This document shows positions 1 to 64,000 of a DNA stretch of 64,000 nt, one piece after another. The translations under genes were made by a program, and so were the position numbers. The first letter of the stretch is position 1. Every line of letters begins with the position of its first letter. The DNA is taken from positions 1 through 64,000 of IMG/VR virus record IMGVR_UViG_3300015242_000024; one strand, 5' to 3'. The DNA comes from a virus. The notes beneath the pieces are model-generated. The model did no database searches. It worked only from the letters and a program-made list of their open reading frames with translations, and was not told where the DNA came from.

Positions 1-33
1 ACACCAATGTTCTTGTACAAGAGAACGGTGTAA
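1..33. other. Palindrome-centred stem-loop
   Basis: A perfect 12-nt palindrome (TCTTGTACAAGA) sits between outer arms ACACC and GGTGT. It lies just upstream of the first promoter and could be the terminator of a gene outside the window or an operator. Confidence 0.45.
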
Positions 34-55
34 GGGTTGTCGTTGACATTGTCGC

Positions 56-86
56 TTGACAATCCCGCCCAGTTTAGTGATAGACT
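56..86 (+). promoter_or_regulatory. Promoter with hairpin in spacer
   Basis: A perfect -35 TTGACA (56-61) precedes a TANNNT-type -10 TAGACT (81-86) at 19 bp. Arms GCCCAGT (67-73) and ACTGGGC (84-90) form a 7-bp hairpin across the spacer and -10. It would drive the first small-gene row. Confidence 0.55.
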
Positions 87-117
87 GGGCAAGCTCGCAC
101 TACTTAAGGAGAAACAC

Positions 118-267
118 ATGGCTAAGGTTATTCGTCGCTCGCAGACTCGTAAGGTTCAGACTCCCCGGAGTAAGAAGACTCGCGACTATCGTGGTGGCAA
201 TGACTTTTCCAACTTCAAGGGTCCTCGCTACTCTCGTAAGGGAAAGCAAACCATTATGGAGTGGTAA
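118..267 (+). CDS. Small highly basic protein
   Basis: A 49-residue product, very rich in Arg and Lys, with no Cys and no membrane segment. The ATG at 118 is chosen because AAGGAG lies 7 nt upstream; longer in-frame starts would run through the promoter. The composition suggests nucleic-acid or acidic-protein binding, but no family is recognised. It is the first gene of the small-gene row and is followed by a hairpin-AAGCTT element. Confidence 0.7.
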   Translation: MAKVIRRSQTRKVQTPRSKKTRDYRGGNDFSNFKGPRYSRKGKQTIMEW

Positions 268-272
268 AGGAC

Positions 273-295
273 TGGCGGGGAAACCCGCCAAGCTT
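273..295 (+). other. Stem-loop followed by AAGCTT (copy 1)
   Basis: TGGCGGG, GAAA tetraloop, CCCGCCA, running into AAGCTT. It lies between the basic protein and the next membrane protein, just before that gene's ribosome-binding site. Confidence 0.75.
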
Positions 296-317
296 CCCAA
301 TTAATAGGAGAAATACA

Positions 318-548
318 ATGCGTTTCCTCTCTGCTTTCATCACTGGCCTTCTTTCCACATTTCTTGAGGGTTGGATGCTGATGCTTTTCCTTGGCGGAGT
401 TCATCACGAGGTTCTTGAGTCAGTCCACCCGATTGGTTACTGGACTGCCTTTGTTCTCTCACTTCCGCTAGGTGTTCTGTTTGCTTCTTATCAGATTGTT
501 CAGTCCATGAACGTTCAGGACATTCACAAGGTCGTTGTTGGCGAGTGA
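318..548 (+). CDS. Small membrane protein, two TM segments
   Basis: A 76-residue protein with two hydrophobic stretches (about residues 4-28 and 40-58) separated by a short loop containing His-His. The tail is short and polar. The ATG at 318 follows ATAGGAG at good spacing. No family is recognised; early phage membrane proteins of this size often act on the host envelope or exclude other phages, but that is inference. Confidence 0.75.
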   Translation: MRFLSAFITGLLSTFLEGWMLMLFLGGVHHEVLESVHPIGYWTAFVLSLPLGVLFASYQIVQSMNVQDIHKVVVGE

Positions 549-553
549 ATGAA

Positions 554-577
554 TTGTGGGGTTCGCCCCACAAGCTT
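554..577 (+). other. Stem-loop followed by AAGCTT (copy 2)
   Basis: TTGTGGGG, TTCG tetraloop, CCCCACAA. Here the two A bases of AAGCTT are part of the stem. TTCG and GAAA loops are the stable RNA tetraloop classes, so the element probably acts as RNA. Confidence 0.75.
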
Positions 578-598
578 CCATACTATAGGAGAATGAAT

Positions 599-739
599 AT
601 GTCTAACCGTATGTCTCGTGGCGAGAAGATGGGTGCTGGTGCATTCATTGGTGTTTGGGTCGCTGTTGTTCTTGGCAATCTCGCATTCTGGGGAGTCGTT
701 ATCTGGGCTATTATCAAGCTAGTCAATCACTATGCTTGA
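599..739 (+). CDS. Small single-pass membrane protein
   Basis: A 46-residue protein with a basic N-terminus and one long hydrophobic segment (about residues 13-40). The ATG at 599 has AGGAG 7 nt upstream; a second in-frame ATG at 593 sits too close to it. No family is recognised. It is one of three consecutive tiny membrane proteins. Confidence 0.7.
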   Translation: MSNRMSRGEKMGAGAFIGVWVAVVLGNLAFWGVVIWAIIKLVNHYA

Positions 740-747
740 TAAATCCC

Positions 748-776
748 GGTGGGTTGAGGGTTGACCCACCAAGCTT
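748..776 (+). other. Stem-loop followed by AAGCTT (copy 3)
   Basis: Stem GGTGGGT/ACCCACC with a 9-nt loop, then AAGCTT directly after the last stem base. Confidence 0.7.
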
Positions 777-813
777 GCTAGTGTAGAGTAGGGCTCACAA
801 GGAAGGGAGAGAC

Positions 814-978
814 ATGAAGGGTTCACGTCTCAAGGAGTTCGTTCTACTGTCCCTCGGAAGTCTGGTCATGCTGGCTCTGTTGTTCGGCCTGATGCTTCTG
901 ATAGTCTCTATAGACAACAGCCCCAACAAGTGCGCAACCAAGGTAGCTTCCAAGGTCTACGACCCTCAGTGCTTCTGA
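814..978 (+). CDS. Small single-pass membrane protein
   Basis: A 54-residue protein with a short basic N-terminus, one hydrophobic segment (about residues 9-33) and a C-terminal tail with two Cys (40 and 53) that could form a disulfide outside the cell. The ATG at 814 follows AAGGGAG. Third of the small membrane genes; function unknown. Confidence 0.65.
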   Translation: MKGSRLKEFVLLSLGSLVMLALLFGLMLLIVSIDNSPNKCATKVASKVYDPQCF

Positions 979-1005
979 GGGTCCTCCGAAACATTTGGAG
1001 TAGAA

Positions 1006-1371
1006 GTGATTAAGCTTTTCAGTAAGTCAAAGGAAATCCCGCCCACTCGTAAGCCCAATCAGGCAATCATTGCAGAGCTTGAACGTAAGTTCAAGATGGA
1101 TGACAATGACTTTGATGAGCGATATGATGAAGCGGTTATCGCTGATTTTAAGCGGCGGTGGTCTGATGGTCAATGGGAGAACGAAAAGCTTGAGAGTGAG
1201 CTTTATGAACTCGGTGACCAAATGGCTTCTCGTAAGGGTGAACTTGAGGTAGATGAAATGCTGAATGACCTCAAGGAAGAGATGCGTTACGATGACCCTG
1301 AATTCAGGGCTAAGGCTGATAACCTGCGGTCTCGTATGGAGATGCGAGGTAGGTTGAGGGGCGACAATTAA
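1006..1371 (+). CDS. Charged helical protein of unknown function
   Basis: A 121-residue protein rich in Glu, Asp, Lys and Arg with almost no hydrophobic runs, predicted largely helical and possibly coiled-coil. It starts at GTG 1006, 5 nt after TTGGAG. No family is recognised. It is soluble, unlike its membrane and lipoprotein neighbours. Confidence 0.7.
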   Translation: MIKLFSKSKEIPPTRKPNQAIIAELERKFKMDDNDFDERYDEAVIADFKRRWSDGQWENEKLESELYELGDQMASRKGELEVDEMLNDLKEEMRYDDPEFRAKADNLRSRMEMRGRLRGDN

Positions 1372-1378
1372 ATATCCA

Positions 1379-1406
1379 GGGGATTGCTAATTAATCCCCC
1401 AAGCTT
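1379..1406 (+). other. Stem-loop followed by AAGCTT (copy 4)
   Basis: Stem GGGGATT/AATCCCC with a 7-nt loop, one extra C, then AAGCTT. Confidence 0.7.
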
Positions 1407-1442
1407 TCTACCCATCGTAATAACTAACTAAGGAACAAAACG

Positions 1443-1733
1443 ATGAACCGTCGTACCGCTGCTGCTCTGTCCGCCATTGCTGTTAGCTCCATTGCTCTTA
1501 CGGGTTGTGGTTCTCTCGGAAAGACGGTTAACCCTTCCGCTCGTGGAATGGTTGTTGAGCAGGAGAAGGAGCTTACGAGTACCGGGGGAACCAAGTACAC
1601 GCTTAAGCTCACGACTGACCGTAAGTCCATTCGTCGTAAGACTAACCGTAACGCTAAGACCAAGGACATTACGGTTAGTGCCAGTGTTTGGAAGAATTGT
1701 GGTCTGAAGGAAATGTACCCCAACTGTAAGTAG
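1443..1733 (+). CDS. Predicted lipoprotein
   Basis: A 96-residue protein with a textbook lipoprotein signal: Arg-Arg at 3-4, a hydrophobic core (about 6-18) and lipobox L19-T20-G21-C22. The mature part is basic and ends with two Cys in the last 15 residues. Processing would leave it on the outer face of the host membrane. Phage lipoproteins in early gene rows often block superinfection (inference from other phages). The ATG follows AAGGAAC. Confidence 0.8.
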   Translation: MNRRTAAALSAIAVSSIALTGCGSLGKTVNPSARGMVVEQEKELTSTGGTKYTLKLTTDRKSIRRKTNRNAKTKDITVSASVWKNCGLKEMYPNCK

Positions 1734-1739
1734 GGTGCC

Positions 1740-1761
1740 GGGGGCGAAAGCCCCCAAGCTT
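1740..1761 (+). other. Stem-loop followed by AAGCTT (copy 5)
   Basis: GGGGGC, GAAA tetraloop, GCCCCC, then AAGCTTTTT. The T run makes this copy the most terminator-like of the set. Confidence 0.75.
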
Positions 1762-2055
1762 TTTCTCTACAGTTTTTGGAGACATCGTAATGACTAAGAC
1801 CTACCTTGTTGGAAGGTTGAATACCCGAGCATTTAGAACAGCCCTTGACTATCTCGTAGCAAATGGTGAAGCCACCTATGTAGAGAGCAAGGGCTTTTTT
1901 GAATGTTATTTTCATGTAAATTCATCTGATTCAATTCATAAAAGAATTTTAAATGTAATTCGAATTTACAATTCTAAAAAATAAAAAGTTTTTTCTGGAG
2001 ATTTTTACAACCATCGTAAAGGCTTTTTCTCCACGATTTTTCGATGCATCGTAAA
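1761..2055 (+). repeat. Three imperfect copies of a gene-leader repeat
   Basis: A unit of about 33 nt (T-run, CTCYAC, second T-run, then CATCGTAA) occurs at 1761-1790, about 1988-2019 and about 2022-2055. Only the first copy leads into a gene. A shorter version (CATCGTAA) also lies at 1413. The downstream copies look like leaders whose genes were lost. Confidence 0.55.
1790..1984 (+). CDS. Small protein of unknown function
   Basis: A 64-residue protein with alternating hydrophobic and polar residues. The ATG at 1790 overlaps the repeated leader motif CATCGTAA. Its 3' third is clearly more AT-rich than its neighbours. No family is recognised. It is the last coding sequence before the non-coding region. 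Confidence 0.6.
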   Translation: MTKTYLVGRLNTRAFRTALDYLVANGEATYVESKGFFECYFHVNSSDSIHKRILNVIRIYNSKK

Positions 2056-2081
2056 GGGGCCTCTGCCGGTTGTAGCACCCA

Positions 2082-2114
2082 TTGTACCACTCCGTGGTAC
2101 AAAGCTTGGTACAA
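2082..2114. promoter_or_regulatory. TTGTACCAC palindrome and half-site
   Basis: A perfect 9-bp inverted repeat, TTGTACCAC/GTGGTACAA with a 3-nt centre (2082-2102), is followed by another GGTACAA at 2108. Related TTGTAGCAC sites occur near 2070 and 2282. It looks like an operator for a dimeric DNA-binding protein. Confidence 0.5.
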
Positions 2115-2121
2115 ACCAGGT

Positions 2122-2320
2122 TGGTTGAAGGTTCAACCACTTAGGGCTGAACTGTTGAACGTTGAACATTTTGGCGGGTTGATAGTTGAATATCGAACGA
2201 CCTGTGCCGACTGGGAGTTGTTGAAAGCTCAACAGTCAAAGGGTAAGAGGTTGAACGTTCAACTAAAGTTTGTATCACGGATTGTAGCACTACAAAGCAC
2301 AGTACAAACAAGGTAGTTGA
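2122..2320. promoter_or_regulatory. Cluster of GTTGAAC operator-like sites
   Basis: Dyads lie at 2122-2139 (8-bp arms), 2219-2234 (6-bp arms) and 2250-2263 (perfect GTTGAACGTTCAAC). Direct GTTGAAC copies lie at 2154 and 2161, and single halves at about 2179, 2185 and 2315. This could be an iteron-like initiator site or a multi-operator array. Confidence 0.6.
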
Positions 2321-2327
2321 ATCCCGT

Positions 2328-2548
2328 ACATCCACAGACTGTGGATAAACCTGTGGATAACTCAGCTACTCAGCGCAACGTTACTGCACAGTATGTAGCA
2401 AAAGCTCTGTACGCCTCTCTACGGGCCTAGCAGGATTACCAGGGTCCGGCCATACCAGGGCATGCGTGAAAGGCTGTTAGGCAGCGTTCCCGCTGGTCAC
2501 ACGTGCTGTAGTTCGGGCGTGTCGTGACCATGTAGGGCATGTGGATAA
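2328..2548. other. DnaA boxes
   Basis: Perfect TGTGGATAA (complement of the DnaA box TTATCCACA) occurs at 2340-2348, 2352-2360 and 2540-2548. A 7-of-9 match in the other orientation is at 2328-2336. Host DnaA binds this 9-mer at origins, so the spacing and clustering suggest a replication origin or DnaA-regulated site. Confidence 0.6.
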
Positions 2549-2668
2549 CTTCTTTACCAAGCTGTTACCAAGACACGCCGACAAAGGGCTTGACAAATGC
2601 TAAAAAATCTTGCTCCAGGTATTCGCCGGCCTCTAAGGTAAAATTTTTGTAAACTTCGGAGAAAACTC

Positions 2669-2697
2669 TTGACAGTGAGCCGACCGTGAGCTATTTA
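2669..2697 (+). promoter_or_regulatory. Promoter
   Basis: TTGACA (2669-2674), a 17-bp spacer, then TATTTA (2692-2697). Downstream comes a series of hairpins with no start codon for over 200 nt, so it could make a structured RNA or a primer. Confidence 0.5.
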
Positions 2698-2763
2698 CGC
2701 GTGCACGCTCGCACTCGCCCCGTGAAAGGGGAGCGAGACAGGGAAACGGACATTTTCGCGTTT

Positions 2764-2910
2764 CCGCAGGTCATACAGCCTGTGAGGGTGTTTCTCAGAA
2801 ATCTTTAGGCCGCTGACCTGCGGTTTTGTATTCGTTACCTTCCCGTGACCATTTTCAAGGTCAACTCTGTAAGCCTCTGACCTGCGGTTATTTACATCGT
2901 CGCAGGTCAG
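2764..2910. repeat. Four copies of CTGACCTGCG as two inverted pairs
   Basis: CCGCAGGTCA (2764) pairs with TGACCTGCGG (2814-2823). CTGACCTGCG (2877-2886) pairs with CGCAGGTCAG (2901-2910). Both stems are 10 bp with the same arm sequence. A smaller TGACC/GGTCA hairpin lies between them (2846-2862). Confidence 0.65.
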
Positions 2911-2921
2911 AAGGGGGTCTA

Positions 2922-3059
2922 GTGTTTACCTCAGAAGGAAGCACACAGAACGGCGGGAACGGGAACCGGAAACGGGGAAAGCGCCCAAAGGAAAGTGTGA
3001 TAGAGTTCGGAACGAAGCACGGAGGAACCGCCCGGCGGGTTCGGGTAGGCCAAAGATAG
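2922..3059 (+). CDS. Possible small basic protein
   Basis: A GTG at 2922 with AGGGGG upstream opens a 45-residue frame rich in Gly, Arg and Lys. No family match is apparent. It follows the inverted-repeat region directly and could equally be part of a structured RNA, so it is reported with low confidence. Confidence 0.3.
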   Translation: MFTSEGSTQNGGNGNRKRGKRPKESVIEFGTKHGGTARRVRVGQR

Positions 3060-3430
3060 CGACTGGCTACAACTTGAGAACTGAATAATGGGATACAGAA
3101 ACACATTACGAGCCTAGAGCGCTTAGGGTCACTTGCGGGTGAAAGATGCCCGGAATACACCGAAAGCGGATTTAGTTTCACTGCTATTCGCATAGCAAGC
3201 TTATTACCTTGACCCTCTCCCTGTCTTTGGCAAGACATATCGGGTTCACTGGCAAGAATTCCTTTCCGGACGGTAGACCGGGTGTGAAAAGGAATTAGGG
3301 GAAAAGCTGAAAGGCGGTAGCGCTAGATTCTGAATTGCGGCTCGCAGCGACCCTTTCGAAATCATCAAAGGGTCACCGGTTATGCGCCTGTCTTTGGGCG
3401 ATATCCGGCTAGGGAAGAAAGCGAGTCATC
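3060..3430. other. Non-coding stretch with hairpins
   Basis: No gene is seen. It contains inverted repeats AATTCC.../...GGAATT (about 3256-3294) and GACCCTTT/AAAGGGTC (about 3349-3373). It is probably an untranslated leader for the gene at 3431. Confidence 0.4.
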
Positions 3431-3718
3431 ATGGCCACTGTCAAGACTGCCACGCCTGCCACGACCCCCCGCAAGCGCGCTGTGCGTAAGCCTGCCGCTG
3501 TCAAGGGTGTGTCACTGGCCCGTGTCACTCCGAAGCTGAGTTCGGCCCGTACAACGGACTACAGCGGTTTTTGCCGTGCGCTCCTGAACATGGGGGACGC
3601 TGCGGAGACTGCCACAACCGTTGACAAGGATGGAAACACCGTTCCGTCACAGAGTGCGCGCCGTTACTACGGCGCACGTCGTGACGCACTGCTGAACACG
3701 TTCGTTCAGTACCTCTAG
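3431..3718 (+). CDS. Ala/Lys/Thr-rich tailed protein, unknown
   Basis: A 95-residue protein. The first 45 residues are Lys/Arg/Ala/Pro/Thr-rich and look like a disordered, DNA-binding, histone-like tail; the second half (about 45-95) looks folded and helical. The start is ATG 3431 after GAAAGCGAG. It opens the 3.4-9.6 kb small-gene block. A DNA-binding role is inferred from composition only. Confidence 0.65.
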   Translation: MATVKTATPATTPRKRAVRKPAAVKGVSLARVTPKLSSARTTDYSGFCRALLNMGDAAETATTVDKDGNTVPSQSARRYYGARRDALLNTFVQYL

Positions 3719-3801
3719 GCAATACCGCAAAACAACTGAATAGCAATTCCACAATTCCTTTTACCCCCTAGTCGGTTATGGCCCAATGAAAGGAAATGCA
3801 A

Positions 3802-4206
3802 ATGGATGCCATGACTAAGCGGGAAGCGCTTAAGATTCTGCGCGACCTGAAAGCACGTGAGGCAGAGTATTACGCCGAACGTGAGGAATGGTATATGTCT
3901 GGTGACGGACGGCGGCCGAATTACCGAACTAATCCGGAAACGGGCCGGTTGGTAAACTACGGCGGTAAGAGTCATTCATTCCCTATCGCTTGTGTTCACG
4001 GTTCGTCGGCATGGACGGATTACGACAACATTTGCGGCCCGTGCGAGGATGGATATTCCATCTATCAACTCGCAATTTGGGAAGCGCAAGAAAGGGTGGC
4101 AAAGGTAAACGAGCGTATCGAATGGCTCGGTACTGCGCCTAGCTCACTGCGACACACGGAAATGCATCGGGAATTGCTCGAATGGGCATTGTCTCCGATT
4201 AAGTAA
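3802..4206 (+). CDS. Unknown protein with possible Zn-binding Cys pair
   Basis: A 134-residue protein. Cys residues near positions 64-80 include a CxxC pair (CGPC) preceded by CVHG, which could bind a metal. The N-terminus is a charged helix (about 1-28). ATG 3802 is preferred to the ATG at 3796 because GAAAGGA lies 7 nt before 3802. No family is recognised. Confidence 0.65.
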   Translation: MDAMTKREALKILRDLKAREAEYYAEREEWYMSGDGRRPNYRTNPETGRLVNYGGKSHSFPIACVHGSSAWTDYDNICGPCEDGYSIYQLAIWEAQERVAKVNERIEWLGTAPSSLRHTEMHRELLEWALSPIK

Positions 4207-4225
4207 TTCCAAGCTGTAGGGATAC

Positions 4226-4260
4226 CGGGCGGGTTGGTTGTTGAGTACCAACCTTGCCCG
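4226..4260 (+). other. Octaloop hairpin, TGTTGAGT loop
   Basis: GGTTGGT (4232-4238), loop TGTTGAGT (4239-4246), ACCAACC (4247-4253), extended by CGGGC/GCCCG. First of four hairpins with loop TGNNGAGT. Confidence 0.7.
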
Positions 4261-4283
4261 TGTCCACACAGAAAGGAATACGA

Positions 4284-4556
4284 GTGGATATCGAACGATT
4301 CGCCGCAATTCTGGAAATCGATTGCGCGAAACGTGAATATAGCGCGGCTCATGCTCAAATGGTGGAGAAATTCACACAAGGGTATGACGTTTGGTCGCTA
4401 GCTGGTTATATCGATTCGGCGGAAAAGGCGCTCCCCAAAATCCGGAATATCGGAAATACCGAATACGTGAGAATGCGTGACGGTGTTAAGGGAAAGCGAA
4501 AGACTCCGCGCGGTTCGCTTATCAGCAGTAGTGCAATGCGCAGGAAGGGGCGGTAA
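4284..4556 (+). CDS. Small protein of unknown function
   Basis: A 90-residue protein, helical in the first two thirds, with a basic Ser/Arg/Lys-rich C-terminus. The GTG at 4284 is 7 nt after AGAAAGGAA. Its stop overlaps the ATG of the next gene by one base, so the two are probably translationally coupled. No family is recognised. Confidence 0.65.
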   Translation: MDIERFAAILEIDCAKREYSAAHAQMVEKFTQGYDVWSLAGYIDSAEKALPKIRNIGNTEYVRMRDGVKGKRKTPRGSLISSSAMRRKGR

Positions 4557-5026
4557 TGCAGTTCTTCAATCCCACACGGGAAGTGACCGAAAGCAATTAC
4601 GCGATTCTTGCCGAATATGGCTGGAATGGCGAAAACCTCATTCGGTCTGAGTATTTCGGTTCGGCTAAGGAATTCGCTGATTTCCTTGACCGTTTCGATT
4701 ACGGTTCCGGTGACGTGTTCGGGTGGCAAGGTGATTCGGCCACAATGGAAGCTGTGGCAAGCTTCCGAAAGGAATCGGATTTCGTCGCGGTTCCGGATTT
4801 CATCACGGAATACAACACGAACGATGGTTCTTCGGAAATCATCGGGGCGGACGCATTCCACAACTTGCGCCGTATGTTTCGGCGTGACCCGGATTACCGC
4901 ATTCACCGGCATTTCTGCGGTGACGCAAAGGTCCATTCGGTAATGTATATCGGAAAGGGTGAACCGGTTCTTTCGTCCTACGTTTGGCACGTTCCCTTTG
5001 GGAGTGACGAACTGTACGGCGGTTAA
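4556..5026 (+). CDS. Unknown acidic protein
   Basis: A 156-residue soluble protein rich in Phe, Asp, Glu and Gly, with no recognisable domain. The start overlaps the upstream stop (TAATG). A hairpin (about 5124-5153) and a short non-coding spacer follow. Confidence 0.65.
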   Translation: MQFFNPTREVTESNYAILAEYGWNGENLIRSEYFGSAKEFADFLDRFDYGSGDVFGWQGDSATMEAVASFRKESDFVAVPDFITEYNTNDGSSEIIGADAFHNLRRMFRRDPDYRIHRHFCGDAKVHSVMYIGKGEPVLSSYVWHVPFGSDELYGG

Positions 5027-5123
5027 GCAATTCGGCACTAGATGGAAAGGGGGTGGTTACCTTGCGCAGAAAGCGTAAGCGTAAATTACCCTAGGCACTA
5101 AGCCAAGCTAGCGGGATTTGAGT

Positions 5124-5153
5124 TCCGGGCATTCCGAAAGGGTGTCCGGGCTA
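5124..5153 (+). other. Intergenic hairpin
   Basis: Outer arms CCGGGCA and TGTCCGG enclose a short inner stem with a CGAAAG loop. The same outer-arm wording (CGGGCAT...GTGTCCG) recurs around the hairpin near 6180, but without the octaloop. Confidence 0.5.
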
Positions 5154-5178
5154 ATGTCCAACTAGAAAGGTGGAAACA

Positions 5179-5340
5179 ATGCAGACTCTCAAGTTTGCCG
5201 CAATGCGTGCGGGTAATGACCCGGACCGTGATTCTGTTGACCACGGAACGTATTACGCGAATAACCTTCCCGGTATTCGAAAGTACCGAAAGGAAGTTCG
5301 GGTGACGCGTGGCGCATGGCGAAAGAGGGGAAGCAAGTAA
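5179..5340 (+). CDS. Small basic protein, unknown
   Basis: A 53-residue protein with a basic C-terminal third (Arg/Lys-rich). The ATG at 5179 follows GAAAGGTGG. Its stop overlaps the next ATG by one base (TAATG), indicating coupled translation. No family is recognised. Confidence 0.6.
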   Translation: MQTLKFAAMRAGNDPDRDSVDHGTYYANNLPGIRKYRKEVRVTRGAWRKRGSK

Positions 5341-5582
5341 TGCGGGAATATCTCGTGTGGAATGAATCGGGAGATTTGATTTCCGGTCCACACAGAAAAA
5401 GGGAAGTTGCTGAAAGGCAGCAAGCTAAGGCAATGACCGACTGTGAACAGAATTTTTGTGAAACGGACGGTCAAGAGGAAACGCCCGGTCGTGGCAATTT
5501 CAAGTGTGGCGTACTTTCACCGCACGGAATCCACATTCAAGTAACCGAGAATGGTTACGACATTACCGGGCATGATTACTGA
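5340..5582 (+). CDS. Small protein of unknown function
   Basis: An 80-residue protein with three Cys (about residues 35, 40 and 56) and mixed charge. It starts at the ATG overlapping the upstream stop; a longer frame starting at 5316 would sit inside the previous gene. No family is recognised. Confidence 0.6.
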   Translation: MREYLVWNESGDLISGPHRKREVAERQQAKAMTDCEQNFCETDGQEETPGRGNFKCGVLSPHGIHIQVTENGYDITGHDY

Positions 5583-5602
5583 CATTCTGTGTGTCTGGTC
5601 AT

Positions 5603-5622
5603 TGTCAGTGCGGAGTCTGACA
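5603..5622 (+). other. Octaloop hairpin, TGCGGAGT loop
   Basis: Perfect 6-bp stem TGTCAG/CTGACA around loop TGCGGAGT (5609-5616). Weaker outer pairing extends it on both sides. Confidence 0.7.
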
Positions 5623-5667
5623 GTGTCCAAATGCATTGACGGTCAATGCAGAGAAAAGGGGCTCAAA

Positions 5668-5829
5668 ATGCGTACTGCCATCGTTGACGGTCGTTCGGGT
5701 GTCGTTGCTGCCACCGGTTCGGCGCAGAATGCCGGTAAGGTGTTCGTCCTTTTCGATGATGAGCGTTTCACCGGTGACACGTCCGCCGATTGGTTCCCCG
5801 CGTCGGTCGTTACGTCCGACAACGGCTGA
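5668..5829 (+). CDS. Small protein of unknown function
   Basis: A 53-residue product with beta-strand-like alternation and Gly/Ser-rich turns, resembling a small SH3-like barrel (weak impression only). The ATG at 5668 follows AAAAGGGG. It is flanked by hairpins on both sides. Confidence 0.55.
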   Translation: MRTAIVDGRSGVVAATGSAQNAGKVFVLFDDERFTGDTSADWFPASVVTSDNG

Positions 5830-5839
5830 CAACGTGTGT

Positions 5840-5873
5840 GGGGGAGCGTCTGAGAGGTTTTCAGCGCTCCCCC
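5840..5873 (+). terminator. Strong GC stem-loop
   Basis: GGGGGAGC (5840-5847) pairs with GCTCCCCC (5866-5873), with an inner CTGA/TCAG pair. No T-run follows, so it may be an RNA-stabilising hairpin rather than a terminator. Confidence 0.5.
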
Positions 5874-5933
5874 GGTCCATCGGTCCAACCAAGCTACGAA
5901 CGGCCGTTAGAACGGCACTGAGAGGGTTTCGCC

Positions 5934-6158
5934 ATGGCGCGTACCAAGTGGGAAATCCTGTCCGCTCAACTCGAAACCGCGCGTGCGGAAGTTGAGCGGC
6001 TGGAAAGCTACATGCGAGGAATGGAAAACACCCCGGATAACGTCAAGTGTTCCGGATGCGGTGAACAATTCCGCGTGAATGCAGATTTCGCGCGGCATTT
6101 CAAGATTCCGAATGAACAATTGCTCAACATGGGATATTGCCCGAACAATCCGCGATAA
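5934..6158 (+). CDS. Coiled-coil plus Zn-finger-like small protein
   Basis: A 74-residue protein. The first 30 residues form an amphipathic helix or coiled coil. Then come CxxC (CSGC) near 39-42, a His near 54 and a Cys near 69, a possible single Zn-finger. The ATG at 5934 follows GAGAGGG. This type often binds nucleic acid; no named family is assigned. Confidence 0.65.
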   Translation: MARTKWEILSAQLETARAEVERLESYMRGMENTPDNVKCSGCGEQFRVNADFARHFKIPNEQLLNMGYCPNNPR

Positions 6159-6184
6159 AGACTGACGCTTATACGTCCGGGCAT

Positions 6185-6204
6185 TCTCAATGCAGAGTTT
6201 GAGA
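6185..6204 (+). other. Octaloop hairpin, TGCAGAGT loop
   Basis: Perfect 6-bp stem TCTCAA/TTGAGA around loop TGCAGAGT (6191-6198). Outer arms CGGGCA and TGTCCG extend it. Confidence 0.7.
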
Positions 6205-6244
6205 GTGTCCGAATGTCCTAAGGGTTAGGGCAGGAAAGGAAACA

Positions 6245-6679
6245 ATGGAGATTCGCAACGTGACCAATCCGAGCAACATCGGAACGGCCATTCTCCAGAC
6301 TTCCGCAAAGTGGGGAGACAACATCACTTCCCGTGGCATTACGTCGAATGTCCGGCGCAATGGCAATTACAATGCGCGGGTAAGGCTTGTGGCGCATTCG
6401 TCGTTTGGTGACGGAACGCGCGAAAGCGCAAGCGGTAGGCGCGGCCCGTGGGTTTGCTGGCATGCGCAGCGCGATTTTTTCCGCGCGCTGTTCGCCATTG
6501 AGCCTACGGCAACGGTTCGAACGGGCCTAGGACGTGATGGGGTGACCTATTCGGCCGCAAGCTTTGAGAGCACGTTTCCGGGCACGTACAACACGAATGC
6601 GGGAAGTCTGTACTACCCGCGAGAGTTTGGCGGGTTGTGCGGTCACGGTGGACGTGAGGCAGTGAACGGCACTTATTAA
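6245..6679 (+). CDS. Unknown protein
   Basis: A 144-residue protein rich in Gly, Arg, Asn and Thr, with Trp and aromatic residues in the middle. No membrane segment or recognisable domain. The ATG at 6245 follows GGAAAGGAA. It lies between two octaloop hairpins. Confidence 0.65.
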   Translation: MEIRNVTNPSNIGTAILQTSAKWGDNITSRGITSNVRRNGNYNARVRLVAHSSFGDGTRESASGRRGPWVCWHAQRDFFRALFAIEPTATVRTGLGRDGVTYSAASFESTFPGTYNTNAGSLYYPREFGGLCGHGGREAVNGTY

Positions 6680-6688
6680 ACGGTTCGG

Positions 6689-6718
6689 GGGAATGGCAAT
6701 GGAGAGTTTGCCATTCCC
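6689..6718 (+). other. Octaloop hairpin, TGGAGAGT loop
   Basis: Perfect 11-bp stem GGGAATGGCAA/TTGCCATTCCC around loop TGGAGAGT (6700-6707). This is the longest stem of the four-member family. Confidence 0.75.
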
Positions 6719-6757
6719 TCAATCCGCTTAAGGTGAGTGGATTAGAAAGGCAATACA

Positions 6758-7147
6758 ATGTCGGGACACATTTTCGCTTTCATGACCGCAACGGCCGTGG
6801 AAATTGCCCCGGAAGATGAAAACGGAGGAATTGAGCTTAACGGTTGGGTTGACAGGGAATGGTCTATGACTGCATTGCACGATTCCCGCAACGACGTTTC
6901 TCCGCTCATGTCGCTTGACGAAAGCGACACGGAAGCTTTGGCGGACGAAATCCGAGACATTCTCGGTGACGCTTCGCTGTATTTCGACAATGGGGACGGG
7001 AATTTTTACATTCACGATTCCCGTACGGAAGATGGAATGGAATTCACGTACTGCGTGAATTTCAAGCGTAAGTTTCTCGGCTCGAATGGTTGGGCTGAGG
7101 AATCTTGGCACCCTGAGAATGACGGGGGCATTTCGCTTTCTGAGTAG
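6758..7147 (+). CDS. Unknown acidic protein
   Basis: A 129-residue, strongly acidic protein (Asp/Glu clusters around 17-25 and 48-65). No known domain. Small acidic phage proteins can mimic DNA or bind host DNA-binding proteins, but nothing here proves that. The ATG at 6758 follows GAAAGG. Confidence 0.65.
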   Translation: MSGHIFAFMTATAVEIAPEDENGGIELNGWVDREWSMTALHDSRNDVSPLMSLDESDTEALADEIRDILGDASLYFDNGDGNFYIHDSRTEDGMEFTYCVNFKRKFLGSNGWAEESWHPENDGGISLSE

Positions 7148-7156
7148 TTGAATGTC

Positions 7157-7175
7157 CGGGGCACAATGTGCCCCG
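7157..7175 (+). other. Intergenic hairpin
   Basis: CGGGGCAC and GTGCCCCG form an 8-bp stem with a 3-nt loop. No octaloop motif is present. Confidence 0.55.
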
Positions 7176-7205
7176 TGGCATTGTCTATTTAGAAAGGTGG
7201 CCAAA

Positions 7206-7454
7206 GTGGCTATCGTTCGGTTGACAGGCATTCCCACAAATCGACGGGAAATCGAAATCGAGTGGGAGTGTGAGGTAAGGGGATTTCGTGGCGCTACTGC
7301 GGTAGTGGCGCGGGATTTGAGGCACACAGCAACAAACGACTTTCGGCATAAGGTCATGCGCCTATGGGCCGAACACGGAAAGTCGGGCGGTTTCGCTATC
7401 AAGGAAAAGCACAGTGATTCATGGTGGCTTTTCGAGTATGTAGAGGGGAAGTAA
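7206..7454 (+). CDS. Small basic protein, unknown
   Basis: An 82-residue protein starting at GTG 7206 after GAAAGGTGG. It alternates strand-like segments with Arg-rich turns and ends in an aromatic stretch with paired Trp. No family is recognised. Confidence 0.6.
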   Translation: MAIVRLTGIPTNRREIEIEWECEVRGFRGATAVVARDLRHTATNDFRHKVMRLWAEHGKSGGFAIKEKHSDSWWLFEYVEGK

Positions 7455-7458
7455 GACA

Positions 7459-7554
7459 ATGGCAATCACAACATGGATTATCCGTTGTGTGAACTGCCGC
7501 CGGTTGATTTTTGCTGGGCAAACGTGCGTTTGCGGAACTCGCAACGGTGTATGA
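7459..7554 (+). CDS. 31-residue Cys-rich microprotein
   Basis: The ATG at 7459, after GGGGAAGTAAG, opens a 31-residue frame with Cys at 10, 13, 23 and 25 (CxxC and CxC), an arrangement that could hold one zinc ion. The frame exactly fills the gap between two genes, and its stop overlaps the next gene's ribosome-binding site. Confidence 0.5.
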   Translation: MAITTWIIRCVNCRRLIFAGQTCVCGTRNGV

Positions 7555-7565
7555 AAGGTAGAAAA

Positions 7566-7826
7566 GTGAAGGAAATCATGCGGGTTTGCCTTTCCGACAA
7601 TGGAAAGGAAATCCTGATGTATTCCGAGAATGGCGAAACCCTGGAAAGGGTATACGCCGTTCGTGACTTTGCCGCGATTGCTGAAACGGCAAGGGAAGCT
7701 GTGGAATCCGCTTTCCAGGATGACTACATGGAAAGGAACGGACGGCATTTCAATAACTGCCTAGGCTATGAGGATTGCCGGGCGGGTATGTGTGATGAGC
7801 ATTACGAGAATGAAGGGACGTACTGA
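7566..7826 (+). CDS. Unknown acidic protein with C-terminal Cys cluster
   Basis: An 86-residue protein. GTG 7566 is chosen after GAAAGG; longer in-frame starts overlap the Cys microprotein. The C-terminus carries four closely spaced Cys/His positions (NNCxxxxxC, MCxxH), a possible metal site. No family is recognised. Confidence 0.6.
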   Translation: MKEIMRVCLSDNGKEILMYSENGETLERVYAVRDFAAIAETAREAVESAFQDDYMERNGRHFNNCLGYEDCRAGMCDEHYENEGTY

Positions 7827-7827
7827 A

Positions 7828-8193
7828 ATGCGTTGGATTCCCATTGGCCGAAAGGCTTTTGCCGAAATCCAGTCGGAAGCTACAGAAACCGTCACTGACG
7901 AATACGAGGGAATCACCCTGTACTTTGGGGAAACGATTTCCGCTATTCGTCGCATGGGTGAGCGGCTGTACATGTACGAAACGAATTTTCGTGAGGCAAT
8001 CCAGGAAGTTGACGTTACCGAATTGCAGGAAGGTGATGTTATTTGGTATTGCCTCAATGACGGACCGGTAAGGGCACATCGTCCGCACGTCGAATATCCC
8101 AATACCGAAATGGTTTTCTGGCATTCCGGTATGAAGGATGCATTCGGTTCGCCCCAAAAGTTGGAAGTATTGCGGGGCGGACAGTTCGCCTAG
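7828..8193 (+). CDS. Unknown protein
   Basis: A 121-residue protein, mixed alpha/beta by eye, with no membrane segment. The ATG at 7828 follows GAAGGGAC, 1 nt after the previous stop, so translation is probably coupled. No domain is recognised. Confidence 0.65.
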   Translation: MRWIPIGRKAFAEIQSEATETVTDEYEGITLYFGETISAIRRMGERLYMYETNFREAIQEVDVTELQEGDVIWYCLNDGPVRAHRPHVEYPNTEMVFWHSGMKDAFGSPQKLEVLRGGQFA

Positions 8194-8199
8194 GTAGTA

Positions 8200-8244
8200 G
8201 AGGGGTACACAGTGGTTGGTACAATAAATCCCTGTGTGCCTCTC
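8200..8244 (+). other. Long imperfect stem-loop
   Basis: A 13-bp stem with two G-U pairs (8200-8212 with 8232-8244). The loop carries TACAAT, which could be a -10 box. It is a terminator or a regulatory leader for the gene at 8296. Confidence 0.5.
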
Positions 8245-8295
8245 TAAGGCACTCGGAATCGGTCCGGGTGTCATTGCCTAGGGAAGGGTCTAGCG

Positions 8296-8886
8296 ATGCG
8301 TCACGTAGCCACACACGGGCACAACGGGTACTTTGGGTGTGAGCGGGAAGGGTGTAAGAACCTTCCTGCCGTTCATGGCACCCATACGCGTTGCCGTTGT
8401 GAGGGTTGGCAGACTCAAAACAAGGGATTGTGTACGGCGTGCAATTCGCCGGTATTGGCGGATTGGGAATGGGAACTCTTGACGGATAATGTCCATTGGG
8501 CTAATTCGTGCCTAGGGGATGGTTTCAATTCCTATGGTATGGAGTGCCCCGGATATGCACGTTCAGAATGGCCGTGCTCGGTATGCTCAGATAGGCAGGC
8601 ATCGGAAGTGCAGAATTCGGCCGGGTTTGTAGAGACCCTAGATAGAATGGTAAGCAATATGCAGAATAGGGAAGAAAAGGAAACAGACAACTTCCCTATT
8701 ACCCTAGTAGCACATAGGGGAGATAAGACTATCCCTGTAGTGCATGTAAGGGCAGATAGCATTACCGCAGTAGAGAGTAAGACAAAGGGATATGTAGACC
8801 TTTCCTTTGAGTATTACGGTAATGACATCATTGGCTATGTGCCTATGGTGGATTACTACACAACCGAGTCTGATAGTGACTACTGA
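8296..8886 (+). CDS. Cys-rich putative Zn-binding protein, two-part
   Basis: A 196-residue protein. The first 105 residues hold many Cys/His pairs (CEREGC, CRC, CTAC, CSVC), probably two or more zinc sites. Residues about 120-196 lack Cys and read as a beta-rich domain. Base and codon use change near 8600, inside the gene, where TAG/ATA/GTA words become frequent. The gene may be a fusion across a mosaic junction. The ATG follows GGGAAGGG. Confidence 0.7.
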   Translation: MRHVATHGHNGYFGCEREGCKNLPAVHGTHTRCRCEGWQTQNKGLCTACNSPVLADWEWELLTDNVHWANSCLGDGFNSYGMECPGYARSEWPCSVCSDRQASEVQNSAGFVETLDRMVSNMQNREEKETDNFPITLVAHRGDKTIPVVHVRADSITAVESKTKGYVDLSFEYYGNDIIGYVPMVDYYTTESDSDY

Positions 8887-9009
8887 TAGGGGGTAAATAG
8901 ACGCTAACTAATAGTTAGTGTAGATAGAGGGATATTGTGCAGCCTTTATGGTGCATTTATGTCGCATTTCTTTATAGAATTCAATTTAATTCAAAGAAAG
9001 TGGGGCAGA

Positions 9010-9093
9010 ATGCGGCCATTCCTGCTAATAACAGCCCTATTCCTGATAGGGGCCTATATGGTGGGGGTATTGCCAGGGGGTATTACCTACTAG
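9010..9093 (+). CDS. 27-residue hydrophobic peptide
   Basis: The ATG at 9010, after GAAAGTGGGG, opens a 27-residue frame that is almost entirely one membrane segment. A longer alternative frame (8937-9149) has poorer composition. Very short, so uncertain. Confidence 0.4.
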   Translation: MRPFLLITALFLIGAYMVGVLPGGITY

Positions 9094-9114
9094 GGTATAG
9101 GCAAGGGTATATAG

Positions 9115-9136
9115 GGGGTGCATATAGTACCCCCGC
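9115..9136. other. GGGGGT...ACCCCC hairpin
   Basis: A 6-bp GC stem with a short AT loop in a stretch crowded with TATAGG and TAGGG words. Confidence 0.45.
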
Positions 9137-9158
9137 ATATAGAGAGTAGGGATATACA

Positions 9159-9434
9159 GTGTTCGCATTGCAGTATGTAGATAGGCCGGGTAATGGGTAT
9201 GGTGGATATGTAGTGAATGACGGTACACATACCGTATTCATTGCGGCTACCACATCTAGTGATATCGGTAAGCTGTATAGGTGGCTAGGTAAGGGGGATA
9301 TGGCCAAGGGTAGGGATGAATACCAGAGTGATGCACTCACCTTGCCTAGTGTGTCTCTCAATCCCATGCAATACAATGACATGGTTAACCCTATGTCTAA
9401 GGGTAATGAGGTTGCATATATCAAAGAGGGTTAA
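9159..9434 (+). CDS. Small protein of unknown function
   Basis: A 91-residue soluble protein starting at GTG 9159 after GTAGGGAT. Gly/Tyr-rich N-terminus, polar C-terminus, no known domain. Its 3' end overlaps the next gene. Confidence 0.6.
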   Translation: MFALQYVDRPGNGYGGYVVNDGTHTVFIAATTSSDIGKLYRWLGKGDMAKGRDEYQSDALTLPSVSLNPMQYNDMVNPMSKGNEVAYIKEG

Positions 9435-9615
9435 GCAATCCCCCGAAATCCCGCCGGAAAAGGAATCGATTAATATAAAGGCAATTGGTGTAGGGGTTGC
9501 CGGTGGCACTGCCTTTATTGGATTCTCTGCATTCTTTATCGCAGTGATTTCCCTTATCGGTTTCCTTGCATGGGTATTGATATACGGATTGGCAATTGTA
9601 TTCGAGACTATCTAG
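9406..9615 (+). CDS. Small membrane protein
   Basis: A 69-residue protein with a basic N-terminus and a long hydrophobic region (about residues 25-65) that fits one long or two short membrane spans. ATG 9406 (or TTG 9412) lies inside the previous gene. It is the last gene before the convergent junction. Confidence 0.55.
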   Translation: MRLHISKRVKQSPEIPPEKESINIKAIGVGVAGGTAFIGFSAFFIAVISLIGFLAWVLIYGLAIVFETI

Positions 9616-9844
9616 AAAGGAATTGTTGTGGGGGTCCTTCCATTTAATTCGGAATGGGTCCCCCGGAATTTAAATTCAATTCCGAATTGAATTCCCTTTT
9701 ATGGGCGCACTAATTGCAATTGCAAATCTTATTTGCCGGCCTATATCATACATATTCAAATATTTTTAACATTTTGAATTTCATAAGTAAGTGACTCTAA
9801 GTAGTTGTAGATTACTGTGTGTAATTCGCCGTAAACGCAGAAAA
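9616..9844. other. AT-rich convergent junction
   Basis: No gene. GGGGGTCC.../...GGTCCCCC (about 9634-9665) may end the plus-strand row. AATTCAATT/AATTGAATT follows (about 9670-9692), then very AT-rich DNA. Genes converge here and sequence style changes. Confidence 0.5.
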
Positions 9845-9866
9845 GCCCCTCCCCGAAGGGAGGGGC
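9845..9866 (-). terminator. Bidirectional terminator
   Basis: A perfect 9-bp stem GCCCCTCCC/GGGAGGGGC with a 4-nt loop, followed on the minus strand by TTTTCTG. It ends the minus-strand gene block. Confidence 0.85.
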
Positions 9867-9871
9867 AAATT

Positions 9872-10090
9872 CTACTTATCAGAATCTTCTTCTAGTGCAA
9901 ATGCGGGAGCTGGAGTGAATGTAAGACCAGCCTCATGCATCTCCGCAAGCTCCATAGCCTTTTGCGGATTGTCTACTGCCAGCAGTGCAAGGAGGATATC
10001 GTAAGTGCGCATCATTTGAATGAGCAGCACCATCTGAAAATTTTCGGGCGCAAATGCGTCTCTACTGTCTTCAGAGTTCTTGGGATTCAT
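9872..10090 (-). CDS. Small protein of unknown function
   Basis: A 72-residue helical protein with an acidic tail. GAGAGGAGA lies upstream of the ATG. It overlaps the upstream gene by 20 nt and is the last gene of the minus-strand operon, just before the terminator. Confidence 0.65.
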   Translation of the reverse strand: MNPKNSEDSRDAFAPENFQMVLLIQMMRTYDILLALLAVDNPQKAMELAEMHEAGLTFTPAPAFALEEDSDK

Positions 10091-10262
10091 CCATTCTCCT
10101 CTCTACTGATACAATCATATCGTTTGTATCTAGGTTGATTTGCCAGTCATCGACATAAATCCCGCCGTCGAATGACTCGATTTCAACCCCGCCCTTCTTT
10201 GCCCAGTAAACGATTTCTTCCTTGTTTACCAGACGCTCTAGTGTATCCTTTTGTGTAGCCAT
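10071..10262 (-). CDS. Small protein of unknown function
   Basis: A 63-residue protein with a helical N-terminus and a beta-rich C-terminus. No good ribosome-binding site is seen, but TAAGAT lies 6 nt before the ATG, so it could be leaderless. No family is recognised. Confidence 0.6.
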   Translation of the reverse strand: MATQKDTLERLVNKEEIVYWAKKGGVEIESFDGGIYVDDWQINLDTNDMIVSVERRMDESQEL

Positions 10263-10271
10263 AATTCTATC

Positions 10272-10436
10272 TTACTTGATGTAGTTGAATTTGTCACCAT
10301 TCATCACGCAGGTCCAGCGTCCTACTGTCAGCTCGTTTCCTGTGCGATTAACGTGAAGACCATGCTTGCGACCAAAGTTACGTAGGTCTGCATCTGTCTT
10401 ACACTTGAGCAAGTCTTTCTGTTTTGCTTCAGCCAT
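10272..10436 (-). CDS. Small basic protein
   Basis: A 54-residue basic protein with two Cys (12 and 43). GAGGATAATA precedes the ATG. It overlaps the upstream gene by 8 nt. No domain is recognised. Confidence 0.6.
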   Translation of the reverse strand: MAEAKQKDLLKCKTDADLRNFGRKHGLHVNRTGNELTVGRWTCVMNGDKFNYIK

Positions 10437-10641
10437 TATTATCCTCATCGTATAGTCTTACAATCAAATCTGACAAGGTACGATTAGCGATACCCGCCGC
10501 AGAAGTGAGTGGCGAATACATCACCTTGTCAGACATATGAAGCTTCGCATTTGCTTCATTTTGAGTTTCCAGATAATCTACAACGCTGTCTAGTACGTCG
10601 CTGACCTTCTGAAGCTCCCTGATTACATCTGAGCTTTCCAT
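10429..10641 (-). CDS. Small helical protein, unknown
   Basis: A 70-residue, mainly helical protein with an acidic C-terminus. TAGGAGAGCA precedes the ATG. It overlaps the end of the methyltransferase gene by 19 nt, so the two are probably co-translated. Confidence 0.65.
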   Translation of the reverse strand: MESSDVIRELQKVSDVLDSVVDYLETQNEANAKLHMSDKVMYSPLTSAAGIANRTLSDLIVRLYDEDNNG

Positions 10642-11270
10642 TGCTCTCCTAGGTATTTTGTATAGGCTGGTGGAATTGCCTCATTGATTTCTTTATGAAT
10701 CATCCAGTCAATGCCCATTGCTTTGCGCTTTTCTGCAATGCTGGCATTACCGCCACCTGTTACTTGGACAAACATCTCTTCCGACATAGCCCGCCCGAAA
10801 TGATTTTTCCGCTTATCAAAGGTATAGACCAATGCTTTATGCTTCGGGTGTTCTGGCGCTACCAGGTCAAAATTCGATTCAAACAGTCTATGCCTGTAGA
10901 CTCTCAACCCTGAGAACATTCCACCACATAGCATGATGGGGTCTTTTAGCGGAGCCGTATCCACGTTCTCGATAATGTACGGCAATCCAGAGTCCTCAAG
11001 CATTTCTCTGGTCGGACCAATAAGGTCCGGGTACTCCTTGCCTGTGCGCTTTTGCAAGTCGCTGTACCTTTGACAGGGAGGTGATGCGTGGACCAAATCA
11101 AATCGTCCTGACATCATCATGCGCCATCCTACAGAAAGTGCGTCACCCAATACAAAGTTGTAAGGATAACGCACCTGAATTCTATTGTCTACACCGACAA
11201 CTTCGAAACCAGCTTGGTGGTAGCCTGTAGAAGCTCCACCAGCGCCACAATATAGGTCTAGTATTCTCAC
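10623..11270 (-). CDS. C5 cytosine DNA methyltransferase
   Basis: A 215-residue, Dcm-like enzyme that moves a methyl group from S-adenosylmethionine to cytosine C5. Motif I (DLYCGAGGASTG, from residue 5), motif IV with catalytic Cys66 (PPCQ), ENV at 101-103 and RHR at 126-128 are all present, with a motif-X-like C-terminus. It is shorter than the usual 300+ residues, so the target-recognition domain is very small. GTG start; TACAAT lies 6 nt before it, suggesting a leaderless transcript. It may protect phage DNA from host restriction (inference). Confidence 0.88.
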   Translation of the reverse strand: MRILDLYCGAGGASTGYHQAGFEVVGVDNRIQVRYPYNFVLGDALSVGWRMMMSGRFDLVHASPPCQRYSDLQKRTGKEYPDLIGPTREMLEDSGLPYIIENVDTAPLKDPIMLCGGMFSGLRVYRHRLFESNFDLVAPEHPKHKALVYTFDKRKNHFGRAMSEEMFVQVTGGGNASIAEKRKAMGIDWMIHKEINEAIPPAYTKYLGEQWKAQM

Positions 11271-11286
11271 ATCCCTATTGTAGCAG

Positions 11287-11982
11287 TTATGACTTCTTAA
11301 TAGTATCCATACACACAGGGAAATGTTCGTGGGTCAAATCATATACCGCCCGCGCATAATCCTGAATCTCCTTTTGTGCATCATGTTCTAGACGCTGATG
11401 AAGGAAATGAGTTACAGAGCCTAGTGAAGCTGTCCAACGCCAACGTACATATAGCCCGTATGCAGGCAAGAAGAGCCGAGCCTGTTCTGCACAGATACCA
11501 CGTGCCATTGCCTCTTCGTACAACTTGAGTCCCTGATTAATATACCAAACCATAGAGTCAGTCATTACTTCACCGTGGTCGATTGATACCGCTTCACCAG
11601 AACCCTGCTTGCGATTTTCTGGAGCAGAGCGCCACTCAACTGAAGACGGAACATAGAACTCTGGAGTCTCAGTTACATAACGACGACTCGATTCATTCCA
11701 TCCATTCTGGTCTTCAAGGTGAGTAGAGGCTACTGCATACTTCCACCACTGCCTAGCTACGAAGAGTGGTGCATAAACCTCAAAAGTGAGAGCGGAATGA
11801 CGGAACACCGAGGAGTGCTCTTCACGTTGAAGAAAGGCGAGAAGTCTTGCTTCTCTATCCCCAAACTCTACACTCTCCTTTGCGAAAGAAACCTTGGCTG
11901 AGTTAACAGGGTCAAGGTCATCGCCCATGTGCTTAATATATCTTACGTATCCTTTATCAAGGACTTCAATCTTATCTGTCAT
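11287..11982 (-). CDS. thyX: Flavin-dependent thymidylate synthase, divergent
   Basis: A 231-residue ThyX-type enzyme that makes dTMP from dUMP with FAD and methylene-THF. The fold signature is clear (FVARQW at 75-79, NESSRRY at 96-102, EQARLFLP at 166-173). At the place of the family motif RHRx7S it reads KYA (81-83) with an 8-9 residue insertion before the NESS segment. Its start overlaps the upstream stop by 4 nt. It supplies thymidylate with NrdJ and MazG. Confidence 0.88.
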   Translation of the reverse strand: MTDKIEVLDKGYVRYIKHMGDDLDPVNSAKVSFAKESVEFGDREARLLAFLQREEHSSVFRHSALTFEVYAPLFVARQWWKYAVASTHLEDQNGWNESSRRYVTETPEFYVPSSVEWRSAPENRKQGSGEAVSIDHGEVMTDSMVWYINQGLKLYEEAMARGICAEQARLFLPAYGLYVRWRWTASLGSVTHFLHQRLEHDAQKEIQDYARAVYDLTHEHFPVCMDTIKKS

Positions 11983-12134
11983 ACTAGTCCGTCCAACTCC
12001 TTTTGATATCCGTCTATCTTCTTCTGAGCCTTCTTTGCGCCAAGCTCATTTCCTTCTTTTTCGAATTGAGCCTTAATTCTCTTTTGGCTAGCAATTTGAC
12101 CTTGAAGTCTTTCAGCTCTCTTCTGTGGGTCCAT
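11979..12134 (-). CDS. Small Lys-rich coiled-coil protein
   Basis: A 51-residue, highly charged, fully helical protein. AGGAGATTGTGA precedes the ATG. Its TGA overlaps the ThyX start (ATGA), so ThyX translation is probably coupled to it. Confidence 0.7.
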   Translation of the reverse strand: MDPQKRAERLQGQIASQKRIKAQFEKEGNELGAKKAQKKIDGYQKELDGLV

Positions 12135-12249
12135 TCACAATCTCCTCAAACTTCTGACTGGTATCAGTCTTTTCCTGAGTGACGTAGAATGCTCCATCGT
12201 CGCTTTGCTCTACCGGAAGCCCATTGCTTCCAATGTATATGTTTGCCAC
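12112..12249 (-). CDS. Small protein, unknown
   Basis: A 45-residue soluble protein. GTG 12249 has a strong AAAGGAGG 4 nt upstream. It overlaps the 3' part of the gene at 12164-12421 in another frame by 86 nt. Confidence 0.55.
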   Translation of the reverse strand: MANIYIGSNGLPVEQSDDGAFYVTQEKTDTSQKFEEIVNGPTEES

Positions 12250-12421
12250 TACTCCTCCTTTTGGTAACAATCCATCCATCTTCTTGACACTGCCAGCAAG
12301 GTTGAAACACATAGTTTTCAAGGTCGAGAACAGACTTACGCAATGAGCAAACTGCGCAAGCGTGGTCATGGCTTACCCATTGTCCTCCGTCTGTCCTTAT
12401 TCTTGGCTTATGCATCTTCAT
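12164..12421 (-). CDS. Putative Zn-binding small protein
   Basis: An 85-residue protein with two CxxC pairs (CAVC near 22-25, CWQC near 43-46), a likely zinc ribbon. The last 35 residues are unusually basic and Trp-rich, and are encoded opposite the overlapping 45-residue gene, so the tail may be a frame-constrained extension. Start: ATG 12421 or 12415. Confidence 0.6.
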   Translation of the reverse strand: MKMHKPRIRTDGGQWVSHDHACAVCSLRKSVLDLENYVFQPCWQCQEDGWIVTKRRSSGKHIHWKQWASGRAKRRWSILRHSGKD

Positions 12422-12573
12422 TTATTTGGGTCTTTCCCGTTGAACTTTCCGTCAGTTAGTTCTAGCAATTTCTTGAAAGCCCTTCTACGTCCTACTTCGT
12501 CACCAGATTCTTTTGCATCTAGATATTTTCGGAACCAAAGCTTTCTGTCCTGATAATACCTCTTATCAGACAT
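12418..12573 (-). CDS. Small basic helical protein
   Basis: A 51-residue, highly charged helical protein. ATG 12573 is chosen after GGGAGC; a longer frame would run into the neighbouring Zn-ribbon gene. The stop overlaps the next start by 4 nt. Confidence 0.65.
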   Translation of the reverse strand: MSDKRYYQDRKLWFRKYLDAKESGDEVGRRRAFKKLLELTDGKFNGKDPNK

Positions 12574-12778
12574 AATGCTCCCGCACAACCGCCTTAATCT
12601 GGTCGTACATATCAAGACCGGGCAAGATTTTAGTATCGCAAGCAATGCACCAAAGAATTGGGTCGTTGTTTTCATCTGCCTGAGTAAACAACTGATTATC
12701 ACAATCAGGACACGTCAGTGGCTTGGCCTTGCCATCTTGGGCAAGTCGCCTATAGTTATGAAAAATTGACCATTCCAT
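12566..12778 (-). CDS. Small Zn-ribbon protein
   Basis: A 70-residue protein with CPDC and CIAC pairs about 20 residues apart, a classic zinc ribbon. ATG 12778 is chosen because longer versions would pass through the terminator and a tRNA. Function unknown; nucleic-acid binding is plausible. Confidence 0.7.
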   Translation of the reverse strand: MEWSIFHNYRRLAQDGKAKPLTCPDCDNQLFTQADENNDPILWCIACDTKILPGLDMYDQIKAVVREHYV

Positions 12779-12790
12779 CAAAAACACAAA

Positions 12791-12812
12791 AGCCACCGCG
12801 AAAGCGATGGCT
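12791..12812 (-). terminator. Terminator after the tRNA genes
   Basis: Arms AGCCACCGC and GCGATGGCT (one A-C mismatch) with a GAAA loop on the plus-strand reading. The minus strand continues TTTTGTGTTTT. It ends or attenuates the tRNA transcript before the protein genes. Confidence 0.7.
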
Positions 12813-12834
12813 GTCTCCCTTTCTGTTATTAGAG

Positions 12835-12906
12835 AGCCTAGTTTGGGAATCGAACCCAAGACCACTTCCGTACCAAGGAAGAATTCTACCACTGAACTAA
12901 CTAGGC
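12835..12906 (-). tRNA. tRNA-Thr (anticodon GGT)
   Basis: A 72-nt cloverleaf. Acceptor GCCTAGT/ACTAGGC, anticodon loop TTGGTAC on stem CTTCC/GGAAG, T-loop TTCGATT. Reads ACC and ACT. CCA is not encoded. Confidence 0.9.
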
Positions 12907-12916
12907 ATGAATTGCT

Positions 12917-12957
12917 AAGCTTGGCGGTCCCCAAAAGGTAGAAGAAAAAGAACCGCC
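12917..12957 (-). other. Stem-loop with AAGCTT (copy 7, minus strand)
   Basis: On the minus strand GGCGGT and ACCGCC pair around a pyrimidine-rich loop and are followed by AAGCTT. It lies between two tRNA genes and may be a processing point. Confidence 0.6.
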
Positions 12958-12961
12958 TGCG

Positions 12962-13033
12962 AGCCAGATAACGGAATCGAACCGTTGATTAGTCATTACG
13001 AAAGACTTGTGTTACCACTACAACTAATCTGGC
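12962..13033 (-). tRNA. tRNA-Thr (anticodon CGT)
   Basis: A 72-nt cloverleaf. Acceptor GCCAGAT/ATCTGGC, T-stem AACGG/CCGTT, anticodon loop TTCGTAA with a T-T mismatch closing the stem and a weak D-stem. Reads ACG. Confidence 0.78.
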
Positions 13034-13124
13034 AAAGGCCGTTCCCCTGCAACTGGGTACTAGACCGTCCTCGTGCAACAGAGGCAAGTTCGGTTGCATT
13101 CTCCCCTGCATACTTGCCCGATTG

Positions 13125-13197
13125 AGCCGCCTGTCAGACTCGAACTGACTACCTCGTGTTTACAAGACACGTGCTCTGCCTGGTGAGCTAAGGCGGC
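13125..13197 (-). tRNA. tRNA-Thr (anticodon TGT)
   Basis: A 73-nt, well-paired cloverleaf. Acceptor GCCGCCT/AGGCGGC, D-stem GCTC/GAGC, anticodon stem CGTGT/ACACG with loop CTTGTAA, T-stem GTCAG/CTGAC. Reads ACA and, by wobble, ACG. Confidence 0.93.
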
Positions 13198-13199
13198 AA

Positions 13200-13220
13200 T
13201 GTCAGTATAACATACTGACA
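13200..13220 (-). promoter_or_regulatory. tRNA promoter -10 within a perfect palindrome
   Basis: TGTCAGTAT and ATACTGACA form a perfect 9-bp inverted repeat with a 3-nt centre. On the minus strand it contains TATACT about 7 nt before the first tRNA, so it is probably the -10 box overlapping an operator. No good -35 is visible. Confidence 0.55.
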
Positions 13221-13304
13221 GAAAAAGTGCACCCCCGCTGACTTAAACACCGGACTACCCGCGTATCAGGCAAGGCGTACTAATCGTTATACTAGGGTGC
13301 AAGT

Positions 13305-13324
13305 GGTCCGAAAGGACCAAGCTT
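13305..13324 (+). other. Stem-loop followed by AAGCTT (copy 6)
   Basis: GGTCC, GAAA tetraloop, GGACC, then AAGCTT on the plus strand, 12 nt after TATACT (13288-13293). Local genes are on the minus strand, so a short plus-strand (antisense) transcript is possible. Confidence 0.6.
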
Positions 13325-13395
13325 AGGATAGTATTTATAGCCCCATCCCAAGGCGATAACTACATCTTAACACGACAGGGTATGCGTGTCAAGAA

Positions 13396-14064
13396 TCAGT
13401 AGCCACACTTTCCAGCAGTCACCCACTGACTAGCGCCACGACCATTGTTCCACAACTTGTAGAATGCTGCATCCTGTTGTGCAGGAGAGTAATTCATAGC
13501 TCTTCCCGGAAGACCTGTTACAGCCTGCCAAGTTGAATCAAGGAACTGGTAAGCTCCCGAAGCAGTAGAACTTGGATTCTGTGCTCTGTAATTACCACCA
13601 GATTCGTACTTCCTAATGCACGCAGCAATTCCACCAGGGGCTACGTGATTTTGAACTGGCTGCTGGACCTTCGGCTTATATACGCGAGGCTTGGAATTTG
13701 CCTCACGCTGCTTCCTGGCCTTCTCAGCAGCAACCGCTAGGGCTGCCTTACGTTCTGCTTCTTGCTTCGCAGCTTCACGGGCCTTCTTTTCTTTAGCCCG
13801 CTTTTCTGCTTCAATTCTTTCTTGCAATTGCTTTTCTTCAATTGCCTTTTGATTGGCTCGCTTATCGATTGCCATTTGTTCAATTTCTGAAACAAGTGGC
13901 TGCCGCGTTTCGCTTCTTGAAGCCCTACTATGGTCCTCATCACCACGGTCCGACTGGCTGTCGGCTGCTACGACAGGTCTTTCTGTATTACTTTCCACAA
14001 CTACAAACGATGTAGTTCCTGCAACTGCCAGGACTGTGGCCAGTGTTGCGAATGTTCTCTTCAT
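13396..14064 (-). CDS. Secreted lysozyme-like (Rpf/SLT-type) protein
   Basis: A 222-residue protein with an N-terminal signal or anchor segment (about 5-24), a charged Glu/Lys/Ala coiled coil (about 60-125), a Pro/Lys linker and a C-terminal transglycosylase-like domain (about 145-222). The domain carries the Glu of the KYESGGNY motif and the GAYQFLDSTW segment typical of resuscitation-promoting-factor or lytic transglycosylase folds. It would cleave host peptidoglycan after export. Strong AAAGGAGG before the ATG. Separate from the amidase endolysin. Confidence 0.82.
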   Translation of the reverse strand: MKRTFATLATVLAVAGTTSFVVVESNTERPVVAADSQSDRGDEDHSRASRSETRQPLVSEIEQMAIDKRANQKAIEEKQLQERIEAEKRAKEKKAREAAKQEAERKAALAVAAEKARKQREANSKPRVYKPKVQQPVQNHVAPGGIAACIRKYESGGNYRAQNPSSTASGAYQFLDSTWQAVTGLPGRAMNYSPAQQDAAFYKLWNNGRGASQWVTAGKCGY

Positions 14065-14094
14065 GAGACCTCCTTTGTCAGCAACGATTCATCT

Positions 14095-14123
14095 AATGTA
14101 CCAGACGTGTAACAGCAAAGCAA
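14095..14123 (-). promoter_or_regulatory. Promoter of lysozyme-like gene
   Basis: On the minus strand TTGCTT (14123-14118), 17 bp, TACATT (14100-14095). It lies 31 nt upstream of the start codon. Confidence 0.55.
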
Positions 14124-14226
14124 GTATGATGTTGATAAACCCGCCGGGATTGCTACTTGACAGCAAAGGAGAGGAGCTGTTAGAGTAAGTATTACACTAG
14201 AAACAAAAGGAAGAGAAGTTAAACAA

Positions 14227-15228
14227 TTGAGAGTAAGTTTTTATACAGTTAAGTCTAACCTTAAAGTAGATAATGGCTATGGCTATGCCGGACAGAACAT
14301 CCGAAGCAGTCTTGAAAAGCTTGGTCATACTGTAGGTTTCCATGATGAGAATGCTGATATCCAATTGGATTTCTGTCAGCCTAATCTCTATTCCCATTTC
14401 AAGAATCAATACAAGATTGGATATACTCCTTGGGAGTCATCTGAACTGCCAAGCAATTGGATGTCTGGCTTTGATTCAGTAGATGAGGTATGGACTACGT
14501 CACAGAAGTGTAAAGAATGGTATGAGGATGCTGGAGTCAAGAAGCCTGTTCGAATCTACGAACACGGTATCGAAGATATCTGGTATGCAAAGCAAAGAAA
14601 GCCTCAAGCCAAGATTCGCTTCTTGCACGTAGGAGAGCCTGCACCAAGAAAGGGTGGACAAATTGCCCTGGAAGCATTCAGACTAGCCTTTGCTAATCAA
14701 GATGATGTTCATCTAACGATTAAGGCAAATGGACATAGCACAGTCCGTGCCTATGCTTCTACATTTCATCGCGGTGGCCCAAGGTCCATCCTTGGCCTTC
14801 CACACGATGTATACCCCAACGTAAGCTTGATTGATGACAGTCTATCTGTTGAAGAGCTTGTTGGACTGTATCATAGCCATCACGCCCTTGTCTACCCATC
14901 TTGGGGAGAGGGTTTTGGATTGATTCCACTACAGGGTCTTGCTACTGGTATGCCGACAATTTGTACCGGAGCTTGGGCACCCTATGAAAGATTCTTGGGT
15001 AACCTGTCTTTGGATTCAATTGAGTGTCCGTCTCGTTGGCCAGACATTCATCCTGGCAATATGTACCAGCCGGATGTTGAACATCTTGTTGAATTGTACA
15101 GATATACATATGAGAATTATGCTGCTCTTTCGAAAATACATTTCGATAATGCAGAAGATGTCCATTCAGAATATAACTGGGACACTCTAACTGAAAACGC
15201 TTTTAAGCATTTGGAGAATAAGTTTTGA
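14227..15228 (+). CDS. Glycosyltransferase, GT4-like
   Basis: A 333-residue GT-B enzyme starting at TTG 14227. The C-terminal half holds the retaining-GT signature (GEGFGLIPLQ then TGMPTI, near 230-255) that binds the nucleotide sugar. It is clearly homologous to the next gene and overlaps it by 4 nt, so it is one half of a tandem duplication. The acceptor is unknown: phage DNA, virion protein or host wall sugar. It lies next to nucleotide and methylation genes. Confidence 0.85.
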   Translation: MRVSFYTVKSNLKVDNGYGYAGQNIRSSLEKLGHTVGFHDENADIQLDFCQPNLYSHFKNQYKIGYTPWESSELPSNWMSGFDSVDEVWTTSQKCKEWYEDAGVKKPVRIYEHGIEDIWYAKQRKPQAKIRFLHVGEPAPRKGGQIALEAFRLAFANQDDVHLTIKANGHSTVRAYASTFHRGGPRSILGLPHDVYPNVSLIDDSLSVEELVGLYHSHHALVYPSWGEGFGLIPLQGLATGMPTICTGAWAPYERFLGNLSLDSIECPSRWPDIHPGNMYQPDVEHLVELYRYTYENYAALSKIHFDNAEDVHSEYNWDTLTENAFKHLENKF

Positions 15229-16214
15229 AGATTTCCTTTCACACAGTAAAGGACAACCTTGATACTACTCGGGGTTATGGTGTTGCCGGATTCAAGATGG
15301 TCACTTCTTTGCAGGAGCTTGGTCACGAAGTCCCGTTTGATGATGCTAGTGCACCTGTACAGATTTCCTGGAACCCGCCGCACTGGTACAAGTTCCACGA
15401 TGGACAGTACCGTATCGGATACACACCGTGGGAGTCAACAGCTCTACCAGACGGTTGGGTGAAGACCATGAACGAATGTGATGAGGTCTGGGCAACGTCA
15501 GAATGGGTTGCAAACGTCTACGAAATGGCCGGGGTTAAAAGACCCGTACATGTATATGAGCATGGACTAGACAAAAGATGGCAGCCCAAGAGAAGGCATG
15601 CAGGGGATGTCATCAAGTTCCTTCATGTTGGAGAACCAGCCCTTCGCAAGGGTGGGCAGATGGCTGTCGATGCTTTCCGTGAAGTCTATGGAGATAGAAC
15701 AGATGTTCATCTGACTGTCAAGGCATACCACCAGCATTTCTTGCGGGTATGGCATAACGGTAAGATTACGACTCCAGAAAAAGTCTACAATAATGTAAGT
15801 GTAATTACTGAGCAATTGCATTTCAATGAATTGCTTGATTTGTATTACGAACACGATGTTCTAGTTTATCCATCATATGGAGAAGGCTTTGGGTTTATTC
15901 CATTGCAGGCATTGGGAACTGGAATGCCAGTCATGTCAACATATGCATGGGCACCTTACAAGAGATTCATGAAGGAGATGCCAATTGGCACACGGCGTGA
16001 TAGAAGCATTTGGGCTCTACATCCTGGGGATGTTCTATATCCTGACTATGTCCAGCTCAAGGGTCATTTGTATAACATGCAAGACCGTGAACGACTTGAC
16101 GAATACCAGAAGAGATTCTTCCTAAGAGCAAATGAAGTGCATAAAGAATACGATTGGGTAAATAGAACAGAAAAGGCATTCGCCCATCTGGTCAGCAAGT
16201 TTACCGAATCTTGA
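15225..16214 (+). CDS. Glycosyltransferase, GT4-like (paralogue)
   Basis: A 329-residue GT-B enzyme sharing the blocks GYTPWES, HVGEPA-RKGGQ, VHLT-KA and GEGFGFIPLQ with its upstream neighbour. Its TTG start overlaps the upstream stop. The two may form a heterodimer or act in sequence. A hairpin terminator follows (16232-16258). Confidence 0.85.
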   Translation: MKISFHTVKDNLDTTRGYGVAGFKMVTSLQELGHEVPFDDASAPVQISWNPPHWYKFHDGQYRIGYTPWESTALPDGWVKTMNECDEVWATSEWVANVYEMAGVKRPVHVYEHGLDKRWQPKRRHAGDVIKFLHVGEPALRKGGQMAVDAFREVYGDRTDVHLTVKAYHQHFLRVWHNGKITTPEKVYNNVSVITEQLHFNELLDLYYEHDVLVYPSYGEGFGFIPLQALGTGMPVMSTYAWAPYKRFMKEMPIGTRRDRSIWALHPGDVLYPDYVQLKGHLYNMQDRERLDEYQKRFFLRANEVHKEYDWVNRTEKAFAHLVSKFTES

Positions 16215-16231
16215 CATAGAAAGTTAGTTTT

Positions 16232-16258
16232 CACCCCCGCCCACTAAGGACGGGGGTG
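16232..16258 (+). terminator. Terminator-like hairpin
   Basis: CACCCCCG (16232-16239) pairs with CGGGGGTG (16251-16258), followed by TTACT. It separates the glycosyltransferases from nrdJ. Confidence 0.65.
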
Positions 16259-16325
16259 TTACTATAGAAGAACCACAATATATAGGACGAGGCCCTGCAC
16301 GGGCTCAAGGAGGAGTTTACTTTTT

Positions 16326-18269
16326 ATGGATTTCATCGACGCTACGGGCCGAATCAGCGACCCCTATCGTAACTTTATTCACCTATCTCGATACTCAAGG
16401 TGGCTTGATGACGAAGGCCGCAGAGAGACTTGGGTAGAGACGGTTGATAGATACATCAACTTTATTACCAATCATCTAAAGACGAACAACGGATATGAAG
16501 CTCCTTCTGAGCACGTTGAACTTGTTCGTTCGTACATTATGGAGCATAAGGCACTTCCGTCTATGCGTGCTCTGATGACAGCAGGTCCAGCACTAGAGCG
16601 TAACAACATTGCAGGATACAACTGTTCATATGTAGTTCTTGATAACCCAGTAGCTTTCGATGAGATTCTTTACATTCTTATGAATGGAACCGGAGTAGGA
16701 TTCTCCTGTGAAGAGCGTTATGTTTCTCAGCTTCCACTAATCCCCCAGCTTCATGATTCAGAGAACGTTATCGTAGTTGAGGATTCAAAGGAGGGTTGGG
16801 CAAATGCATACCACGAGCTTGTTGCAGGACTTTACAACGGAGTTATTCAGAGTTGGGATGTAAGCAAGGTTAGACCAGCAGGTGCAAGACTTAAGACTTT
16901 TGGTGGTCGTGCTTCTGGTCCTGACCCACTTGTTGAGCTATTCGAATTCACTGTAGACACATTCCTTCGTGCACAGGGCCGCAAGCTAACCGACCTTGAG
17001 GCTCACGACATCGTGTGTGAAATTGCAAGCGTCGTAGTTGTTGGCGGGGTTCGTCGTTCAGCTCTAATCTCCCTTGGTGACCTCAATTCAGATGGACACC
17101 GTACAGCCAAGTCAGGCTCTTGGTGGGAGAAGGATGGACAGCGTGCACTAGCCAATAACTCAGCAGTATTTGATTCAAAGCCTTCTCGTGAGCGTTTCGA
17201 TTCCGAATGGCAGTCACTTATCGATTCTGGTTCTGGAGAGCGTGGCATTTTTAGTCGCGAGGCTTCTCAGAAGCAGGCAGCAAGATTCGGTCGTCGTCCA
17301 GCAGATATCGATTATGGCACGAACCCTTGCTCTGAAATCATTCTTCGTCCTAACCAGTTCTGCAATCTAACTACTGTTGTTGTTTCTGGAGATGACAATT
17401 ACCTTACCCTTTCAAAGAAGGTTGAGGCAGCAACAATCCTTGGTACGTGGCAGTCAACAATGACGAATTTCAAGTATCTTCGTCAGCTCTGGAAGCACAA
17501 CACTGAGGAAGAGCGTCTTCTTGGAGTTTCCATGACAGGGCCATTCGGTAATAAGTTGCTTAATGGTGCTCTTGGAATGCGAAAGACTGAAGAAGTTCTT
17601 TATGCGCTCCGCGCGCACGCTGTAAAGGTCAACAAGATTGTTGCTGAGGATATCGGAATTCAGCAGGCAGCCGCAGTTACTTGCGTCAAGCCTGAAGGAA
17701 CTTCTTCTCAGCTCACGCTTACTTCTTCTGGTCTGCATACTTGGCACAATCCAGAGTACATTCGTACCGTTCGAATGGACATGAAGGACCCGCTAACTAA
17801 GTTTATGATGGATTCCGGTTTCCCATGGGAGCCAGATGTAATGAATCCAGAGAATACAGCAGTCTTCTCATTCCCAATTAAGGCTCCTGAGGGTGCCCTA
17901 ACAAGAAGTGACCTGTCTGCAACACAGCATTTGGACCTTTGGATGGCATATCAGCGTATGTGGTGTGAACACAAGCCTTCTGTGACCATTTACGTTAAGC
18001 CAGATGAGTGGGAGATTGTTGGAAATTGGGTTTATGACAATTTCGATGAGGTTTCTGGAATTTCATTCCTTCCGCACAGCGAACATACTTATCAGCAGGC
18101 TCCTTATCAGGACATTACAGCCGATGAGTACGCAGAATGGATTGAAAGAATGCCTCAGGATGTTGATTGGGACATGCTTTCTTCATATGAGCTTGAGGAT
18201 ACAACCACTGGAACTCAGGAACTTGCTTGTGTAGCTGGTGCCTGTGATGTAGTAGATGTAGTTCGTTAA
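16326..18269 (+). CDS. nrdJ: Class II (B12-dependent) ribonucleotide reductase
   Basis: A 647-residue monomeric-type reductase turning ribonucleotides into deoxyribonucleotides with adenosylcobalamin. Redox Cys100 (YNCSYV), thiyl-radical Cys335 and Glu337 (NPCSE), Cys346 and the C-terminal pair Cys635/Cys640 are all visible. It is slightly shorter than the Lactobacillus enzyme (about 740). AAGGAGG precedes the ATG. Being oxygen-independent, it works without a partner subunit. Confidence 0.93.
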   Translation: MDFIDATGRISDPYRNFIHLSRYSRWLDDEGRRETWVETVDRYINFITNHLKTNNGYEAPSEHVELVRSYIMEHKALPSMRALMTAGPALERNNIAGYNCSYVVLDNPVAFDEILYILMNGTGVGFSCEERYVSQLPLIPQLHDSENVIVVEDSKEGWANAYHELVAGLYNGVIQSWDVSKVRPAGARLKTFGGRASGPDPLVELFEFTVDTFLRAQGRKLTDLEAHDIVCEIASVVVVGGVRRSALISLGDLNSDGHRTAKSGSWWEKDGQRALANNSAVFDSKPSRERFDSEWQSLIDSGSGERGIFSREASQKQAARFGRRPADIDYGTNPCSEIILRPNQFCNLTTVVVSGDDNYLTLSKKVEAATILGTWQSTMTNFKYLRQLWKHNTEEERLLGVSMTGPFGNKLLNGALGMRKTEEVLYALRAHAVKVNKIVAEDIGIQQAAAVTCVKPEGTSSQLTLTSSGLHTWHNPEYIRTVRMDMKDPLTKFMMDSGFPWEPDVMNPENTAVFSFPIKAPEGALTRSDLSATQHLDLWMAYQRMWCEHKPSVTIYVKPDEWEIVGNWVYDNFDEVSGISFLPHSEHTYQQAPYQDITADEYAEWIERMPQDVDWDMLSSYELEDTTTGTQELACVAGACDVVDVVR

Positions 18270-18280
18270 GATTCACTTAG

Positions 18281-18303
18281 AACCCCGCCAATTTGGCGGG
18301 GTT
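18281..18303 (+). terminator. Terminator of nrdJ
   Basis: AACCCCGCC and GGCGGGGTT stem with a small AT loop, followed by TTC and TTTG. Confidence 0.85.
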
Positions 18304-18306
18304 TCT

Positions 18307-18335
18307 TTGTGTTCTGACTAGTTTAGCGTTATACT
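18307..18335 (+). promoter_or_regulatory. Endolysin promoter
   Basis: TTGTGT, 17 bp, TATACT, directly after the nrdJ terminator. The gene has a normal leader with AAAGGAAG. Confidence 0.6.
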
Positions 18336-18357
18336 AGACCTATCAAACAGAAAGGAA

Positions 18358-19296
18358 GTGATTACCCTGTCAACAGGACCACAGAAGTATCCAGGAGCAG
18401 TATCTAGCGGTGCGTATTGGTTCCAGGACAATTATGGCGGTGACAAGCAGGAAGTCAACGTAATTGTTCTCCATACCACAGAAGGTACGAGCCTTGTTAA
18501 TTATAGTGGCGGTGCAGTAGCTCCAAACTTTACCGCTGTCCCCGACTTTGCGAACAAGAAGTTGAAGTGGTACCAGCACTTTGATTTTGACACTTCATCT
18601 CGTGCACTTGTAAATCTATCCGGCGGCGTTCAGACAAACACGAATAACGTATGTCAGGTAGAGCTTGTAGGTACATGCGACCCTGGCACTCACAAGAAGT
18701 GGGCTAACTACCAGCACATTTACTGGCCAGAGGCTCCATCTTGGGCGCTTGATGAACTAGCCAAGTTCCTTGCTTGGGCTAATAAGAATCATGGCGTTCC
18801 TCTAGTAGGACCAGCCAAGTGGGCTCCATACCCATCTTCTTACGCAAATGGCGCGGGCCAGAGAATGACTGGAACACAGTGGAACGCTTTTAAGGGAATT
18901 TGTGGACACCAGCACGTTCCAGAGAATGTACACGGTGACCCAGGTGCTATCGACTTCAAGACTTTGGTAGCGAAGGCAAAGGCTCTGGTTGCTCCAGTAA
19001 AGCCACCTACAACACCTACAAAGCCTACGACTCCAACGAAGCCAACCACACCAGCAAAGCAGACCGTAACTCTTGCTAACTTGAAGTACGGAAAGTCTAA
19101 CGCTGATGTTAAGAAGGTACAGCTTGCGCTTATTGCTAAGGGATTCAAGATTCCTAATGGTGCAACTGGCGGATATTGGGACCAGACAAAGGCTGCGTAC
19201 AAGAAGTTCCAGCAGTCTCTTGGATACTCAGGAAATGATGCAGACGGAATTCCAGGAACAACTTCTCTTAAGAAGCTTGGATTCAGCGTCAAGTAA
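18358..19296 (+). CDS. Endolysin: amidase with peptidoglycan-binding domain
   Basis: A 312-residue enzyme. The N-terminal amidase-2 domain (about 10-205) carries the Zn ligands His39 (VLHTTEG) and the GHQHVPENVHGDPG block. A KPTTPTKPTTP linker (about 218-235) leads to a C-terminal peptidoglycan-binding fold (about 240-312, with YGKSNADVKKVQ and DGIPGTTS). It cuts the bond between muramic acid and the stem peptide. No signal peptide is present, so the holin must release it. GTG start. Confidence 0.92.
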   Translation: MITLSTGPQKYPGAVSSGAYWFQDNYGGDKQEVNVIVLHTTEGTSLVNYSGGAVAPNFTAVPDFANKKLKWYQHFDFDTSSRALVNLSGGVQTNTNNVCQVELVGTCDPGTHKKWANYQHIYWPEAPSWALDELAKFLAWANKNHGVPLVGPAKWAPYPSSYANGAGQRMTGTQWNAFKGICGHQHVPENVHGDPGAIDFKTLVAKAKALVAPVKPPTTPTKPTTPTKPTTPAKQTVTLANLKYGKSNADVKKVQLALIAKGFKIPNGATGGYWDQTKAAYKKFQQSLGYSGNDADGIPGTTSLKKLGFSVK

Positions 19297-19305
19297 TGCT
19301 ATAAT
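19277..19305 (+). promoter_or_regulatory. Promoter of candidate small RNA
   Basis: TTGGAT (19277-19282), exactly 17 bp, TATAAT (19300-19305). It lies at the end of the endolysin gene and has no start codon with a ribosome-binding site downstream before a terminator. Confidence 0.65.
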
Positions 19306-19311
19306 CTAAGT

Positions 19312-19414
19312 ACAACCTATGGAAATGAGTCCAGGTTGTCTAGGGCGCTGCGTGCAGCATACCTTAGGATGATTATAATTACCGACTTTACCCCTGCCTT
19401 CGGGCGGGGGTTTT
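19312..19414 (+). ncRNA. Candidate phage small RNA (~100 nt)
   Basis: Starting just after the TATAAT box are hairpin 1 (ACAACCT 19312-19318 / AGGTTGT 19333-19339), hairpin 2 (CTAGGG/CCTTAG with inner GCTGC/GCAGC, 19340-19367) and a terminator hairpin with TTCG loop plus TTTTG (19391-19414). The promoter, two stems and terminator fit a short stand-alone RNA. Confidence 0.55.
19391..19414 (+). terminator. Rho-independent terminator
   Basis: CCCCTGCC (19391-19398), TTCG, GGCGGGGG (19403-19410), TTTTG. Confidence 0.85.
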
Positions 19415-19445
19415 GTCGTTTCTGGCGTTAATTCTTATATTGCGA

Positions 19446-19458
19446 TATACTTTAAGTT
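19446..19458 (+). promoter_or_regulatory. -10 box of leaderless transcript
   Basis: TATACT (19446-19451) ends 7 nt before the ATG of the LamG gene, and no ribosome-binding site is present. The -35 is weak. Confidence 0.55.
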
Positions 19459-21189
19459 ATGACCTACATTTACTATGCACTCAAGGATGGACCTATCGGG
19501 CTATGGTCATTCGATTCAATCCCACTGAATGATGCTTCCGGATATGGGAACAATGCCACCTACACAGGCACTCCAAACACAACCCGCCCAATTGTCGCAG
19601 GCGGGGTATCTGCGCAGCTCATTGACTCAGGCGACACAATCAATTACCCGATTAACTCCGTAATGATTCAGGGCAGAGAGACGCGTGCGTTTTCTCTGGA
19701 AGCTTGGATTAAGCCACAGAGCGGTACGGCCGCTGTGATGGCTCGTAACAACAGCGGTCTCTTCCTTGATGGTCTCGTGCTTAGATTCTCAGCCGAGTTC
19801 AGCTCTCTAGTAAGCGTAACGTTCAATCACCTTAAGGCTGGGAACGTTTATCACGTAGTTGGAGTTTATGATGGACAGTCTCTATCCCTTTACCTAAATG
19901 GAAAGGTTGTAGCAAGTACCGAGATTGATGATGACGTTGTAGCTTCAGGCTTTACTGATACTGCTTCTGTTCTGAAGACAACCATGGGAGCTTCTATGGT
20001 TGTAGACACTCCAGCGGTATATAATTACGCAATTGATTCGGTTGCCGTAAATAGACATTATCTATATGGAATTCAATATCCAGGAGTTGTAAATCTTTCT
20101 CTTATCAATGGAGGGAAGTATTATATCTTCTCTGATGAATGGAGCCATGTATATGATTCTGTTTCATTCGGAGATACAGATGACTGGAATCTTGGATTGT
20201 ACTCAGGAAACGTCTCTTCTGTAGATAACAGATTGGTAAACCTCTATGACGAGACTGCTGAACAGTGGCTCGGAGGAACATGGACGTATCAATACTCTGT
20301 GGCAAGTGATGAAGGCGTTGGCCTCACACTTAATGGCTCTAGAATCACATGGGATACTACAGATGCAATCACTGTACAGGTTTCCGAGGATGATACTACG
20401 TGGACCACAGTAACTAATGGTGGACAGATTGTCGCTACCCAGAGTCTTTCGGCCGGGTATGCCATTGCTGTCAGAGTCACTGTACCAGACACGACAGTAG
20501 CACAGGCAGTCATCAGCAACCTCAAGATTGTATTCTACACTGACAAGACTGTCAAGGGCTCAGACGAAGCTCTACCAACCACATTCGTTGATGCTCTAGC
20601 AGTTACCTTGTCAGAGAATTCATATGCTCCAGCTAGTTTTAATGACAATGCTGGGGTTATTCTGCCTGCCAACAATGGATTTACCATTGCAGCAGATACG
20701 GATTTCGGTGGATACTTCGCTGTAGAGATGACAGTAAAGTTTGATACAAGTACGATTAATAAAACAGTAATGGTTGTTGACACACCAAGTGCAAACCCCA
20801 CCATTACATCTAATGGTTCTGGTCAGTGGGTCTTCTCAAATTTGACGGCTCTGTACATTGATGGTGTGGCTGTCACGAGTCCGTTCTCTATCGACGCGGG
20901 ACGTTGGCACCACGTGCTAGCCGTATTCCCTGAGTCTCTTGCTCAGGTAATTGTCGGAAACAACGTAGCACATTCGGCGGGGTACCCAATGAGGGTTGGA
21001 TATCTAGCATTGTATTCAGATACCATTACAGCGACTATGGCGGATGCCATTTTTGATACTTGGGTTGGCACAGCAGCTATTCGAGTAGTAGATGAAGATA
21101 CATCTAACATTCACGAGCATTCATTCGCTGAAACAACGTCTCCATTTAGGGCTTATGCCTTTGATTGGTCAATCACGGGTGCTGGATAA
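19459..21189 (+). CDS. LamG-type (concanavalin-like) virion protein
   Basis: A 576-residue beta-rich protein with two LamG/concanavalin-like domains (about 10-205 and 385-545); key blocks are FSLEAWIKPQ and HVVGVYDGQSLSLYLNGK, both typical of this fold. It probably binds sugar. Position next to the head genes suggests a surface structural or decoration protein. Start: leaderless ATG. Confidence 0.7.
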   Translation: MTYIYYALKDGPIGLWSFDSIPLNDASGYGNNATYTGTPNTTRPIVAGGVSAQLIDSGDTINYPINSVMIQGRETRAFSLEAWIKPQSGTAAVMARNNSGLFLDGLVLRFSAEFSSLVSVTFNHLKAGNVYHVVGVYDGQSLSLYLNGKVVASTEIDDDVVASGFTDTASVLKTTMGASMVVDTPAVYNYAIDSVAVNRHYLYGIQYPGVVNLSLINGGKYYIFSDEWSHVYDSVSFGDTDDWNLGLYSGNVSSVDNRLVNLYDETAEQWLGGTWTYQYSVASDEGVGLTLNGSRITWDTTDAITVQVSEDDTTWTTVTNGGQIVATQSLSAGYAIAVRVTVPDTTVAQAVISNLKIVFYTDKTVKGSDEALPTTFVDALAVTLSENSYAPASFNDNAGVILPANNGFTIAADTDFGGYFAVEMTVKFDTSTINKTVMVVDTPSANPTITSNGSGQWVFSNLTALYIDGVAVTSPFSIDAGRWHHVLAVFPESLAQVIVGNNVAHSAGYPMRVGYLALYSDTITATMADAIFDTWVGTAAIRVVDEDTSNIHEHSFAETTSPFRAYAFDWSITGAG

Positions 21190-21248
21190 CCAATTAGTGG
21201 ACAAAACTTGCCTCTAGAACTGAATTATGACGCAAAAATTGCCTTAAT

Positions 21249-21277
21249 TTGCTCATAGGCAAGGATAAAGGTATAAT
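21249..21277 (+). promoter_or_regulatory. Promoter with -35 in hairpin loop
   Basis: TTGCTC, 17 bp, TATAAT. The -35 lies in the loop of a hairpin (TTGCCT 21239-21244 / AGGCAA 21257-21262). The ATG starts 6 nt after the -10 box. Confidence 0.7.
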
Positions 21278-21283
21278 TCTGCT

Positions 21284-21601
21284 ATGAAGACTACAAGAAA
21301 GCAGATTGTTGAAGAGGTTCCTTGGGGAGTGTATGTCTGGGAAATGCCTAACGGCCAGTGGATTGGCGACGACCAAGGCAATTTCCTTAACATTGCTGCC
21401 ATTAAGGGTGACAAGAAGCGAATTCAAGAACTTAAGGACACTGTACGTTCTTATGGTATTACCGAAGGTAAGCCGTTTTACCTCTCCGGTCACCGACAGG
21501 TGAATGATGAGGAATTTGAAAACCAGAAGCGACGCATGGCATTCGGTCTTGTCCCAGATGAGCTAGATGTTGCTGCGTTTAGAGAGGAAAATACTAAGTA
21601 A
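21284..21601 (+). CDS. Unknown protein upstream of portal
   Basis: A 105-residue soluble protein, charged C-terminal half. Leaderless start; its stop overlaps the portal ATG by one base (TAATG). In most tailed phages the terminase occupies this position, but nothing here resembles an ATPase. It may be an accessory head protein. Confidence 0.7.
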   Translation: MKTTRKQIVEEVPWGVYVWEMPNGQWIGDDQGNFLNIAAIKGDKKRIQELKDTVRSYGITEGKPFYLSGHRQVNDEEFENQKRRMAFGLVPDELDVAAFREENTK

Positions 21602-23184
21602 TGGTAAGTAAGGTTGTATCAGCAGAAGAGGAGGCCAAGGAGATTGAGGTAAGAGTTGGCTCGGTCATTGAATATGGAGCTTCCTCAAAGGAGCTAGACG
21701 TATTCTCAAGGTCTGCCGATGAAGTCCGCAAGATGGACGGAATCACCCCTGCCATGAAGCGAAAGACGACACGAGAGCTACAGAAGTTCCAGCGTGGAAC
21801 TGGTGGTGCAGGCACTAAGCGCGAAGAGCGCGATGAGATTACGGGATACAACCTATTTGAAGTAGTGATGCCACCTTACAACCTGGACTATCTTGCAGCT
21901 CTATACGAGAAGTCATCGCCTCACGCAGCAGCCGTAAAGGCTAAGGTAAAGAATATCGCCGGGTTGGGATATTCATTCGTAGAGTCTGAATTGACTAAGG
22001 AGACACTTGACCGCGCCGAAGGAGACGAAAAGAAGCTTTCTTCTATGCGTAGAAAGCTATCCCGAGGTAAGCGAGAGCTTAACGACTGGCTAGATTCATG
22101 TAACGAAGAGGATACATTTGATGAGACCCTTTCAAAGATTTGGACCGACTACGAGACAACAGGAAATGCATATATCGAAATTGGTCGAAAGAACACTGGT
22201 GAGATTGGCTATGTAGGCCATATTCCATCAACAACTCTTCGTATTCGAAAGCAAAGAGACGGCTTCGTTCAGATTATTTCTAACCGCGCCGTTTTCTTCA
22301 GAAACTTCGGGGACAAGAAGACAACTGACCCAATTGGTCACGACCCTCGCCCTAACGAAATCATTCACCTTAAGAAGTACACACCTACGCACGGATATTA
22401 CGGTATCCCAGACGTTATTGCTGCTATGTCGGCAGTAACAGGTAACGAATTCTCATCGAGATTCAACCTTGATTACTTCGAGAACAAGGCTGTTCCCCGT
22501 TATGTTATCGTTATTAAGGGTGGTAATCTCTCTGCAAGGTCAGAGCAGCAGATTCTAGAGTTTTTCCAGGCTTCTCTAAAGGGTAAGAATCACAGGACAC
22601 TCTACGTTCCTCTGCCAGCAGATGAAGAAGGCAAGAAGGTCTCATTCGAGATGAAGCCTGTTGAGACTGGAACTCAGGACTCTTCATTCAATAACTACCG
22701 AAAGGGAAACCTGAATGAAATCCTTATGGCACACGGTGTTCCTATTTCCAAGGTATCGCTTGGTGAAGGCGTTTCTCTGGCGGCTGCTAGAGATGCAGAC
22801 AAGACTTTCAAGGAACAGGTATGTCGTCCAGAACAGAGAATTCTCGAAAAGAAGCTCAACAAGATGGTAAAGGAGCTTACTGACGTATTCACCTTGAAGT
22901 TGAACGAGCTTTCATTGACTGACGAAGATACTCAGTCAAAGATTGATGAGCGTTACCTACGTCTTGGCACATACGTACCAAATGAGGTTCGTGCGCGTCA
23001 GGGTCTACCCGGTTTGAAGGGTGGAGACAAGCCAGTGGAACTTAAGCCTCAGCAGGCGGCAGAGCAAAAGACACAGGCTTCGGGAAACAGGAAGAGGGAC
23101 CAGGAACGTACAGCAAATTCAACGGACTCCGCTTCTTCTACAAATTCAAGAAATCCTCAAGGAGAGGGGAGACAGTCCGCCTAA
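21601..23184 (+). CDS. Portal protein
   Basis: A 527-residue HK97/PBSX-type portal that forms the dodecameric DNA gate and head-tail joint. Typical blocks are GNAYIEIGRK (wing), HLKKYTPTHGYYGIPD and a long helical crown with SLAAARDADKTFKEQ. The C-terminal 60 residues are Gln/Ser/Arg-rich and probably disordered. Coupled to the upstream gene. Confidence 0.92.
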   Translation: MVSKVVSAEEEAKEIEVRVGSVIEYGASSKELDVFSRSADEVRKMDGITPAMKRKTTRELQKFQRGTGGAGTKREERDEITGYNLFEVVMPPYNLDYLAALYEKSSPHAAAVKAKVKNIAGLGYSFVESELTKETLDRAEGDEKKLSSMRRKLSRGKRELNDWLDSCNEEDTFDETLSKIWTDYETTGNAYIEIGRKNTGEIGYVGHIPSTTLRIRKQRDGFVQIISNRAVFFRNFGDKKTTDPIGHDPRPNEIIHLKKYTPTHGYYGIPDVIAAMSAVTGNEFSSRFNLDYFENKAVPRYVIVIKGGNLSARSEQQILEFFQASLKGKNHRTLYVPLPADEEGKKVSFEMKPVETGTQDSSFNNYRKGNLNEILMAHGVPISKVSLGEGVSLAAARDADKTFKEQVCRPEQRILEKKLNKMVKELTDVFTLKLNELSLTDEDTQSKIDERYLRLGTYVPNEVRARQGLPGLKGGDKPVELKPQQAAEQKTQASGNRKRDQERTANSTDSASSTNSRNPQGEGRQSA

Positions 23185-23189
23185 CATAA

Positions 23190-23624
23190 ATGCTAACACT
23201 TCTTAGAAGGGCTTTGGAAACTCTGGCAATCGCATTGTCAAGACCAATCAACAAAGTCGCGGCTGTGACTTTGTCAATCTACACATTTCTCTGGGGGTGT
23301 TGGATTGCCAACCCCTTCTGGAATGTGTTTGAGCACGCAAAGGTTTACTCATGGCTTTCGGGCATCGCCCCGGAAACAGTTTGGGGTGGAATTGCTATCG
23401 CCGTAGGAATCATTATGACTTACGGCGTAATCCGCAGTTCATACAATTCATTGACGATTGGAGCGTTCATCGGTTTTATTCATTGGTTGGTTATTTCAAT
23501 GGGATATTTCGCCGGGGATTGGCAGAACACAGGTGGTCTAACCTCTGCTGCTATGGCAATTTACTGCGCCGCTATCTACCTAAACGTGCGATTCATTCAT
23601 TTCCAAGAAACTCACCAGGAATAA
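23190..23624 (+). CDS. Membrane protein, four TM segments
   Basis: A 144-residue protein with about four hydrophobic spans (roughly 22-44, 62-80, 85-108, 112-134). It lies between portal and protease, an odd place for a membrane protein. It could be a second holin or host-membrane factor; no family is assigned. The start ATG 23190 has only distant GGAGAGGGGAGA upstream. Confidence 0.7.
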   Translation: MLTLLRRALETLAIALSRPINKVAAVTLSIYTFLWGCWIANPFWNVFEHAKVYSWLSGIAPETVWGGIAIAVGIIMTYGVIRSSYNSLTIGAFIGFIHWLVISMGYFAGDWQNTGGLTSAAMAIYCAAIYLNVRFIHFQETHQE

Positions 23625-23625
23625 T

Positions 23626-23654
23626 TTGCCTTTTTAAAAGGCGACTGATATTAT
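23626..23654 (+). promoter_or_regulatory. Promoter with hairpin in spacer
   Basis: TTGCCT, 17 bp, TATTAT. GCCTTTT/AAAAGGC (23628-23642) folds across the -35 and spacer. The ATG is 6 nt after the -10. Confidence 0.7.
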
Positions 23655-23660
23655 CTAATC

Positions 23661-24980
23661 ATGGAGATTAAGAAGGCTCAGTGGACTTCCGATGGCGACA
23701 ATGTTCGTCTTACGATGCCACTTTCCAAGGTTGACAAGGAGAACCGCCTGGTTTCAGGTTGGGCTTCTCTCGACAACGCTGACAGCCAAGGAGACGTAGT
23801 TCTCAAGGAGGCCAACCAGCGTGCATTCAGCCGTTTCCGTGGAAACATCCGTGAAATGCATCAGCCTATTGCTGTTGGACGCATGGTTGATTTCAGGGAA
23901 GACTCCTACTTCGACCAGGAGACACAGAAGTTCTATAACGGAATTTTCGTTACGGTATATGTGTCTAAGGGCGCGCAGGATACTTGGGAGAAGGTTCTTG
24001 ATGGAACGCTCCAGGGATTTTCTATCGGCGGTGCGATTAAGGATGCTGAAACTCAGTGGGTAAAGGACGCTAACGCGACCATTCGCTTTGTTAAGGATTA
24101 TGAGCTAGTCGAGCTAAGCTTGGTAGATTCTCCAGCTAACCAATTGGCTAATGTATTCAGCATTACCAAGGCTGCCGATGGTAGTCAGGTAATGAAGGGT
24201 ATGGTAGCAGATACTCGCTCAGAGAACGTATTCTATTGCGAGTCAGATGGGATTGCTAAGACATCCTCCGAAGATTCAGCATCTTGCGGGAACTGCGGTT
24301 CCTCAATGCAGAATATCGGATGGTTTGAGTACGGTACCGAAGAAGAGAAGACTGAAAAGTTTAAGACTCTTCTTGCTGGTCGTAATTCTTCTAACACGAG
24401 CGGTTCAGAAGAACCAATCGCTAAGCAGGAAAATCCTGCACAAAACGAAGGAGGTGTAATCGTGGCAGAAGAGAACAAGACTCCTGAGACTGAGGTTGAG
24501 GCTGGCTCTACGACAACTGAGGTAAACGAGGTTGCTGAAGAGGGTAAGGCTGAGACGGAGGTTGAGTCAAGCACGGAAGCAGTAGCAGAGAAGGCCGATG
24601 AGGAAAAGGCTGAGAAGGCAGCGGACAATTCAGAAGTAGAGCCAGAGGCTGATATTTCAAAGATGTTTGGTGACCTACAGAGTGCTATTGAGTCTGGCCT
24701 TGAGAAGAATGCAAAGGCAGCCGATGAGGCTATCGAGAAGGCAACTAAGGCATTCGAGAGCAAGGTAGAAGAGCTAGTCGCTAAGCACGACGAGCTAACC
24801 AATAAGTTTGAGTCTCTAAAGACTGACATTGGCGGCGTTGAAAAGCGTCTTGACAGTGTAGAATCTGAGACTGCGATTAAGAAGTCCGGCGACCTTGGCG
24901 GGTCAACGGAAGATACCCTACAGAAGAGTAAGGGTTCTAAGTGGGGCGGGCGCTTCCTCGGCCTTTCCGACCTACAGTAA
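23661..24980 (+). CDS. Capsid maturation protease fused to scaffold
   Basis: A 439-residue protein. Residues about 1-175 are a prohead protease (catalytic His in REMHQP, Ser in GFSIGG, then LVELSLVDSPAN). A short Cys-containing segment follows (about 190-215, CGNC). Residues about 268-439 are a Glu/Lys/Ala coiled-coil scaffold. A strong internal start at 24462 would make the scaffold alone. Leaderless transcript. Confidence 0.9.
   Translation: MEIKKAQWTSDGDNVRLTMPLSKVDKENRLVSGWASLDNADSQGDVVLKEANQRAFSRFRGNIREMHQPIAVGRMVDFREDSYFDQETQKFYNGIFVTVYVSKGAQDTWEKVLDGTLQGFSIGGAIKDAETQWVKDANATIRFVKDYELVELSLVDSPANQLANVFSITKAADGSQVMKGMVADTRSENVFYCESDGIAKTSSEDSASCGNCGSSMQNIGWFEYGTEEEKTEKFKTLLAGRNSSNTSGSEEPIAKQENPAQNEGGVIVAEENKTPETEVEAGSTTTEVNEVAEEGKAETEVESSTEAVAEKADEEKAEKAADNSEVEPEADISKMFGDLQSAIESGLEKNAKAADEAIEKATKAFESKVEELVAKHDELTNKFESLKTDIGGVEKRLDSVESETAIKKSGDLGGSTEDTLQKSKGSKWGGRFLGLSDLQ
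24462..24980 (+). CDS. Nested scaffold protein (internal start)
   Basis: A GTG at 24462, in frame with the protease gene (codon 268), is preceded at good spacing by GAAGGAGGTG, one of the best ribosome-binding sites in the window. The product of 172 residues would be the free scaffold, like lambda Nu3 inside C. Confidence 0.75.
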   Translation: MAEENKTPETEVEAGSTTTEVNEVAEEGKAETEVESSTEAVAEKADEEKAEKAADNSEVEPEADISKMFGDLQSAIESGLEKNAKAADEAIEKATKAFESKVEELVAKHDELTNKFESLKTDIGGVEKRLDSVESETAIKKSGDLGGSTEDTLQKSKGSKWGGRFLGLSDLQ

Positions 24981-25015
24981 TAAATTCCTAGGAAATATGG
25001 AGGTGACACAAACGA

Positions 25016-26017
25016 ATGAGCAATAACACAGAAATGCTAGAGAAGGTTATCCGTACTACCGAGGTTGGTTCCGGTGGTGGTGGTCTTCTTAATGCAGAAC
25101 AGGCAGACCGTTTCATTGACTACATGTGGGACGCTACGGTACTTGGTTCACAGGTACGTACAATCCGCATGCGTGCAACGGAGCAGGACATCGACAAGGT
25201 TGGTGTTGGTGAGCGTCTAATGAGAGTTGCTACCGAGGCTGTTGACGATGGTGTCAACGCAGGAGCAACATTCACGAAGATTTCCCTAACGACCAAGAAG
25301 TTGCGTCTTGACTGGGAGCTTTCAACAGAGTCTCTTGAAGACAACATTGAGGGCGACGCTCTTGAGGACCACATTGCGCGTCTCATGGCTACTCAGGCAG
25401 GTAACGACATTGAGGACGTTGCTATCAACGGTAACACCGCACTCACATCAGACCCGCTAATGAAGGCATTCGACGGATGGCGTAAGCTAGCCGTTGCGGG
25501 TGGACACGTTGTTGACCACGCTGGTGGCGCACTTAACCGTGCTGCTGCTAACAAGGCCCTTAAGGCTATGCCACGTAAGTACATGCAGCGTCGTAATGGA
25601 CTTAAGTTCTTCACCGGTTCAAACCTAATTCAGGATTACCTATACGGTCTTACTCAGACTGCATCTGGCCTAATTAGCCTTGAGCAGGTTGCACAGAATG
25701 TAACCCAGAATGGTGTACGCACCGAAGGTGCTGCTGGATTTACTAGCCAGTCTATCTTTGGAGTACCTGTACAGGAAGTTCCACTGTTCCTTGAGACTGT
25801 TGACGGAGATTACTCCGGAGCCGCTGGTGACCACGGTGACCTATGGCTAACATTCCCACAGAACATGCTTTGGGGAGTAAAGCGAGAGATTCAGGTCTAT
25901 CGTGAGTTCAAGCCAAAGAAGGACACCATCGAGTACACAATGTACTGCCGTGTTGGTACACAGATTGAGAACGCTGACGCTTTCGTTGTTGTAAAGAACA
26001 TCAAGGTTTCTGCATAA
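25016..26017 (+). CDS. Major capsid protein
   Basis: A 333-residue HK97-fold protein. It follows the protease/scaffold, has an N-terminal helical arm, an E-loop-like segment and a C-terminal beta domain ending in AFVVVKNIKVSA. GGAGGTGACA precedes the ATG. It is followed by a strong terminator, fitting very high expression. Confidence 0.9.
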   Translation: MSNNTEMLEKVIRTTEVGSGGGGLLNAEQADRFIDYMWDATVLGSQVRTIRMRATEQDIDKVGVGERLMRVATEAVDDGVNAGATFTKISLTTKKLRLDWELSTESLEDNIEGDALEDHIARLMATQAGNDIEDVAINGNTALTSDPLMKAFDGWRKLAVAGGHVVDHAGGALNRAAANKALKAMPRKYMQRRNGLKFFTGSNLIQDYLYGLTQTASGLISLEQVAQNVTQNGVRTEGAAGFTSQSIFGVPVQEVPLFLETVDGDYSGAAGDHGDLWLTFPQNMLWGVKREIQVYREFKPKKDTIEYTMYCRVGTQIENADAFVVVKNIKVSA

Positions 26018-26030
26018 GATTCTGTCCAAT

Positions 26031-26062
26031 GAAACCCCGCCCCTTAATCCGGGCGGGGTTTC
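26031..26062 (+). terminator. Terminator after capsid gene
   Basis: GAAACCCCGCCC pairs with GGGCGGGGTTTC (12 bp), followed by a T-rich stretch. Confidence 0.9.
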
Positions 26063-26083
26063 GTCTTTTTCTAAATCGTCTGC

Positions 26084-26089
26084 TATAAT
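26084..26089 (+). promoter_or_regulatory. -10 box TATAAT
   Basis: A consensus -10 after the capsid terminator; the -35 region (near 26061) is poor. A 5' leader with AGGAGG follows. Confidence 0.45.
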
Positions 26090-26118
26090 GAAATCAATAC
26101 AGGAGGATATACCTAAAA

Positions 26119-26508
26119 ATGAGTTTTGAATCACTGAAGAAGGAAGACCTTCTCAAGATTGCCGATGAGTATGGCGTAGACGCAAAGCCTAGTGACAACA
26201 AGGCTGTAATCATTGCTGCCCTGGCAGAGGATGGTGTTGTTTGGGATGACGTTGCCAAGATGGACAATGTTGTTGCAGAACAGGATGCGCTACTTAAGGA
26301 AGAGAAGGCTGAGGCAAAGGCCAATGGCCCAAAGCAGCTTTTGAAGATGCTCCGCGCCAATAGTTCTTATGAGATTCGTGGAATCAAGTTCACGAGAGAG
26401 CACCCGTTCGCTCTTGTCGCTGAGGACGACGCTGAGTACATCGTAGAGAATGACCCTAATGGATTCCGTTACGCAACGCCTAAGGAGGCAGCGGAATACT
26501 ATGGCTGA
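26119..26508 (+). CDS. Structural protein with SAP/LEM-like N-terminus
   Basis: A 129-residue protein. The N-terminus (about 5-40, LKKEDLLKIADEYG then KAVIIAAL) resembles SAP/LEM/Rho-N helix pairs; the rest is charged. AGGAGGATATACC precedes the ATG. Possibly a head completion protein, by position. Confidence 0.7.
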   Translation: MSFESLKKEDLLKIADEYGVDAKPSDNKAVIIAALAEDGVVWDDVAKMDNVVAEQDALLKEEKAEAKANGPKQLLKMLRANSSYEIRGIKFTREHPFALVAEDDAEYIVENDPNGFRYATPKEAAEYYG

Positions 26509-26887
26509 TATTGTCTTTCCAGGAATGGCAGCAGGGGGTCCTCTAGGACAGGATTACCTTCCTGCCAATTATGACCTCGTGCTGTACAAGGGAGACTATT
26601 TCAGCATGAGCCTTACGTTCAAGAATCCAGACGATAGTCCAATGGACCTAACTGGATATACCGCGCAATGCAGTATTAGAACTGGCATTGGCGTAGACGA
26701 ATCTTTCGATGCAACACTTACCATCACCCCATTGCAGGGAAAGGTTGATGTTCTCTTTCCTAGCACTGTAACTACCACAATTGCCGCCGGGGATTATGTC
26801 TGGGACTTCCAGCTAACAAATCCTGATGATAATGTGCGTACATATTTCGCGGGTGATGTGAAGGTTTACGGAGAGGTGACACAGTGA
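26501..26887 (+). CDS. Ig-like/BppU-like minor structural protein
   Basis: A 128-residue beta-rich protein with GDYFSMSLTFKNPDDSPMDL, the pattern of small Ig-like baseplate or head fibre domains. ATG 26501 overlaps the upstream stop by 8 nt. Its own stop overlaps the next GTG. Confidence 0.65.
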   Translation: MADIVFPGMAAGGPLGQDYLPANYDLVLYKGDYFSMSLTFKNPDDSPMDLTGYTAQCSIRTGIGVDESFDATLTITPLQGKVDVLFPSTVTTTIAAGDYVWDFQLTNPDDNVRTYFAGDVKVYGEVTQ

Positions 26888-28404
26888 CGACCCCAACAGG
26901 TCCAATCACCGTAGAGATTACCACACAGGAGTCTGGGACAGTTCATGTAACCCAGACTCCTGCTCCGGGTCTTTCACTAGCTACAAGTGGGCCACAAGGT
27001 GCTCCGGGAACGCGAATCTTCAAGACGAATGGACAGCCAAGTAATAGCGTAGGTCTCGCAGGTGATTATGCGATTGACACGAATACTGGCAGATTCTATG
27101 GACCCAAGGTATCCAACACATGGCCAACCTGGTCACAAATCCCAACCATCACGGAAACCGGATGGCATCCTGCTGGTCAGGCTGCATTTAACAGCGCTGA
27201 TATTTACCTCACAGAGGCAGGCGGAGGCTTTGGTGGTGGAGCCCTGTGGTTCGGTTCATCGCAGGCTTCTAATGGAGTAGATGTAACCTTTGACTTCGAA
27301 ATGAGCGGTGGCTCGGGTGCTGACGGTATCGCATTTGCATTTGCTGATTCTGCCACATCAAATACATTTGTTGGTGGTGGAGGTGGAGACCTAGGTATTG
27401 TCGGAGTAAATTCCGTGGCGGTGGCTTTTGTTTCCTCTCCAACAGAGAAGGCAAAGATTGTTACCACTACAGCTACTACAATGACTACAGTAGTCGAGTC
27501 AGGAACTCTTGACCTACGACCAAATCCAGTAACAGTAAGAATTAAGTACGATGGAACAAAGCTTACTGTTTGGATTGATGGTACTCAGACATTTGACCAG
27601 ACAATTTCTATTCCTGCGAATTCTAAGCTTGGATTCACTGCTGCCAATGGTGGTTCGGATGATAACCACATTGTAAGAAACGTTTCCTTCGTTCCTTCTG
27701 GCGGAATGCTTATGAAGGGTGATAAGGGAGATTCTGGACCTACAGGAGCTACCGGCGCAGCGGGTACCGATGGAACAAATGGTTCTGCTGGACCAGCGAA
27801 CACGCTTTCAATTGGAACGGTAACCACAGGAGCGGCGGGTTCTTCTGCTAGCTCCTCTATTACAGGCACATCGCCCACACAGACTTTGAATCTCACTATT
27901 CCAAGAGGGGATGCTGGGGTTAAGGGAGATAAGGGTGACACTGGAGATACCGGAACGAACAACACAATCATTGTTCGAAAGACAGCAGATGAAGCAGTAA
28001 CCAGTTCGACTACAGTTCAGGATGACGACCATTTGGTAATTGCTGTTGCCGCTAATTCAGTTTATGCAATTGATTCATTCATGATGTTTGATTCAGACCC
28101 CGCAGCAGATATCAAATTTACATTCACTGGACCAGCAGGCTCAACTATTTACTACACTTCTGATGGTGTTTCTGCCGGAAATACAAATAACATCGGAAGC
28201 ATCAAGATGGATGCAAATGCCGGTGGCGTAGAAACAGTCCTTGGTGGATTTGTTGGCACAAGAACAACGATGCGTCCAGCAGGAGTCTTGGTAACCAGCG
28301 GAACCGCAGGAAATCTCACGTTCCGATGGGCACAGAATGCTTCATCAGCCACACCAACAAACCTCTACGCCAATTCATGGCTAAGAGCACAGAAAATGGC
28401 GTAA
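26884..28404 (+). CDS. Lectin and collagen-like virion protein
   Basis: A 506-residue protein. The middle (about 95-275) is an L-type lectin-like domain (GADGIAFAFADS signature). About 280-310 and 340-360 carry Gly-X-Y repeats (GDKGDSGPTGATG), giving a collagen-like trimer stalk. The C-terminus is a beta-rich head domain. GTG start. Its place between capsid and connectors suggests a head decoration fibre binding host sugars. Confidence 0.75.
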   Translation: MTTPTGPITVEITTQESGTVHVTQTPAPGLSLATSGPQGAPGTRIFKTNGQPSNSVGLAGDYAIDTNTGRFYGPKVSNTWPTWSQIPTITETGWHPAGQAAFNSADIYLTEAGGGFGGGALWFGSSQASNGVDVTFDFEMSGGSGADGIAFAFADSATSNTFVGGGGGDLGIVGVNSVAVAFVSSPTEKAKIVTTTATTMTTVVESGTLDLRPNPVTVRIKYDGTKLTVWIDGTQTFDQTISIPANSKLGFTAANGGSDDNHIVRNVSFVPSGGMLMKGDKGDSGPTGATGAAGTDGTNGSAGPANTLSIGTVTTGAAGSSASSSITGTSPTQTLNLTIPRGDAGVKGDKGDTGDTGTNNTIIVRKTADEAVTSSTTVQDDDHLVIAVAANSVYAIDSFMMFDSDPAADIKFTFTGPAGSTIYYTSDGVSAGNTNNIGSIKMDANAGGVETVLGGFVGTRTTMRPAGVLVTSGTAGNLTFRWAQNASSATPTNLYANSWLRAQKMA

Positions 28405-28431
28405 TAAGTTCTTAGGAGGTATACTTTTATT

Positions 28432-29358
28432 ATGGAAATTTACAGAAATGACCCGGCTAATATTGATTTGAAGGTGCCAGTCACCGCAGTCAACGGAACT
28501 TTCGAGGTTACTGCCTACGAAGGTAATACATTGCTGTACACTTTTCCGACACCAAATGCGATTCCGGGCGGTGGTGGCTATAGAGTAGCCATGCCATTCA
28601 GCCTTGTTCAGGCAGATAAGTCTATTGACATTAGATGGAAGTTTAACTACCTGGAGTTTTCACAGGCGAAGACCTATAACTACACAACGAGAGTGGATGT
28701 CGTTACTCCGTATGTAACCCTTGATGAAATCAAGGAAGCTATTCCAGAGGTACTGACTATGTTTGATAGTGATGCTCGAATGAACATTGAGCTTGTACGT
28801 CTCGAAAGGCGAATCCGTGGAATTATCGATAACTTTACTGGACAGTCGTTCGGAAGGTACATTGGAACTAGAGAAGTAATTGCTTCAGGTGAAGAAGAGC
28901 TTAAGCTTTCAGACAGGCTAGTCAGACTTGATAATATTACTGGTGCAAACATTATCTATTCAGAAGACGGCATCTCGTCACCAGGACTATACACATCTCG
29001 TGGCGATGGCTGGTATGTAGGATTCTCTGCCCCAATTCCAACAGGTGATTATGTATTCGAGAATGTTATTCGAGACCCAGACTCAACTTATAAGCGCGGG
29101 TTCCGAGACAATGTCGTTTACACAGTTACAGGTACATGGGGATGGGATGACGTTCCAGCAGAAGTAAGAGAAGCAGCCCTATCACTTTGTGAAGATGAGC
29201 TTTGCCCACAGTCAGAGTACCGAGACAGGTATCTAAAGAGTATTTCTGGTGATGGATGGAGATATGAATTCAATCCAAACGCCTACTATGGAACAGGAAG
29301 CGTCATTGCTGACCAACTTCTTGAGCCTTTCCGTCGTAGCACAATGACGGTGATTTAA
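28432..29358 (+). CDS. Head-tail connector / adaptor protein
   Basis: A 308-residue protein. The N-terminus (about 1-90) is Ig-like; the rest carries the connector pattern (VTLDEIKEAIPEV helix pair, then EVREAALSLCEDEL). AGGAGG lies about 12 nt before the ATG, and TATACT lies 6 nt before it, so both modes are possible. Confidence 0.75.
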   Translation: MEIYRNDPANIDLKVPVTAVNGTFEVTAYEGNTLLYTFPTPNAIPGGGGYRVAMPFSLVQADKSIDIRWKFNYLEFSQAKTYNYTTRVDVVTPYVTLDEIKEAIPEVLTMFDSDARMNIELVRLERRIRGIIDNFTGQSFGRYIGTREVIASGEEELKLSDRLVRLDNITGANIIYSEDGISSPGLYTSRGDGWYVGFSAPIPTGDYVFENVIRDPDSTYKRGFRDNVVYTVTGTWGWDDVPAEVREAALSLCEDELCPQSEYRDRYLKSISGDGWRYEFNPNAYYGTGSVIADQLLEPFRRSTMTVI

Positions 29359-29847
29359 TTGATTAGATGCCTGAACAGTGCAAAGTTCAGCATGCTGGCA
29401 GACATTGTAAAGCCAGATGCAGCACCAGACGATTCATCTTCAACTGAAGGACACTGGGAATGGGTACAGGACCCTGACTCAGGTGCCTTTATTCAGGTTT
29501 GGGTAACAGACGACCCAAATACACCTGATGTTGAGGGGCACGTGGTAACGCTTAAGTGTCGAGCAAAGGCAGCATTGACCGGAAGCATTCGGTCAGCAGA
29601 ACATTTCGGCTCAGAGTATTTGAATGAAGAATGGGTTAAGCTCGAACTTCCATACAATGCCGACATTACTTTGAGAGACAGAGTAACAAATATCAGAACA
29701 CTCCGTGGCCAGTCACTCTGGTCAGAGGAAGAGTCTGATGGAAACCCACCTACAACATTCGATGTTTTCCGGGTTTCTCCAGAGATTGATGGATTCGGAA
29801 ATCTCATTGGAAAGATTGCTCTAGTCAAGAGGGCGGTGGTTCAGTAA
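29359..29847 (+). CDS. Head-tail stopper-like protein
   Basis: A 162-residue beta-rich protein starting at TTG 29359 directly after the connector stop. The second half has the barrel pattern of head-closure proteins. Assigned mainly by position and size. Confidence 0.6.
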   Translation: MIRCLNSAKFSMLADIVKPDAAPDDSSSTEGHWEWVQDPDSGAFIQVWVTDDPNTPDVEGHVVTLKCRAKAALTGSIRSAEHFGSEYLNEEWVKLELPYNADITLRDRVTNIRTLRGQSLWSEEESDGNPPTTFDVFRVSPEIDGFGNLIGKIALVKRAVVQ

Positions 29848-30671
29848 TGGCCGGAAAGCCATACGTCGGTTTCAATGCCGATATTGCAGAAGCCTCCGCC
29901 CTCTCCGGGTTTCTTACATCATTGTCTGCTCAGATTAAGACTGACAGACATATTTCACCTGTTTTGAAGATGACTCATGCAATTATGTCAGATGAGTTTA
30001 CAGCCTATATGTCTGTAGTTGCTCCAGCACAGATGTCCAGATTCCACCACGTGTATGAGTGGGGACAGATTGGAGACCCTACAGCAAAGCTTTGGGATGA
30101 CGTTCTAATTGGTTCAGGCTCCGTGAGGACGGCTACATTTAAATGGCGGGCGTCAAAGCAATCTGTGCCCGTCCGAGAGGACTTCAAGGCTAAGGGTGTA
30201 AAGCAGATTCACGTCTTTGTCTGGAAGGCTCCCGTTATGGAGTATGGAAAGAATATTGTGATTGCCCCTAAGAGAGGAAAATTTCTCGCCTACTTTACTG
30301 GACCAACAAACCCAGAAAGTAAGTATGCAATGCAGGTCACTCAGAATCCAATTCAGGTAACTGACCCTGGTGGTCCAATGGTAAAGGGTTCCTTTACCAG
30401 AGAATATGTATCTTGGTGGGGTGGCACTGGAGCACAAGGAGTCTTTGAAACAAAGCTTCGAAAGGTTCTAGAAGAAGACCTAGGTCGTATGCCTATTGAA
30501 GAGGTTACGCGACCATTCAGAAGAGCACGAAATAAGAAGTTTGCTTTCCAGGCAATTGCAGATGCAGAGGCAGCGGAGAGAGCAGGAGCAATGGCTGCAA
30601 AGAAGTTTTTGGAGACCCGCTCAAGAAAGTATATTGAGGCTGCCAAGGCTAGAGAGAGGTTGATTGGATAA
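29847..30671 (+). CDS. Neck / minor structural protein
   Basis: A 274-residue protein, mixed alpha/beta, with a basic helical C-terminus. The start overlaps the previous stop (TAATG) and its stop overlaps the next start. By position a neck or gp10-like protein; no domain is proven. Confidence 0.65.
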   Translation: MAGKPYVGFNADIAEASALSGFLTSLSAQIKTDRHISPVLKMTHAIMSDEFTAYMSVVAPAQMSRFHHVYEWGQIGDPTAKLWDDVLIGSGSVRTATFKWRASKQSVPVREDFKAKGVKQIHVFVWKAPVMEYGKNIVIAPKRGKFLAYFTGPTNPESKYAMQVTQNPIQVTDPGGPMVKGSFTREYVSWWGGTGAQGVFETKLRKVLEEDLGRMPIEEVTRPFRRARNKKFAFQAIADAEAAERAGAMAAKKFLETRSRKYIEAAKARERLIG

Positions 30672-31216
30672 TGGCAGATTACAGAGTTGTTGGTGCTCAT
30701 GAAATCAACAAATGGCTGTGGTTCATGCTCAAGGATTTTGAGTATAAGCCTGGTGTAAAGGCTTTCAAGGACTACAAGGACTCCGGTAATTCTGCCGGGT
30801 ATTCGATTGTACCTTTGATTCCTGGTTACCAATGGCCACAAATGAGCGATATCACGAAGAACAAGAGCCCGTATATCGTTTACAACTACATCATGTCATC
30901 TTACTCATCTGAATGGTGGATTTGCAGAGAGCAGTGTGCCTATGTCATCTACGACTTCGATGAAGAAAGATTGCGTGCAATTCATACGTATATGGTTGAC
31001 CTACTAAAGAGAATGGACTGGACAGCGCGGGATATCAATAACAGTGGAAAGGCTGCTCCTAACTTTGACATTAAGTTTGTGCAGCTAACCAGTGCTAGTG
31101 GTCCTGATGATTTTGCTGTGACAACTGAGTTGACTCTCAGAGGTGCCATGGTGGTAGTTAACTATGAATATACAACAGACATGAATACATCAGAAGGAAA
31201 TGGCTTTAGAGTATAA
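30671..31216 (+). CDS. Tail terminator-like protein
   Basis: A 181-residue protein with many aromatics (WICREQCAYVIYDFD block) and helical-sheet order like tail-terminator proteins. It sits just before the tail tube gene. Assignment by synteny. Confidence 0.6.
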   Translation: MADYRVVGAHEINKWLWFMLKDFEYKPGVKAFKDYKDSGNSAGYSIVPLIPGYQWPQMSDITKNKSPYIVYNYIMSSYSSEWWICREQCAYVIYDFDEERLRAIHTYMVDLLKRMDWTARDINNSGKAAPNFDIKFVQLTSASGPDDFAVTTELTLRGAMVVVNYEYTTDMNTSEGNGFRV

Positions 31217-31318
31217 CCGGGAATTTGGCTTTTTGAAGCTAATCACGATAATATACTCTTAGAGGAAGTGCCTAGCCAGCACAAAATTTTTTAACCCAAA
31301 TGGAGGTGACATTCAAAA

Positions 31319-31945
31319 ATGGCATATCAGGTACGTAACATTATCATTGGTGCAGCAGCTCTGTACATTTCTTCAGGCGACAGCACTGATTCAGGATGGA
31401 ACGGTGGCCCAGCGCTACCAGCAGCATCATCTGGACAGTCTTTCACGACTGCTATGGACGCTTCTGCTAATTTCCGCCACACCGGTTTCACGACTGAAGG
31501 TCTTGAGGTTTCTTATGAGCCAGACTACGGTGAGGTAGAGGTTGACCAGCTTCTTGACTCAGCTAAGTTGTTCAAGCAGTCTATGAAGGTGACGGTTAAC
31601 ACCACACTTGCAGAGGCAGCCCTAGAGAATCTTCTAGTTGCTTGGGGACAGCAGTCAGCAACCCTTGCTTCTACGGCAAGTACGACAGACCTCGGAATTG
31701 CAGCAGGTGCTCTAGGTGATGAGCCTGTAGAGCGCGCTTTTGTAGCTGTTGGTCCTGGACCAAAGACAGCAGCAGGAGCAAAGCGTGAGCGTATTTACCA
31801 CGCACGCCGAGTTCTATCTGTAGAGTCTTCTGCCCACAGCGTGAAGCGTAATGAAGCTACGGTATTCCCAGTTTCATTCCGACTTCTACCAGACCCTAAC
31901 TTCACGGGTCAGGAGTACGGCGTAATTCGCGACCGTAACATCTAA
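31319..31945 (+). CDS. Major tail tube protein
   Basis: A 208-residue beta-rich protein that would form the tail tube. Strong GGAGGTGACA before the ATG and a terminator after it, like the capsid gene. The C-terminus has a beta-sandwich with FPVSFRLLPDP. Confidence 0.8.
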   Translation: MAYQVRNIIIGAAALYISSGDSTDSGWNGGPALPAASSGQSFTTAMDASANFRHTGFTTEGLEVSYEPDYGEVEVDQLLDSAKLFKQSMKVTVNTTLAEAALENLLVAWGQQSATLASTASTTDLGIAAGALGDEPVERAFVAVGPGPKTAAGAKRERIYHARRVLSVESSAHSVKRNEATVFPVSFRLLPDPNFTGQEYGVIRDRNI

Positions 31946-31962
31946 GATTCAGCTTATGGAAG

Positions 31963-31982
31963 GCCCCACCGAAAGGTGGGGC
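31963..31982 (+). terminator. Terminator after tail tube gene
   Basis: GCCCCACC, GAAA, GGTGGGGC, then TCTTCTATTT. Confidence 0.85.
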
Positions 31983-31990
31983 TCTTCTAT

Positions 31991-32019
31991 TTGGACCTTT
32001 TCCGGATTCGTGGTAAACT
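31991..32019 (+). promoter_or_regulatory. Promoter for tail chaperones
   Basis: TTGGAC, 17 bp, TAAACT, immediately after the terminator. Confidence 0.6.
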
Positions 32020-32048
32020 AGAATCACTAATGGAAGGAAAGGTTTAAA

Positions 32049-32399
32049 TTGGCAACGACAGTTTATACTACTGAGGAAGTCCAGCTTCAGGATGGTTCTA
32101 CAGTAACACTCAAGCCGCTGGTTATTAAGGCTCTACGTAAGTTTATGAAGATTATGGAGTCCTTTGGTGAGGCTGAGAATGACGACGAGAGCTTTGAGAT
32201 TCTTCTTGATGCCTCTGCTGTCTGTCTAAAGGGAGAGCGTCCAGAATTCTGGGACGACAAGGAAAACAAGCACTCCGAGGCTTACGAAGATGTTGCAGAT
32301 ATGCCGACGATTTACAAGGTGATTGATGTTTGTGGTGGTATCAAGCTCAATGACCCAAATCTTCTAGCGATGGCTCAGGAGGCTCTTGGTCAGAACTAG
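32049..32399 (+). CDS. Tail assembly chaperone, short form (gpG-like)
   Basis: A 116-residue acidic helical protein starting at TTG 32049. It binds the tape measure during tail assembly in lambda-type phages. GGAAGGAAAGG lies upstream. The slippery heptamer near its end gives the long form. Confidence 0.85.
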   Translation: MATTVYTTEEVQLQDGSTVTLKPLVIKALRKFMKIMESFGEAENDDESFEILLDASAVCLKGERPEFWDDKENKHSEAYEDVADMPTIYKVIDVCGGIKLNDPNLLAMAQEALGQN

Positions 32400-32698
32400 A
32401 CCTTGCTGGTCTAGAGGCCGAGGTTTTTCTCCTAGGCCAATGGAAAAACTTTGAGGAGATTGAGGACAACCTCACTCTCGATGAACTTCAAGCAATTCTA
32501 GAGGCATCGCGCAAGCAGGAGTATGACAGGCACAAGTTCGCGGCTGCTCTTAAGGGAGTAGATTTGGACGCTGAAAGAAAGAGTGAATCTTCATTTGAGG
32601 AAGTGAAGAGAAGAGCGGAAGCAAAACTGCGCGGTATTACCGAAGAGCAGATTGAGTTTTCCGACATTGGTATCGCAATGGTTGAAGAAGAAAATTAA
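32049..32698 (+). CDS. Tail assembly chaperone, frameshifted form (gpGT-like)
   Basis: About 216 residues when the ribosome slips -1 on C-CCA-AAT (join 32049-32360 and 32360-32698). The -1 frame is open for 112 codons with no stop. This G/GT arrangement upstream of the tape measure gene is a hallmark of siphoviruses. Confidence 0.88.
32354..32360 (+). promoter_or_regulatory. -1 frameshift slippery site CCCAAAT
   Basis: The heptamer fits X-XXY-YYZ exactly in the zero frame (C CCA AAT), with full re-pairing after slippage. Confidence 0.85.
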
Positions 32699-32791
32699 GG
32701 ACTGAGACAAATAGAAAATATCCAGATTCGATTTAGTGGCTCTGCAAACTTTAGTGAGGTTTCCAGAGAAGTAGCCCGCCTGAATGCGCAG

Positions 32792-35700
32792 TTGCAGACA
32801 ATGCAGCGCAACATGTCTGCGGGTGCTTTGTCGATGAGCGATGTTAACTCTCAGCGTGCAGCTTTCAACCAGCGAATTAACCAGACGGGCAGCCTAGCTA
32901 CACAGGCTGTCCAAGCTAGAACTGCAACAACAGTTCTTACAGAGGCATTGATTAAGCAGGATGTTTCCCTGCGTCAGTCAATGCAGGTTCGTAAGCAGTT
33001 TACGAATATCCTTAGAGAACAGTATCAGCTCCAGAGAGCAATGGCTGTTCAGTATACGACTTCAACGTCCGGCCGAATGAGCGCGGACATGATTATTCCA
33101 CGAGACGCATCAGCTAGAGTAAGCCAGATGACAGGTTCTTTGGCAGCAAACTCGCGTGCGCTTGTGACCAATTTGAGAAATACAGCCCTGCTGAGTGAAG
33201 CATGGGGCGTTATGCGTGTCCGAATTGGTCTTGCAGCAGCAGCAATGAATGCCGCATCTGCTTCCATGATTAAGTGGGGTAAGAATACCCAGTGGGCTGG
33301 TCGTCAGCTTATGGTTGGTTTCACAGTCCCCCTTATGGCATTTGGCGCGGTGGCTGGAAAGGCTGCCTATGACGTAGACGCTGCAATGACTCGTATTGCA
33401 AAGGTTTACGATACAACAGCCACAACAGTTGCCGGAAGACAGAGAGAAATGGACCAGCTTAGAATTCAGTCCATGTCTATGGCTACTCAGGTAGCCAAGC
33501 TTTATGGTCAGTCAATGAAGGACACCCTCGGTATTGAGGCCGACCTTGCTGCGACAGGTCTAAAGGGTGCTCAGCTACAGCAGTCTACCGTAGCTGTTAC
33601 TCGTGCCGCAACTCTTGGTGAATTGGATAAGCAGCAGGCTATTAAGGCCACCATCGCTTTGCAGTCCGTTTATGGTGATAGTTCCGAGCAGCTAGCTAAG
33701 GACTTCAACTACATGAACGCAATCGAGAATGCGACAAGCCTTTCTATGCAGGACTTCGTTGATGCTATCCCTCGTGGTGCTGGTGTTATGAAGAATCTTG
33801 GTGTTGACCTTCGTGAAATGGGTATTATCCTTGTAGCCCTTAAGCAGAATGGTATTTCTGCTGCCGAAGGTATGAACGGTATGCGTTCCGCCTCTCAGCG
33901 TCTCCTTATGATTACTCCAAAGGCTGAAAAGACTTGGCATCAGCTACTTCCAGATGCCGGGAATCTTCAGAAGATTGTTGATGTAAATAAGGGAGAGTTC
34001 ATCCCCATCCTTCAGCAGATGGGTGAGGAAATGAAGAACCTTGACAATTACCAGAAGCAGGAAATCATTGCCCGAGTATTTGGTGTCTACCAGGCCAACA
34101 AGATTTATGGTGTTCTTGACGGACTTATCAATAGAACTGGTCAGGTAAAGACTGCATATGGCGTAATGAATCAGGATATCAAGGATTCCGGAAAGAGCGC
34201 GGATATTGCACAGAACGAGCTTTCTAAGATGGCCGAGTCTGCATCAGGTAAGTTCAAGAGAGCGCTGGAAAGCATTAAGGCACAGCTAGCCAAGGTCGGG
34301 GAACCGTTCCTTGAGATTGGTGCTAAGATTCTTGGATTTGTTGGCGGGTTGTTCGATATGTTCAATTCAATGCCAGGAATGTTCAAGAAGGTTCTAGCAG
34401 CCCTAGTAATTGGTGGTGCCATTCTAGGTCCAATCATTATGCTAGTCGGTTTGTTCGGTAACCTTATCGGACACATCATGAAGCTTGGTGGTCTAATCAC
34501 TGGTCTATTCTCAAGATTCCGCCCATTGACAGTAGAACAAAGAGCGCAGGCAATGCTTGCAGAGCGCTCTACTTTGGCATGGAACAACCAGGGAAGAGCC
34601 GCACAGGCCCTTGCTGGTCAGCTTGCAATGCTTACCACTCAGATGGAGCGTCAGGCACTTGCACAGATGCAGGCCAACGGAACAGCAATTACGCGCTTTG
34701 GTAATACTACTCCAAATTACGCCACAAACATTGGTGGAATTGGTCCAGCAGCGCCAGTTGCAGGACAGTACCGACAGACAGCGAATGGCCGTTACCAGAA
34801 TACCTCAACAGGTCGATTTGTTTCTTCAAGAGAAGCAAACGCCTATGCAGCAGCTCAGGCAGCAGCAGCTAGGTCATCTGCACAGACAGCCGCAACCACA
34901 GCAACCACCTCAAGAAACTGGGGAAGAATTGCTATGGCAATGGGTGGTGTCGGAATTGTAGCGGCATCAATGTCCGCAGCTTCCGGTGAGACAAGCAAGA
35001 TGATGAATTACCTCATGACTGCATTGTTCACTGCTTCCCTCATTGGTCCAGCAATCATGAAGGGTATTAGGAATGCCGGAATTGCTCAGGCATTCGCTAA
35101 CATGACTTCAGCGTTTGGATTCGGTCGTGGAGTCGCCGCCGCAGGTGGCGCGGGCGCAGCCGGAAGACTTGGAACTGGTCTAGCAGCAGCCGCAGCACCA
35201 GCCGGACGATTGGTTATGCTCTTTACCAGATTCGCTGGACCTGCTGGTCTGCTAATTACCGCCGGGTATCTTGCATTCAAGCTTTATGGAAACATGAAGA
35301 AGGGTGTAGAAACCCAGAAGAGAATCAATGAATCAGCAAAGGACTGGGCTAGCGTTCTGGGATTTGTTTACCAGGAAGCTGGAGCCATTGAGAAGAAGAA
35401 TGGTGACATTGTCCTTACCATTGATGCTCAGGTAACTAAGCTTAAGGAAAAGAACAAGGAGCTTGTTAAGAGTCTTCAGCTAGCTAAGGAGAACGGCAAG
35501 GAGCAGGACGCCATCAACCTTGCCATTGCCGAAGGTCTCAAGGTCAAGAACCATGGCGGTTCTGCTGATGAGGCTACCACAGCTACCAAGGTTTCTCTCC
35601 GTGCTGCTGGATATAGCACACAGCAGATTGAGACCATGATGATTAAGGTCAAGGCTCAGGTTGATTTCTCTGACGCCAAGAGCACCATCAACAAGCAGAT

Positions 35701-38700
35701 GGACCAGTTCAAGACTGACTTCAACAAGATTGCCAATAACAAGTTTGGTCAGGGAAGCTGGGAGGGATTCTCCCGTGCATTCTCTGGTCGTGGTGAAATT
35801 AATAAGAATGCTGCCGAGCGTGGTAAGGGAATGGCTAACGAATTCTGGACCGGATTCCAGGCTACCTCTGATATGAAGTCTCGTCGCGACTACTTCGATT
35901 CATTCTTCAAGAATGTAGAGAAGGAGCAGCACACTGCTTGGGGTCGTCTTGGTAACTCTAACCGTGCAGACCTAAAGAAGGTCGGAATTGATTCCTGGAA
36001 GGAATTTGCACAGGCTTACACTGATGCCCAGAGTATGACAGACGTTGAATTCAAGGACACATGGGGGCAGGGAAATCTTGAGCAGGCTAACAAGATGAAG
36101 CAGGCTCTCCGTGGACTTGGTGGAGAAACCACTCGTTATGCGGAAAAGCACATCGATGCTGAGAAATACATTGCTCAGGCCATTGCTAAGAAGAACAACA
36201 TGTCTGACGAAGATGTCAAGAATGTAAAGACTCTAGAAGACCTTTACGGAAAGCTTGACATGGCTACCATGACTGTTGCTGACGCACAGGCTGTATATAA
36301 GCGAGTTCTTATGCAGGCTTATCGTGACCAGGGCAATCTCTCAAAGGCTGAGCAGCTTCGTATCCTTAACATTTACCGAGTTAACGCCGGTTTGGAAAAG
36401 GCTGGAAACGTAACTGACCAGTTTGGTGCTGCTACTGATGCAACTACCGGAAAGGTAAAGGCCAATGCAGATGCAATGGCTGATGCTGCTCTTACAATTG
36501 ATGACCTAAACAACGCCCGACAGAAGTCAATGTCTGGTGCTCAGGATTATGCCTTGGGCGCAGCCGATGAAATCTGGTCAGAGCGTGCAGACGCAGAGGT
36601 TCAGGCAATTGAAGACCGTGGACAGCGACGTGAAGATGCTCTAGACGCAGCCGCAGAAAAGCAGGACGCAAGATTTGATGCTCGTGGAGAAGCTGCTGAC
36701 AAGCGATTCGATAAGCGCTCAAAGAATCTCGACAAGCGCTGGGATAAGATTATGGATGATTTCGATAATCGTTGGGATGCCCGTCTAAAGAAGGAAGAGG
36801 ACGGATATAACAAGAGAATCGATAACATCAAGAAGGCTATCGATGCTGAGGAGAAGGCTGAAGAGGCACGGCAGAAGATTTTCGAGGCTGAGAAGACTCG
36901 TATGGAAAGAATGGCTACAATTGCTAATCAGAGAATTGATTTCAATACAGCTATTAACACTGGAAACCTTGACGAAGCCGCTAAGGTAATGAACAACATC
37001 AGTTCAACCCAGGATTCCTGGACATTGGACGATGCTGCTAACTCTAGCCAGTCTCAGTCTGACGCTAACAAGGCTAAGATGGAAGGTCAGATTACCACCA
37101 TTGAAGCCGCTCGTGATAAGCGTCTAGAGTCTTTGAAGAAGGTCGAAGAGGCTGAAAAGAAGGCTCTAGAGGCCAAGAAGGAGCGCGAGACTGAGGCACT
37201 TGCCGCAGAGCGTGAGCGTTACCAGAAGGCTTTGGATGCTGAAAGAGAGCGCTACCGTAAGGGTATTGAGGCTCAGAAGAAGGCTATCCAGGAGCAGACT
37301 CAGCGTGATTCAGAGGCTAAGCGTAAGGAGCTTGAGCGTGCAAAGAAGACTCTTGAGCTTGAGTTGCTTGCTGTTCGTGCTTCTATTCCTCGTAATAAGA
37401 AGGAATATCAGAAGCAGATTTCCACAATTGAGGGTCTTTACAAGAAGTACGGAATCAATCTAAAGGCTCAGGGTAATGGATGGTCTAAGACAATTGGTGA
37501 CGGACTTACAGCCCACATCAAGGAAGCATCTGCTGACCTTAAGAACACAATCAACTGGAAGTCTATTGGTAACTCTGTAACTCAGAGCATGGTTGATGGT
37601 GGATTCGGAATGTCCACATCAGAATTCATGAAGTGGGTTACGACTGGTGACCTTCCAAAGAACTACAAGGCTCCGTCTAAGCCAAAGACTCGACACAAGG
37701 GTGGTCCTGTTTCTGGAAACTCCAAGTACGATAACCGTGGTGGACGTAACTGGGGAACTGGAATCCGCCGTGACGAATCATTCGCACTGCTAAAGAATGA
37801 CGAATATGTTCTTAGTGGAAAGGCTCACAAGTCTCTCGGAACCCGCGCTCTTGACCAAATCAATAGCGGAAAGGGCACCGGAGGAATTGGTGGCGCTGAT
37901 AATACCCAGATGGGTCTTGTGGGAGCTTACGCTTCTGGCCTTGCTGGAATGTTTGAAGCAGCAGCAGAAATGGGTGTTCAGGCCGCAGGTGACCAGGCAG
38001 CCGGATTTGGTATCGATGGAATGGGAATTCCTGGTAAGGCCGGAATGTACGGCGGTATCAATCTAAATTCTGAGCAGATGAAGAATGCAGCAACCATTAT
38101 TGGTGTCGGTAAGGGAATGGGAGCAACAAACTCTGACCTTATCGTATCGATTATGACTGCTATGCAGGAATCTACACTGCGTAACCTTCCATATGGTGAC
38201 CGTGACTCTATTGGTCTATTCCAGCAGCGTCCTAGCCAGGGTTGGGGAACAAAGGAGCAGATTATGAATCCTTCATACTCTGCCCACAAGTTCTTCGATT
38301 CCTTGCTCGCAATGAAGGGCCGACACAAGCTCAGCCTAACTCAGCAGGCTCAGGCAGTTCAGCGTTCTGGATTCCCAGAGGCTTATGCTAAGTGGCAGGC
38401 AATGGCTCAGCAGGTTGTTGCTGGAACTGGATTTGAAGCATTCTCCGGAGCAGGAAGCGGAAAGAAGCAGAAGCCTGTTTCTGGTCCTGTCTCTCGTGAC
38501 TGGTACCACCACAGCAACCTTCCTCGCGCTACCGACTTTGGTGTAGGTGTTGGAACTCCAGTTAGAGCAGCCATGAATGGTCGCGTTGTAACTTCTACTG
38601 ACCTTCGTGGTGCAGGAAACGGCGGGTATCGTTCATACGGCCGATACATTGTTGTTCAGTCTGGAAACGAAAAGACTCTATATGCTCACCTTTCTAAGAG

Positions 38701-39097
38701 AGGCGTAAGCGCAGGAAGCAATGTTCGTGCAGGACAGCTAATTGGTTCATCTGGTAATACAGGTAATTCAACTGGTCCTCACCTTCACTTTGAGACATGG
38801 CGTGGAGGAAAGACTGTTCCACCAGGTACATTCGGTATTCCTGGATTGAAGAAGGGCGGGTTCACCATGAATGATGGATACGCAATGCTTCACAAGAATG
38901 AAGCCGTTCTAACCGCTCCTTTGACAGAGCAGCTTAAGAATGGAATTCAGAATATTGACCAGGGCGTAAATAACGATTACAATGTAAATGTGAACTTCTA
39001 TGGACCAGTCAATACAGAAATTGACGTAGAGAAGGCTGTAACGACAGCCCTCAATAAGAGAGACAGTAAGCTAGGAAGGAATAGGCAGATTACATGA
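32792..39097 (+). CDS. Tape measure protein with two peptidoglycan-cutting domains
   Basis: 2,101 residues from TTG 32792; coding signal clearly continues upstream to about 32702-32711. Hydrophobic segments (about 520-560, 710-850) and long coiled coils (1290-1530) are typical. R-F/W-D repeats lie at about 1290-1335. C-terminal domains are a lysozyme-like transglycosylase (about 1755-1880, MQEST and GLFQQRP) and an M23 LytM-type peptidase (about 1903-2013, HHSNLPRATDFG and GPHLHFE). It sets tail length and opens the cell wall during DNA entry. Confidence 0.93.
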   Translation: MQTMQRNMSAGALSMSDVNSQRAAFNQRINQTGSLATQAVQARTATTVLTEALIKQDVSLRQSMQVRKQFTNILREQYQLQRAMAVQYTTSTSGRMSADMIIPRDASARVSQMTGSLAANSRALVTNLRNTALLSEAWGVMRVRIGLAAAAMNAASASMIKWGKNTQWAGRQLMVGFTVPLMAFGAVAGKAAYDVDAAMTRIAKVYDTTATTVAGRQREMDQLRIQSMSMATQVAKLYGQSMKDTLGIEADLAATGLKGAQLQQSTVAVTRAATLGELDKQQAIKATIALQSVYGDSSEQLAKDFNYMNAIENATSLSMQDFVDAIPRGAGVMKNLGVDLREMGIILVALKQNGISAAEGMNGMRSASQRLLMITPKAEKTWHQLLPDAGNLQKIVDVNKGEFIPILQQMGEEMKNLDNYQKQEIIARVFGVYQANKIYGVLDGLINRTGQVKTAYGVMNQDIKDSGKSADIAQNELSKMAESASGKFKRALESIKAQLAKVGEPFLEIGAKILGFVGGLFDMFNSMPGMFKKVLAALVIGGAILGPIIMLVGLFGNLIGHIMKLGGLITGLFSRFRPLTVEQRAQAMLAERSTLAWNNQGRAAQALAGQLAMLTTQMERQALAQMQANGTAITRFGNTTPNYATNIGGIGPAAPVAGQYRQTANGRYQNTSTGRFVSSREANAYAAAQAAAARSSAQTAATTATTSRNWGRIAMAMGGVGIVAASMSAASGETSKMMNYLMTALFTASLIGPAIMKGIRNAGIAQAFANMTSAFGFGRGVAAAGGAGAAGRLGTGLAAAAAPAGRLVMLFTRFAGPAGLLITAGYLAFKLYGNMKKGVETQKRINESAKDWASVLGFVYQEAGAIEKKNGDIVLTIDAQVTKLKEKNKELVKSLQLAKENGKEQDAINLAIAEGLKVKNHGGSADEATTATKVSLRAAGYSTQQIETMMIKVKAQVDFSDAKSTINKQMDQFKTDFNKIANNKFGQGSWEGFSRAFSGRGEINKNAAERGKGMANEFWTGFQATSDMKSRRDYFDSFFKNVEKEQHTAWGRLGNSNRADLKKVGIDSWKEFAQAYTDAQSMTDVEFKDTWGQGNLEQANKMKQALRGLGGETTRYAEKHIDAEKYIAQAIAKKNNMSDEDVKNVKTLEDLYGKLDMATMTVADAQAVYKRVLMQAYRDQGNLSKAEQLRILNIYRVNAGLEKAGNVTDQFGAATDATTGKVKANADAMADAALTIDDLNNARQKSMSGAQDYALGAADEIWSERADAEVQAIEDRGQRREDALDAAAEKQDARFDARGEAADKRFDKRSKNLDKRWDKIMDDFDNRWDARLKKEEDGYNKRIDNIKKAIDAEEKAEEARQKIFEAEKTRMERMATIANQRIDFNTAINTGNLDEAAKVMNNISSTQDSWTLDDAANSSQSQSDANKAKMEGQITTIEAARDKRLESLKKVEEAEKKALEAKKERETEALAAERERYQKALDAERERYRKGIEAQKKAIQEQTQRDSEAKRKELERAKKTLELELLAVRASIPRNKKEYQKQISTIEGLYKKYGINLKAQGNGWSKTIGDGLTAHIKEASADLKNTINWKSIGNSVTQSMVDGGFGMSTSEFMKWVTTGDLPKNYKAPSKPKTRHKGGPVSGNSKYDNRGGRNWGTGIRRDESFALLKNDEYVLSGKAHKSLGTRALDQINSGKGTGGIGGADNTQMGLVGAYASGLAGMFEAAAEMGVQAAGDQAAGFGIDGMGIPGKAGMYGGINLNSEQMKNAATIIGVGKGMGATNSDLIVSIMTAMQESTLRNLPYGDRDSIGLFQQRPSQGWGTKEQIMNPSYSAHKFFDSLLAMKGRHKLSLTQQAQAVQRSGFPEAYAKWQAMAQQVVAGTGFEAFSGAGSGKKQKPVSGPVSRDWYHHSNLPRATDFGVGVGTPVRAAMNGRVVTSTDLRGAGNGGYRSYGRYIVVQSGNEKTLYAHLSKRGVSAGSNVRAGQLIGSSGNTGNSTGPHLHFETWRGGKTVPPGTFGIPGLKKGGFTMNDGYAMLHKNEAVLTAPLTEQLKNGIQNIDQGVNNDYNVNVNFYGPVNTEIDVEKAVTTALNKRDSKLGRNRQIT

Positions 39098-39495
39098 GCA
39101 TGACTTTTATCAAGCCGAGACTGATGCGCTGGAATGGTAATGCAATTACCGACCACAATCGTGCTCAGCTAACAATCGATGTCGAAAGAATCGAGAAGAA
39201 GCAGCGTATGTCAAACGGAACAATGAGAAAGTATATCATTGCTGACAAGCGCACTTTCAGTACATCATGGACTATGCTTCCTAAGTTGACAGTACAGACA
39301 GTCGATGGTTTCTGGGGAGGAGAGGCAATTGAGGCATTCTACAATACAGTGCCTGGTAACTTCTCCCTGGAAATCACTGACGGAGATGGCGATATTTCTG
39401 AGTACACCGTAATGATGGGTGACTTCTCAAAGAACATCGTAAAGCGCGGTAGCACAGACTTTTGGGAAATCTCTGTCAGCCTGGAAGAGGTCTGA
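39094..39495 (+). CDS. Minor tail protein
   Basis: A 133-residue beta-rich protein. The start overlaps the tape measure stop (ATGA). By position it could be the distal tail or hub adapter. Confidence 0.7.
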   Translation: MSMTFIKPRLMRWNGNAITDHNRAQLTIDVERIEKKQRMSNGTMRKYIIADKRTFSTSWTMLPKLTVQTVDGFWGGEAIEAFYNTVPGNFSLEITDGDGDISEYTVMMGDFSKNIVKRGSTDFWEISVSLEEV

Positions 39496-39496
39496 C

Positions 39497-42400
39497 ATGC
39501 AGAGTGCTTCGCTGTTTTACCAGAACGCCCTCAAGCAGGGCGAGGCTCTTTTCCCCAGCGCCCGTGTAATTGCTGAGTGGAACCACAACCGATACACAAA
39601 GGTTACGACCGTAGATAATTATCAGTACGATGAGAAGACCAACGGTTATGACCTTGACATGTATCCTATCGATACCATCATCGACCCTATCCGACCAACG
39701 GCGGGTTTGCTGAAGGCTCGTGCTGGTGAAGGTGCAGTAGTTCAGGGATACTCAGACACAGTCCGTGGATATAGAACGTATACGGCTGACCCAGATTCCA
39801 AGTACAAGTATTGGACTGGTCCAGCTCAGGCAAATGACACGCCTTACACAGGTGGTGGTTGGACTTTGCCCGAACCTATTAGGCCACATATTGTTTATGA
39901 AGCCAATGTGTTGACAAACAAGATTTATATCGCTATTGAAGATTCTTGGGCGGGTCCAGAAAAGTGGGATATTCAGATTACCACTAATGGAACTACCTGG
40001 ACTACAGTAGCTTCAGACCTGAACCTAAACAGTAAGGGTCAGCTCTTGCTCTATCTACAGGATGACAATTCCTGGACAACAACAGAAAACCGTGCGAATG
40101 GAATGCAGCTTCGTGGTCTAAAGTTGGTCGTAAAGTCTATGGACAGACACAACTCTTGGTTCAACTTGATTGAGCTTGGATGTCGTCTGGAGAAGGATTT
40201 GTCTGACAGGCTTATGGATTATGATATCAAGAATGAGCTTGGCGATACAGACTTCATCACTCCTCTTGGAACAATTAGTTCTAATACCGGTTCAATTACG
40301 CTATCTAATATTGATGGAATCTTTAATAACGATAATGCAGATTCTCCTTATAAGGGAATTATTGATGCTAATGTAAAGTTTACTGTTGATTTCGCAATTG
40401 ATGTAACTGACTGGGGTGGCTCAGGAATGGAATACATTCGTCAGGCCACAATGTATTCGGAAGCATGGTCCGGTGGTGAGGAATCAGTTTCGATTCCACT
40501 AAAGGATGCTTCAAAGTTTCTTCAGGAAGTCAAGCCTCTACCAGAATTGATGCAGGATGTCACTATTGGTATGGCTATCTGGCGCATGCTGGATTCTATC
40601 GGGTTTATTGATTATCAGTACACACGTAGTGCAGAGGTAGCTTCAAACCAGATTCAATTCTTCTGGACAGATGACCAGAAGACTGTATGGGATAACATTC
40701 AGGAGCTTTGCCGTGTAACACAGTCGGCAGCTTACTTTGATGAGCACGGTATTCTACAGATTAAGTCACGAGATTCAGCATTCGATAAGAGCAAGCCTGT
40801 TACATGGACATTTGACTATGCGCAGAATGGCTCAAAGATGCCAGACATTGTTGACCTTACTGTAGGAAGTGCTTTCGAGGCTAACAAGGTCACTGTCAAG
40901 TACCAGAAGACCAATCTTGCACAGGATGCTCAGGGACGACCAATCTCTGAAATCGTTTGGCAGCCAGACGACACTATTGTTCTTCGTAGCTCTAATTTGA
41001 CTACAGCTATTCTTAAGACTGATATGCGCTTCTGGATTGACAAGAAGGATATTGATACATGGCCTTATGAAGGTATGGTCAATATGCGTGGTGAGCTTAT
41101 CAAGTACAAGGGTAAGGGATATCGTTACTATAAGAAGGGCGGTACCTACACAGGCAACATTGACAATGACACAATCTTCAAGGTCATTTACACAAGTGAT
41201 GAGAAGTTGCAGATTGATAATGAGCTTTCTAACCCAGAGCATTCCTGGAGGAATTATTTCACCGGGTATATGCGATGTGAAGAGCGTGGCTACGATAGCA
41301 CAACTGCTCAGGACCATGACCTTGTTCAGAATGTATGGTTGACCAATGGCTCTTATTATGGAACCTCTGGAACGCAGAAGTTGTGGAATGGTGGAACCAA
41401 GTTTATGGTATCGGATGGAATTCTTCGTCTCCAGTCTACTGGAAAGAAGGCAACAAGCAAGCACTGGTACACAGCCCGTCGTGGTGCGTGGACTGGTGAG
41501 TCTCCAAAGTTCATTGGTACCAGAATGAGATTCCCTACCAGCCCAAAGGGGAAGAACATGAATGCCGGAATTTGGGTCTGGGGAAATACAGCCCAGAACC
41601 AGATGTATGGAATTGATATCACTGCGACGACTCACGTAGACCGTAAGGTTGGAAATGAGATTCGTATCCTTAAGAGGAAGAGTAACGGAACGGTAACTCA
41701 GCTTTCTAAGGGTGCAGCATTCGCTATTAATGAGAATGCTTGGTATGACATTGATGTTGTTGTGACTAGCACTGCTAGATTCACTGTCTTTGTAAACGGT
41801 CAGCTTGTTATCAATGTAATTGATAATGGAACAGACATTCCTGTGTCTGGTCGTGCTGGACTTTATGTCCGTGGTGATGGCGTTGCTGATTACGAATATT
41901 TCTACATGATGGCCGATGGTGGAATTCAAGAAACCGACCTGGATAATGAATCATATCTGGACATTATTCGCGGCGGGTATTTCTCTAACCAGTATTATCG
42001 TGACTTTGTTACCCGTACACGAGTAGCACAGAAGCGTAGAGGAAAGAAGACCATCAAGTATACACAATGGTATGACCAGAGGTACTTCGATGAATTTGGT
42101 ATGCAGGTTCATGAATACCGACCTTATGAAGTAACATTTGATAAGTCTCCGGTTCTCTACTCAAGTCTTTATGTCAGCAATGAAGACCAAGTTGTACAGG
42201 ATGAGTATGTTGGATACCCGTTTGGTGCACACTTTATCATTGCCAATGCATCCCGCTGGAACTCAGTAGTAAATGGTGAGGACACCCTCACTTATGGTTC
42301 GGACAACCCAGTAGACCAGAAGATTATGATTACTGGTAGAACAATTCAGCAGGCTGAGGCTACGGATTACGTGGTCACTGATGAACAGGCTGTCCGAGCA

Positions 42401-42685
42401 AGAGGAGAGATTGCACTTGAATTCAATTCTCAGTGGATTCAGTCAGAAGCAGCAGCAAAGTCTCTTGGAGACTGGATTGTAGCAAACTGGGCTGAGCCAG
42501 CAGACGAAATTGAAGTAGAGGTATTTGGTAATGCTCTCATTCAGATTGGTGATATTGTAGCCATTAACTATCCACCTAAGGATATGGTTGCCTCTACCCA
42601 TAAGTATTTTGTCACATCAGTTTCAAACACTTGGGATAATGGATTGTCAACGACCCTGAATCTCAGGAGAGCTAGACTCGTATAA
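39497..42685 (+). CDS. Large tail tip/baseplate protein
   Basis: A 1,062-residue protein. The N-terminal third is beta-rich, followed by a Tal-like region (about 270-520) and a LamG-type domain (about 610-790) that may bind sugars. The C-terminal part (EVEVFGNALIQIGDIVAI) matches tail-hub beta folds. It likely forms the tail tip. Confidence 0.78.
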   Translation: MQSASLFYQNALKQGEALFPSARVIAEWNHNRYTKVTTVDNYQYDEKTNGYDLDMYPIDTIIDPIRPTAGLLKARAGEGAVVQGYSDTVRGYRTYTADPDSKYKYWTGPAQANDTPYTGGGWTLPEPIRPHIVYEANVLTNKIYIAIEDSWAGPEKWDIQITTNGTTWTTVASDLNLNSKGQLLLYLQDDNSWTTTENRANGMQLRGLKLVVKSMDRHNSWFNLIELGCRLEKDLSDRLMDYDIKNELGDTDFITPLGTISSNTGSITLSNIDGIFNNDNADSPYKGIIDANVKFTVDFAIDVTDWGGSGMEYIRQATMYSEAWSGGEESVSIPLKDASKFLQEVKPLPELMQDVTIGMAIWRMLDSIGFIDYQYTRSAEVASNQIQFFWTDDQKTVWDNIQELCRVTQSAAYFDEHGILQIKSRDSAFDKSKPVTWTFDYAQNGSKMPDIVDLTVGSAFEANKVTVKYQKTNLAQDAQGRPISEIVWQPDDTIVLRSSNLTTAILKTDMRFWIDKKDIDTWPYEGMVNMRGELIKYKGKGYRYYKKGGTYTGNIDNDTIFKVIYTSDEKLQIDNELSNPEHSWRNYFTGYMRCEERGYDSTTAQDHDLVQNVWLTNGSYYGTSGTQKLWNGGTKFMVSDGILRLQSTGKKATSKHWYTARRGAWTGESPKFIGTRMRFPTSPKGKNMNAGIWVWGNTAQNQMYGIDITATTHVDRKVGNEIRILKRKSNGTVTQLSKGAAFAINENAWYDIDVVVTSTARFTVFVNGQLVINVIDNGTDIPVSGRAGLYVRGDGVADYEYFYMMADGGIQETDLDNESYLDIIRGGYFSNQYYRDFVTRTRVAQKRRGKKTIKYTQWYDQRYFDEFGMQVHEYRPYEVTFDKSPVLYSSLYVSNEDQVVQDEYVGYPFGAHFIIANASRWNSVVNGEDTLTYGSDNPVDQKIMITGRTIQQAEATDYVVTDEQAVRARGEIALEFNSQWIQSEAAAKSLGDWIVANWAEPADEIEVEVFGNALIQIGDIVAINYPPKDMVASTHKYFVTSVSNTWDNGLSTTLNLRRARLV

Positions 42686-42686
42686 T

Positions 42687-42715
42687 TTGACTTTCGCTTG
42701 ACCGAAAGATATAAT
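42687..42715 (+). promoter_or_regulatory. Promoter with hairpin in spacer
   Basis: TTGACT, 17 bp, TATAAT. CTTTCG/CGAAAG (42691-42708) folds within it. The ATG lies 7 nt after the -10. Confidence 0.75.
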
Positions 42716-42722
42716 TAACGAT

Positions 42723-43118
42723 ATGGACCAAATCAAAACCACTAACGTTATTCAGGCACCTGAAGTTGTGCTTAATCCGGCCTTTTTCCTTCCGCCGGAT
42801 GTTGTTGACGTGCGTGTGGGGGATACGTCAGACCCTACAGAAGAGGATGGCGTAACCTATGATGATGTTGTCGATGCCGACGATGTTCTGGTAAATGATG
42901 ATGGTACATCAACGGATGACGGAAGTACAGGAACTCCGAGCGTCCCAGAAGACGATGATGGGGAGGGAGCAGAAATGCTCCCTACTCCACAATGGATGAA
43001 CATCATTGACCAGCAGGTACGAATTGCCCCTGACGGTAAGGCTGTCGTTGATGTTGTAATTGAGCTTGAAGATACTCCAGGCGCAACAGAATACGACGTG
43101 AGGATTACTAAGACATGA
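42723..43118 (+). CDS. Small acidic minor tail protein
   Basis: A 131-residue protein with a strongly acidic Asp/Glu/Thr-rich middle (about 30-85), probably flexible. Leaderless ATG. Its last codons overlap the next start. Confidence 0.65.
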   Translation: MDQIKTTNVIQAPEVVLNPAFFLPPDVVDVRVGDTSDPTEEDGVTYDDVVDADDVLVNDDGTSTDDGSTGTPSVPEDDDGEGAEMLPTPQWMNIIDQQVRIAPDGKAVVDVVIELEDTPGATEYDVRITKT

Positions 43119-44011
43119 GAGGCATTTACCGTTTTTACCAGGATGGCAAGCTAATTAGCGAGCAAAAGAATCTTCTTACCACTGAGGGTAAGAGGCTTAT
43201 TTTGCGTTATCTCGCTGGGCAATCCCCATCATTGGGAGCAGCCATCGGTCTTGGCGTTTCCTCTGTAGCAGCAACAGTTAACGATGTCTCGCTTGGTTTT
43301 GAAATCAAGCGGGTTTCCGTTGACCTTAAGAACGCAGACTACACAAACAACGTTGTTCTTTTCAAGGGAACTATCGAGCAGGATGTTGTATTCAGCATTT
43401 ATGAGGCGGGTTTGTGGAGTTCAGCAGCTAATAATCTCAGTGGTGAATTCGATTCACGCACATTGACTACCTTTGATACAGACCTTGAGGACTGGACAAA
43501 TGTAACTGTAGACACTACAGCAAATAGAACCAGTGAAGACGCTGTAAAGGTTAGCGCTGCAATCAGCTCAACAACTCAGACTCGTCTAGATACTGATATG
43601 GATTTGTCAGGCTACTCAGCCAATGACACATTCTATCTTGCGTTCAGTAAGCCAAACAATAACATCTCAACAATCAAGATGATTTTTGAAGACACCATTT
43701 CGAGTGGGTCTCTTTCCTTGACAAAGACAGTCTCAGCACTTCCAACAGGATATAATATCCTAGCCTTTAGAAAGGGAGACTTCACTTCAACAGGAACAGT
43801 TAATTGGGATAATATTAATCGATTTGGATTCGATGTAACTGCTGGAGGAACGGCGGGTTACGTAATCCTTGATGGACTAAGAGTAGAAGACCTAGATACA
43901 CCTAACCAGGATTTTGTATTGGTATCACACACAATTCTTGGCTCACCATTGGTAAAGACAAACACAGCTCCAATGGATGTCGAATATGCATTGGACTTTA
44001 ACGTATCATGA
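43115..44011 (+). CDS. Minor tail protein
   Basis: A 298-residue protein. The N-terminal 100 residues (GIYRFYQDGKLISEQKNLLTTEGK) match tail-fibre-base domains; the rest (about 105-260) looks like a jelly-roll carbohydrate-binding module. Overlaps both neighbours by 4 nt. Confidence 0.7.
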   Translation: MRGIYRFYQDGKLISEQKNLLTTEGKRLILRYLAGQSPSLGAAIGLGVSSVAATVNDVSLGFEIKRVSVDLKNADYTNNVVLFKGTIEQDVVFSIYEAGLWSSAANNLSGEFDSRTLTTFDTDLEDWTNVTVDTTANRTSEDAVKVSAAISSTTQTRLDTDMDLSGYSANDTFYLAFSKPNNNISTIKMIFEDTISSGSLSLTKTVSALPTGYNILAFRKGDFTSTGTVNWDNINRFGFDVTAGGTAGYVILDGLRVEDLDTPNQDFVLVSHTILGSPLVKTNTAPMDVEYALDFNVS

Positions 44012-47000
44012 CCCGAATCCTTCTAAGAGACCTTGAACCAGGAAGACTCTACCACCTACAGGCAAGAGCTACCAATGGAGAGCAGACTTCTCAGTGGTCC
44101 CAGCTTTGGGACCTTCAGACAACTAGCGACATTATGCCACCAGCCGCACCAACCGGTCTAACATGGACTGTTGAAGGTACGGCTTTTAAGGCTGTCTGGA
44201 CTGGCCCAACAACAAATAACGATGGCACCCCTCTAAAGGATTTCAAGGATTTCCAGGTCAAGGTTTACTCACCTGCGAACACTGGAATCGTTGCCACCTA
44301 CTACACGACTTCAGCCCGTTTCGATTTCCCATTTGAGCTTAACGTAAATGCTCTGGGAACTCCTCGTGCACAAGTAACTATTGAGGTTAAGGCAAGAGAC
44401 AATACAGGAAATCTTTCAACATCTGCAACACTTACAGTAGCGAATCCAGCGCCTGCAAATGTCGCCGGGTTTACAGCAACAGGTGTCACAGATGCTATTG
44501 CCTTGAAGTGGGACCAGAACGCTGACACAGACCTTAAGTATTACCAGGTCTATCAGGGAACTGTGTCTGGCTCAGAGAATACCCTAGTCTATACAGGACT
44601 AGGAAATTCTTATGTATTCAATACATTGTCTACGAATCCACAGTATTTCAAGATTCTCGCAGTAGATGTATTCAATACCCCTTCTGCATCGGCATCCACA
44701 GCAAATGCTACAGCAAGAAGTTCTCTTGGCGTAGATACAACCGCCCCAGCCGCACCAACCGGTGTCACGGTTACTTCGGCTGTTGATACTTCTGATGCTT
44801 CTGGTGGACGAGCTTACATTGATGTCTCATGGACTGGTGTAGCTGATACTGACCTTCAGTATTACAGCGTTCGATACAGCACAGCAACAGCTTGGGAATA
44901 CATCAATGTTCCTGAAGGCGTTACGACTGCGCGAATTAATGGTCTCCGCCCAAATACAGCATATAACGTTGCGGTTTCTGCGGTAGACTTCCAGGGTAAT
45001 TCAAGTGCATACACGAACGCCGGAACTTATCCAATTACTACAGCCAAGGATACTACGGCTCCTGCTGCTCCCACTGGAGTAACGGTTGGTCCTGGTGTCA
45101 CGACAATGACTGTCTACTGGACCGAGAACACCGAAAATGACGTAAAGAATGGTGTCGGTACGTATGAGGTTCAGATTGACACAGCTAACACATTCAATAC
45201 CGGAAACCTGCTGACAAAGCAGACTGGTGGAACTATTGTTGCATTCTCCAATCTTACCTCTAATACGACTTACTACACGCGCGTGCGCGCTGTAGACGCA
45301 ACAGGAAATGTCGGCTCTTATTCTTCCATTGTTTCTGGTGTTCCTCGCTATATTGCTAATGGTGATATTCAGGCAGGAACTATCAATGGTGACCGCATTA
45401 CCGCAGCTACAATTAATGGTGACCGAGTAATCGCTAACAGCCTTGATGCAAATACCATCAAGGCTAATTCGACGTTCTCACAGAACCTCACAGTTGGTTC
45501 TACCTTCACCATGAACGCTAGCGGTATTATGCAGAGCAGCAATTATTCGGCTGGTGTCGCAGGATGGCGTCTTTCTAATACAACCCTTGAGATTAACCAA
45601 GGTACTATCAAGGCAGCAGCTCTACAGCTTCAGAACGGGCATAACATGCTCCATCCTGCCTTTGCCGACTTTGAGTTTGTTCCATCATGGTACACATCAA
45701 ACCTAATCGTATTCAACGATGGTGGTGTGTCTACATGGGCTATCTCAGATGCAGTAGATGTTATTGGAAAGTACAATGGACAGTGCATCAAGACTTCATG
45801 GACTGGTGTTGGAACATTCTCAAGAACTTACCTTGGCCCTTCATTCACTGGATATAATGTCCAGCTTGAGGCAAATACAGATTACATCTTCTCTGGTTGG
45901 GTCTATGTAAAGACTGGCGCTGGTGCAAAGACAGCAGCTCTTGGAATCAAGCTTGCCGATGCCTCATTCCCTGGTCCAGTAGGAAATACTTCAATTCCTG
46001 CTACATCGACCTGGACTAGAATTTGGGGAACGTTCAATTCTGGAACTCAGACAAGTGCAGTTCTTTATCTTTCACAGTATACCTCAGGAGATATGTACTG
46101 GGATGGTCTACAGCTTGAAAAGAAGATTACTGCGGACACCGTACCTTCTCAGTGGAAGCCACCCGGTTCTACCTCAATTGATGGTGGCATCATCCGCACG
46201 GGTCAGATTCAGTCTACCGCCTCAGCTAATGGCTTGGGTGGTCAGCCAGCATGGTCTATTAACATGGCGGGTAACGCACAATTTGGTGATGCGCTTGTGC
46301 GTGGGCGTCTCGTTGTTGGTGACCCAAGCAACCCATCAGCAGATGGTGTAAACAGTCGAATCCACTCAGCGAATTATTCGGCGGGTACGGCTGGATGGAC
46401 AATTCGTAATGATGGATATGCAGAATTCCGTCAGCTAGCAGTTAACTCCATTAAGGTTACTGCATTTGACTCTCCATTCCAGCAGTCAGCGAATGCCAAG
46501 ATGTTCGACTACATGCAGGACTCCACACTTTGGTTGACATACGGTTCTGTTCTTCAGAAGACCGACCCTGGTGCTTACTCTGCTGAATCACTATTCGAAT
46601 TCACTGGACCAGGACTTGTATTCCGTAACGGTACTGGTGTTAAGCAGGTAGCTTACGACCCAACGATTCTTTACAGGATTTCAGCTCGTGTCCGTGCATA
46701 CGACGTTGCTACGATTAACACAAACGCCGGGTTTGAAACAAATACCACGGGTTGGTTCGCTTATGGTTCAAACTCTATTACAAGAGATACTACAAAGCAT
46801 TATGCTGGTGTAGCCTCTGTTAGATGGGACCAGGTAGGTACCTCTGTTGGTGTCTATGGAATGGGAACCGTTGTGAACGTCAAGGAAGGGTACACGTATA
46901 CCTTTGGTGCTCGTGTACTTCCTAACAGCACAGTAATCCGTGACAACCTTAAGATGAATATCGTTTGGAAGAACTCTGGTGGAACGACTATTTCCACTAC

Positions 47001-50000
47001 ATTCAACGATATGGCCCCTCCTGTAGATGGTAGTGGTGTAGCAATTCCTATCGACGGAATTACTTGGATTCCATTCTCTTCACAGGGAACTGCACCCATT
47101 GGTGCGGTAACAGCATCCTTCGAAATTCAGGCGGGTATCACTGGAACTCAGACTACTGGAATTCAGGGATGGTTCGATGAAGTAACAATCACAACCCCAC
47201 CTAGAATTAAGATGGGTCTGTTTGGTATGGACAATGCTAATTACATTATCGACTATGATTATGTCGATGTTGCTACTACGCCCACCAAGCGTCACATCAT
47301 GCCTACTGACTATAGCCTTCTTTCAACGTATACAGCCTCTCAGTATATGATGGGTGCGAATAATCTTGAAATGCCTACAGCTTCTCCGGGTTCTTCTGGA
47401 ACTACTGCTGACTGGATTACCATTACTGGTTACATCAAGGGTCGTGGTGGTAATGGAGCAACAGGTAAGTTCGGTACCGCTGGACAGTACCTTGACCCAT
47501 ACACTCCAGCTTCCTTTAACCAGGAAGTTCGATACATGGTCCCTTACGTTGAGTTCGATGTTGCTACTGGTTCTATCGCTCAGCTTGACCAGTTCTCTAT
47601 TGAGGCTTATGACTCTGGTGCCCCTGCAAAGGTGGACACTACTGGTAATTCACAGAGTGTAAAGTCTGTGTCTATTGAGAATATTCAGGATGGTACAGAG
47701 TTTGACCATGCAGTGAGATTCTGGACTGGAGAGGTTGACGAAAAGAAGCCGGGTATGATTGGACATATCACTGATGGTGATAGCAATGATGCCGGACACC
47801 TTCGAATCATTCCACCACTACTCAACTCTTTGAGTGACTACAATGCTGGACCATACATTGGTATCTGGGACCAGAATCCAAACTACCTATACGATGCTTC
47901 ATTCCAGTCTGGAATTAGTGGTTGGACAGGAATGGCGAATACAACCCTATCCTGGAATCAGACAACTGGACGAGAAGATGACACATCACTTCAGATTCAG
48001 GCTGTTGGAACAATTTCCAGCCCATCTACCACAGAGCTTCTAGGTAAGTATCAGGTCTCAGTTCTTGGTAATCAGGAATTGGTTGGACAGATGATTACTG
48101 TTTCTGGTTATGCAATGATGGGAACTGCTACTGGTCGAGATGTTCGATTGGTTGTTAAGTTCCTTGATGAAGCAGGTGCAATGATTAGTGGATACTTCGT
48201 ATCAAAGTCTATTACCAATACTGGTTGGACTTACTATGCATTCGTAACTCCAGTCGTTACACCAGATACATGCTATACAATTGAATTCTCATTCTCTTGG
48301 TTCAATGGTGCCACTGGTGACATTGTCCTTATTGAAGATGTCCAGCTTGAGGCTAATAACCAGAAGACAGATTTCCGTTCTGGTTCTGCAAGCAGGATTG
48401 AATTGAATGCTGAAACAATTCGTGCACGTGGTGCTGTAATTTCGGCGGATTCTGACTTTATTCTTCCATCTGGTCTTGTGGGAGCTAGCGGAAAGCCAGA
48501 CGCTCCATACTACAAGGGATTCGTTGCTCAGTCTCAGGCGGGTACAGCAGCTTGGAGAATGATTGACTACACTGACTCTAGTGGTCAGCGTGCTTCTGCA
48601 TGGATGACATTCTGGGGTCCTGATGCTGATGAGCAACAGTCTATTCGACTTTACGGTTTGAACGATGCTTCATTCCCTGGCCAGACTGCTATCACTGGTC
48701 CAGACGGAGCATTCGCTATTGCTACAAAGCCTAATCCGGACTCATCAGTCACTACAATGGATACCCGCATTTATGGAAATCTTATTACTGATGGAGATAT
48801 GGTTTGGACAAGGCCAACGCTTACCAACATCACTGAGTTTGACACCAACCGTGCCATTGCTTATGCAAAGAATCACGGAAGGGTTTATCTAAGAGGCGCT
48901 GGTTCAGCACTTGGTGCAGTCGGTAGCACACTGTTCACGCTTCCGGCGGGTTATCGCCCACCATCATTCTACTACGTAACTGGTACCTGTTGGAATGGTA
49001 CTACAACCTCTGGTGTTATGACGCTTCAGATTCAGCCAACTGGTCCAGTTATCATTTATGCTGGTCCTGTAATGAATAACATTTCCTTTGATATGATTTC
49101 ATTCCCAATCAATGCTGTAACAACTGCATCTACTCCGGGAACTGATACTACTGCTCCTGGAACACCTTCCAGTTTCGCAATTTCTGCGGTATCTTCTGGT
49201 ACCTCAACAGGTTCATACAAGCTTTCTTGGACGAACCCAAGCGCATCTGATACGAAGGGTGTCAAGATTATCTGGAGGTCTGACCGTTACCCAACAGTTA
49301 CCATTGCATCTTCTGGCGTCAAGACCTTGACAACTGATGGTACAGTGCTTAACGTAACTGGTACTGCTTCACAGGCAAAGACCTACACGCACTCTGGTCT
49401 TCCAGTCAACAAGACAATTTACTATCGCGTGGTTTCTTACGATGCGACAGGCAACCACTCAACATATGTAAGCGCGTCACGCTATTTGCTAGCTAGCCCA
49501 GTGAGCATTTCTCCATCTAGCTCTGGCTCATACCGTCTAGGCTACGGCGGTATGTGGAGAAACGATGGTGACGAGGTCTATCAGGGTGACTGGACAGGAA
49601 ATGACAACCATAGAGGATTGTATTTCTATGGGGCTAATATCTATTCAAAGCTATCAACAGGTGGCGTTGTTAGAACTCCAACAAAGGTGACTATCTATCT
49701 GAAGAGACTTTCAACTTCTCACGGTAATAACGCCGGGGTTGGAATCAATCTTCGTGGACACCTTTACCAGAGCAAGCCATCCGGTGACCCTGTAGGTGGA
49801 ATGACCAATGAAGGTTCAGACGGTGATGATATCGTATTCTTGAGTCGTGGTGAGGCAGCGACCGTAACGGTTCCATCATCATGGTACAATAACATCGTAG
49901 ACGCTACCTCAGCAAACCGTATTGAAGGATTCGGTGTCTATGGTAGCACAACCTCAGATTATGCAGTTCTGTACGGCAAGAGCAGCAGCTCTTCTTACGG

Positions 50001-50028
50001 AAAGCTAACAATCTATCACAAGGGTTGA
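44008..50028 (+). CDS. Giant tail fibre/spike with FN3 and CBM domains
   Basis: A 2,006-residue protein, the likely receptor-binding fibre. FN3-type repeats lie at about 45-145, 150-235, 247-345 and 350-445 with DTTAPAAPTGVTV linkers. A beta/coil shaft (about 455-510) is followed by jelly-roll, CBM-like modules (about 550-720 and 900-1070), a long beta-rich body, another FN3 (about 1715-1830) and a unique C-terminal domain (1840-2006). ATG 44008 overlaps the upstream stop. Confidence 0.82.
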   Translation: MTRILLRDLEPGRLYHLQARATNGEQTSQWSQLWDLQTTSDIMPPAAPTGLTWTVEGTAFKAVWTGPTTNNDGTPLKDFKDFQVKVYSPANTGIVATYYTTSARFDFPFELNVNALGTPRAQVTIEVKARDNTGNLSTSATLTVANPAPANVAGFTATGVTDAIALKWDQNADTDLKYYQVYQGTVSGSENTLVYTGLGNSYVFNTLSTNPQYFKILAVDVFNTPSASASTANATARSSLGVDTTAPAAPTGVTVTSAVDTSDASGGRAYIDVSWTGVADTDLQYYSVRYSTATAWEYINVPEGVTTARINGLRPNTAYNVAVSAVDFQGNSSAYTNAGTYPITTAKDTTAPAAPTGVTVGPGVTTMTVYWTENTENDVKNGVGTYEVQIDTANTFNTGNLLTKQTGGTIVAFSNLTSNTTYYTRVRAVDATGNVGSYSSIVSGVPRYIANGDIQAGTINGDRITAATINGDRVIANSLDANTIKANSTFSQNLTVGSTFTMNASGIMQSSNYSAGVAGWRLSNTTLEINQGTIKAAALQLQNGHNMLHPAFADFEFVPSWYTSNLIVFNDGGVSTWAISDAVDVIGKYNGQCIKTSWTGVGTFSRTYLGPSFTGYNVQLEANTDYIFSGWVYVKTGAGAKTAALGIKLADASFPGPVGNTSIPATSTWTRIWGTFNSGTQTSAVLYLSQYTSGDMYWDGLQLEKKITADTVPSQWKPPGSTSIDGGIIRTGQIQSTASANGLGGQPAWSINMAGNAQFGDALVRGRLVVGDPSNPSADGVNSRIHSANYSAGTAGWTIRNDGYAEFRQLAVNSIKVTAFDSPFQQSANAKMFDYMQDSTLWLTYGSVLQKTDPGAYSAESLFEFTGPGLVFRNGTGVKQVAYDPTILYRISARVRAYDVATINTNAGFETNTTGWFAYGSNSITRDTTKHYAGVASVRWDQVGTSVGVYGMGTVVNVKEGYTYTFGARVLPNSTVIRDNLKMNIVWKNSGGTTISTTFNDMAPPVDGSGVAIPIDGITWIPFSSQGTAPIGAVTASFEIQAGITGTQTTGIQGWFDEVTITTPPRIKMGLFGMDNANYIIDYDYVDVATTPTKRHIMPTDYSLLSTYTASQYMMGANNLEMPTASPGSSGTTADWITITGYIKGRGGNGATGKFGTAGQYLDPYTPASFNQEVRYMVPYVEFDVATGSIAQLDQFSIEAYDSGAPAKVDTTGNSQSVKSVSIENIQDGTEFDHAVRFWTGEVDEKKPGMIGHITDGDSNDAGHLRIIPPLLNSLSDYNAGPYIGIWDQNPNYLYDASFQSGISGWTGMANTTLSWNQTTGREDDTSLQIQAVGTISSPSTTELLGKYQVSVLGNQELVGQMITVSGYAMMGTATGRDVRLVVKFLDEAGAMISGYFVSKSITNTGWTYYAFVTPVVTPDTCYTIEFSFSWFNGATGDIVLIEDVQLEANNQKTDFRSGSASRIELNAETIRARGAVISADSDFILPSGLVGASGKPDAPYYKGFVAQSQAGTAAWRMIDYTDSSGQRASAWMTFWGPDADEQQSIRLYGLNDASFPGQTAITGPDGAFAIATKPNPDSSVTTMDTRIYGNLITDGDMVWTRPTLTNITEFDTNRAIAYAKNHGRVYLRGAGSALGAVGSTLFTLPAGYRPPSFYYVTGTCWNGTTTSGVMTLQIQPTGPVIIYAGPVMNNISFDMISFPINAVTTASTPGTDTTAPGTPSSFAISAVSSGTSTGSYKLSWTNPSASDTKGVKIIWRSDRYPTVTIASSGVKTLTTDGTVLNVTGTASQAKTYTHSGLPVNKTIYYRVVSYDATGNHSTYVSASRYLLASPVSISPSSSGSYRLGYGGMWRNDGDEVYQGDWTGNDNHRGLYFYGANIYSKLSTGGVVRTPTKVTIYLKRLSTSHGNNAGVGINLRGHLYQSKPSGDPVGGMTNEGSDGDDIVFLSRGEAATVTVPSSWYNNIVDATSANRIEGFGVYGSTTSDYAVLYGKSSSSSYGKLTIYHKG

Positions 50029-50055
50029 CAGACCCCAGTGGTCTGTGGTTATAAT
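50025..50055 (+). promoter_or_regulatory. Promoter with hairpin in spacer
   Basis: TTGACA (50025-50030), 19-bp spacer, TATAAT (50050-50055). CAGACC/GGTCTG fold inside the spacer. The -35 overlaps the end of the fibre gene. Confidence 0.7.
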
Positions 50056-50085
50056 ATTAAAGAGAGAAAGAAGTTAAAAGAATTT

Positions 50086-50304
50086 ATGAATAACACTAAG
50101 AAGTTGGAACTAACTATTACTGCTCTTAAGCAGAGTCTTGCAGCAAAGGTAGCGGACTATGAAGAGCAGCTAGCCAGCATTCGAGCAGAGGCATCCTTGC
50201 TCCTAGAGGAGCAGGCAGAGAAGATTACTGAGCTACAGACTCAGATTGAATCTGCTAAGGAGGTTCCAGCGGAAGATGTGGCCGTTTCGTCGCAAGACGC
50301 CTGA
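50086..50304 (+). CDS. Small coiled-coil protein
   Basis: A 72-residue protein, one continuous amphipathic helix rich in Glu, Leu and Ala. ATG 50086 is chosen because upstream starts lie in the promoter. Possibly a fibre chaperone, by position only. Confidence 0.7.
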   Translation: MNNTKKLELTITALKQSLAAKVADYEEQLASIRAEASLLLEEQAEKITELQTQIESAKEVPAEDVAVSSQDA

Positions 50305-50683
50305 ACTGCCACCCATTCCAACTACTCGAACTGATTACCCGTATGGCCTCTTTGTCATTACTGAGGCCGGGTTTTTCATGATTCGTGAGAATGGGAGGTA
50401 TCGCGTCAAGACTCAAAGAGCAATGGTGAGCTGGAGTGCACCAATTGTCCAGAGCACAGAAGCAGCAATTAAGCACTTGAAGATTGTAGGAACCATGGGT
50501 TTTCGCGATGGTGCCCTCATTCAGAATATCTCTGATTCAAAGACTTACCTGATTTCAAAGAATAGGAAGCGTCATATCCAATCTCCAGATGTTTATGATA
50601 AGTACGGTTTGAATCGGGATTTGATTATTGTTGTTTCCCAAGAGGAAGCAAATCTACACATGGATGGGGAGGTGCTAATTTAA
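50276..50683 (+). CDS. Unknown tail-region protein
   Basis: A 135-residue protein with a basic Pro-rich N-terminus, then repeated short beta blocks (KTYLISKNRKRHI), like wall- or surface-binding repeats. It overlaps the upstream gene by 29 nt. Confidence 0.65.
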   Translation: MWPFRRKTPELPPIPTTRTDYPYGLFVITEAGFFMIRENGRYRVKTQRAMVSWSAPIVQSTEAAIKHLKIVGTMGFRDGALIQNISDSKTYLISKNRKRHIQSPDVYDKYGLNRDLIIVVSQEEANLHMDGEVLI

Positions 50684-51124
50684 TTGGCTGTTTCAAGTTT
50701 TAAGGATGTTAATTGGGGTGCCAATGAGTATCTAGCAACTGACAAGTTGATGACTATGGTCAACAATACTCGTTACCTCTTTGAGCGGGCTCCGAAGTTG
50801 TATTACAACTCGTATTCGCTGAAGAAGGATAGCGGTATTAAGATTGCCTGTGGTACAGCTACAATTGCTCCGGGAAAGGCTCACTACTACACAAAGAACA
50901 TTATGTTTGGTTCTTTCTTTACAGTTGGGTCTAAGCCAGTAATTGTTACAAGCGTTACCTCTCCATATAACCGAAGAATGATTCTTTCGCATTGGGGAAT
51001 TCAAGGTACTGGATATGTTCCAGACCATAGAGGCTTTACCGTATGTGCAGCTACGGCTACACTAGAGAAGTCTCACTACTTGTCTAAGCAGATTTACATC
51101 AACTGGATTGCGATGGGATACTAA
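50684..51124 (+). CDS. Minor tail protein, possible H-lectin-like
   Basis: A 146-residue beta-rich protein starting at TTG directly after the previous stop. The second half (VTSPYNRRMILSHWGI, then YINWIAMGY) resembles the H-type lectin fold. Probably a tail or receptor-binding accessory. Confidence 0.6.
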   Translation: MAVSSFKDVNWGANEYLATDKLMTMVNNTRYLFERAPKLYYNSYSLKKDSGIKIACGTATIAPGKAHYYTKNIMFGSFFTVGSKPVIVTSVTSPYNRRMILSHWGIQGTGYVPDHRGFTVCAATATLEKSHYLSKQIYINWIAMGY

Positions 51125-51142
51125 TTGGAAGGAGGCGTGTCT

Positions 51143-51424
51143 ATGAGGTACATTCCACTACAGAAGTGGCATAGACGCGACCGACGCCTTAACCCTAATG
51201 GATACATTCTGGTCTGGGTACCAGAGCATCCAAAGAGTTTTTCGGGCGGGTGGTATTACGAACATAGACTTGCAGCCGAGAAGGGTGTAGGAAGAATCCT
51301 GAAGTCTTGGGAGACGGTACATCATATCTCTGGAGATAAGACGGATAATTCATGGTGGAACTTGTTCGTATGCACGCGCAAGGAGCATGACCGTGCTGAT
51401 AGATTGACACTGAAAGTAGCCTGA
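51143..51424 (+). CDS. HNH endonuclease
   Basis: A 93-residue, free-standing HNH nuclease: EHRLAAEKGVGR, VHHISGDKTDNSWWNL and CTRKEH form the H-N-H core. GGAAGGAGG precedes ATG 51143. It may be a homing or packaging-related nuclease; no target is known. Confidence 0.85.
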   Translation: MRYIPLQKWHRRDRRLNPNGYILVWVPEHPKSFSGGWYYEHRLAAEKGVGRILKSWETVHHISGDKTDNSWWNLFVCTRKEHDRADRLTLKVA

Positions 51425-51432
51425 GTTATACT
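51404..51432 (+). promoter_or_regulatory. Consensus promoter, leaderless
   Basis: Perfect TTGACA (51404-51409), 17 bp, TATACT (51427-51432), then 6 nt to ATG 51439. It lies wholly in the end of the HNH gene. Confidence 0.85.
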
Positions 51433-51438
51433 GAGATA

Positions 51439-52089
51439 ATGAAGAAGGCGCTTATCGCGATAGGACTGGCGCTGCTGGTCCTATTCGCATTTCCGAGTAG
51501 TGCTCAAGCCCAAGAGTGTGAATCTTCCACTTTGGGTCAAATCTGTGTCAGTCTATCAGGTAACGATGTTGTTGTAACCCTTCTTGGTCAGGAGCTAGTA
51601 AGAATTCCTGCTCCAATTAAGGAAGTCAGAATTCAGGTTCCAGGACCGACCGTTACGATTCAGGGTCCAACAATCAGAGTGCCTGTTCCTGGTCCAACAA
51701 GAACTGTTGAGGTTCCTGGTGTAGGTGTTCCAGGGCCAACCGTTACGGTCACAGTTCGTCCAGGTGGACAGAACCGGGCTCCAGGTGTTACAGTAGAACC
51801 ATCAAGCTCTTCAACAAAAACCGGCGGGGCGCGAACAGTGTCTCCTACAATCACAGAGAACGTGACTGCTACTCCTGCTGCAAAGGTACGGGTAGAAGAA
51901 AAGGAAGTGCGAGTCAGTGTCCCCCAAGCAATTGGATTCTCCATTGGCGTATTTTTGCTGGGTGTAATCCTAGGTCTCCTAGCTATCTTTGCTGCTTACA
52001 CTGTAGGGTACAAGAACTCAGAGCAGTCAGAACTGAAGACTTGGGAAGCTTTCCGCAACGAAATTCTCGGCGGAACACGTAAGCATTGA
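51439..52089 (+). CDS. Exported, membrane-anchored Pro-rich protein
   Basis: A 216-residue protein with a signal peptide (about 1-25, AQA cleavage site), a first domain with two Cys, VPGPT-type repeats (about 70-105), a Ser/Thr region and one C-terminal membrane segment (about 165-190) with a short charged tail. It would be displayed on the host surface. Leaderless transcript. Could act in exclusion or lysis control. Confidence 0.75.
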   Translation: MKKALIAIGLALLVLFAFPSSAQAQECESSTLGQICVSLSGNDVVVTLLGQELVRIPAPIKEVRIQVPGPTVTIQGPTIRVPVPGPTRTVEVPGVGVPGPTVTVTVRPGGQNRAPGVTVEPSSSSTKTGGARTVSPTITENVTATPAAKVRVEEKEVRVSVPQAIGFSIGVFLLGVILGLLAIFAAYTVGYKNSEQSELKTWEAFRNEILGGTRKH

Positions 52090-52108
52090 CTATTTGGAGG
52101 TGATGCAA

Positions 52109-52147
52109 ATGAGCGACCCTAACATGATTAAATGGGCGTTTGTTTGA
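52109..52147 (+). other. 12-codon leader ORF ending in UGA, fused in frame to phosphoesterase
   Basis: ATG 52109 has the strong GGAGGTGATG site. After 12 codons a TGA (52145-52147) stops it, but the same frame continues with V-GDLQIPYHD, the metallophosphoesterase motif. Confidence 0.7.
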
Positions 52148-52156
52148 GTAGGCGAC

Positions 52157-52948
52157 TTGCAGATTCCTTATCATGATAAGAGGGCACTCGCACTTTTCAT
52201 GAAGGCTATGAAGTCTTGGAAGCCTGACGCAATGGACATTACTGGTGATATTGATGACCAGCTAGAGTACAGTTCATTCTCAGATGGAACTACAGATGAA
52301 TTCTTCAATCAGCTAAAGAAAGAGAAGCAGGCAGAAGGCGAGTCGGACGAAGAGTTTCGTCGTAGGCTTTCCCCTCTTCCCTTTGTGAAGGAGAATGCTC
52401 TAGGAGCACGAGCGTTTTATACAGACCTTAGAAGCAATCATAAGAATTGCGATATCCATGTAAGTCTAGGAAATCATGATATTCGGATTTTCAAGTATAT
52501 GGATAAGAAGGCTCCTGGATATATTGACGAGATTACACCAAATATGCTGTGGGGTTTGGATGACCTAGGAATTTCCTGGAGACTCTATGACCTTCCTCCG
52601 ATGGAAAGATTCGGCGGGATTCATGTACATCATGGAGCGACGACAACAACGACTGGTCTAGCCGTAAAGGCAGACATCGACAACTACAATATCTCGCTCG
52701 CACGTGGTCATGACCATAGAGGCGGTGTAGTATTTAAGTCTTACCCTATGACTGGTGCAACGCTAGTTGGTCTAGGCACTGGACATATGTGTGACCCGAA
52801 TGCCTACGGGCTAAGGTACACAATCAACCCTTCATGGGAACTTGGATTCGGAATTGGGCATGTCGTAAATGGCATTGCTCGACTCCAATTCGTTCCTATC
52901 ACTCCTGATTACACTTGTGTAGTCGATGGAAAGATTTTCCAGGGCTGA
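52157..52948 (+). CDS. Metallophosphoesterase, N-terminus interrupted by UGA
   Basis: A 263-residue enzyme from TTG 52157. Motifs GNHD (SLGNHD), HHG and GHDH for metal binding are intact. The first motif (GD-xxxxx-H) is split: the GD lies upstream of TTG 52157, past an in-frame UGA. The best ribosome-binding site belongs to ATG 52109, before that UGA. Readthrough, reinitiation or a pseudogene are all possible. Confidence 0.75.
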   Translation: MQIPYHDKRALALFMKAMKSWKPDAMDITGDIDDQLEYSSFSDGTTDEFFNQLKKEKQAEGESDEEFRRRLSPLPFVKENALGARAFYTDLRSNHKNCDIHVSLGNHDIRIFKYMDKKAPGYIDEITPNMLWGLDDLGISWRLYDLPPMERFGGIHVHHGATTTTTGLAVKADIDNYNISLARGHDHRGGVVFKSYPMTGATLVGLGTGHMCDPNAYGLRYTINPSWELGFGIGHVVNGIARLQFVPITPDYTCVVDGKIFQG

Positions 52949-52978
52949 TTGCGCTTAGGAAGGCAAGCCTGCTATAAT
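52949..52978 (+). promoter_or_regulatory. Holin promoter
   Basis: TTGCGC, 18 bp, TATAAT. A leader with AAAGGAGG follows. Confidence 0.55.
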
Positions 52979-53012
52979 GGGCGTAGATGAATGTAAAGGA
53001 GGTATAACCTAT

Positions 53013-53357
53013 ATGGCTTATGCCAAGTCTCTATTTGCAGTTCTAGCCACCGTGGTTACTGCAATTGTTGCTGCTATGACAGACAACGTTGTTAGTAACG
53101 TAGAGTGGATTAACGTAGGAATTGCTGCTGCTGGTGCTGCTGCTGTTTTTGCAGCCCCTAACGTTCCAGGTTCACGTTACACAAAGGCAGTTCTTGCTGT
53201 TATCACTACAGTTCTGACTTTCTTCGTAACCGCTGTAACGGATGGCGTTTCAACTGCTGAGTTGCTTCAGGTTCTTGTTATTGCGCTCGGTGCTGTTGGT
53301 GTTTATGCTGTGCCTAACAAGCCAGCCAACACGATTGGCGCACCTGGTGTACTGTAA
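53013..53357 (+). CDS. Holin
   Basis: A 114-residue protein with about three to four hydrophobic segments and small Ala/Val/Gly-rich loops, ending in a Pro/Asn-rich tail; actinophage-type holin pattern. AAAGGAGGTATAACC precedes ATG 53013. It would release the endolysin encoded at 18.4 kb. Confidence 0.72.
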   Translation: MAYAKSLFAVLATVVTAIVAAMTDNVVSNVEWINVGIAAAGAAAVFAAPNVPGSRYTKAVLAVITTVLTFFVTAVTDGVSTAELLQVLVIALGAVGVYAVPNKPANTIGAPGVL

Positions 53358-53538
53358 CAAATGCTCAGGAAGGGTCTTTCTAGACCGAGTTTACTCTGAG
53401 AAGAAGCACGTAGAACTGTTTTGCATCGGATGCGGTGAACGCTGGATGCTAGACAAGACGAAGAATAGGTTTGCTGCATGGCTATGGAAAACAGAAGTAA
53501 GCCACGCTCACGCCGCAACCGTAAGTCTCCCAAGCTGA
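53347..53538 (+). CDS. Small Zn-ribbon protein
   Basis: A 63-residue protein with CNKC (3-6) and CIGC (about 26-29) pairs. GTG 53347 overlaps the holin end by 11 nt. Only the first 35 residues look folded; the rest overlaps the next gene. Confidence 0.6.
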   Translation: MYCNKCSGRVFLDRVYSEKKHVELFCIGCGERWMLDKTKNRFAAWLWKTEVSHAHAATVSLPS

Positions 53539-54014
53539 GGTATTTCTACCTCAATGGAGACCTGCACAAAGTCCTGAGTGTCACTCGCGCTCAGGACTTT
53601 GTTGTTTGTTGGAACTTCCCTCAGGGAAAGCGCGTGGGCTATGTCTGGTCTGATGTTCGTAAGCGACATGGCCGGGCTTTTAGACTAAAGCAAGTGGCTG
53701 AAATGATTGGACGAAATGTAACCACAATTAAGTGGGATATCATTAAGGGAAACATTGTAAGGCCACAAAGAATCTACACTCTAGATGGTAATAAAAATCC
53801 TGGTACATACTACTTCTCTGAAGAGGATGTGTATGGATTGCATGATTACATTATGACTGTTCATAGGGGAAGACCCCGTAGAGATGGTCAAATTACCCCG
53901 GCTAGCATTCCATCCAAGATGGAGTTGCGAGCGATGATGCGACATGATATTGTCACATACATCAAGTCGGAGAGCGGGGAGTTCATCCCCATGTGGAAGG
54001 AGCAAGATTGGTAA
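53478..54014 (+). CDS. HTH DNA-binding protein
   Basis: A 178-residue basic protein. A MerR/excisionase-like helix-turn-helix (FRLKQVAEMIGRNVTTIKWD, about 72-91) is followed by TYYFSEEDV, typical of that fold's wing. ATG 53478 or 53484. Likely a regulator binding the phage's own operators. Confidence 0.72.
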   Translation: MAMENRSKPRSRRNRKSPKLRYFYLNGDLHKVLSVTRAQDFVVCWNFPQGKRVGYVWSDVRKRHGRAFRLKQVAEMIGRNVTTIKWDIIKGNIVRPQRIYTLDGNKNPGTYYFSEEDVYGLHDYIMTVHRGRPRRDGQITPASIPSKMELRAMMRHDIVTYIKSESGEFIPMWKEQDW

Positions 54015-54313
54015 AGGTTAAGACCCCTACATACGAGCCCATTGGAGATGACCTCAACGGTAGTGTCGCTCTTTTGCAGGCTGCTGCCACGCTTGACGCG
54101 GCGGTGTATCTAGCGGTAGAATCAAAGAATGTTGAAAAGTTGATGGATGCTGCTGCCATGTGGATTGGACTCGCTGAACGTCTTGGTGTTGTCGTTGATG
54201 ACGAAGATGAAGATGATGAGGACGAACCAGAGGGTAAGAAGCGTATCTTTGGATTTACTACTGATTCAAAGATTGATGAACCTACTAAGGAGGTAATTGC
54301 AGAAGATGCATGA
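54008..54313 (+). CDS. Small acidic protein
   Basis: A 101-residue protein, helical N-terminal two thirds, then a strongly acidic DEDEDDEDE tail (about 69-80). TTG 54008 after AAGGAGC. Coupled to the HTH gene. Confidence 0.7.
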   Translation: MVKVKTPTYEPIGDDLNGSVALLQAAATLDAAVYLAVESKNVEKLMDAAAMWIGLAERLGVVVDDEDEDDEDEPEGKKRIFGFTTDSKIDEPTKEVIAEDA

Positions 54314-54524
54314 AATGGAAAAGCCGGGTCATCGTGTAAAGGTGACTCTGGGATATACTCGTAATATGGGAAACTTTGAATCCCTTCGTGTTGACATTGG
54401 CCTTGAGGCTGATGGTACTGGCAACCCCAACGTGACCTTTGATAAGGTATATGCTTGGACCGAGCAGAAGTTGCTTGAGAAGGTTGCTGAGGTTGAATCT
54501 GAGCTGAAGGCGAATAAGGAGTAA
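54306..54524 (+). CDS. Small protein of unknown function
   Basis: A 72-residue soluble protein. AAGGAGG lies upstream of ATG 54306 with long spacing; TTG 54297 is an alternative. Beta-rich middle, helical C-terminus, no domain recognised. Confidence 0.6.
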   Translation: MHEMEKPGHRVKVTLGYTRNMGNFESLRVDIGLEADGTGNPNVTFDKVYAWTEQKLLEKVAEVESELKANKE

Positions 54525-54525
54525 G

Positions 54526-54867
54526 ATGGCCACTAACACGGTAGCAAAGCAGGCGTACGGCCTTATTTCTCTTTACGAGAAGTGTTTCGAAGAAAAGTAT
54601 CTTCGTAAGCCTCTGGTGAACCGCTTCCGTGTGAAGTGGGGATTTCAAGACATGGTGACTGACCTTGGCTACGAAGATTCACGGACTGTGGTAGAGTATT
54701 ATTTCAGAACGGCAAAGCAAGGTCACCCTGTCGATTTCCTTCTTCAGAACTATGATAGAGTTTATCAGTTCATGGAGGAGCGCATGGAGGACGAAGCAAA
54801 AAGAGCAGAACTGCGCAAGCAGACTGAGCAAAAGGTAAAGGAGTGGGATTCTAAGAATGACCGCTGA
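54526..54867 (+). CDS. Unknown helical protein, helicase neighbour
   Basis: A 113-residue, mainly helical, charged protein. It overlaps the helicase start by 11 nt. Synteny suggests a helicase loader or accessory; no motif proves it. Confidence 0.6.
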   Translation: MATNTVAKQAYGLISLYEKCFEEKYLRKPLVNRFRVKWGFQDMVTDLGYEDSRTVVEYYFRTAKQGHPVDFLLQNYDRVYQFMEERMEDEAKRAELRKQTEQKVKEWDSKNDR

Positions 54868-56074
54868 GGCAAAGGTAATTAGCGCAGTCTGCAAGAACAA
54901 GGATATCTCTGTCCTCTATGCAGATAATGTAGATGACCTATTCGTTGCACATGGTGATGTTTGGGAGGGTCTACGAGACTATTATGACCGATACAAGTCA
55001 GTTCCAGATGTTGACCATCTTGTGGAACGTTTCAAAGAATTCGAGCCGGAAGAAGTAAAGGCTGAAACCGAGTTCTATCTTGATGAACTAAAGAACGATT
55101 ACCTTAAGGCAAGAATTAAGAATGTATTCCTTAAGGCTAACACTGCTCTGAAGGATGGTGACGCACCTGGTCACGTCCTGGACCGAGCCAATACCGCTCT
55201 GTCAAAGTTGGGGCGGTTTACAAATAACGTTCGAGACGTTGACGTGACTGACTTTCTCGCTGCTGAGCAGCATTTTGCAGCAGTGAAGGAGCGTAGCGCA
55301 GCACTCGGTAGTCCTGGTATCCCAACCACCTTCAAGTCTATTGACTCTGTATACCCTACTGGTATGGCACCTGGCCACCTCATTGTGGCTATTGGTTGGC
55401 CTGGTAAGGGAAAGACGTGGTTCACCTCTTACCTTGCATGTAAGGCATGGGAGCAGGGCTTTAAGCCGATGATTGTTTCTCTTGAGATGTCACCTGAAAA
55501 TATGCGTGACCGAATCTACACCATGATGGGTTCCGGCCTTTTCCGAGCAAGCGATTTCGCAAAGGGAGACGTCAATATTGACGATTTCCACGCTTGGGGT
55601 AAGCGAAGGTTTGATAACAAGAGTGGTTTCGTGGTAGTATCAAATGAGGGTCTAAGTGATGTGACCCCGAACACGGTTCAGGCTAAGATTGACCAGCATA
55701 AGCCAGATTTGGTAATCTGCGACTATCACCAGCTCTTCCAGAATAATGGAAAGAGCAATAGCCCGACCGAGCGAGGAATGGCGGTTTCGCGAGAGTTTAA
55801 GATGCTCGCTGTTACTAACAATATCCCGCTTATCGATATTACGGCTGCTACTCAGTCTGATTTGTCTGACCGTGACTCGCCTCCGATGATGAGTCAGGTT
55901 GCTTGGTCAAAGGCAATTGAATATGATGCCGACATGGCATTCGCTGTGCACCGCAATGAAGAATCGAATCTGATTGAAATTGTGTGTCGCAAGAATCGTC
56001 ACGGTGGAATGTTCGACTTCTATCTCGACTGGGATATCGACCGGGGTATCGTTGAAGAGAAGTTTGCACTTTGA
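54857..56074 (+). CDS. dnaB-like: DnaB-type replicative helicase
   Basis: A 405-residue protein. The RecA-fold C-terminal domain has Walker A GWPGKGKT (about 180-187), SLEMS, Walker B LVICDYHQL and the DRDSPPMMSQVAWSKAIEYDAD block. The N-terminal part (about 1-130) is helical. It unwinds the fork with the primase encoded next. Confidence 0.9.
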   Translation: MTAEAKVISAVCKNKDISVLYADNVDDLFVAHGDVWEGLRDYYDRYKSVPDVDHLVERFKEFEPEEVKAETEFYLDELKNDYLKARIKNVFLKANTALKDGDAPGHVLDRANTALSKLGRFTNNVRDVDVTDFLAAEQHFAAVKERSAALGSPGIPTTFKSIDSVYPTGMAPGHLIVAIGWPGKGKTWFTSYLACKAWEQGFKPMIVSLEMSPENMRDRIYTMMGSGLFRASDFAKGDVNIDDFHAWGKRRFDNKSGFVVVSNEGLSDVTPNTVQAKIDQHKPDLVICDYHQLFQNNGKSNSPTERGMAVSREFKMLAVTNNIPLIDITAATQSDLSDRDSPPMMSQVAWSKAIEYDADMAFAVHRNEESNLIEIVCRKNRHGGMFDFYLDWDIDRGIVEEKFAL

Positions 56075-56077
56075 TAC

Positions 56078-56398
56078 ATGCACAAGACTATTAAGAAGTT
56101 CGGACTGTCAGGCGAAATTGGTGATGATGCTGATTTCGCCCGGCTCCGTTCTCTATACGAGAGCATCATCGTAAAGGAAATGAGAGAGCTAGGCTATGTA
56201 CCCGTACTAGACCTAGGTCCTTATTGGTCAACATCTTACATTAGACCTAAAGAATCGTATGAATTCATTCTTTCGGTGTACGGTGTATATATTGGAAGGA
56301 GGCGTTCATGGGAAGTAGAAGGGATGGTGAATGGGACCGAAGTTATGAGACCTACACCCCCAATCAAGTCGAAGCCACCATCAAAGCCTGTGGAGTAG
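56078..56398 (+). CDS. Small protein of unknown function
   Basis: A 106-residue protein with a basic Pro/Lys-rich C-terminus, encoded over the first 91 nt of the primase gene in another frame. Starts 3 nt after the helicase stop. Confidence 0.6.
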   Translation: MHKTIKKFGLSGEIGDDADFARLRSLYESIIVKEMRELGYVPVLDLGPYWSTSYIRPKESYEFILSVYGVYIGRRRSWEVEGMVNGTEVMRPTPPIKSKPPSKPVE

Positions 56399-57405
56399 AT
56401 GTTGAGGGCGAGACCACGAATGACTTCCTGTGTTTCTGCCCATTCCACGGAAATCGATTTACACCATCATTCAGTGTGTCCAGGACTAGCGGAGCGTATA
56501 TTTGCTTCAATCACTCTTGCAACTTGTCTGGCACATTGGTAGACTTGGTAAAGAAGATTCCGATGCGAGACGGCTCATACAGAAATGAGTTTGCCGCAAG
56601 ACGACTGATTCTTAAGAAGGCTGGTGAAACTGAACAAGCATATGAAGAGCAGTTTGCTAAGTCTCTCGAACCTGTAGTTGACTTTATCGAATTTCCAAAA
56701 ACTACGCTGGACAGGATGTACCAAGACTTCTGGGAGAATCCGGAAGCTGTTAGGTATATGGTAGAAGAGCGCGGGTTCGAAGAAGAAATTCTTGAATTCT
56801 TTAGAATCGGATTCTCTGCCAAGAAAGACATCATTGCAGTTCCCATGCATAATGGGAAGGGATTGCCAGTAGGTGTAATTGGAAGACCTGCCGATACAGA
56901 GAACAAGTTCTTCAAGAACTCTCGTGGTCTTCCAACCAGTAAGACCTTGTGGAATATGCACAGGGCAAAGAAGCACGGTGACACAGTAATTGTGTGCGAA
57001 GCCTCTTTCGATGCGATGCGAATTCATCAGGCTGGATATCCAAACGTGGTTGCTTGTCTTGGTGGAAACTTTAGTCCTTACCATTTCGACCAACTGAATA
57101 AGCATTTCTCAACAATTGTAATTATGACTGATTTCGATAAGAAAGAAAAGCATCTTTATAAGAATTGTCAGAAGTGCAAGAAGCGTGGTCTGACTCTATG
57201 TGCAGGCCACAATCCTGGAAGAGACCTAGGTGCCACAATTGCGGCGGGTCTCCACATGAAGGATATCCTTTGGGCATCATATTCAGATGGCATTGTATAT
57301 CCGAATAGTGCAAAGGACGCTGGTGATATGACAGATGATGAAATTCGCCAGTGCCTCAAGAACGCAGTTGACCATTATGAATATAGTGAATGGGGCGTAT
57401 ACTGA
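56308..57405 (+). CDS. dnaG-like: DnaG-type primase
   Basis: A 365-residue protein. CHC2 zinc finger (C44, H47, C66, C71), a TOPRIM domain (VIVCEASFDAMR, then MTDFDKKEK) and a second Cys cluster (CQKC...LCAGH). GGAAGGAGG precedes ATG 56308. It makes RNA primers for the DnaE polymerase. Confidence 0.88.
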   Translation: MGSRRDGEWDRSYETYTPNQVEATIKACGVDVEGETTNDFLCFCPFHGNRFTPSFSVSRTSGAYICFNHSCNLSGTLVDLVKKIPMRDGSYRNEFAARRLILKKAGETEQAYEEQFAKSLEPVVDFIEFPKTTLDRMYQDFWENPEAVRYMVEERGFEEEILEFFRIGFSAKKDIIAVPMHNGKGLPVGVIGRPADTENKFFKNSRGLPTSKTLWNMHRAKKHGDTVIVCEASFDAMRIHQAGYPNVVACLGGNFSPYHFDQLNKHFSTIVIMTDFDKKEKHLYKNCQKCKKRGLTLCAGHNPGRDLGATIAAGLHMKDILWASYSDGIVYPNSAKDAGDMTDDEIRQCLKNAVDHYEYSEWGVY

Positions 57406-57410
57406 GGGAA

Positions 57411-57433
57411 GGGAGGGTCAACCTCCCAAGCTT
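57411..57433 (+). other. Stem-loop followed by AAGCTT (copy 8)
   Basis: GGGAGG and CCTCCC with a 5-nt loop, then AAGCTT. The TTG of the next promoter's -35 starts inside this AAGCTT. Confidence 0.7.
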
Positions 57434-57460
57434 GTATCGGGCATCCCAGTCTGGTACAAT
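57432..57460 (+). promoter_or_regulatory. Promoter of SSB gene
   Basis: TTGTAT (57432-57437), 17 bp, TACAAT (57455-57460). It overlaps the hairpin-AAGCTT element. Confidence 0.65.
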
Positions 57461-57512
57461 GGTAGAAGAAGCCTCGCTGAAGGCTCAAACATACTAGGAG
57501 ATTAAAACAAAA

Positions 57513-58226
57513 ATGGCTAAGACGATTAAGGGACTCGCGTCCATCAAGGCAAACCAGCAGGCTCAGCAGGAGCGTGCTGAGGCGGGTAACCGCCCAAAGG
57601 CAGATTGGTTCAAGTTCGGTAAGGGACAGACGAGTGTTATTATTCGTTTCCTTCAGGAGCTTGACCCTGAGATGGAGAATTACCGCGAGGACCGTGGCGT
57701 TGGATTCATCGCGACCGAGCACAATGCTCCTGGTCCTGATGGTTGGAAGCGTCGTGGACTTTGCACTACCGACGATGGTGAGTGCTACGCTTGCGAGCGT
57801 CACAAGATGAATTACAAGGAGGGATGGCGTCAGAAGCAGAACCTTTACATCAATGTCCTTGCAGACCTTGGTGATGGTCCTAAGGTTTACATTATGACTC
57901 GTAACGCCAACTCCAGTTTCGCACAGGCTCTCATTGAAGAGGCTGTTGATGAGGGTAGCATCACGAATGCTAATTACCGAATCAACAAGACCGGTGAGGG
58001 TACGACCACTCAGTGGCTTTTGAAGCGTCTGAGGGATGAGCCTCTTGACGACAGTAAGGTTGAGGTCTTTGACCTTGACGTGGCTGCTGTTCGTGAGGTA
58101 GAGTACGAGAAGCAGGCCGAATACTACGGTGCTGTTTACCAGGAGGATTCTGCTCCTGCTGCTTCTTCCGGTACTGCTCAGACTTCTCGTCCTTCCCCTG
58201 CTGCTTCCATGGATGACGAGTGGTGA
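57513..58226 (+). CDS. Single-stranded DNA-binding protein, gp32-like
   Basis: A 237-residue protein. Central OB-like region (about 35-180) with a Cys cluster (GLCTTDDGECYACERH, possible Zn). The C-terminus ends in a flexible Ser/Ala/Pro tail and an acidic MDDEW tip, typical of SSBs that contact other replication proteins. ATG follows TAGGAG. Confidence 0.78.
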   Translation: MAKTIKGLASIKANQQAQQERAEAGNRPKADWFKFGKGQTSVIIRFLQELDPEMENYREDRGVGFIATEHNAPGPDGWKRRGLCTTDDGECYACERHKMNYKEGWRQKQNLYINVLADLGDGPKVYIMTRNANSSFAQALIEEAVDEGSITNANYRINKTGEGTTTQWLLKRLRDEPLDDSKVEVFDLDVAAVREVEYEKQAEYYGAVYQEDSAPAASSGTAQTSRPSPAASMDDEW

Positions 58227-58241
58227 CATGACTTTGTGAAG

Positions 58242-58280
58242 ACCCCGAGGATTGATTTCCTCGGGGTTCTTTGCTATAGT
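58242..58280 (+). promoter_or_regulatory. Fused terminator and promoter
   Basis: A 10-bp terminator stem (58242-58251 / 58258-58267). Its 6-nt loop is exactly the -35 TTGATT (58252-58257). Then 17 bp to TATAGT (58275-58280), and 7 nt to ATG 58288. Confidence 0.8.
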
Positions 58281-58287
58281 GAAGCTT

Positions 58288-58587
58288 ATGAGCTTTGAGT
58301 TCACACAAGAGTACAAGACATATATCAGAAGCCCACGGTGGAAAGCTGTGTGTGGTAGGTATTGGGCATTGTATGGTAGAAAGTGCCAGGCGTGCGGCTC
58401 CAGAAAACAACTGCACGTTCACCATAATACATATGACCGTTTCGGTCGTGAGATTATGTCAGACCTCACTGGGGTTTGTCAGCCATGTCACAGACTGATT
58501 CATCAGATGCATCGAGCTAACAGAAAGATTAGCCTGAAGGTCGTCACGATGAATTTTGTAGTGGCGAAGAAACTAAAGAAGCTGTGA
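58288..58587 (+). CDS. HNH endonuclease
   Basis: A 99-residue nuclease: CQACGS, HVHHNTYDRFG, then CQPCHRLIH give the Cys4-supported HNH fold. Leaderless ATG 58288. It sits between SSB and polymerase genes, a usual place for free-standing homing nucleases. Confidence 0.88.
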   Translation: MSFEFTQEYKTYIRSPRWKAVCGRYWALYGRKCQACGSRKQLHVHHNTYDRFGREIMSDLTGVCQPCHRLIHQMHRANRKISLKVVTMNFVVAKKLKKL

Positions 58588-58633
58588 CCGATTAGCCTAT
58601 AACTGTCACAGAGAATTTTAAGGAGAAAAGGCT

Positions 58634-61600
58634 TTGGCTTACACAGAACTACATTTGCATGATTACTATTCCACTCTGGATGGACTGAATTCCCCAGAGG
58701 AATATATGGTCAGGGCAAAGGAACTGGGCATGACCCACCTTTCCCAGACTAATCACGGAACTCTTCTTGGTCACCGTGAATTCCAGAAGGCAGCCAAGGA
58801 TGCTGGTATTGTTCCTATTCTTGGTGTTGAGGCTTACATTTCGCCTACCGACCGCTTTGACCGTCGTGCCAAGAACAAGCGTTCTGATGGTACCAACATC
58901 TATAACCACCTTATCATCTTGGCTCAGGGGGAAACGGGTCTAAAGACTCTGAATAAGCTGAACGAGGCTGCGTGGACCGAAGGTTTTTACTCCAAGCCAC
59001 GAATTGATATGGAGCTTCTTGAGGAGCACAACGAAGGTCTCATCGTTCTGTCTGGTTGCCTCAACAGCATGCTGTGCAAGGCAATTGAGGCGGGTAACGT
59101 TGATGAGGCTCACAACATTGCCCTCAGATTCAAGGATATTCTGGGAGACCGGTTTTACATTGAAGTTCAGGCACATAATCCAAAGGCAATGAATGAGGCT
59201 CTATTCGAGATTGCCGATAGAAATGGTATTCCGCCGGTTGTAACTTCCGACTGCCATTACGCGCGTAAGGAAGACCTGTGGATTGAAGAGGCTATGCTGA
59301 TTCTCTCTACCAAGCCTAAGTTTGGTAAGGAGTTCGAGTTCAGTAAGTCTCAGAAGATGGATATGCTGGAGCGATTCAACTATCTATATCCTGACCGAAT
59401 GATGTCTTTCGAAGAAATCCAGATTTATCTCAAGTCTGCTGAAGAGCAGCTTAATGATTTTGCGAATAATGGATTTAATCGGGAAGACATTGTAACGAAT
59501 ACTGAAGTAATTGCTTCTCGAATTGAAGAGTATCCATTCCATCAGAATCTTGACCTGCTTCCTAGGCCAAAGAATGGTAATCCTGATGACCTTCTGGAAA
59601 AGAAGGCCCGAGCCGGTTTGCGTAATCGTGGTCTCGACAAGGAGCCTGAGTATGTAGCACGCCTTGATGAAGAGCTTGAAATCATCAAGAACAAGGATTT
59701 CTCAACCTACTTTCTCATTGTGGCTAACACCATTAAGTGGGCAAAGGACCAGGGAATTCTTGTTGGTCCTGGTCGTGGTTCTGGTGCGGGTTCTCTCGTT
59801 AACTACGCTCTTGGTATTACTGAAGTTGACCCTATCAAGTATGGGCTTCTGTTCTTCCGATTCATTAACCCGGAACGAAATGACTTCCCTGACATTGATA
59901 CAGACTTTGAGGACCGTAGGCGCAATGAGGTAAAGGATTACCTAACCAGGAAGTTCACTCACGTTGCATCTATTGCTACAGTGGGTTACTTCAAGGATAA
60001 GGGTGTTGTCCGCGACGCTGCTCGTGTATTCCGAATTGAGCAGGCAGAGACGGATGAAGCACTCAAGACAATCTCTACCTTTGAGGAGTATCAGACTTCT
60101 TCTGCAACTGAGGCTTACCGTAAGAAGTATCCTGAGGTTGAGAAGTTGGCTCTGGAGCTTCGTGGTCGTATTCGTCAGACTGGTATGCATGCGGCTGGTA
60201 TTGTTATCTCAAAGGAGCCTATTTCAAAGTATGCTCCGATGGAGACTGCTGCCGACCCAAAGGATAAGACGGCTCCACGTAGGGCTCTAGTGGCCCTAGA
60301 CATGAATGAGGCGGCCGACCTTGGTCTGATTAAGTTGGACGCACTTGGTCTAAAGACTCTTGCAGTTATTGGTGACGCTATTGAAATGGTTGAAAAGAAC
60401 CACAATCGAAAGATTGTTCTGACCGACATTCCTCTTGAGGATAAGAAGGTCTACGACATGATTTCGGCGGGTCACACAAAGGGAGTGTTCCAGTGTGAGG
60501 CTGGTCCTTATACAGGACTGATTACTACTATGGGTGGAGTTCACTCGTTTGCTGAACTTGCTGCGTCTAACGCTCTTGTTCGTCCGGGTGCAATGAATAC
60601 CATTGGTGCTGAGTACATCGCTCGAAAGAATGGTGAATCTCAGGTTACGTATCCTCACGAGGTTATGCGGTCCTTCACTGAAGAGACCTATGGTGAGGTT
60701 CTGTATCAGGAGCAGGTCATGCTCGCTATGACTGAATTGGCTGGAATGTCAATGGCAACCGCCGATAAGGTTCGTAAGATTATTGGTAAGAAGAAGGATG
60801 TTAGCGAGTTTGAGCAGTATAAGGCTGAATTCGTAAATGGTGCTTCTGAAAAGGTTGACAGGAAGGTCGCTGAGAAGTTGTGGCATGACTTTGAGGCTCA
60901 CGCGGGCTATTCGTTCAATAAGTCCCATGCTGTTGCATACTCCATGGTTTCATACTGGACTGCATGGCTGAAGGTCTACTATCCAGTAGAATTCGTTTAT
61001 GCTATGATGCGCAACGAGGAAAAGAAGGAAGCGCTCACGACATACCTCATTGAGGCAAAGCGTATGCGGGTTCCGATTAAGTTGCCTCACGTCAACAGTT
61101 CTGAGATTGACTTCACCATTGAGGGTGATGGCATCAGATTCGGTTTGGCAGACATTAAGTTTATCTCAACGAACCTTGCTACGAAGTTGATTGCTCAAAG
61201 ACCGTATGCAAACTATGCGGAATTGGAAGCCAAGGTTAAAGAGAAGGGAAACGGACTCAATGTTCGTGTTTTGACATCAATGAATGCGATTGGTGCAGCA
61301 ACATTCCCTGACAATCCTAAGCGTGGAGATGAGCGTCACTATTTCTACGAATACCTAAATATTCCTGCATTCCGAATTCCTGATATGCCTGATGGAGTGA
61401 GGGCACAATTTACTCCATTGAATCAGTTCCGTGAAGGTGACACATGCGCTGTCATGGGAATGGTAAAGAATGTAAAGCGTGGTCAGGGATGGTCTCGAAT
61501 TGAGATTGTTGATGAGACTGGAGAGGCTTCATTCTTCCATAAGGAAGACACTCTGGTTTCGCCTGGTAACTTTTATGCTATGCTTATTGCTAACAAGCGA

Positions 61601-61924
61601 TTGGCTCGGTATGTAGAAATCAGTGATTTCACGCGGGATGCAAATAACACTTTCGTAAGGTACATGTACACCAAGAAGTTCGCTCAACTTACTGAAGGCT
61701 TCTACTACGTTGTTTCCAATCAGACTCGAAAGACGAAGGCTGGAAAGAACATGGCGGACCTAGTCCTTGCGGATGAAGAGAAGAACCTGTATCCTGTACT
61801 AGTGTTCCCACAAATGTTCCACAAGGCTTATGGCTTCTGTAAGGAAGGCGCAATCATTGAGGCGACATTGAAGCAGACACAAGACGGAGATTCATATTTC
61901 CTTGATGAGGTTATCCTCCGATAA
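58634..61924 (+). CDS. dnaE-like: DNA polymerase III alpha subunit (DnaE-like)
   Basis: A 1,096-residue C-family polymerase. N-terminal PHP domain with H7xH9 (ELHLHDYYSTLDG), TNHG, GVEAYI and TSDCHY metal ligands intact, so proofreading by this domain is plausible. Palm with GPGRGSGAGSLVNY and catalytic DIDTDFED (near residue 420). The C-terminal part has an OB-like fold. Start TTG 58634 after AAGGAGAAAAG. Confidence 0.94.
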   Translation: MAYTELHLHDYYSTLDGLNSPEEYMVRAKELGMTHLSQTNHGTLLGHREFQKAAKDAGIVPILGVEAYISPTDRFDRRAKNKRSDGTNIYNHLIILAQGETGLKTLNKLNEAAWTEGFYSKPRIDMELLEEHNEGLIVLSGCLNSMLCKAIEAGNVDEAHNIALRFKDILGDRFYIEVQAHNPKAMNEALFEIADRNGIPPVVTSDCHYARKEDLWIEEAMLILSTKPKFGKEFEFSKSQKMDMLERFNYLYPDRMMSFEEIQIYLKSAEEQLNDFANNGFNREDIVTNTEVIASRIEEYPFHQNLDLLPRPKNGNPDDLLEKKARAGLRNRGLDKEPEYVARLDEELEIIKNKDFSTYFLIVANTIKWAKDQGILVGPGRGSGAGSLVNYALGITEVDPIKYGLLFFRFINPERNDFPDIDTDFEDRRRNEVKDYLTRKFTHVASIATVGYFKDKGVVRDAARVFRIEQAETDEALKTISTFEEYQTSSATEAYRKKYPEVEKLALELRGRIRQTGMHAAGIVISKEPISKYAPMETAADPKDKTAPRRALVALDMNEAADLGLIKLDALGLKTLAVIGDAIEMVEKNHNRKIVLTDIPLEDKKVYDMISAGHTKGVFQCEAGPYTGLITTMGGVHSFAELAASNALVRPGAMNTIGAEYIARKNGESQVTYPHEVMRSFTEETYGEVLYQEQVMLAMTELAGMSMATADKVRKIIGKKKDVSEFEQYKAEFVNGASEKVDRKVAEKLWHDFEAHAGYSFNKSHAVAYSMVSYWTAWLKVYYPVEFVYAMMRNEEKKEALTTYLIEAKRMRVPIKLPHVNSSEIDFTIEGDGIRFGLADIKFISTNLATKLIAQRPYANYAELEAKVKEKGNGLNVRVLTSMNAIGAATFPDNPKRGDERHYFYEYLNIPAFRIPDMPDGVRAQFTPLNQFREGDTCAVMGMVKNVKRGQGWSRIEIVDETGEASFFHKEDTLVSPGNFYAMLIANKRLARYVEISDFTRDANNTFVRYMYTKKFAQLTEGFYYVVSNQTRKTKAGKNMADLVLADEEKNLYPVLVFPQMFHKAYGFCKEGAIIEATLKQTQDGDSYFLDEVILR

Positions 61925-61929
61925 TCTCA

Positions 61930-61951
61930 GGCCCCTTCGGGGGCCAAGCTT
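61930..61951 (+). other. Stem-loop followed by AAGCTT (copy 9)
   Basis: GGCCCC, TTCG, GGGGCC, then AAGCTT. It separates the polymerase and next gene. Confidence 0.75.
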
Positions 61952-61963
61952 TCCTAAGGAGGA

Positions 61964-62155
61964 ATGTTGGACGAACCAACGCAGATTGACCTTGGTCCAT
62001 TTCTCGCGGCTATTGTTGAAGAGTCTGGTGGAGAAGTAAAAATTCCATACGATGTATTCAAGAAGCAGGTTGGAACGAAGGCAATTTCAATTGATATTGA
62101 GGACGATGGCCAGACTCTCGTTCTCCGTGTAGTAGATGGGATTCCAAATGAGTGA
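61964..62155 (+). CDS. Small acidic protein
   Basis: A 63-residue protein. The AAGGAGG is too close to ATG 61964, so TTG 61967 may be used. Short beta-rich, acidic; no domain recognised. Confidence 0.6.
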   Translation: MLDEPTQIDLGPFLAAIVEESGGEVKIPYDVFKKQVGTKAISIDIEDDGQTLVLRVVDGIPNE

Positions 62156-62504
62156 TTATAGTCTGACGCTTGATGCTTACCAAGCAGAGACCGCAGAGAC
62201 AGCCGTTTATCCTGGTGCTGGTGAAGGTGGTCTAGATGCCATCGTGTACACCACACTTGGCCTGTCTGGCGAGGCTGGAGAAATTCCTAACAAGGTTAAG
62301 AAGATTCTTCGGGACGCTGGAGGCACGATTACAAACGAGACGCGTGACGCAATTTCTAAGGAGATTGGCGACACGCTCTGGTATGTGGCTCGGTTGGCTG
62401 ATGAGCTTGGATACAGTCTTGGTGATATCGCTCAGGCAAATCTAGACAAGTTGAATTCCCGCGCTGAGCGGGGAGTTATCGGTGGTAGCGGAGACTACCG
62501 CTGA
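62148..62504 (+). CDS. mazG-like: MazG-like nucleotide pyrophosphohydrolase
   Basis: A 118-residue protein. LSGEAGEIPNKVKK and KEIGDTLWYVARLADEL form the MazG EExxE/EIGD metal site. It hydrolyses nucleoside triphosphates, perhaps cleaning pools or lowering alarmones. ATG 62148 overlaps the upstream stop. Confidence 0.88.
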   Translation: MSDYSLTLDAYQAETAETAVYPGAGEGGLDAIVYTTLGLSGEAGEIPNKVKKILRDAGGTITNETRDAISKEIGDTLWYVARLADELGYSLGDIAQANLDKLNSRAERGVIGGSGDYR

Positions 62505-62508
62505 ATGC

Positions 62509-62520
62509 TATAATAGGCAT
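62509..62520 (+). promoter_or_regulatory. -10 box of leaderless transcript
   Basis: TATAAT (62509-62514), 6 nt before ATG 62521. A hairpin (GGTAG/CTACC, 62484-62499) lies just upstream; the -35 is weak. Confidence 0.55.
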
Positions 62521-62715
62521 ATGAACACAAGCGGCTACTTCCTCCGGGGAATCAATGAAGACCATATTTTGGTATTTCGTTCTGAGGACCCGGAGGAATT
62601 GTTGCGTATTATCCAGCGGCTATGCGCTAGTCGCGATAAACAAATCAGAGCGCTGGCTAAGCAACTTGAACTAGACTGGAACAGTCGAAACTACAATAAG
62701 GAAAATAAGAGATAA
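62521..62715 (+). CDS. Small helical protein
   Basis: A 64-residue, charged protein. Leaderless ATG. It is directly followed by the recombinase GTG. No domain recognised. Confidence 0.65.
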   Translation: MNTSGYFLRGINEDHILVFRSEDPEELLRIIQRLCASRDKQIRALAKQLELDWNSRNYNKENKR

Positions 62716-63738
62716 GTGGCATTTGAAGATTTCATGTCAAAACTGGACCCTAAGACAGCCAAGCGTCTGAAGGTAGCTCAGGAGATTGAGCTTACGCGCT
62801 TTCCTTTGGCTAGCACGGGTCTAACTACAGCACTTGGTGGCGGTATCGGTGCTGGTAGAATTACGCTGGTCTATGGAAATACCAGCAGTGGAAAGTCCGT
62901 CCTGATGATGCAGACCATTGGTTTGCTACAGAAGCAGGGCAAGGTTTGTGCTTGGGTAGACGTTGAAGGTACGTATGAAAAAACCTTTGGTGCCAAGTTG
63001 GGAATTAACAATGATGAGCTAATTCTTATCCAGAAGAGGTCTTTTGGTGCTATCACTGATAGCATTCTTCCGCTGATTCGGGCGGGTGTGGATATGATTG
63101 TCATCGATTCTATTAGTGATGCTCTACCAGAAGTCTTTGTAGACAGTGGTGGAGAGGCAGTAGAGTTTGATAAGATGAAGCAGCTTGGTGCTCATGCCAA
63201 GTCTTGTACAATGATGGTTAACGCCATTCACTATGAGAATGAAGAGACAGCAGTTGTTTTGATTTCTCAGACCACAACAAAGATTGAGTCAACCTACGTA
63301 AAGCAGGTTCCTCATGGTGGTCAGAAGGTACCGTTTGCCTCATCTCAGATTATCAAGTTGACTTCCTCAAATACAGAGAAGCAACAGAAGATGGGTAATA
63401 CGTACATTGGTGACCTCATTATTCAGGCTCCAATTGGTCGCTCCGTAGAGTATTATGTAGAAAAGAACAAGATGGGTCCTCAGTCCCGAAAGGGTGAGTA
63501 CGACCTTTTCTATGCAGGTGACTTTGTGGGTATTGATTCTGTTGGTGAAGTTCTTGACTCAGCAGAAAAGTACGGTGTTGTCAGGAAGTCTGGTGCATGG
63601 TACTATGTTGAGGATGAGAAGTTTCAGGGACGAGACACGACAGTTGCGGCTCTCCGTGAAAATGATATTCTCCTAAAGACAATTACAGAGAAGGTGAATC
63701 TCGTCCTAACCGGCGAACTACCTGATGACGAAGTTTAG
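62716..63738 (+). CDS. RecA/UvsX-like recombinase
   Basis: A 340-residue protein. Walker A GNTSSGKS (54-61), Walker B DMIVIDS (about 125-131), and the Gln/Thr switch block LISQTTT. Starts with GTG. It handles strand exchange for repair and recombination-dependent replication. Confidence 0.92.
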   Translation: MAFEDFMSKLDPKTAKRLKVAQEIELTRFPLASTGLTTALGGGIGAGRITLVYGNTSSGKSVLMMQTIGLLQKQGKVCAWVDVEGTYEKTFGAKLGINNDELILIQKRSFGAITDSILPLIRAGVDMIVIDSISDALPEVFVDSGGEAVEFDKMKQLGAHAKSCTMMVNAIHYENEETAVVLISQTTTKIESTYVKQVPHGGQKVPFASSQIIKLTSSNTEKQQKMGNTYIGDLIIQAPIGRSVEYYVEKNKMGPQSRKGEYDLFYAGDFVGIDSVGEVLDSAEKYGVVRKSGAWYYVEDEKFQGRDTTVAALRENDILLKTITEKVNLVLTGELPDDEV

Positions 63739-63919
63739 TGATTTCGTTGCACAAACTCAGGAGGCTGAGACACCCAGAGGTATGCCTGTCGATGGTGCCT
63801 TTGGGTGTCAGACCTGTCATGAGCAGTGTGACGATGCAGAGTATTTCAGAGTAGAAAAGATTCTACGATGGAAGTGTTCAGAAGGACATGTCTCATACAT
63901 TGAAGACTTTGTTCTCTGA
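63725..63919 (+). CDS. Small Zn-ribbon protein
   Basis: A 64-residue protein with CQTCHEQC and CSEGH, a likely zinc site. ATG 63725 overlaps the recombinase end by 14 nt. Function unknown. Confidence 0.7.
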   Translation: MTKFSDFVAQTQEAETPRGMPVDGAFGCQTCHEQCDDAEYFRVEKILRWKCSEGHVSYIEDFVL

Positions 63920-63932
63920 AATCGAGAATGAC

Positions 63933-64000
63933 GTGAGCCTATTTCTAGGCGGTATGCTTATTGGGGTGGCTATGGGAATCATGGTCACCCTTATTTGCGT
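63933..64000 (+). CDS. Membrane protein, truncated by window end
   Basis: GTG 63933 (or TTG 63909) opens a hydrophobic N-terminus with one membrane segment. It continues past the window. Confidence 0.5.
   Translation, partial: MSLFLGGMLIGVAMGIMVTLIC

What the first reader, a model, noticed from the sequence alone, without database searches (positions are those of the whole stretch)
4226..6718. Four intergenic hairpins sharing the octaloop TGNNGAGT
At 4232-4253, 5603-5622, 6185-6204 and 6689-6718, perfect stems of 6-11 bp with unrelated arm sequences all enclose an 8-nt loop reading TGTTGAGT, TGCGGAGT, TGCAGAGT or TGGAGAGT. Changing arms with a fixed loop is the mark of a conserved RNA element. 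It may be recognised by a phage or host RNA-binding protein or by an antisense RNA, and could coordinate the small-gene block.
Basis: seen in the sequence. Interest (0 to 1): 0.78.

Follow-up and report, generated by a model that had tools for sequence, protein, structure and literature searches.

The report
Swappable octaloop hairpins between phage genes
In a gene block of a family of Streptomyces phages, many gaps between genes carry an RNA hairpin whose stem changes freely while its tip keeps a fixed eight-letter pattern, and that tip is swapped between phages with well-known ultra-stable tips, so it looks like a previously undescribed interchangeable RNA cap.

Summary
The four hairpins are the only TGNNGAGT hairpins in 64 kb (0.06 expected in shuffles). 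In Stanwilliamsviridae/Loccivirinae relatives I found 13 distinct versions. Eleven of 13 stem pairs change on both sides, while six loop positions stay invariant (UGNNGAGU, fourth base a purine in all but one). Wobbles are G·U, never A·C, in the inner stem, so the sense-strand RNA appears to be the selected molecule. Whole-record searches find the element only in the right-end small-gene block, always on the gene strand, just after a stop codon and before a second hairpin or the ribosome-binding site.

It is not tied to one gene (seven downstream families) and is not universal. At orthologous sites its place is taken by GNRA, UUCG or other loops, once inside an otherwise conserved outer stem. 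Two phages 98-99% identical in this region differ there by one gene-plus-hairpin module, and only one has any octaloop.

Best reading: one apex class of modular intergenic hairpins that insulate or stabilise adjoining cistrons, with UGNRGAGU a compact loop interchangeable with GNRA. A dedicated protein or antisense partner is possible but not indicated. No Rfam match and no paper describing it were found. New variant of a known kind.

The parts
4226..4259 (+). Octaloop hairpin 1 (site A), loop TGTTGAGT 4239-4246; outer stem extends to 4220-4265
   Evidence: searches (7-bp core; -28 kcal/mol, z -5.3; octaloop/GNRA exchange inside a conserved outer stem), R1 36.5 bits
5596..5629 (+). Octaloop hairpin 2 (site B), loop TGCGGAGT 5609-5616
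   Evidence: same loop upstream of the orthologous gene in Blueeyedbeauty (L002 9274-9307)
5632..5650 (+). Second hairpin (H2) TGCATTGA-CGG-TCAATGCA just upstream of the ribosome-binding site
   Evidence: arms vary together in relatives
6173..6216 (+). Octaloop hairpin 3 (site D), loop TGCAGAGT 6191-6198, 18-column stem with one mismatch
   Evidence: relatives L002 10122, L004 10631, L007 11043, L009 10696
6214..6232 (+). H2 TGTCCTAA-GGG-TTAGGGCA upstream of the ribosome-binding site (its first bases overlap the outermost pairs of hairpin 3)
6687..6720 (+). Octaloop hairpin 4 (site E), loop TGGAGAGT 6700-6707, 13-bp stem
   Evidence: relatives L009 11117, L010 12340, L075 near 3852
6721..6743 (+). 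H2 AATCCGCTTA-AGG-TGAGTGGATT, directly abutting hairpin 4
5124..5150 (+). Intergenic hairpin of the same block with another apex (CGAAA)
5840..5873 (+). Intergenic hairpin of the same block, GGGGGAGCG...CGCTCCCCC, other apex, no U-tract
   Evidence: Sequence; orthologous hairpins in relatives
7157..7175 (+). Intergenic hairpin of the same block with apex AAT (CGGGGCAC/GTGCCCCG)
3802..4206 (+). Small gene upstream of hairpin 1
   Evidence: ORF; family F06 shared with relatives; no Pfam or PHROG match
4284..4556 (+). Small gene downstream of hairpin 1 (GTG start)
   Evidence: similar by eye to Beuffert L003 8503-8799, where the hairpin has a GCAA loop
5340..5582 (+). Small gene upstream of hairpin 2
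5668..5829 (+). Small gene downstream of hairpin 2 (family F03)
5934..6158 (+). Small gene upstream of hairpin 3 (weak C2H2-like zinc finger)
6245..6679 (+). Small gene between hairpins 3 and 4 (family F08)
6758..7147 (+). Small gene downstream of hairpin 4 (family F07)

Best explanation
Shown: the octaloop hairpins are conserved sense-strand RNA elements. They are one of several exchangeable apex types carried by the intergenic hairpins (H1) of a shuffling small-gene block in Loccivirinae Streptomyces phages. A typical gap of about 75-105 nt reads: stop codon, H1, often a second smaller hairpin (H2), ribosome-binding site, start. Inferred: H1 is a structural 3' cap and insulator. It protects the upstream message from 3'-to-5' decay and, with H2, separates the folding and translation of neighbouring cistrons, so that a gene-plus-hairpin module can be inserted or lost without disturbing its neighbours. 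UGNRGAGU works because it folds into a compact stable loop that can stand in for a GNRA tetraloop, perhaps as a GNR(G)A fold with one base looped out. Its six fixed bases would then be fixed by the fold and not by a dedicated partner.
For: Covariation: 92.3% of cells paired over 13 pairs, 11 pairs with changes on both sides, 43 double-change cells against 17.1 (sd 2.5) shuffled, sliding the partner destroys it. Loop positions U1 G2 G5 A6 G7 U8 invariant in all 13 distinct sequences. Inner 9 pairs: 14 G-U, 0 A-C. Element confined to the block: 18 hits in 10 of 25 records (about 130 kb each for most), all + strand, all next to small genes. Apex census of 71 distinct intergenic hairpins: UGNNGAGU 13, GNRA 13, and every 8-nt apex is UGNNGAGU. 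Same site, different apex: site A keeps the outer stem while the top is GGTTGGT-TGTTGAGT-ACCAACC, GGTTGGGGA-GCAA-TTCCCAACC or GGTAGGGAA-GAAA-TTCCCTACC. Gene F08 has octaloop, GAGA, TTCG, TTAG or 10-nt apices upstream in different phages. Francob and Gilson are 97.6-98.9% identical in the fetched right ends apart from one gene-plus-hairpin module whose borders are at the upstream stop codon and at the end of H1. No U-tract follows any octaloop hairpin. GNRA-like folds with a looped-out base are known from pentaloops, including phage boxB (PMC12550061).
Against: No RNA-level data: transcription, 3' ends and stability are unmeasured. The GNRA-like fold rests on interchange and on the GNR pattern, and window copy 1 has U, not a purine, at position 4. 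Six invariant loop bases are also what a protein or RNA partner would impose. Some sites show an alternative pairing of H2's 5' arm with sequence upstream of H1, and at site A the predicted fold also pairs part of the ribosome-binding site with bases just after the stop codon; these hint at regulation beyond passive insulation.
Confidence: 0.5

Rival explanations
1. The octaloop is a specific binding site for an RNA-binding protein (phage or host) or a base-pairing RNA that regulates translation, decay or antitermination of the block.
For: Six of eight loop bases invariant over 13 distinct hairpins while the stem is free; up to four copies per genome, all in one block. GNRA-like loops with looped-out bases are bound by phage N peptides (PMC12550061).
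Against: Absent from 15 of 25 related records including Gilson, which is almost identical to Francob in this region; replaced by other apices at orthologous sites; no RNA-binding family among ten block proteins; no boxA-like GCTCTTTA (one mismatch allowed) within 3400-8400.
Confidence: 0.22
2. The hairpins are mainly DNA-level recombination joints (short shared cassettes at gene borders that let small genes be swapped), with RNA structure incidental.
For: The same hairpin cassette precedes unrelated genes (Faust F31, Moab F15, Annadreamy F08); module borders lie at the stop codon and the end of H1; a 10-nt-loop cassette sits at site B in some phages and site D in others; an apical loop is exactly inverted in MeganTheeKilla.
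Against: Homology-driven joints should conserve arm sequence, but arms diverge with compensation; in the inner stem deviations are G-U, not A-C; no octaloop hairpin on the opposite strand.
Confidence: 0.12
3. Processing sites: H1, or H1 stacked on H2, is cut by host RNase III or another endonuclease, dividing a polycistronic message into units with hairpin-protected ends, as in the T7 early region.
For: H1 and H2 abut or nearly abut at sites B, D and E, which could stack coaxially into a long helix; an H1-like hairpin lies at most gene borders of the block. The T7 comparison is from general knowledge.
Against: Stem length varies from about 8 to 23 bp between sites and phages; no processing data; does not by itself explain the fixed loop.
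Confidence: 0.1
4. The hairpins are transcription terminators of a type that needs no U-tract, tuning read-through along the block.
For: They sit just after stop codons and fold stably.
Against: None of the four has a U-tract; no + strand promoter-like site was found in these gaps (the scan does not cover all Streptomyces promoters), so strong termination at every border would silence the distal genes.
Confidence: 0.06

Closest known systems
PeSL elements (promoter early stem-loop) of T4-type phages (Arbiol et al. 2010; Comeau et al. 2014; known here only through citing papers)
   Same: Repeated intergenic stem-loops in a region of intense shuffling of small genes; modules exchanged at the hairpins.
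   Different: No promoter found next to the hairpins and no terminator U-tract; a second hairpin often lies next to the ribosome-binding site; here the apical loop, not a promoter, is the conserved part.
Start-associated sequences and extended SAS of Cluster K mycobacteriophages (PMC3203893)
   Same: Actinobacteriophage; short elements upstream of many non-structural genes of different families; ESAS are inverted repeats; function unknown, role in translation initiation suspected.
   Different: ESAS have conserved 17-bp arms and a variable spacer; here the arms vary and the loop is fixed. The 13-bp SAS sequence is absent.
Lambdoid boxB hairpins (nut sites)
   Same: Small phage RNA hairpin with a GNRA-like loop carrying an extra base (GNRNA); UGNRGAGU contains GNRGA.
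   Different: Octaloop, many copies after stop codons, longer stems, no boxA-like sequence in the block, no N-like protein identified.
GNRA and UNCG tetraloop hairpins
   Same: Occupy the same intergenic positions and stems in related phages; long stems.
   Different: Eight-nucleotide loop with six fixed bases; not among loop types reported in the papers searched.

Membership tests
PeSL (T4-type phages) | Intergenic stem-loop repeated in a gene-shuffling region | tested here: met
PeSL (T4-type phages) | Early promoter adjacent to the stem-loop | tested here: not met
   Sigma-70-type scan: 4 hits in the region against 7.4 in shuffles, no + strand hit in these gaps; other promoter types not covered
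PeSL (T4-type phages) | Stem-loop acts as a terminator (U-tract) | tested here: not met
   No terminator-like site at the four hairpins
SAS/ESAS (Cluster K) | 13-bp GGGATAGGAGCCC near the start codon | tested here: not met
   0 matches with up to 2 mismatches
SAS/ESAS (Cluster K) | Conserved 17-bp inverted-repeat arms with variable spacer | tested here: not met
   Arms vary, loop invariant
boxB / nut site | GNRNA pentaloop or equivalent GNRA-like fold | tested here: inconclusive
   Loop contains GNRGA in 12 of 13 distinct sequences; three-dimensional fold not testable here
boxB / nut site | boxA upstream and an N-like protein gene | tested here: not met
   No GCTCTTTA-like site (one mismatch) at 3400-8400; no family match among ten block proteins
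Intrinsic terminator | GC-rich hairpin followed by a U-tract | tested here: not met
Any Rfam family | Match to a covariance model | tested here: not met
   Only tRNAs at gathering score; nothing at E<=1 in 3400-8400

The most novel reading that the evidence does not exclude
UGNRGAGU is an undescribed recurrent RNA loop fold, a self-contained GNRA-like (or T-loop-like) octaloop that phages use interchangeably with GNRA tetraloops to cap modular intergenic hairpins; or, at the far end, a recognition tag read by an unknown Streptomyces or phage RNA-binding protein.
Probability: 0.45. Interest if true: 0.66.

Novelty: new variant of a known kind. Interest (0 to 1): 0.55.

Why it matters
If the loop is a stable fold, it adds a member to the short list of recurrent RNA hairpin loops, found by phage evolution swapping it for GNRA in place. 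The cassettes also suggest how some large Streptomyces phages add and drop small genes without upsetting their neighbours, a natural counterpart of the insulators used in synthetic operons. Both points can be tested with one phage, one laboratory host and a set of short RNAs.

Tried and rejected
Enrichment of the bare octamer: none. Intrinsic terminators or internal promoters: not at these sites. Rfam families: none. SAS motif: absent. boxA-like sequence in the block: absent. Kissing between octaloops and ACTC-containing loops (AAGCGACTC): considered by eye and dropped, because most phages with the AAGCGACTC loop have few or no octaloops and the octaloop-rich Moab lacks that loop. Shine-Dalgarno mimicry by the loop (GGAG): dropped because only some loop variants contain GGAG. 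Members outside this phage group: two exact-pattern scans of viral contigs gave one clear new member (L075, a metagenomic relative) plus weak matches; a bacterial genome scan gave 46 scattered hits, none titled Streptomyces. A bistable H1/H2 switch: some sites show strong alternative pairing, but the overall excess is modest (7.0 against 6.03, sd 0.24) and not corrected for relatedness, so it is kept only as a side observation.

Full report
WHERE THIS IS. The window lies in a 68.8-kb virus record. It is a Streptomyces phage related to Sham, Faust, Blueeyedbeauty and Annadreamy (Stanwilliamsviridae, Loccivirinae), about 77-80% identical in matched DNA. The region 3431-8200 matches the right-end block of small, same-strand genes in those phages. 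Of ten block proteins scanned, none passes a Pfam cutoff and only one has a PHROG match, of unknown function.

THE OBSERVATION. The four hairpins exist as described. The octamer alone is not enriched. The octamer closed by a stem is: 4 against 0.06 expected, maximum 1 in 300 shuffles. RNA folding gives -22 to -28 kcal/mol, z between -4.3 and -6.2. The stems are longer than reported, 13-18 pairs including G-U.

RELATIVES. Scanning related phages for TGNNGAGT closed by a stem found more copies at intergenic sites. Fifteen hairpins, 13 distinct, were aligned. Over the 13-pair helix 92.3% of cells pair, 11 pairs have changes on both sides, and the covariation score is 0.750 against 0.266 (sd 0.037) in shuffles; sliding the partner by one to three columns destroys the signal. 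The set was found by requiring a stem, so the percentage paired is biased upward; the amount of two-sided change is the informative part. Loop positions U1, G2, G5, A6, G7 and U8 never vary; because the search pattern fixed these positions, their invariance is partly built in, but no other 8-nt apex was found in an unbiased census (below). Position 4 is a purine except in window copy 1. In the inner nine pairs there are 14 G-U and no A-C cells; over all 13 pairs 24 against 3. G-U pairs in RNA while the opposite strand's A-C does not, so the sense-strand RNA appears to be what is selected; the detection step allowed G-U, which biases this somewhat.

DISTRIBUTION. A covariance model built from the alignment was run over 25 whole records. 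It found 18 hits in 10 records, all on the + strand, and every one lies in the right-end block. The other 15 records have none at E<=0.05. An exact-pattern scan of viral contigs added one more relative, L075. So the element is real, local and sporadic.

ANATOMY OF THE GAPS. In a typical gap of about 75-105 nt the order is: stop codon, main hairpin (H1) 1-24 nt later, often a second hairpin (H2), then a GAAAGG-like ribosome-binding site and the start codon. Many H2 have an NGG triloop, and their arms also vary together. H1 and H2 abut or nearly abut at sites B, D and E; at site A no separate H2 is seen and the predicted fold is a single long structure.

THE APEX IS SWAPPED. Among 120 gaps in 14 phages there are 71 distinct H1 hairpins, found without regard to loop sequence. 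UGNNGAGU and GNRA each cap 13; the others have UUCG, other 3-5-nt loops or 9-11-nt loops; every 8-nt apex is UGNNGAGU. At site A the outer stem and flanks are conserved while the inner hairpin carries TGTTGAGT here, GCAA in Beuffert and Annadreamy, GAAA in Blueeyedbeauty and TunaTartare, and longer loops in Faust and Sham. Upstream of gene family F08 different phages have octaloops, GAGA, TTCG, TTAG or GCCTTTACGG. The octaloop precedes seven different gene families. The same hairpin CGGGCATTGTGAA-TGCAGAGT-TTCACAGTGTCCG precedes family F31 in Faust and F15 in Moab; Annadreamy has the same stem with TGGAGAGT before F08.

MODULE EXCHANGE. In the fetched right ends Francob and Gilson align in two blocks, 8.2 kb at 98.9% and 5.1 kb at 97.6%, separated by 48 bp in Francob and 330 bp in Gilson. 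The Francob segment is the octaloop hairpin. The Gilson segment is a different hairpin, an extra small gene and a GGAA hairpin. The borders are at the upstream stop codon and at the end of H1, leaving H2 and the downstream gene unchanged. Gilson has no octaloop anywhere in its genome. This argues against the octaloop needing a dedicated partner, although such a partner could lie in the host or outside the compared region.

MECHANISM. The direct evidence supports a conserved RNA hairpin whose stem and compact apex matter and whose exact apex class does not. The simplest function is a 3' cap and insulator between modular cistrons. I infer that UGNRGAGU folds compactly. It contains GNR-G-A, which matches GNRA-like loops with one base looped out between the third and fourth positions; such variants are known (PMC12550061). 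A T-loop-like fold is an alternative from general knowledge. Neither could be modelled here.

SIDE OBSERVATION. In several gaps the 5' arm of H2 can pair with a segment upstream of H1 as well as with its own 3' arm (for example L010 site B: TTAGGGCGT with ATGTCCTAA). Cognate pairing scores 7.0 against 6.03 (sd 0.24) for swapped partners. At site A bases just after the stop codon are predicted to pair with the end of the ribosome-binding region. These could give translational coupling at some sites but are not general.

COMPARISON. PeSL elements of T4-type phages share intergenic hairpins in a shuffling region but include a promoter and terminator that were not found here. ESAS of Cluster K mycobacteriophages have fixed arms and a variable spacer, the reverse of this element, and the SAS sequence is absent. 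boxB shares at most a loop fold. No Rfam family matches, and no paper describing the element was found in the held library, which lacks most subscription journals.

VERDICT. Observation confirmed; the conserved-RNA reading is supported; the regulator-binding reading is possible but not indicated. New variant of a known kind: phage intergenic hairpin cassettes with a previously unreported apex.

Noticed in passing
L046 (MeganTheeKilla) 10411-10443, compared with L011 (Gilson) 10411-10443: The apical loop of an intergenic hairpin is exactly inverted (TAAGCGACTCG to CGAGTCGCTTA) between unchanged arms, suggesting strand switching or cruciform processing at these hairpins.
   Followed up: partly
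window 2340, 2352 and 2540 (minus strand); similar in L002, L003, L005, L006: Perfect TTATCCACA DnaA-box-like sites in the long stretch without annotated genes before the block; a possible replication origin.
   Followed up: partly
Several intergenic gaps, e.g. L006 9455-9543, L010 10532-10628: The 5' arm of the second hairpin can pair with either its own 3' arm or a segment upstream of the first hairpin; possible bistable RNA.
   Followed up: partly
window 8198-8246; L003 12178, L005 12281, L006 11868: A strongly conserved long hairpin (TAGAGGGGTACACAGTGGTT-GGTACAATA-AATCCCTGTGTGCCTCTCTA) near the end of the block, with a different apex.
   Followed up: no
window about 8500-9700: The contig runs through what is the end and then the start of deposited linear relatives, as expected if the genome is terminally redundant or was joined at its ends in assembly.
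   Followed up: no
window 3431-3718: The first gene of the block, whose family (F01) is also first in the relatives compared, encodes a 95-aa protein with a Lys/Arg-rich N-terminus and no family match; an untested candidate nucleic-acid binder.
   Followed up: no
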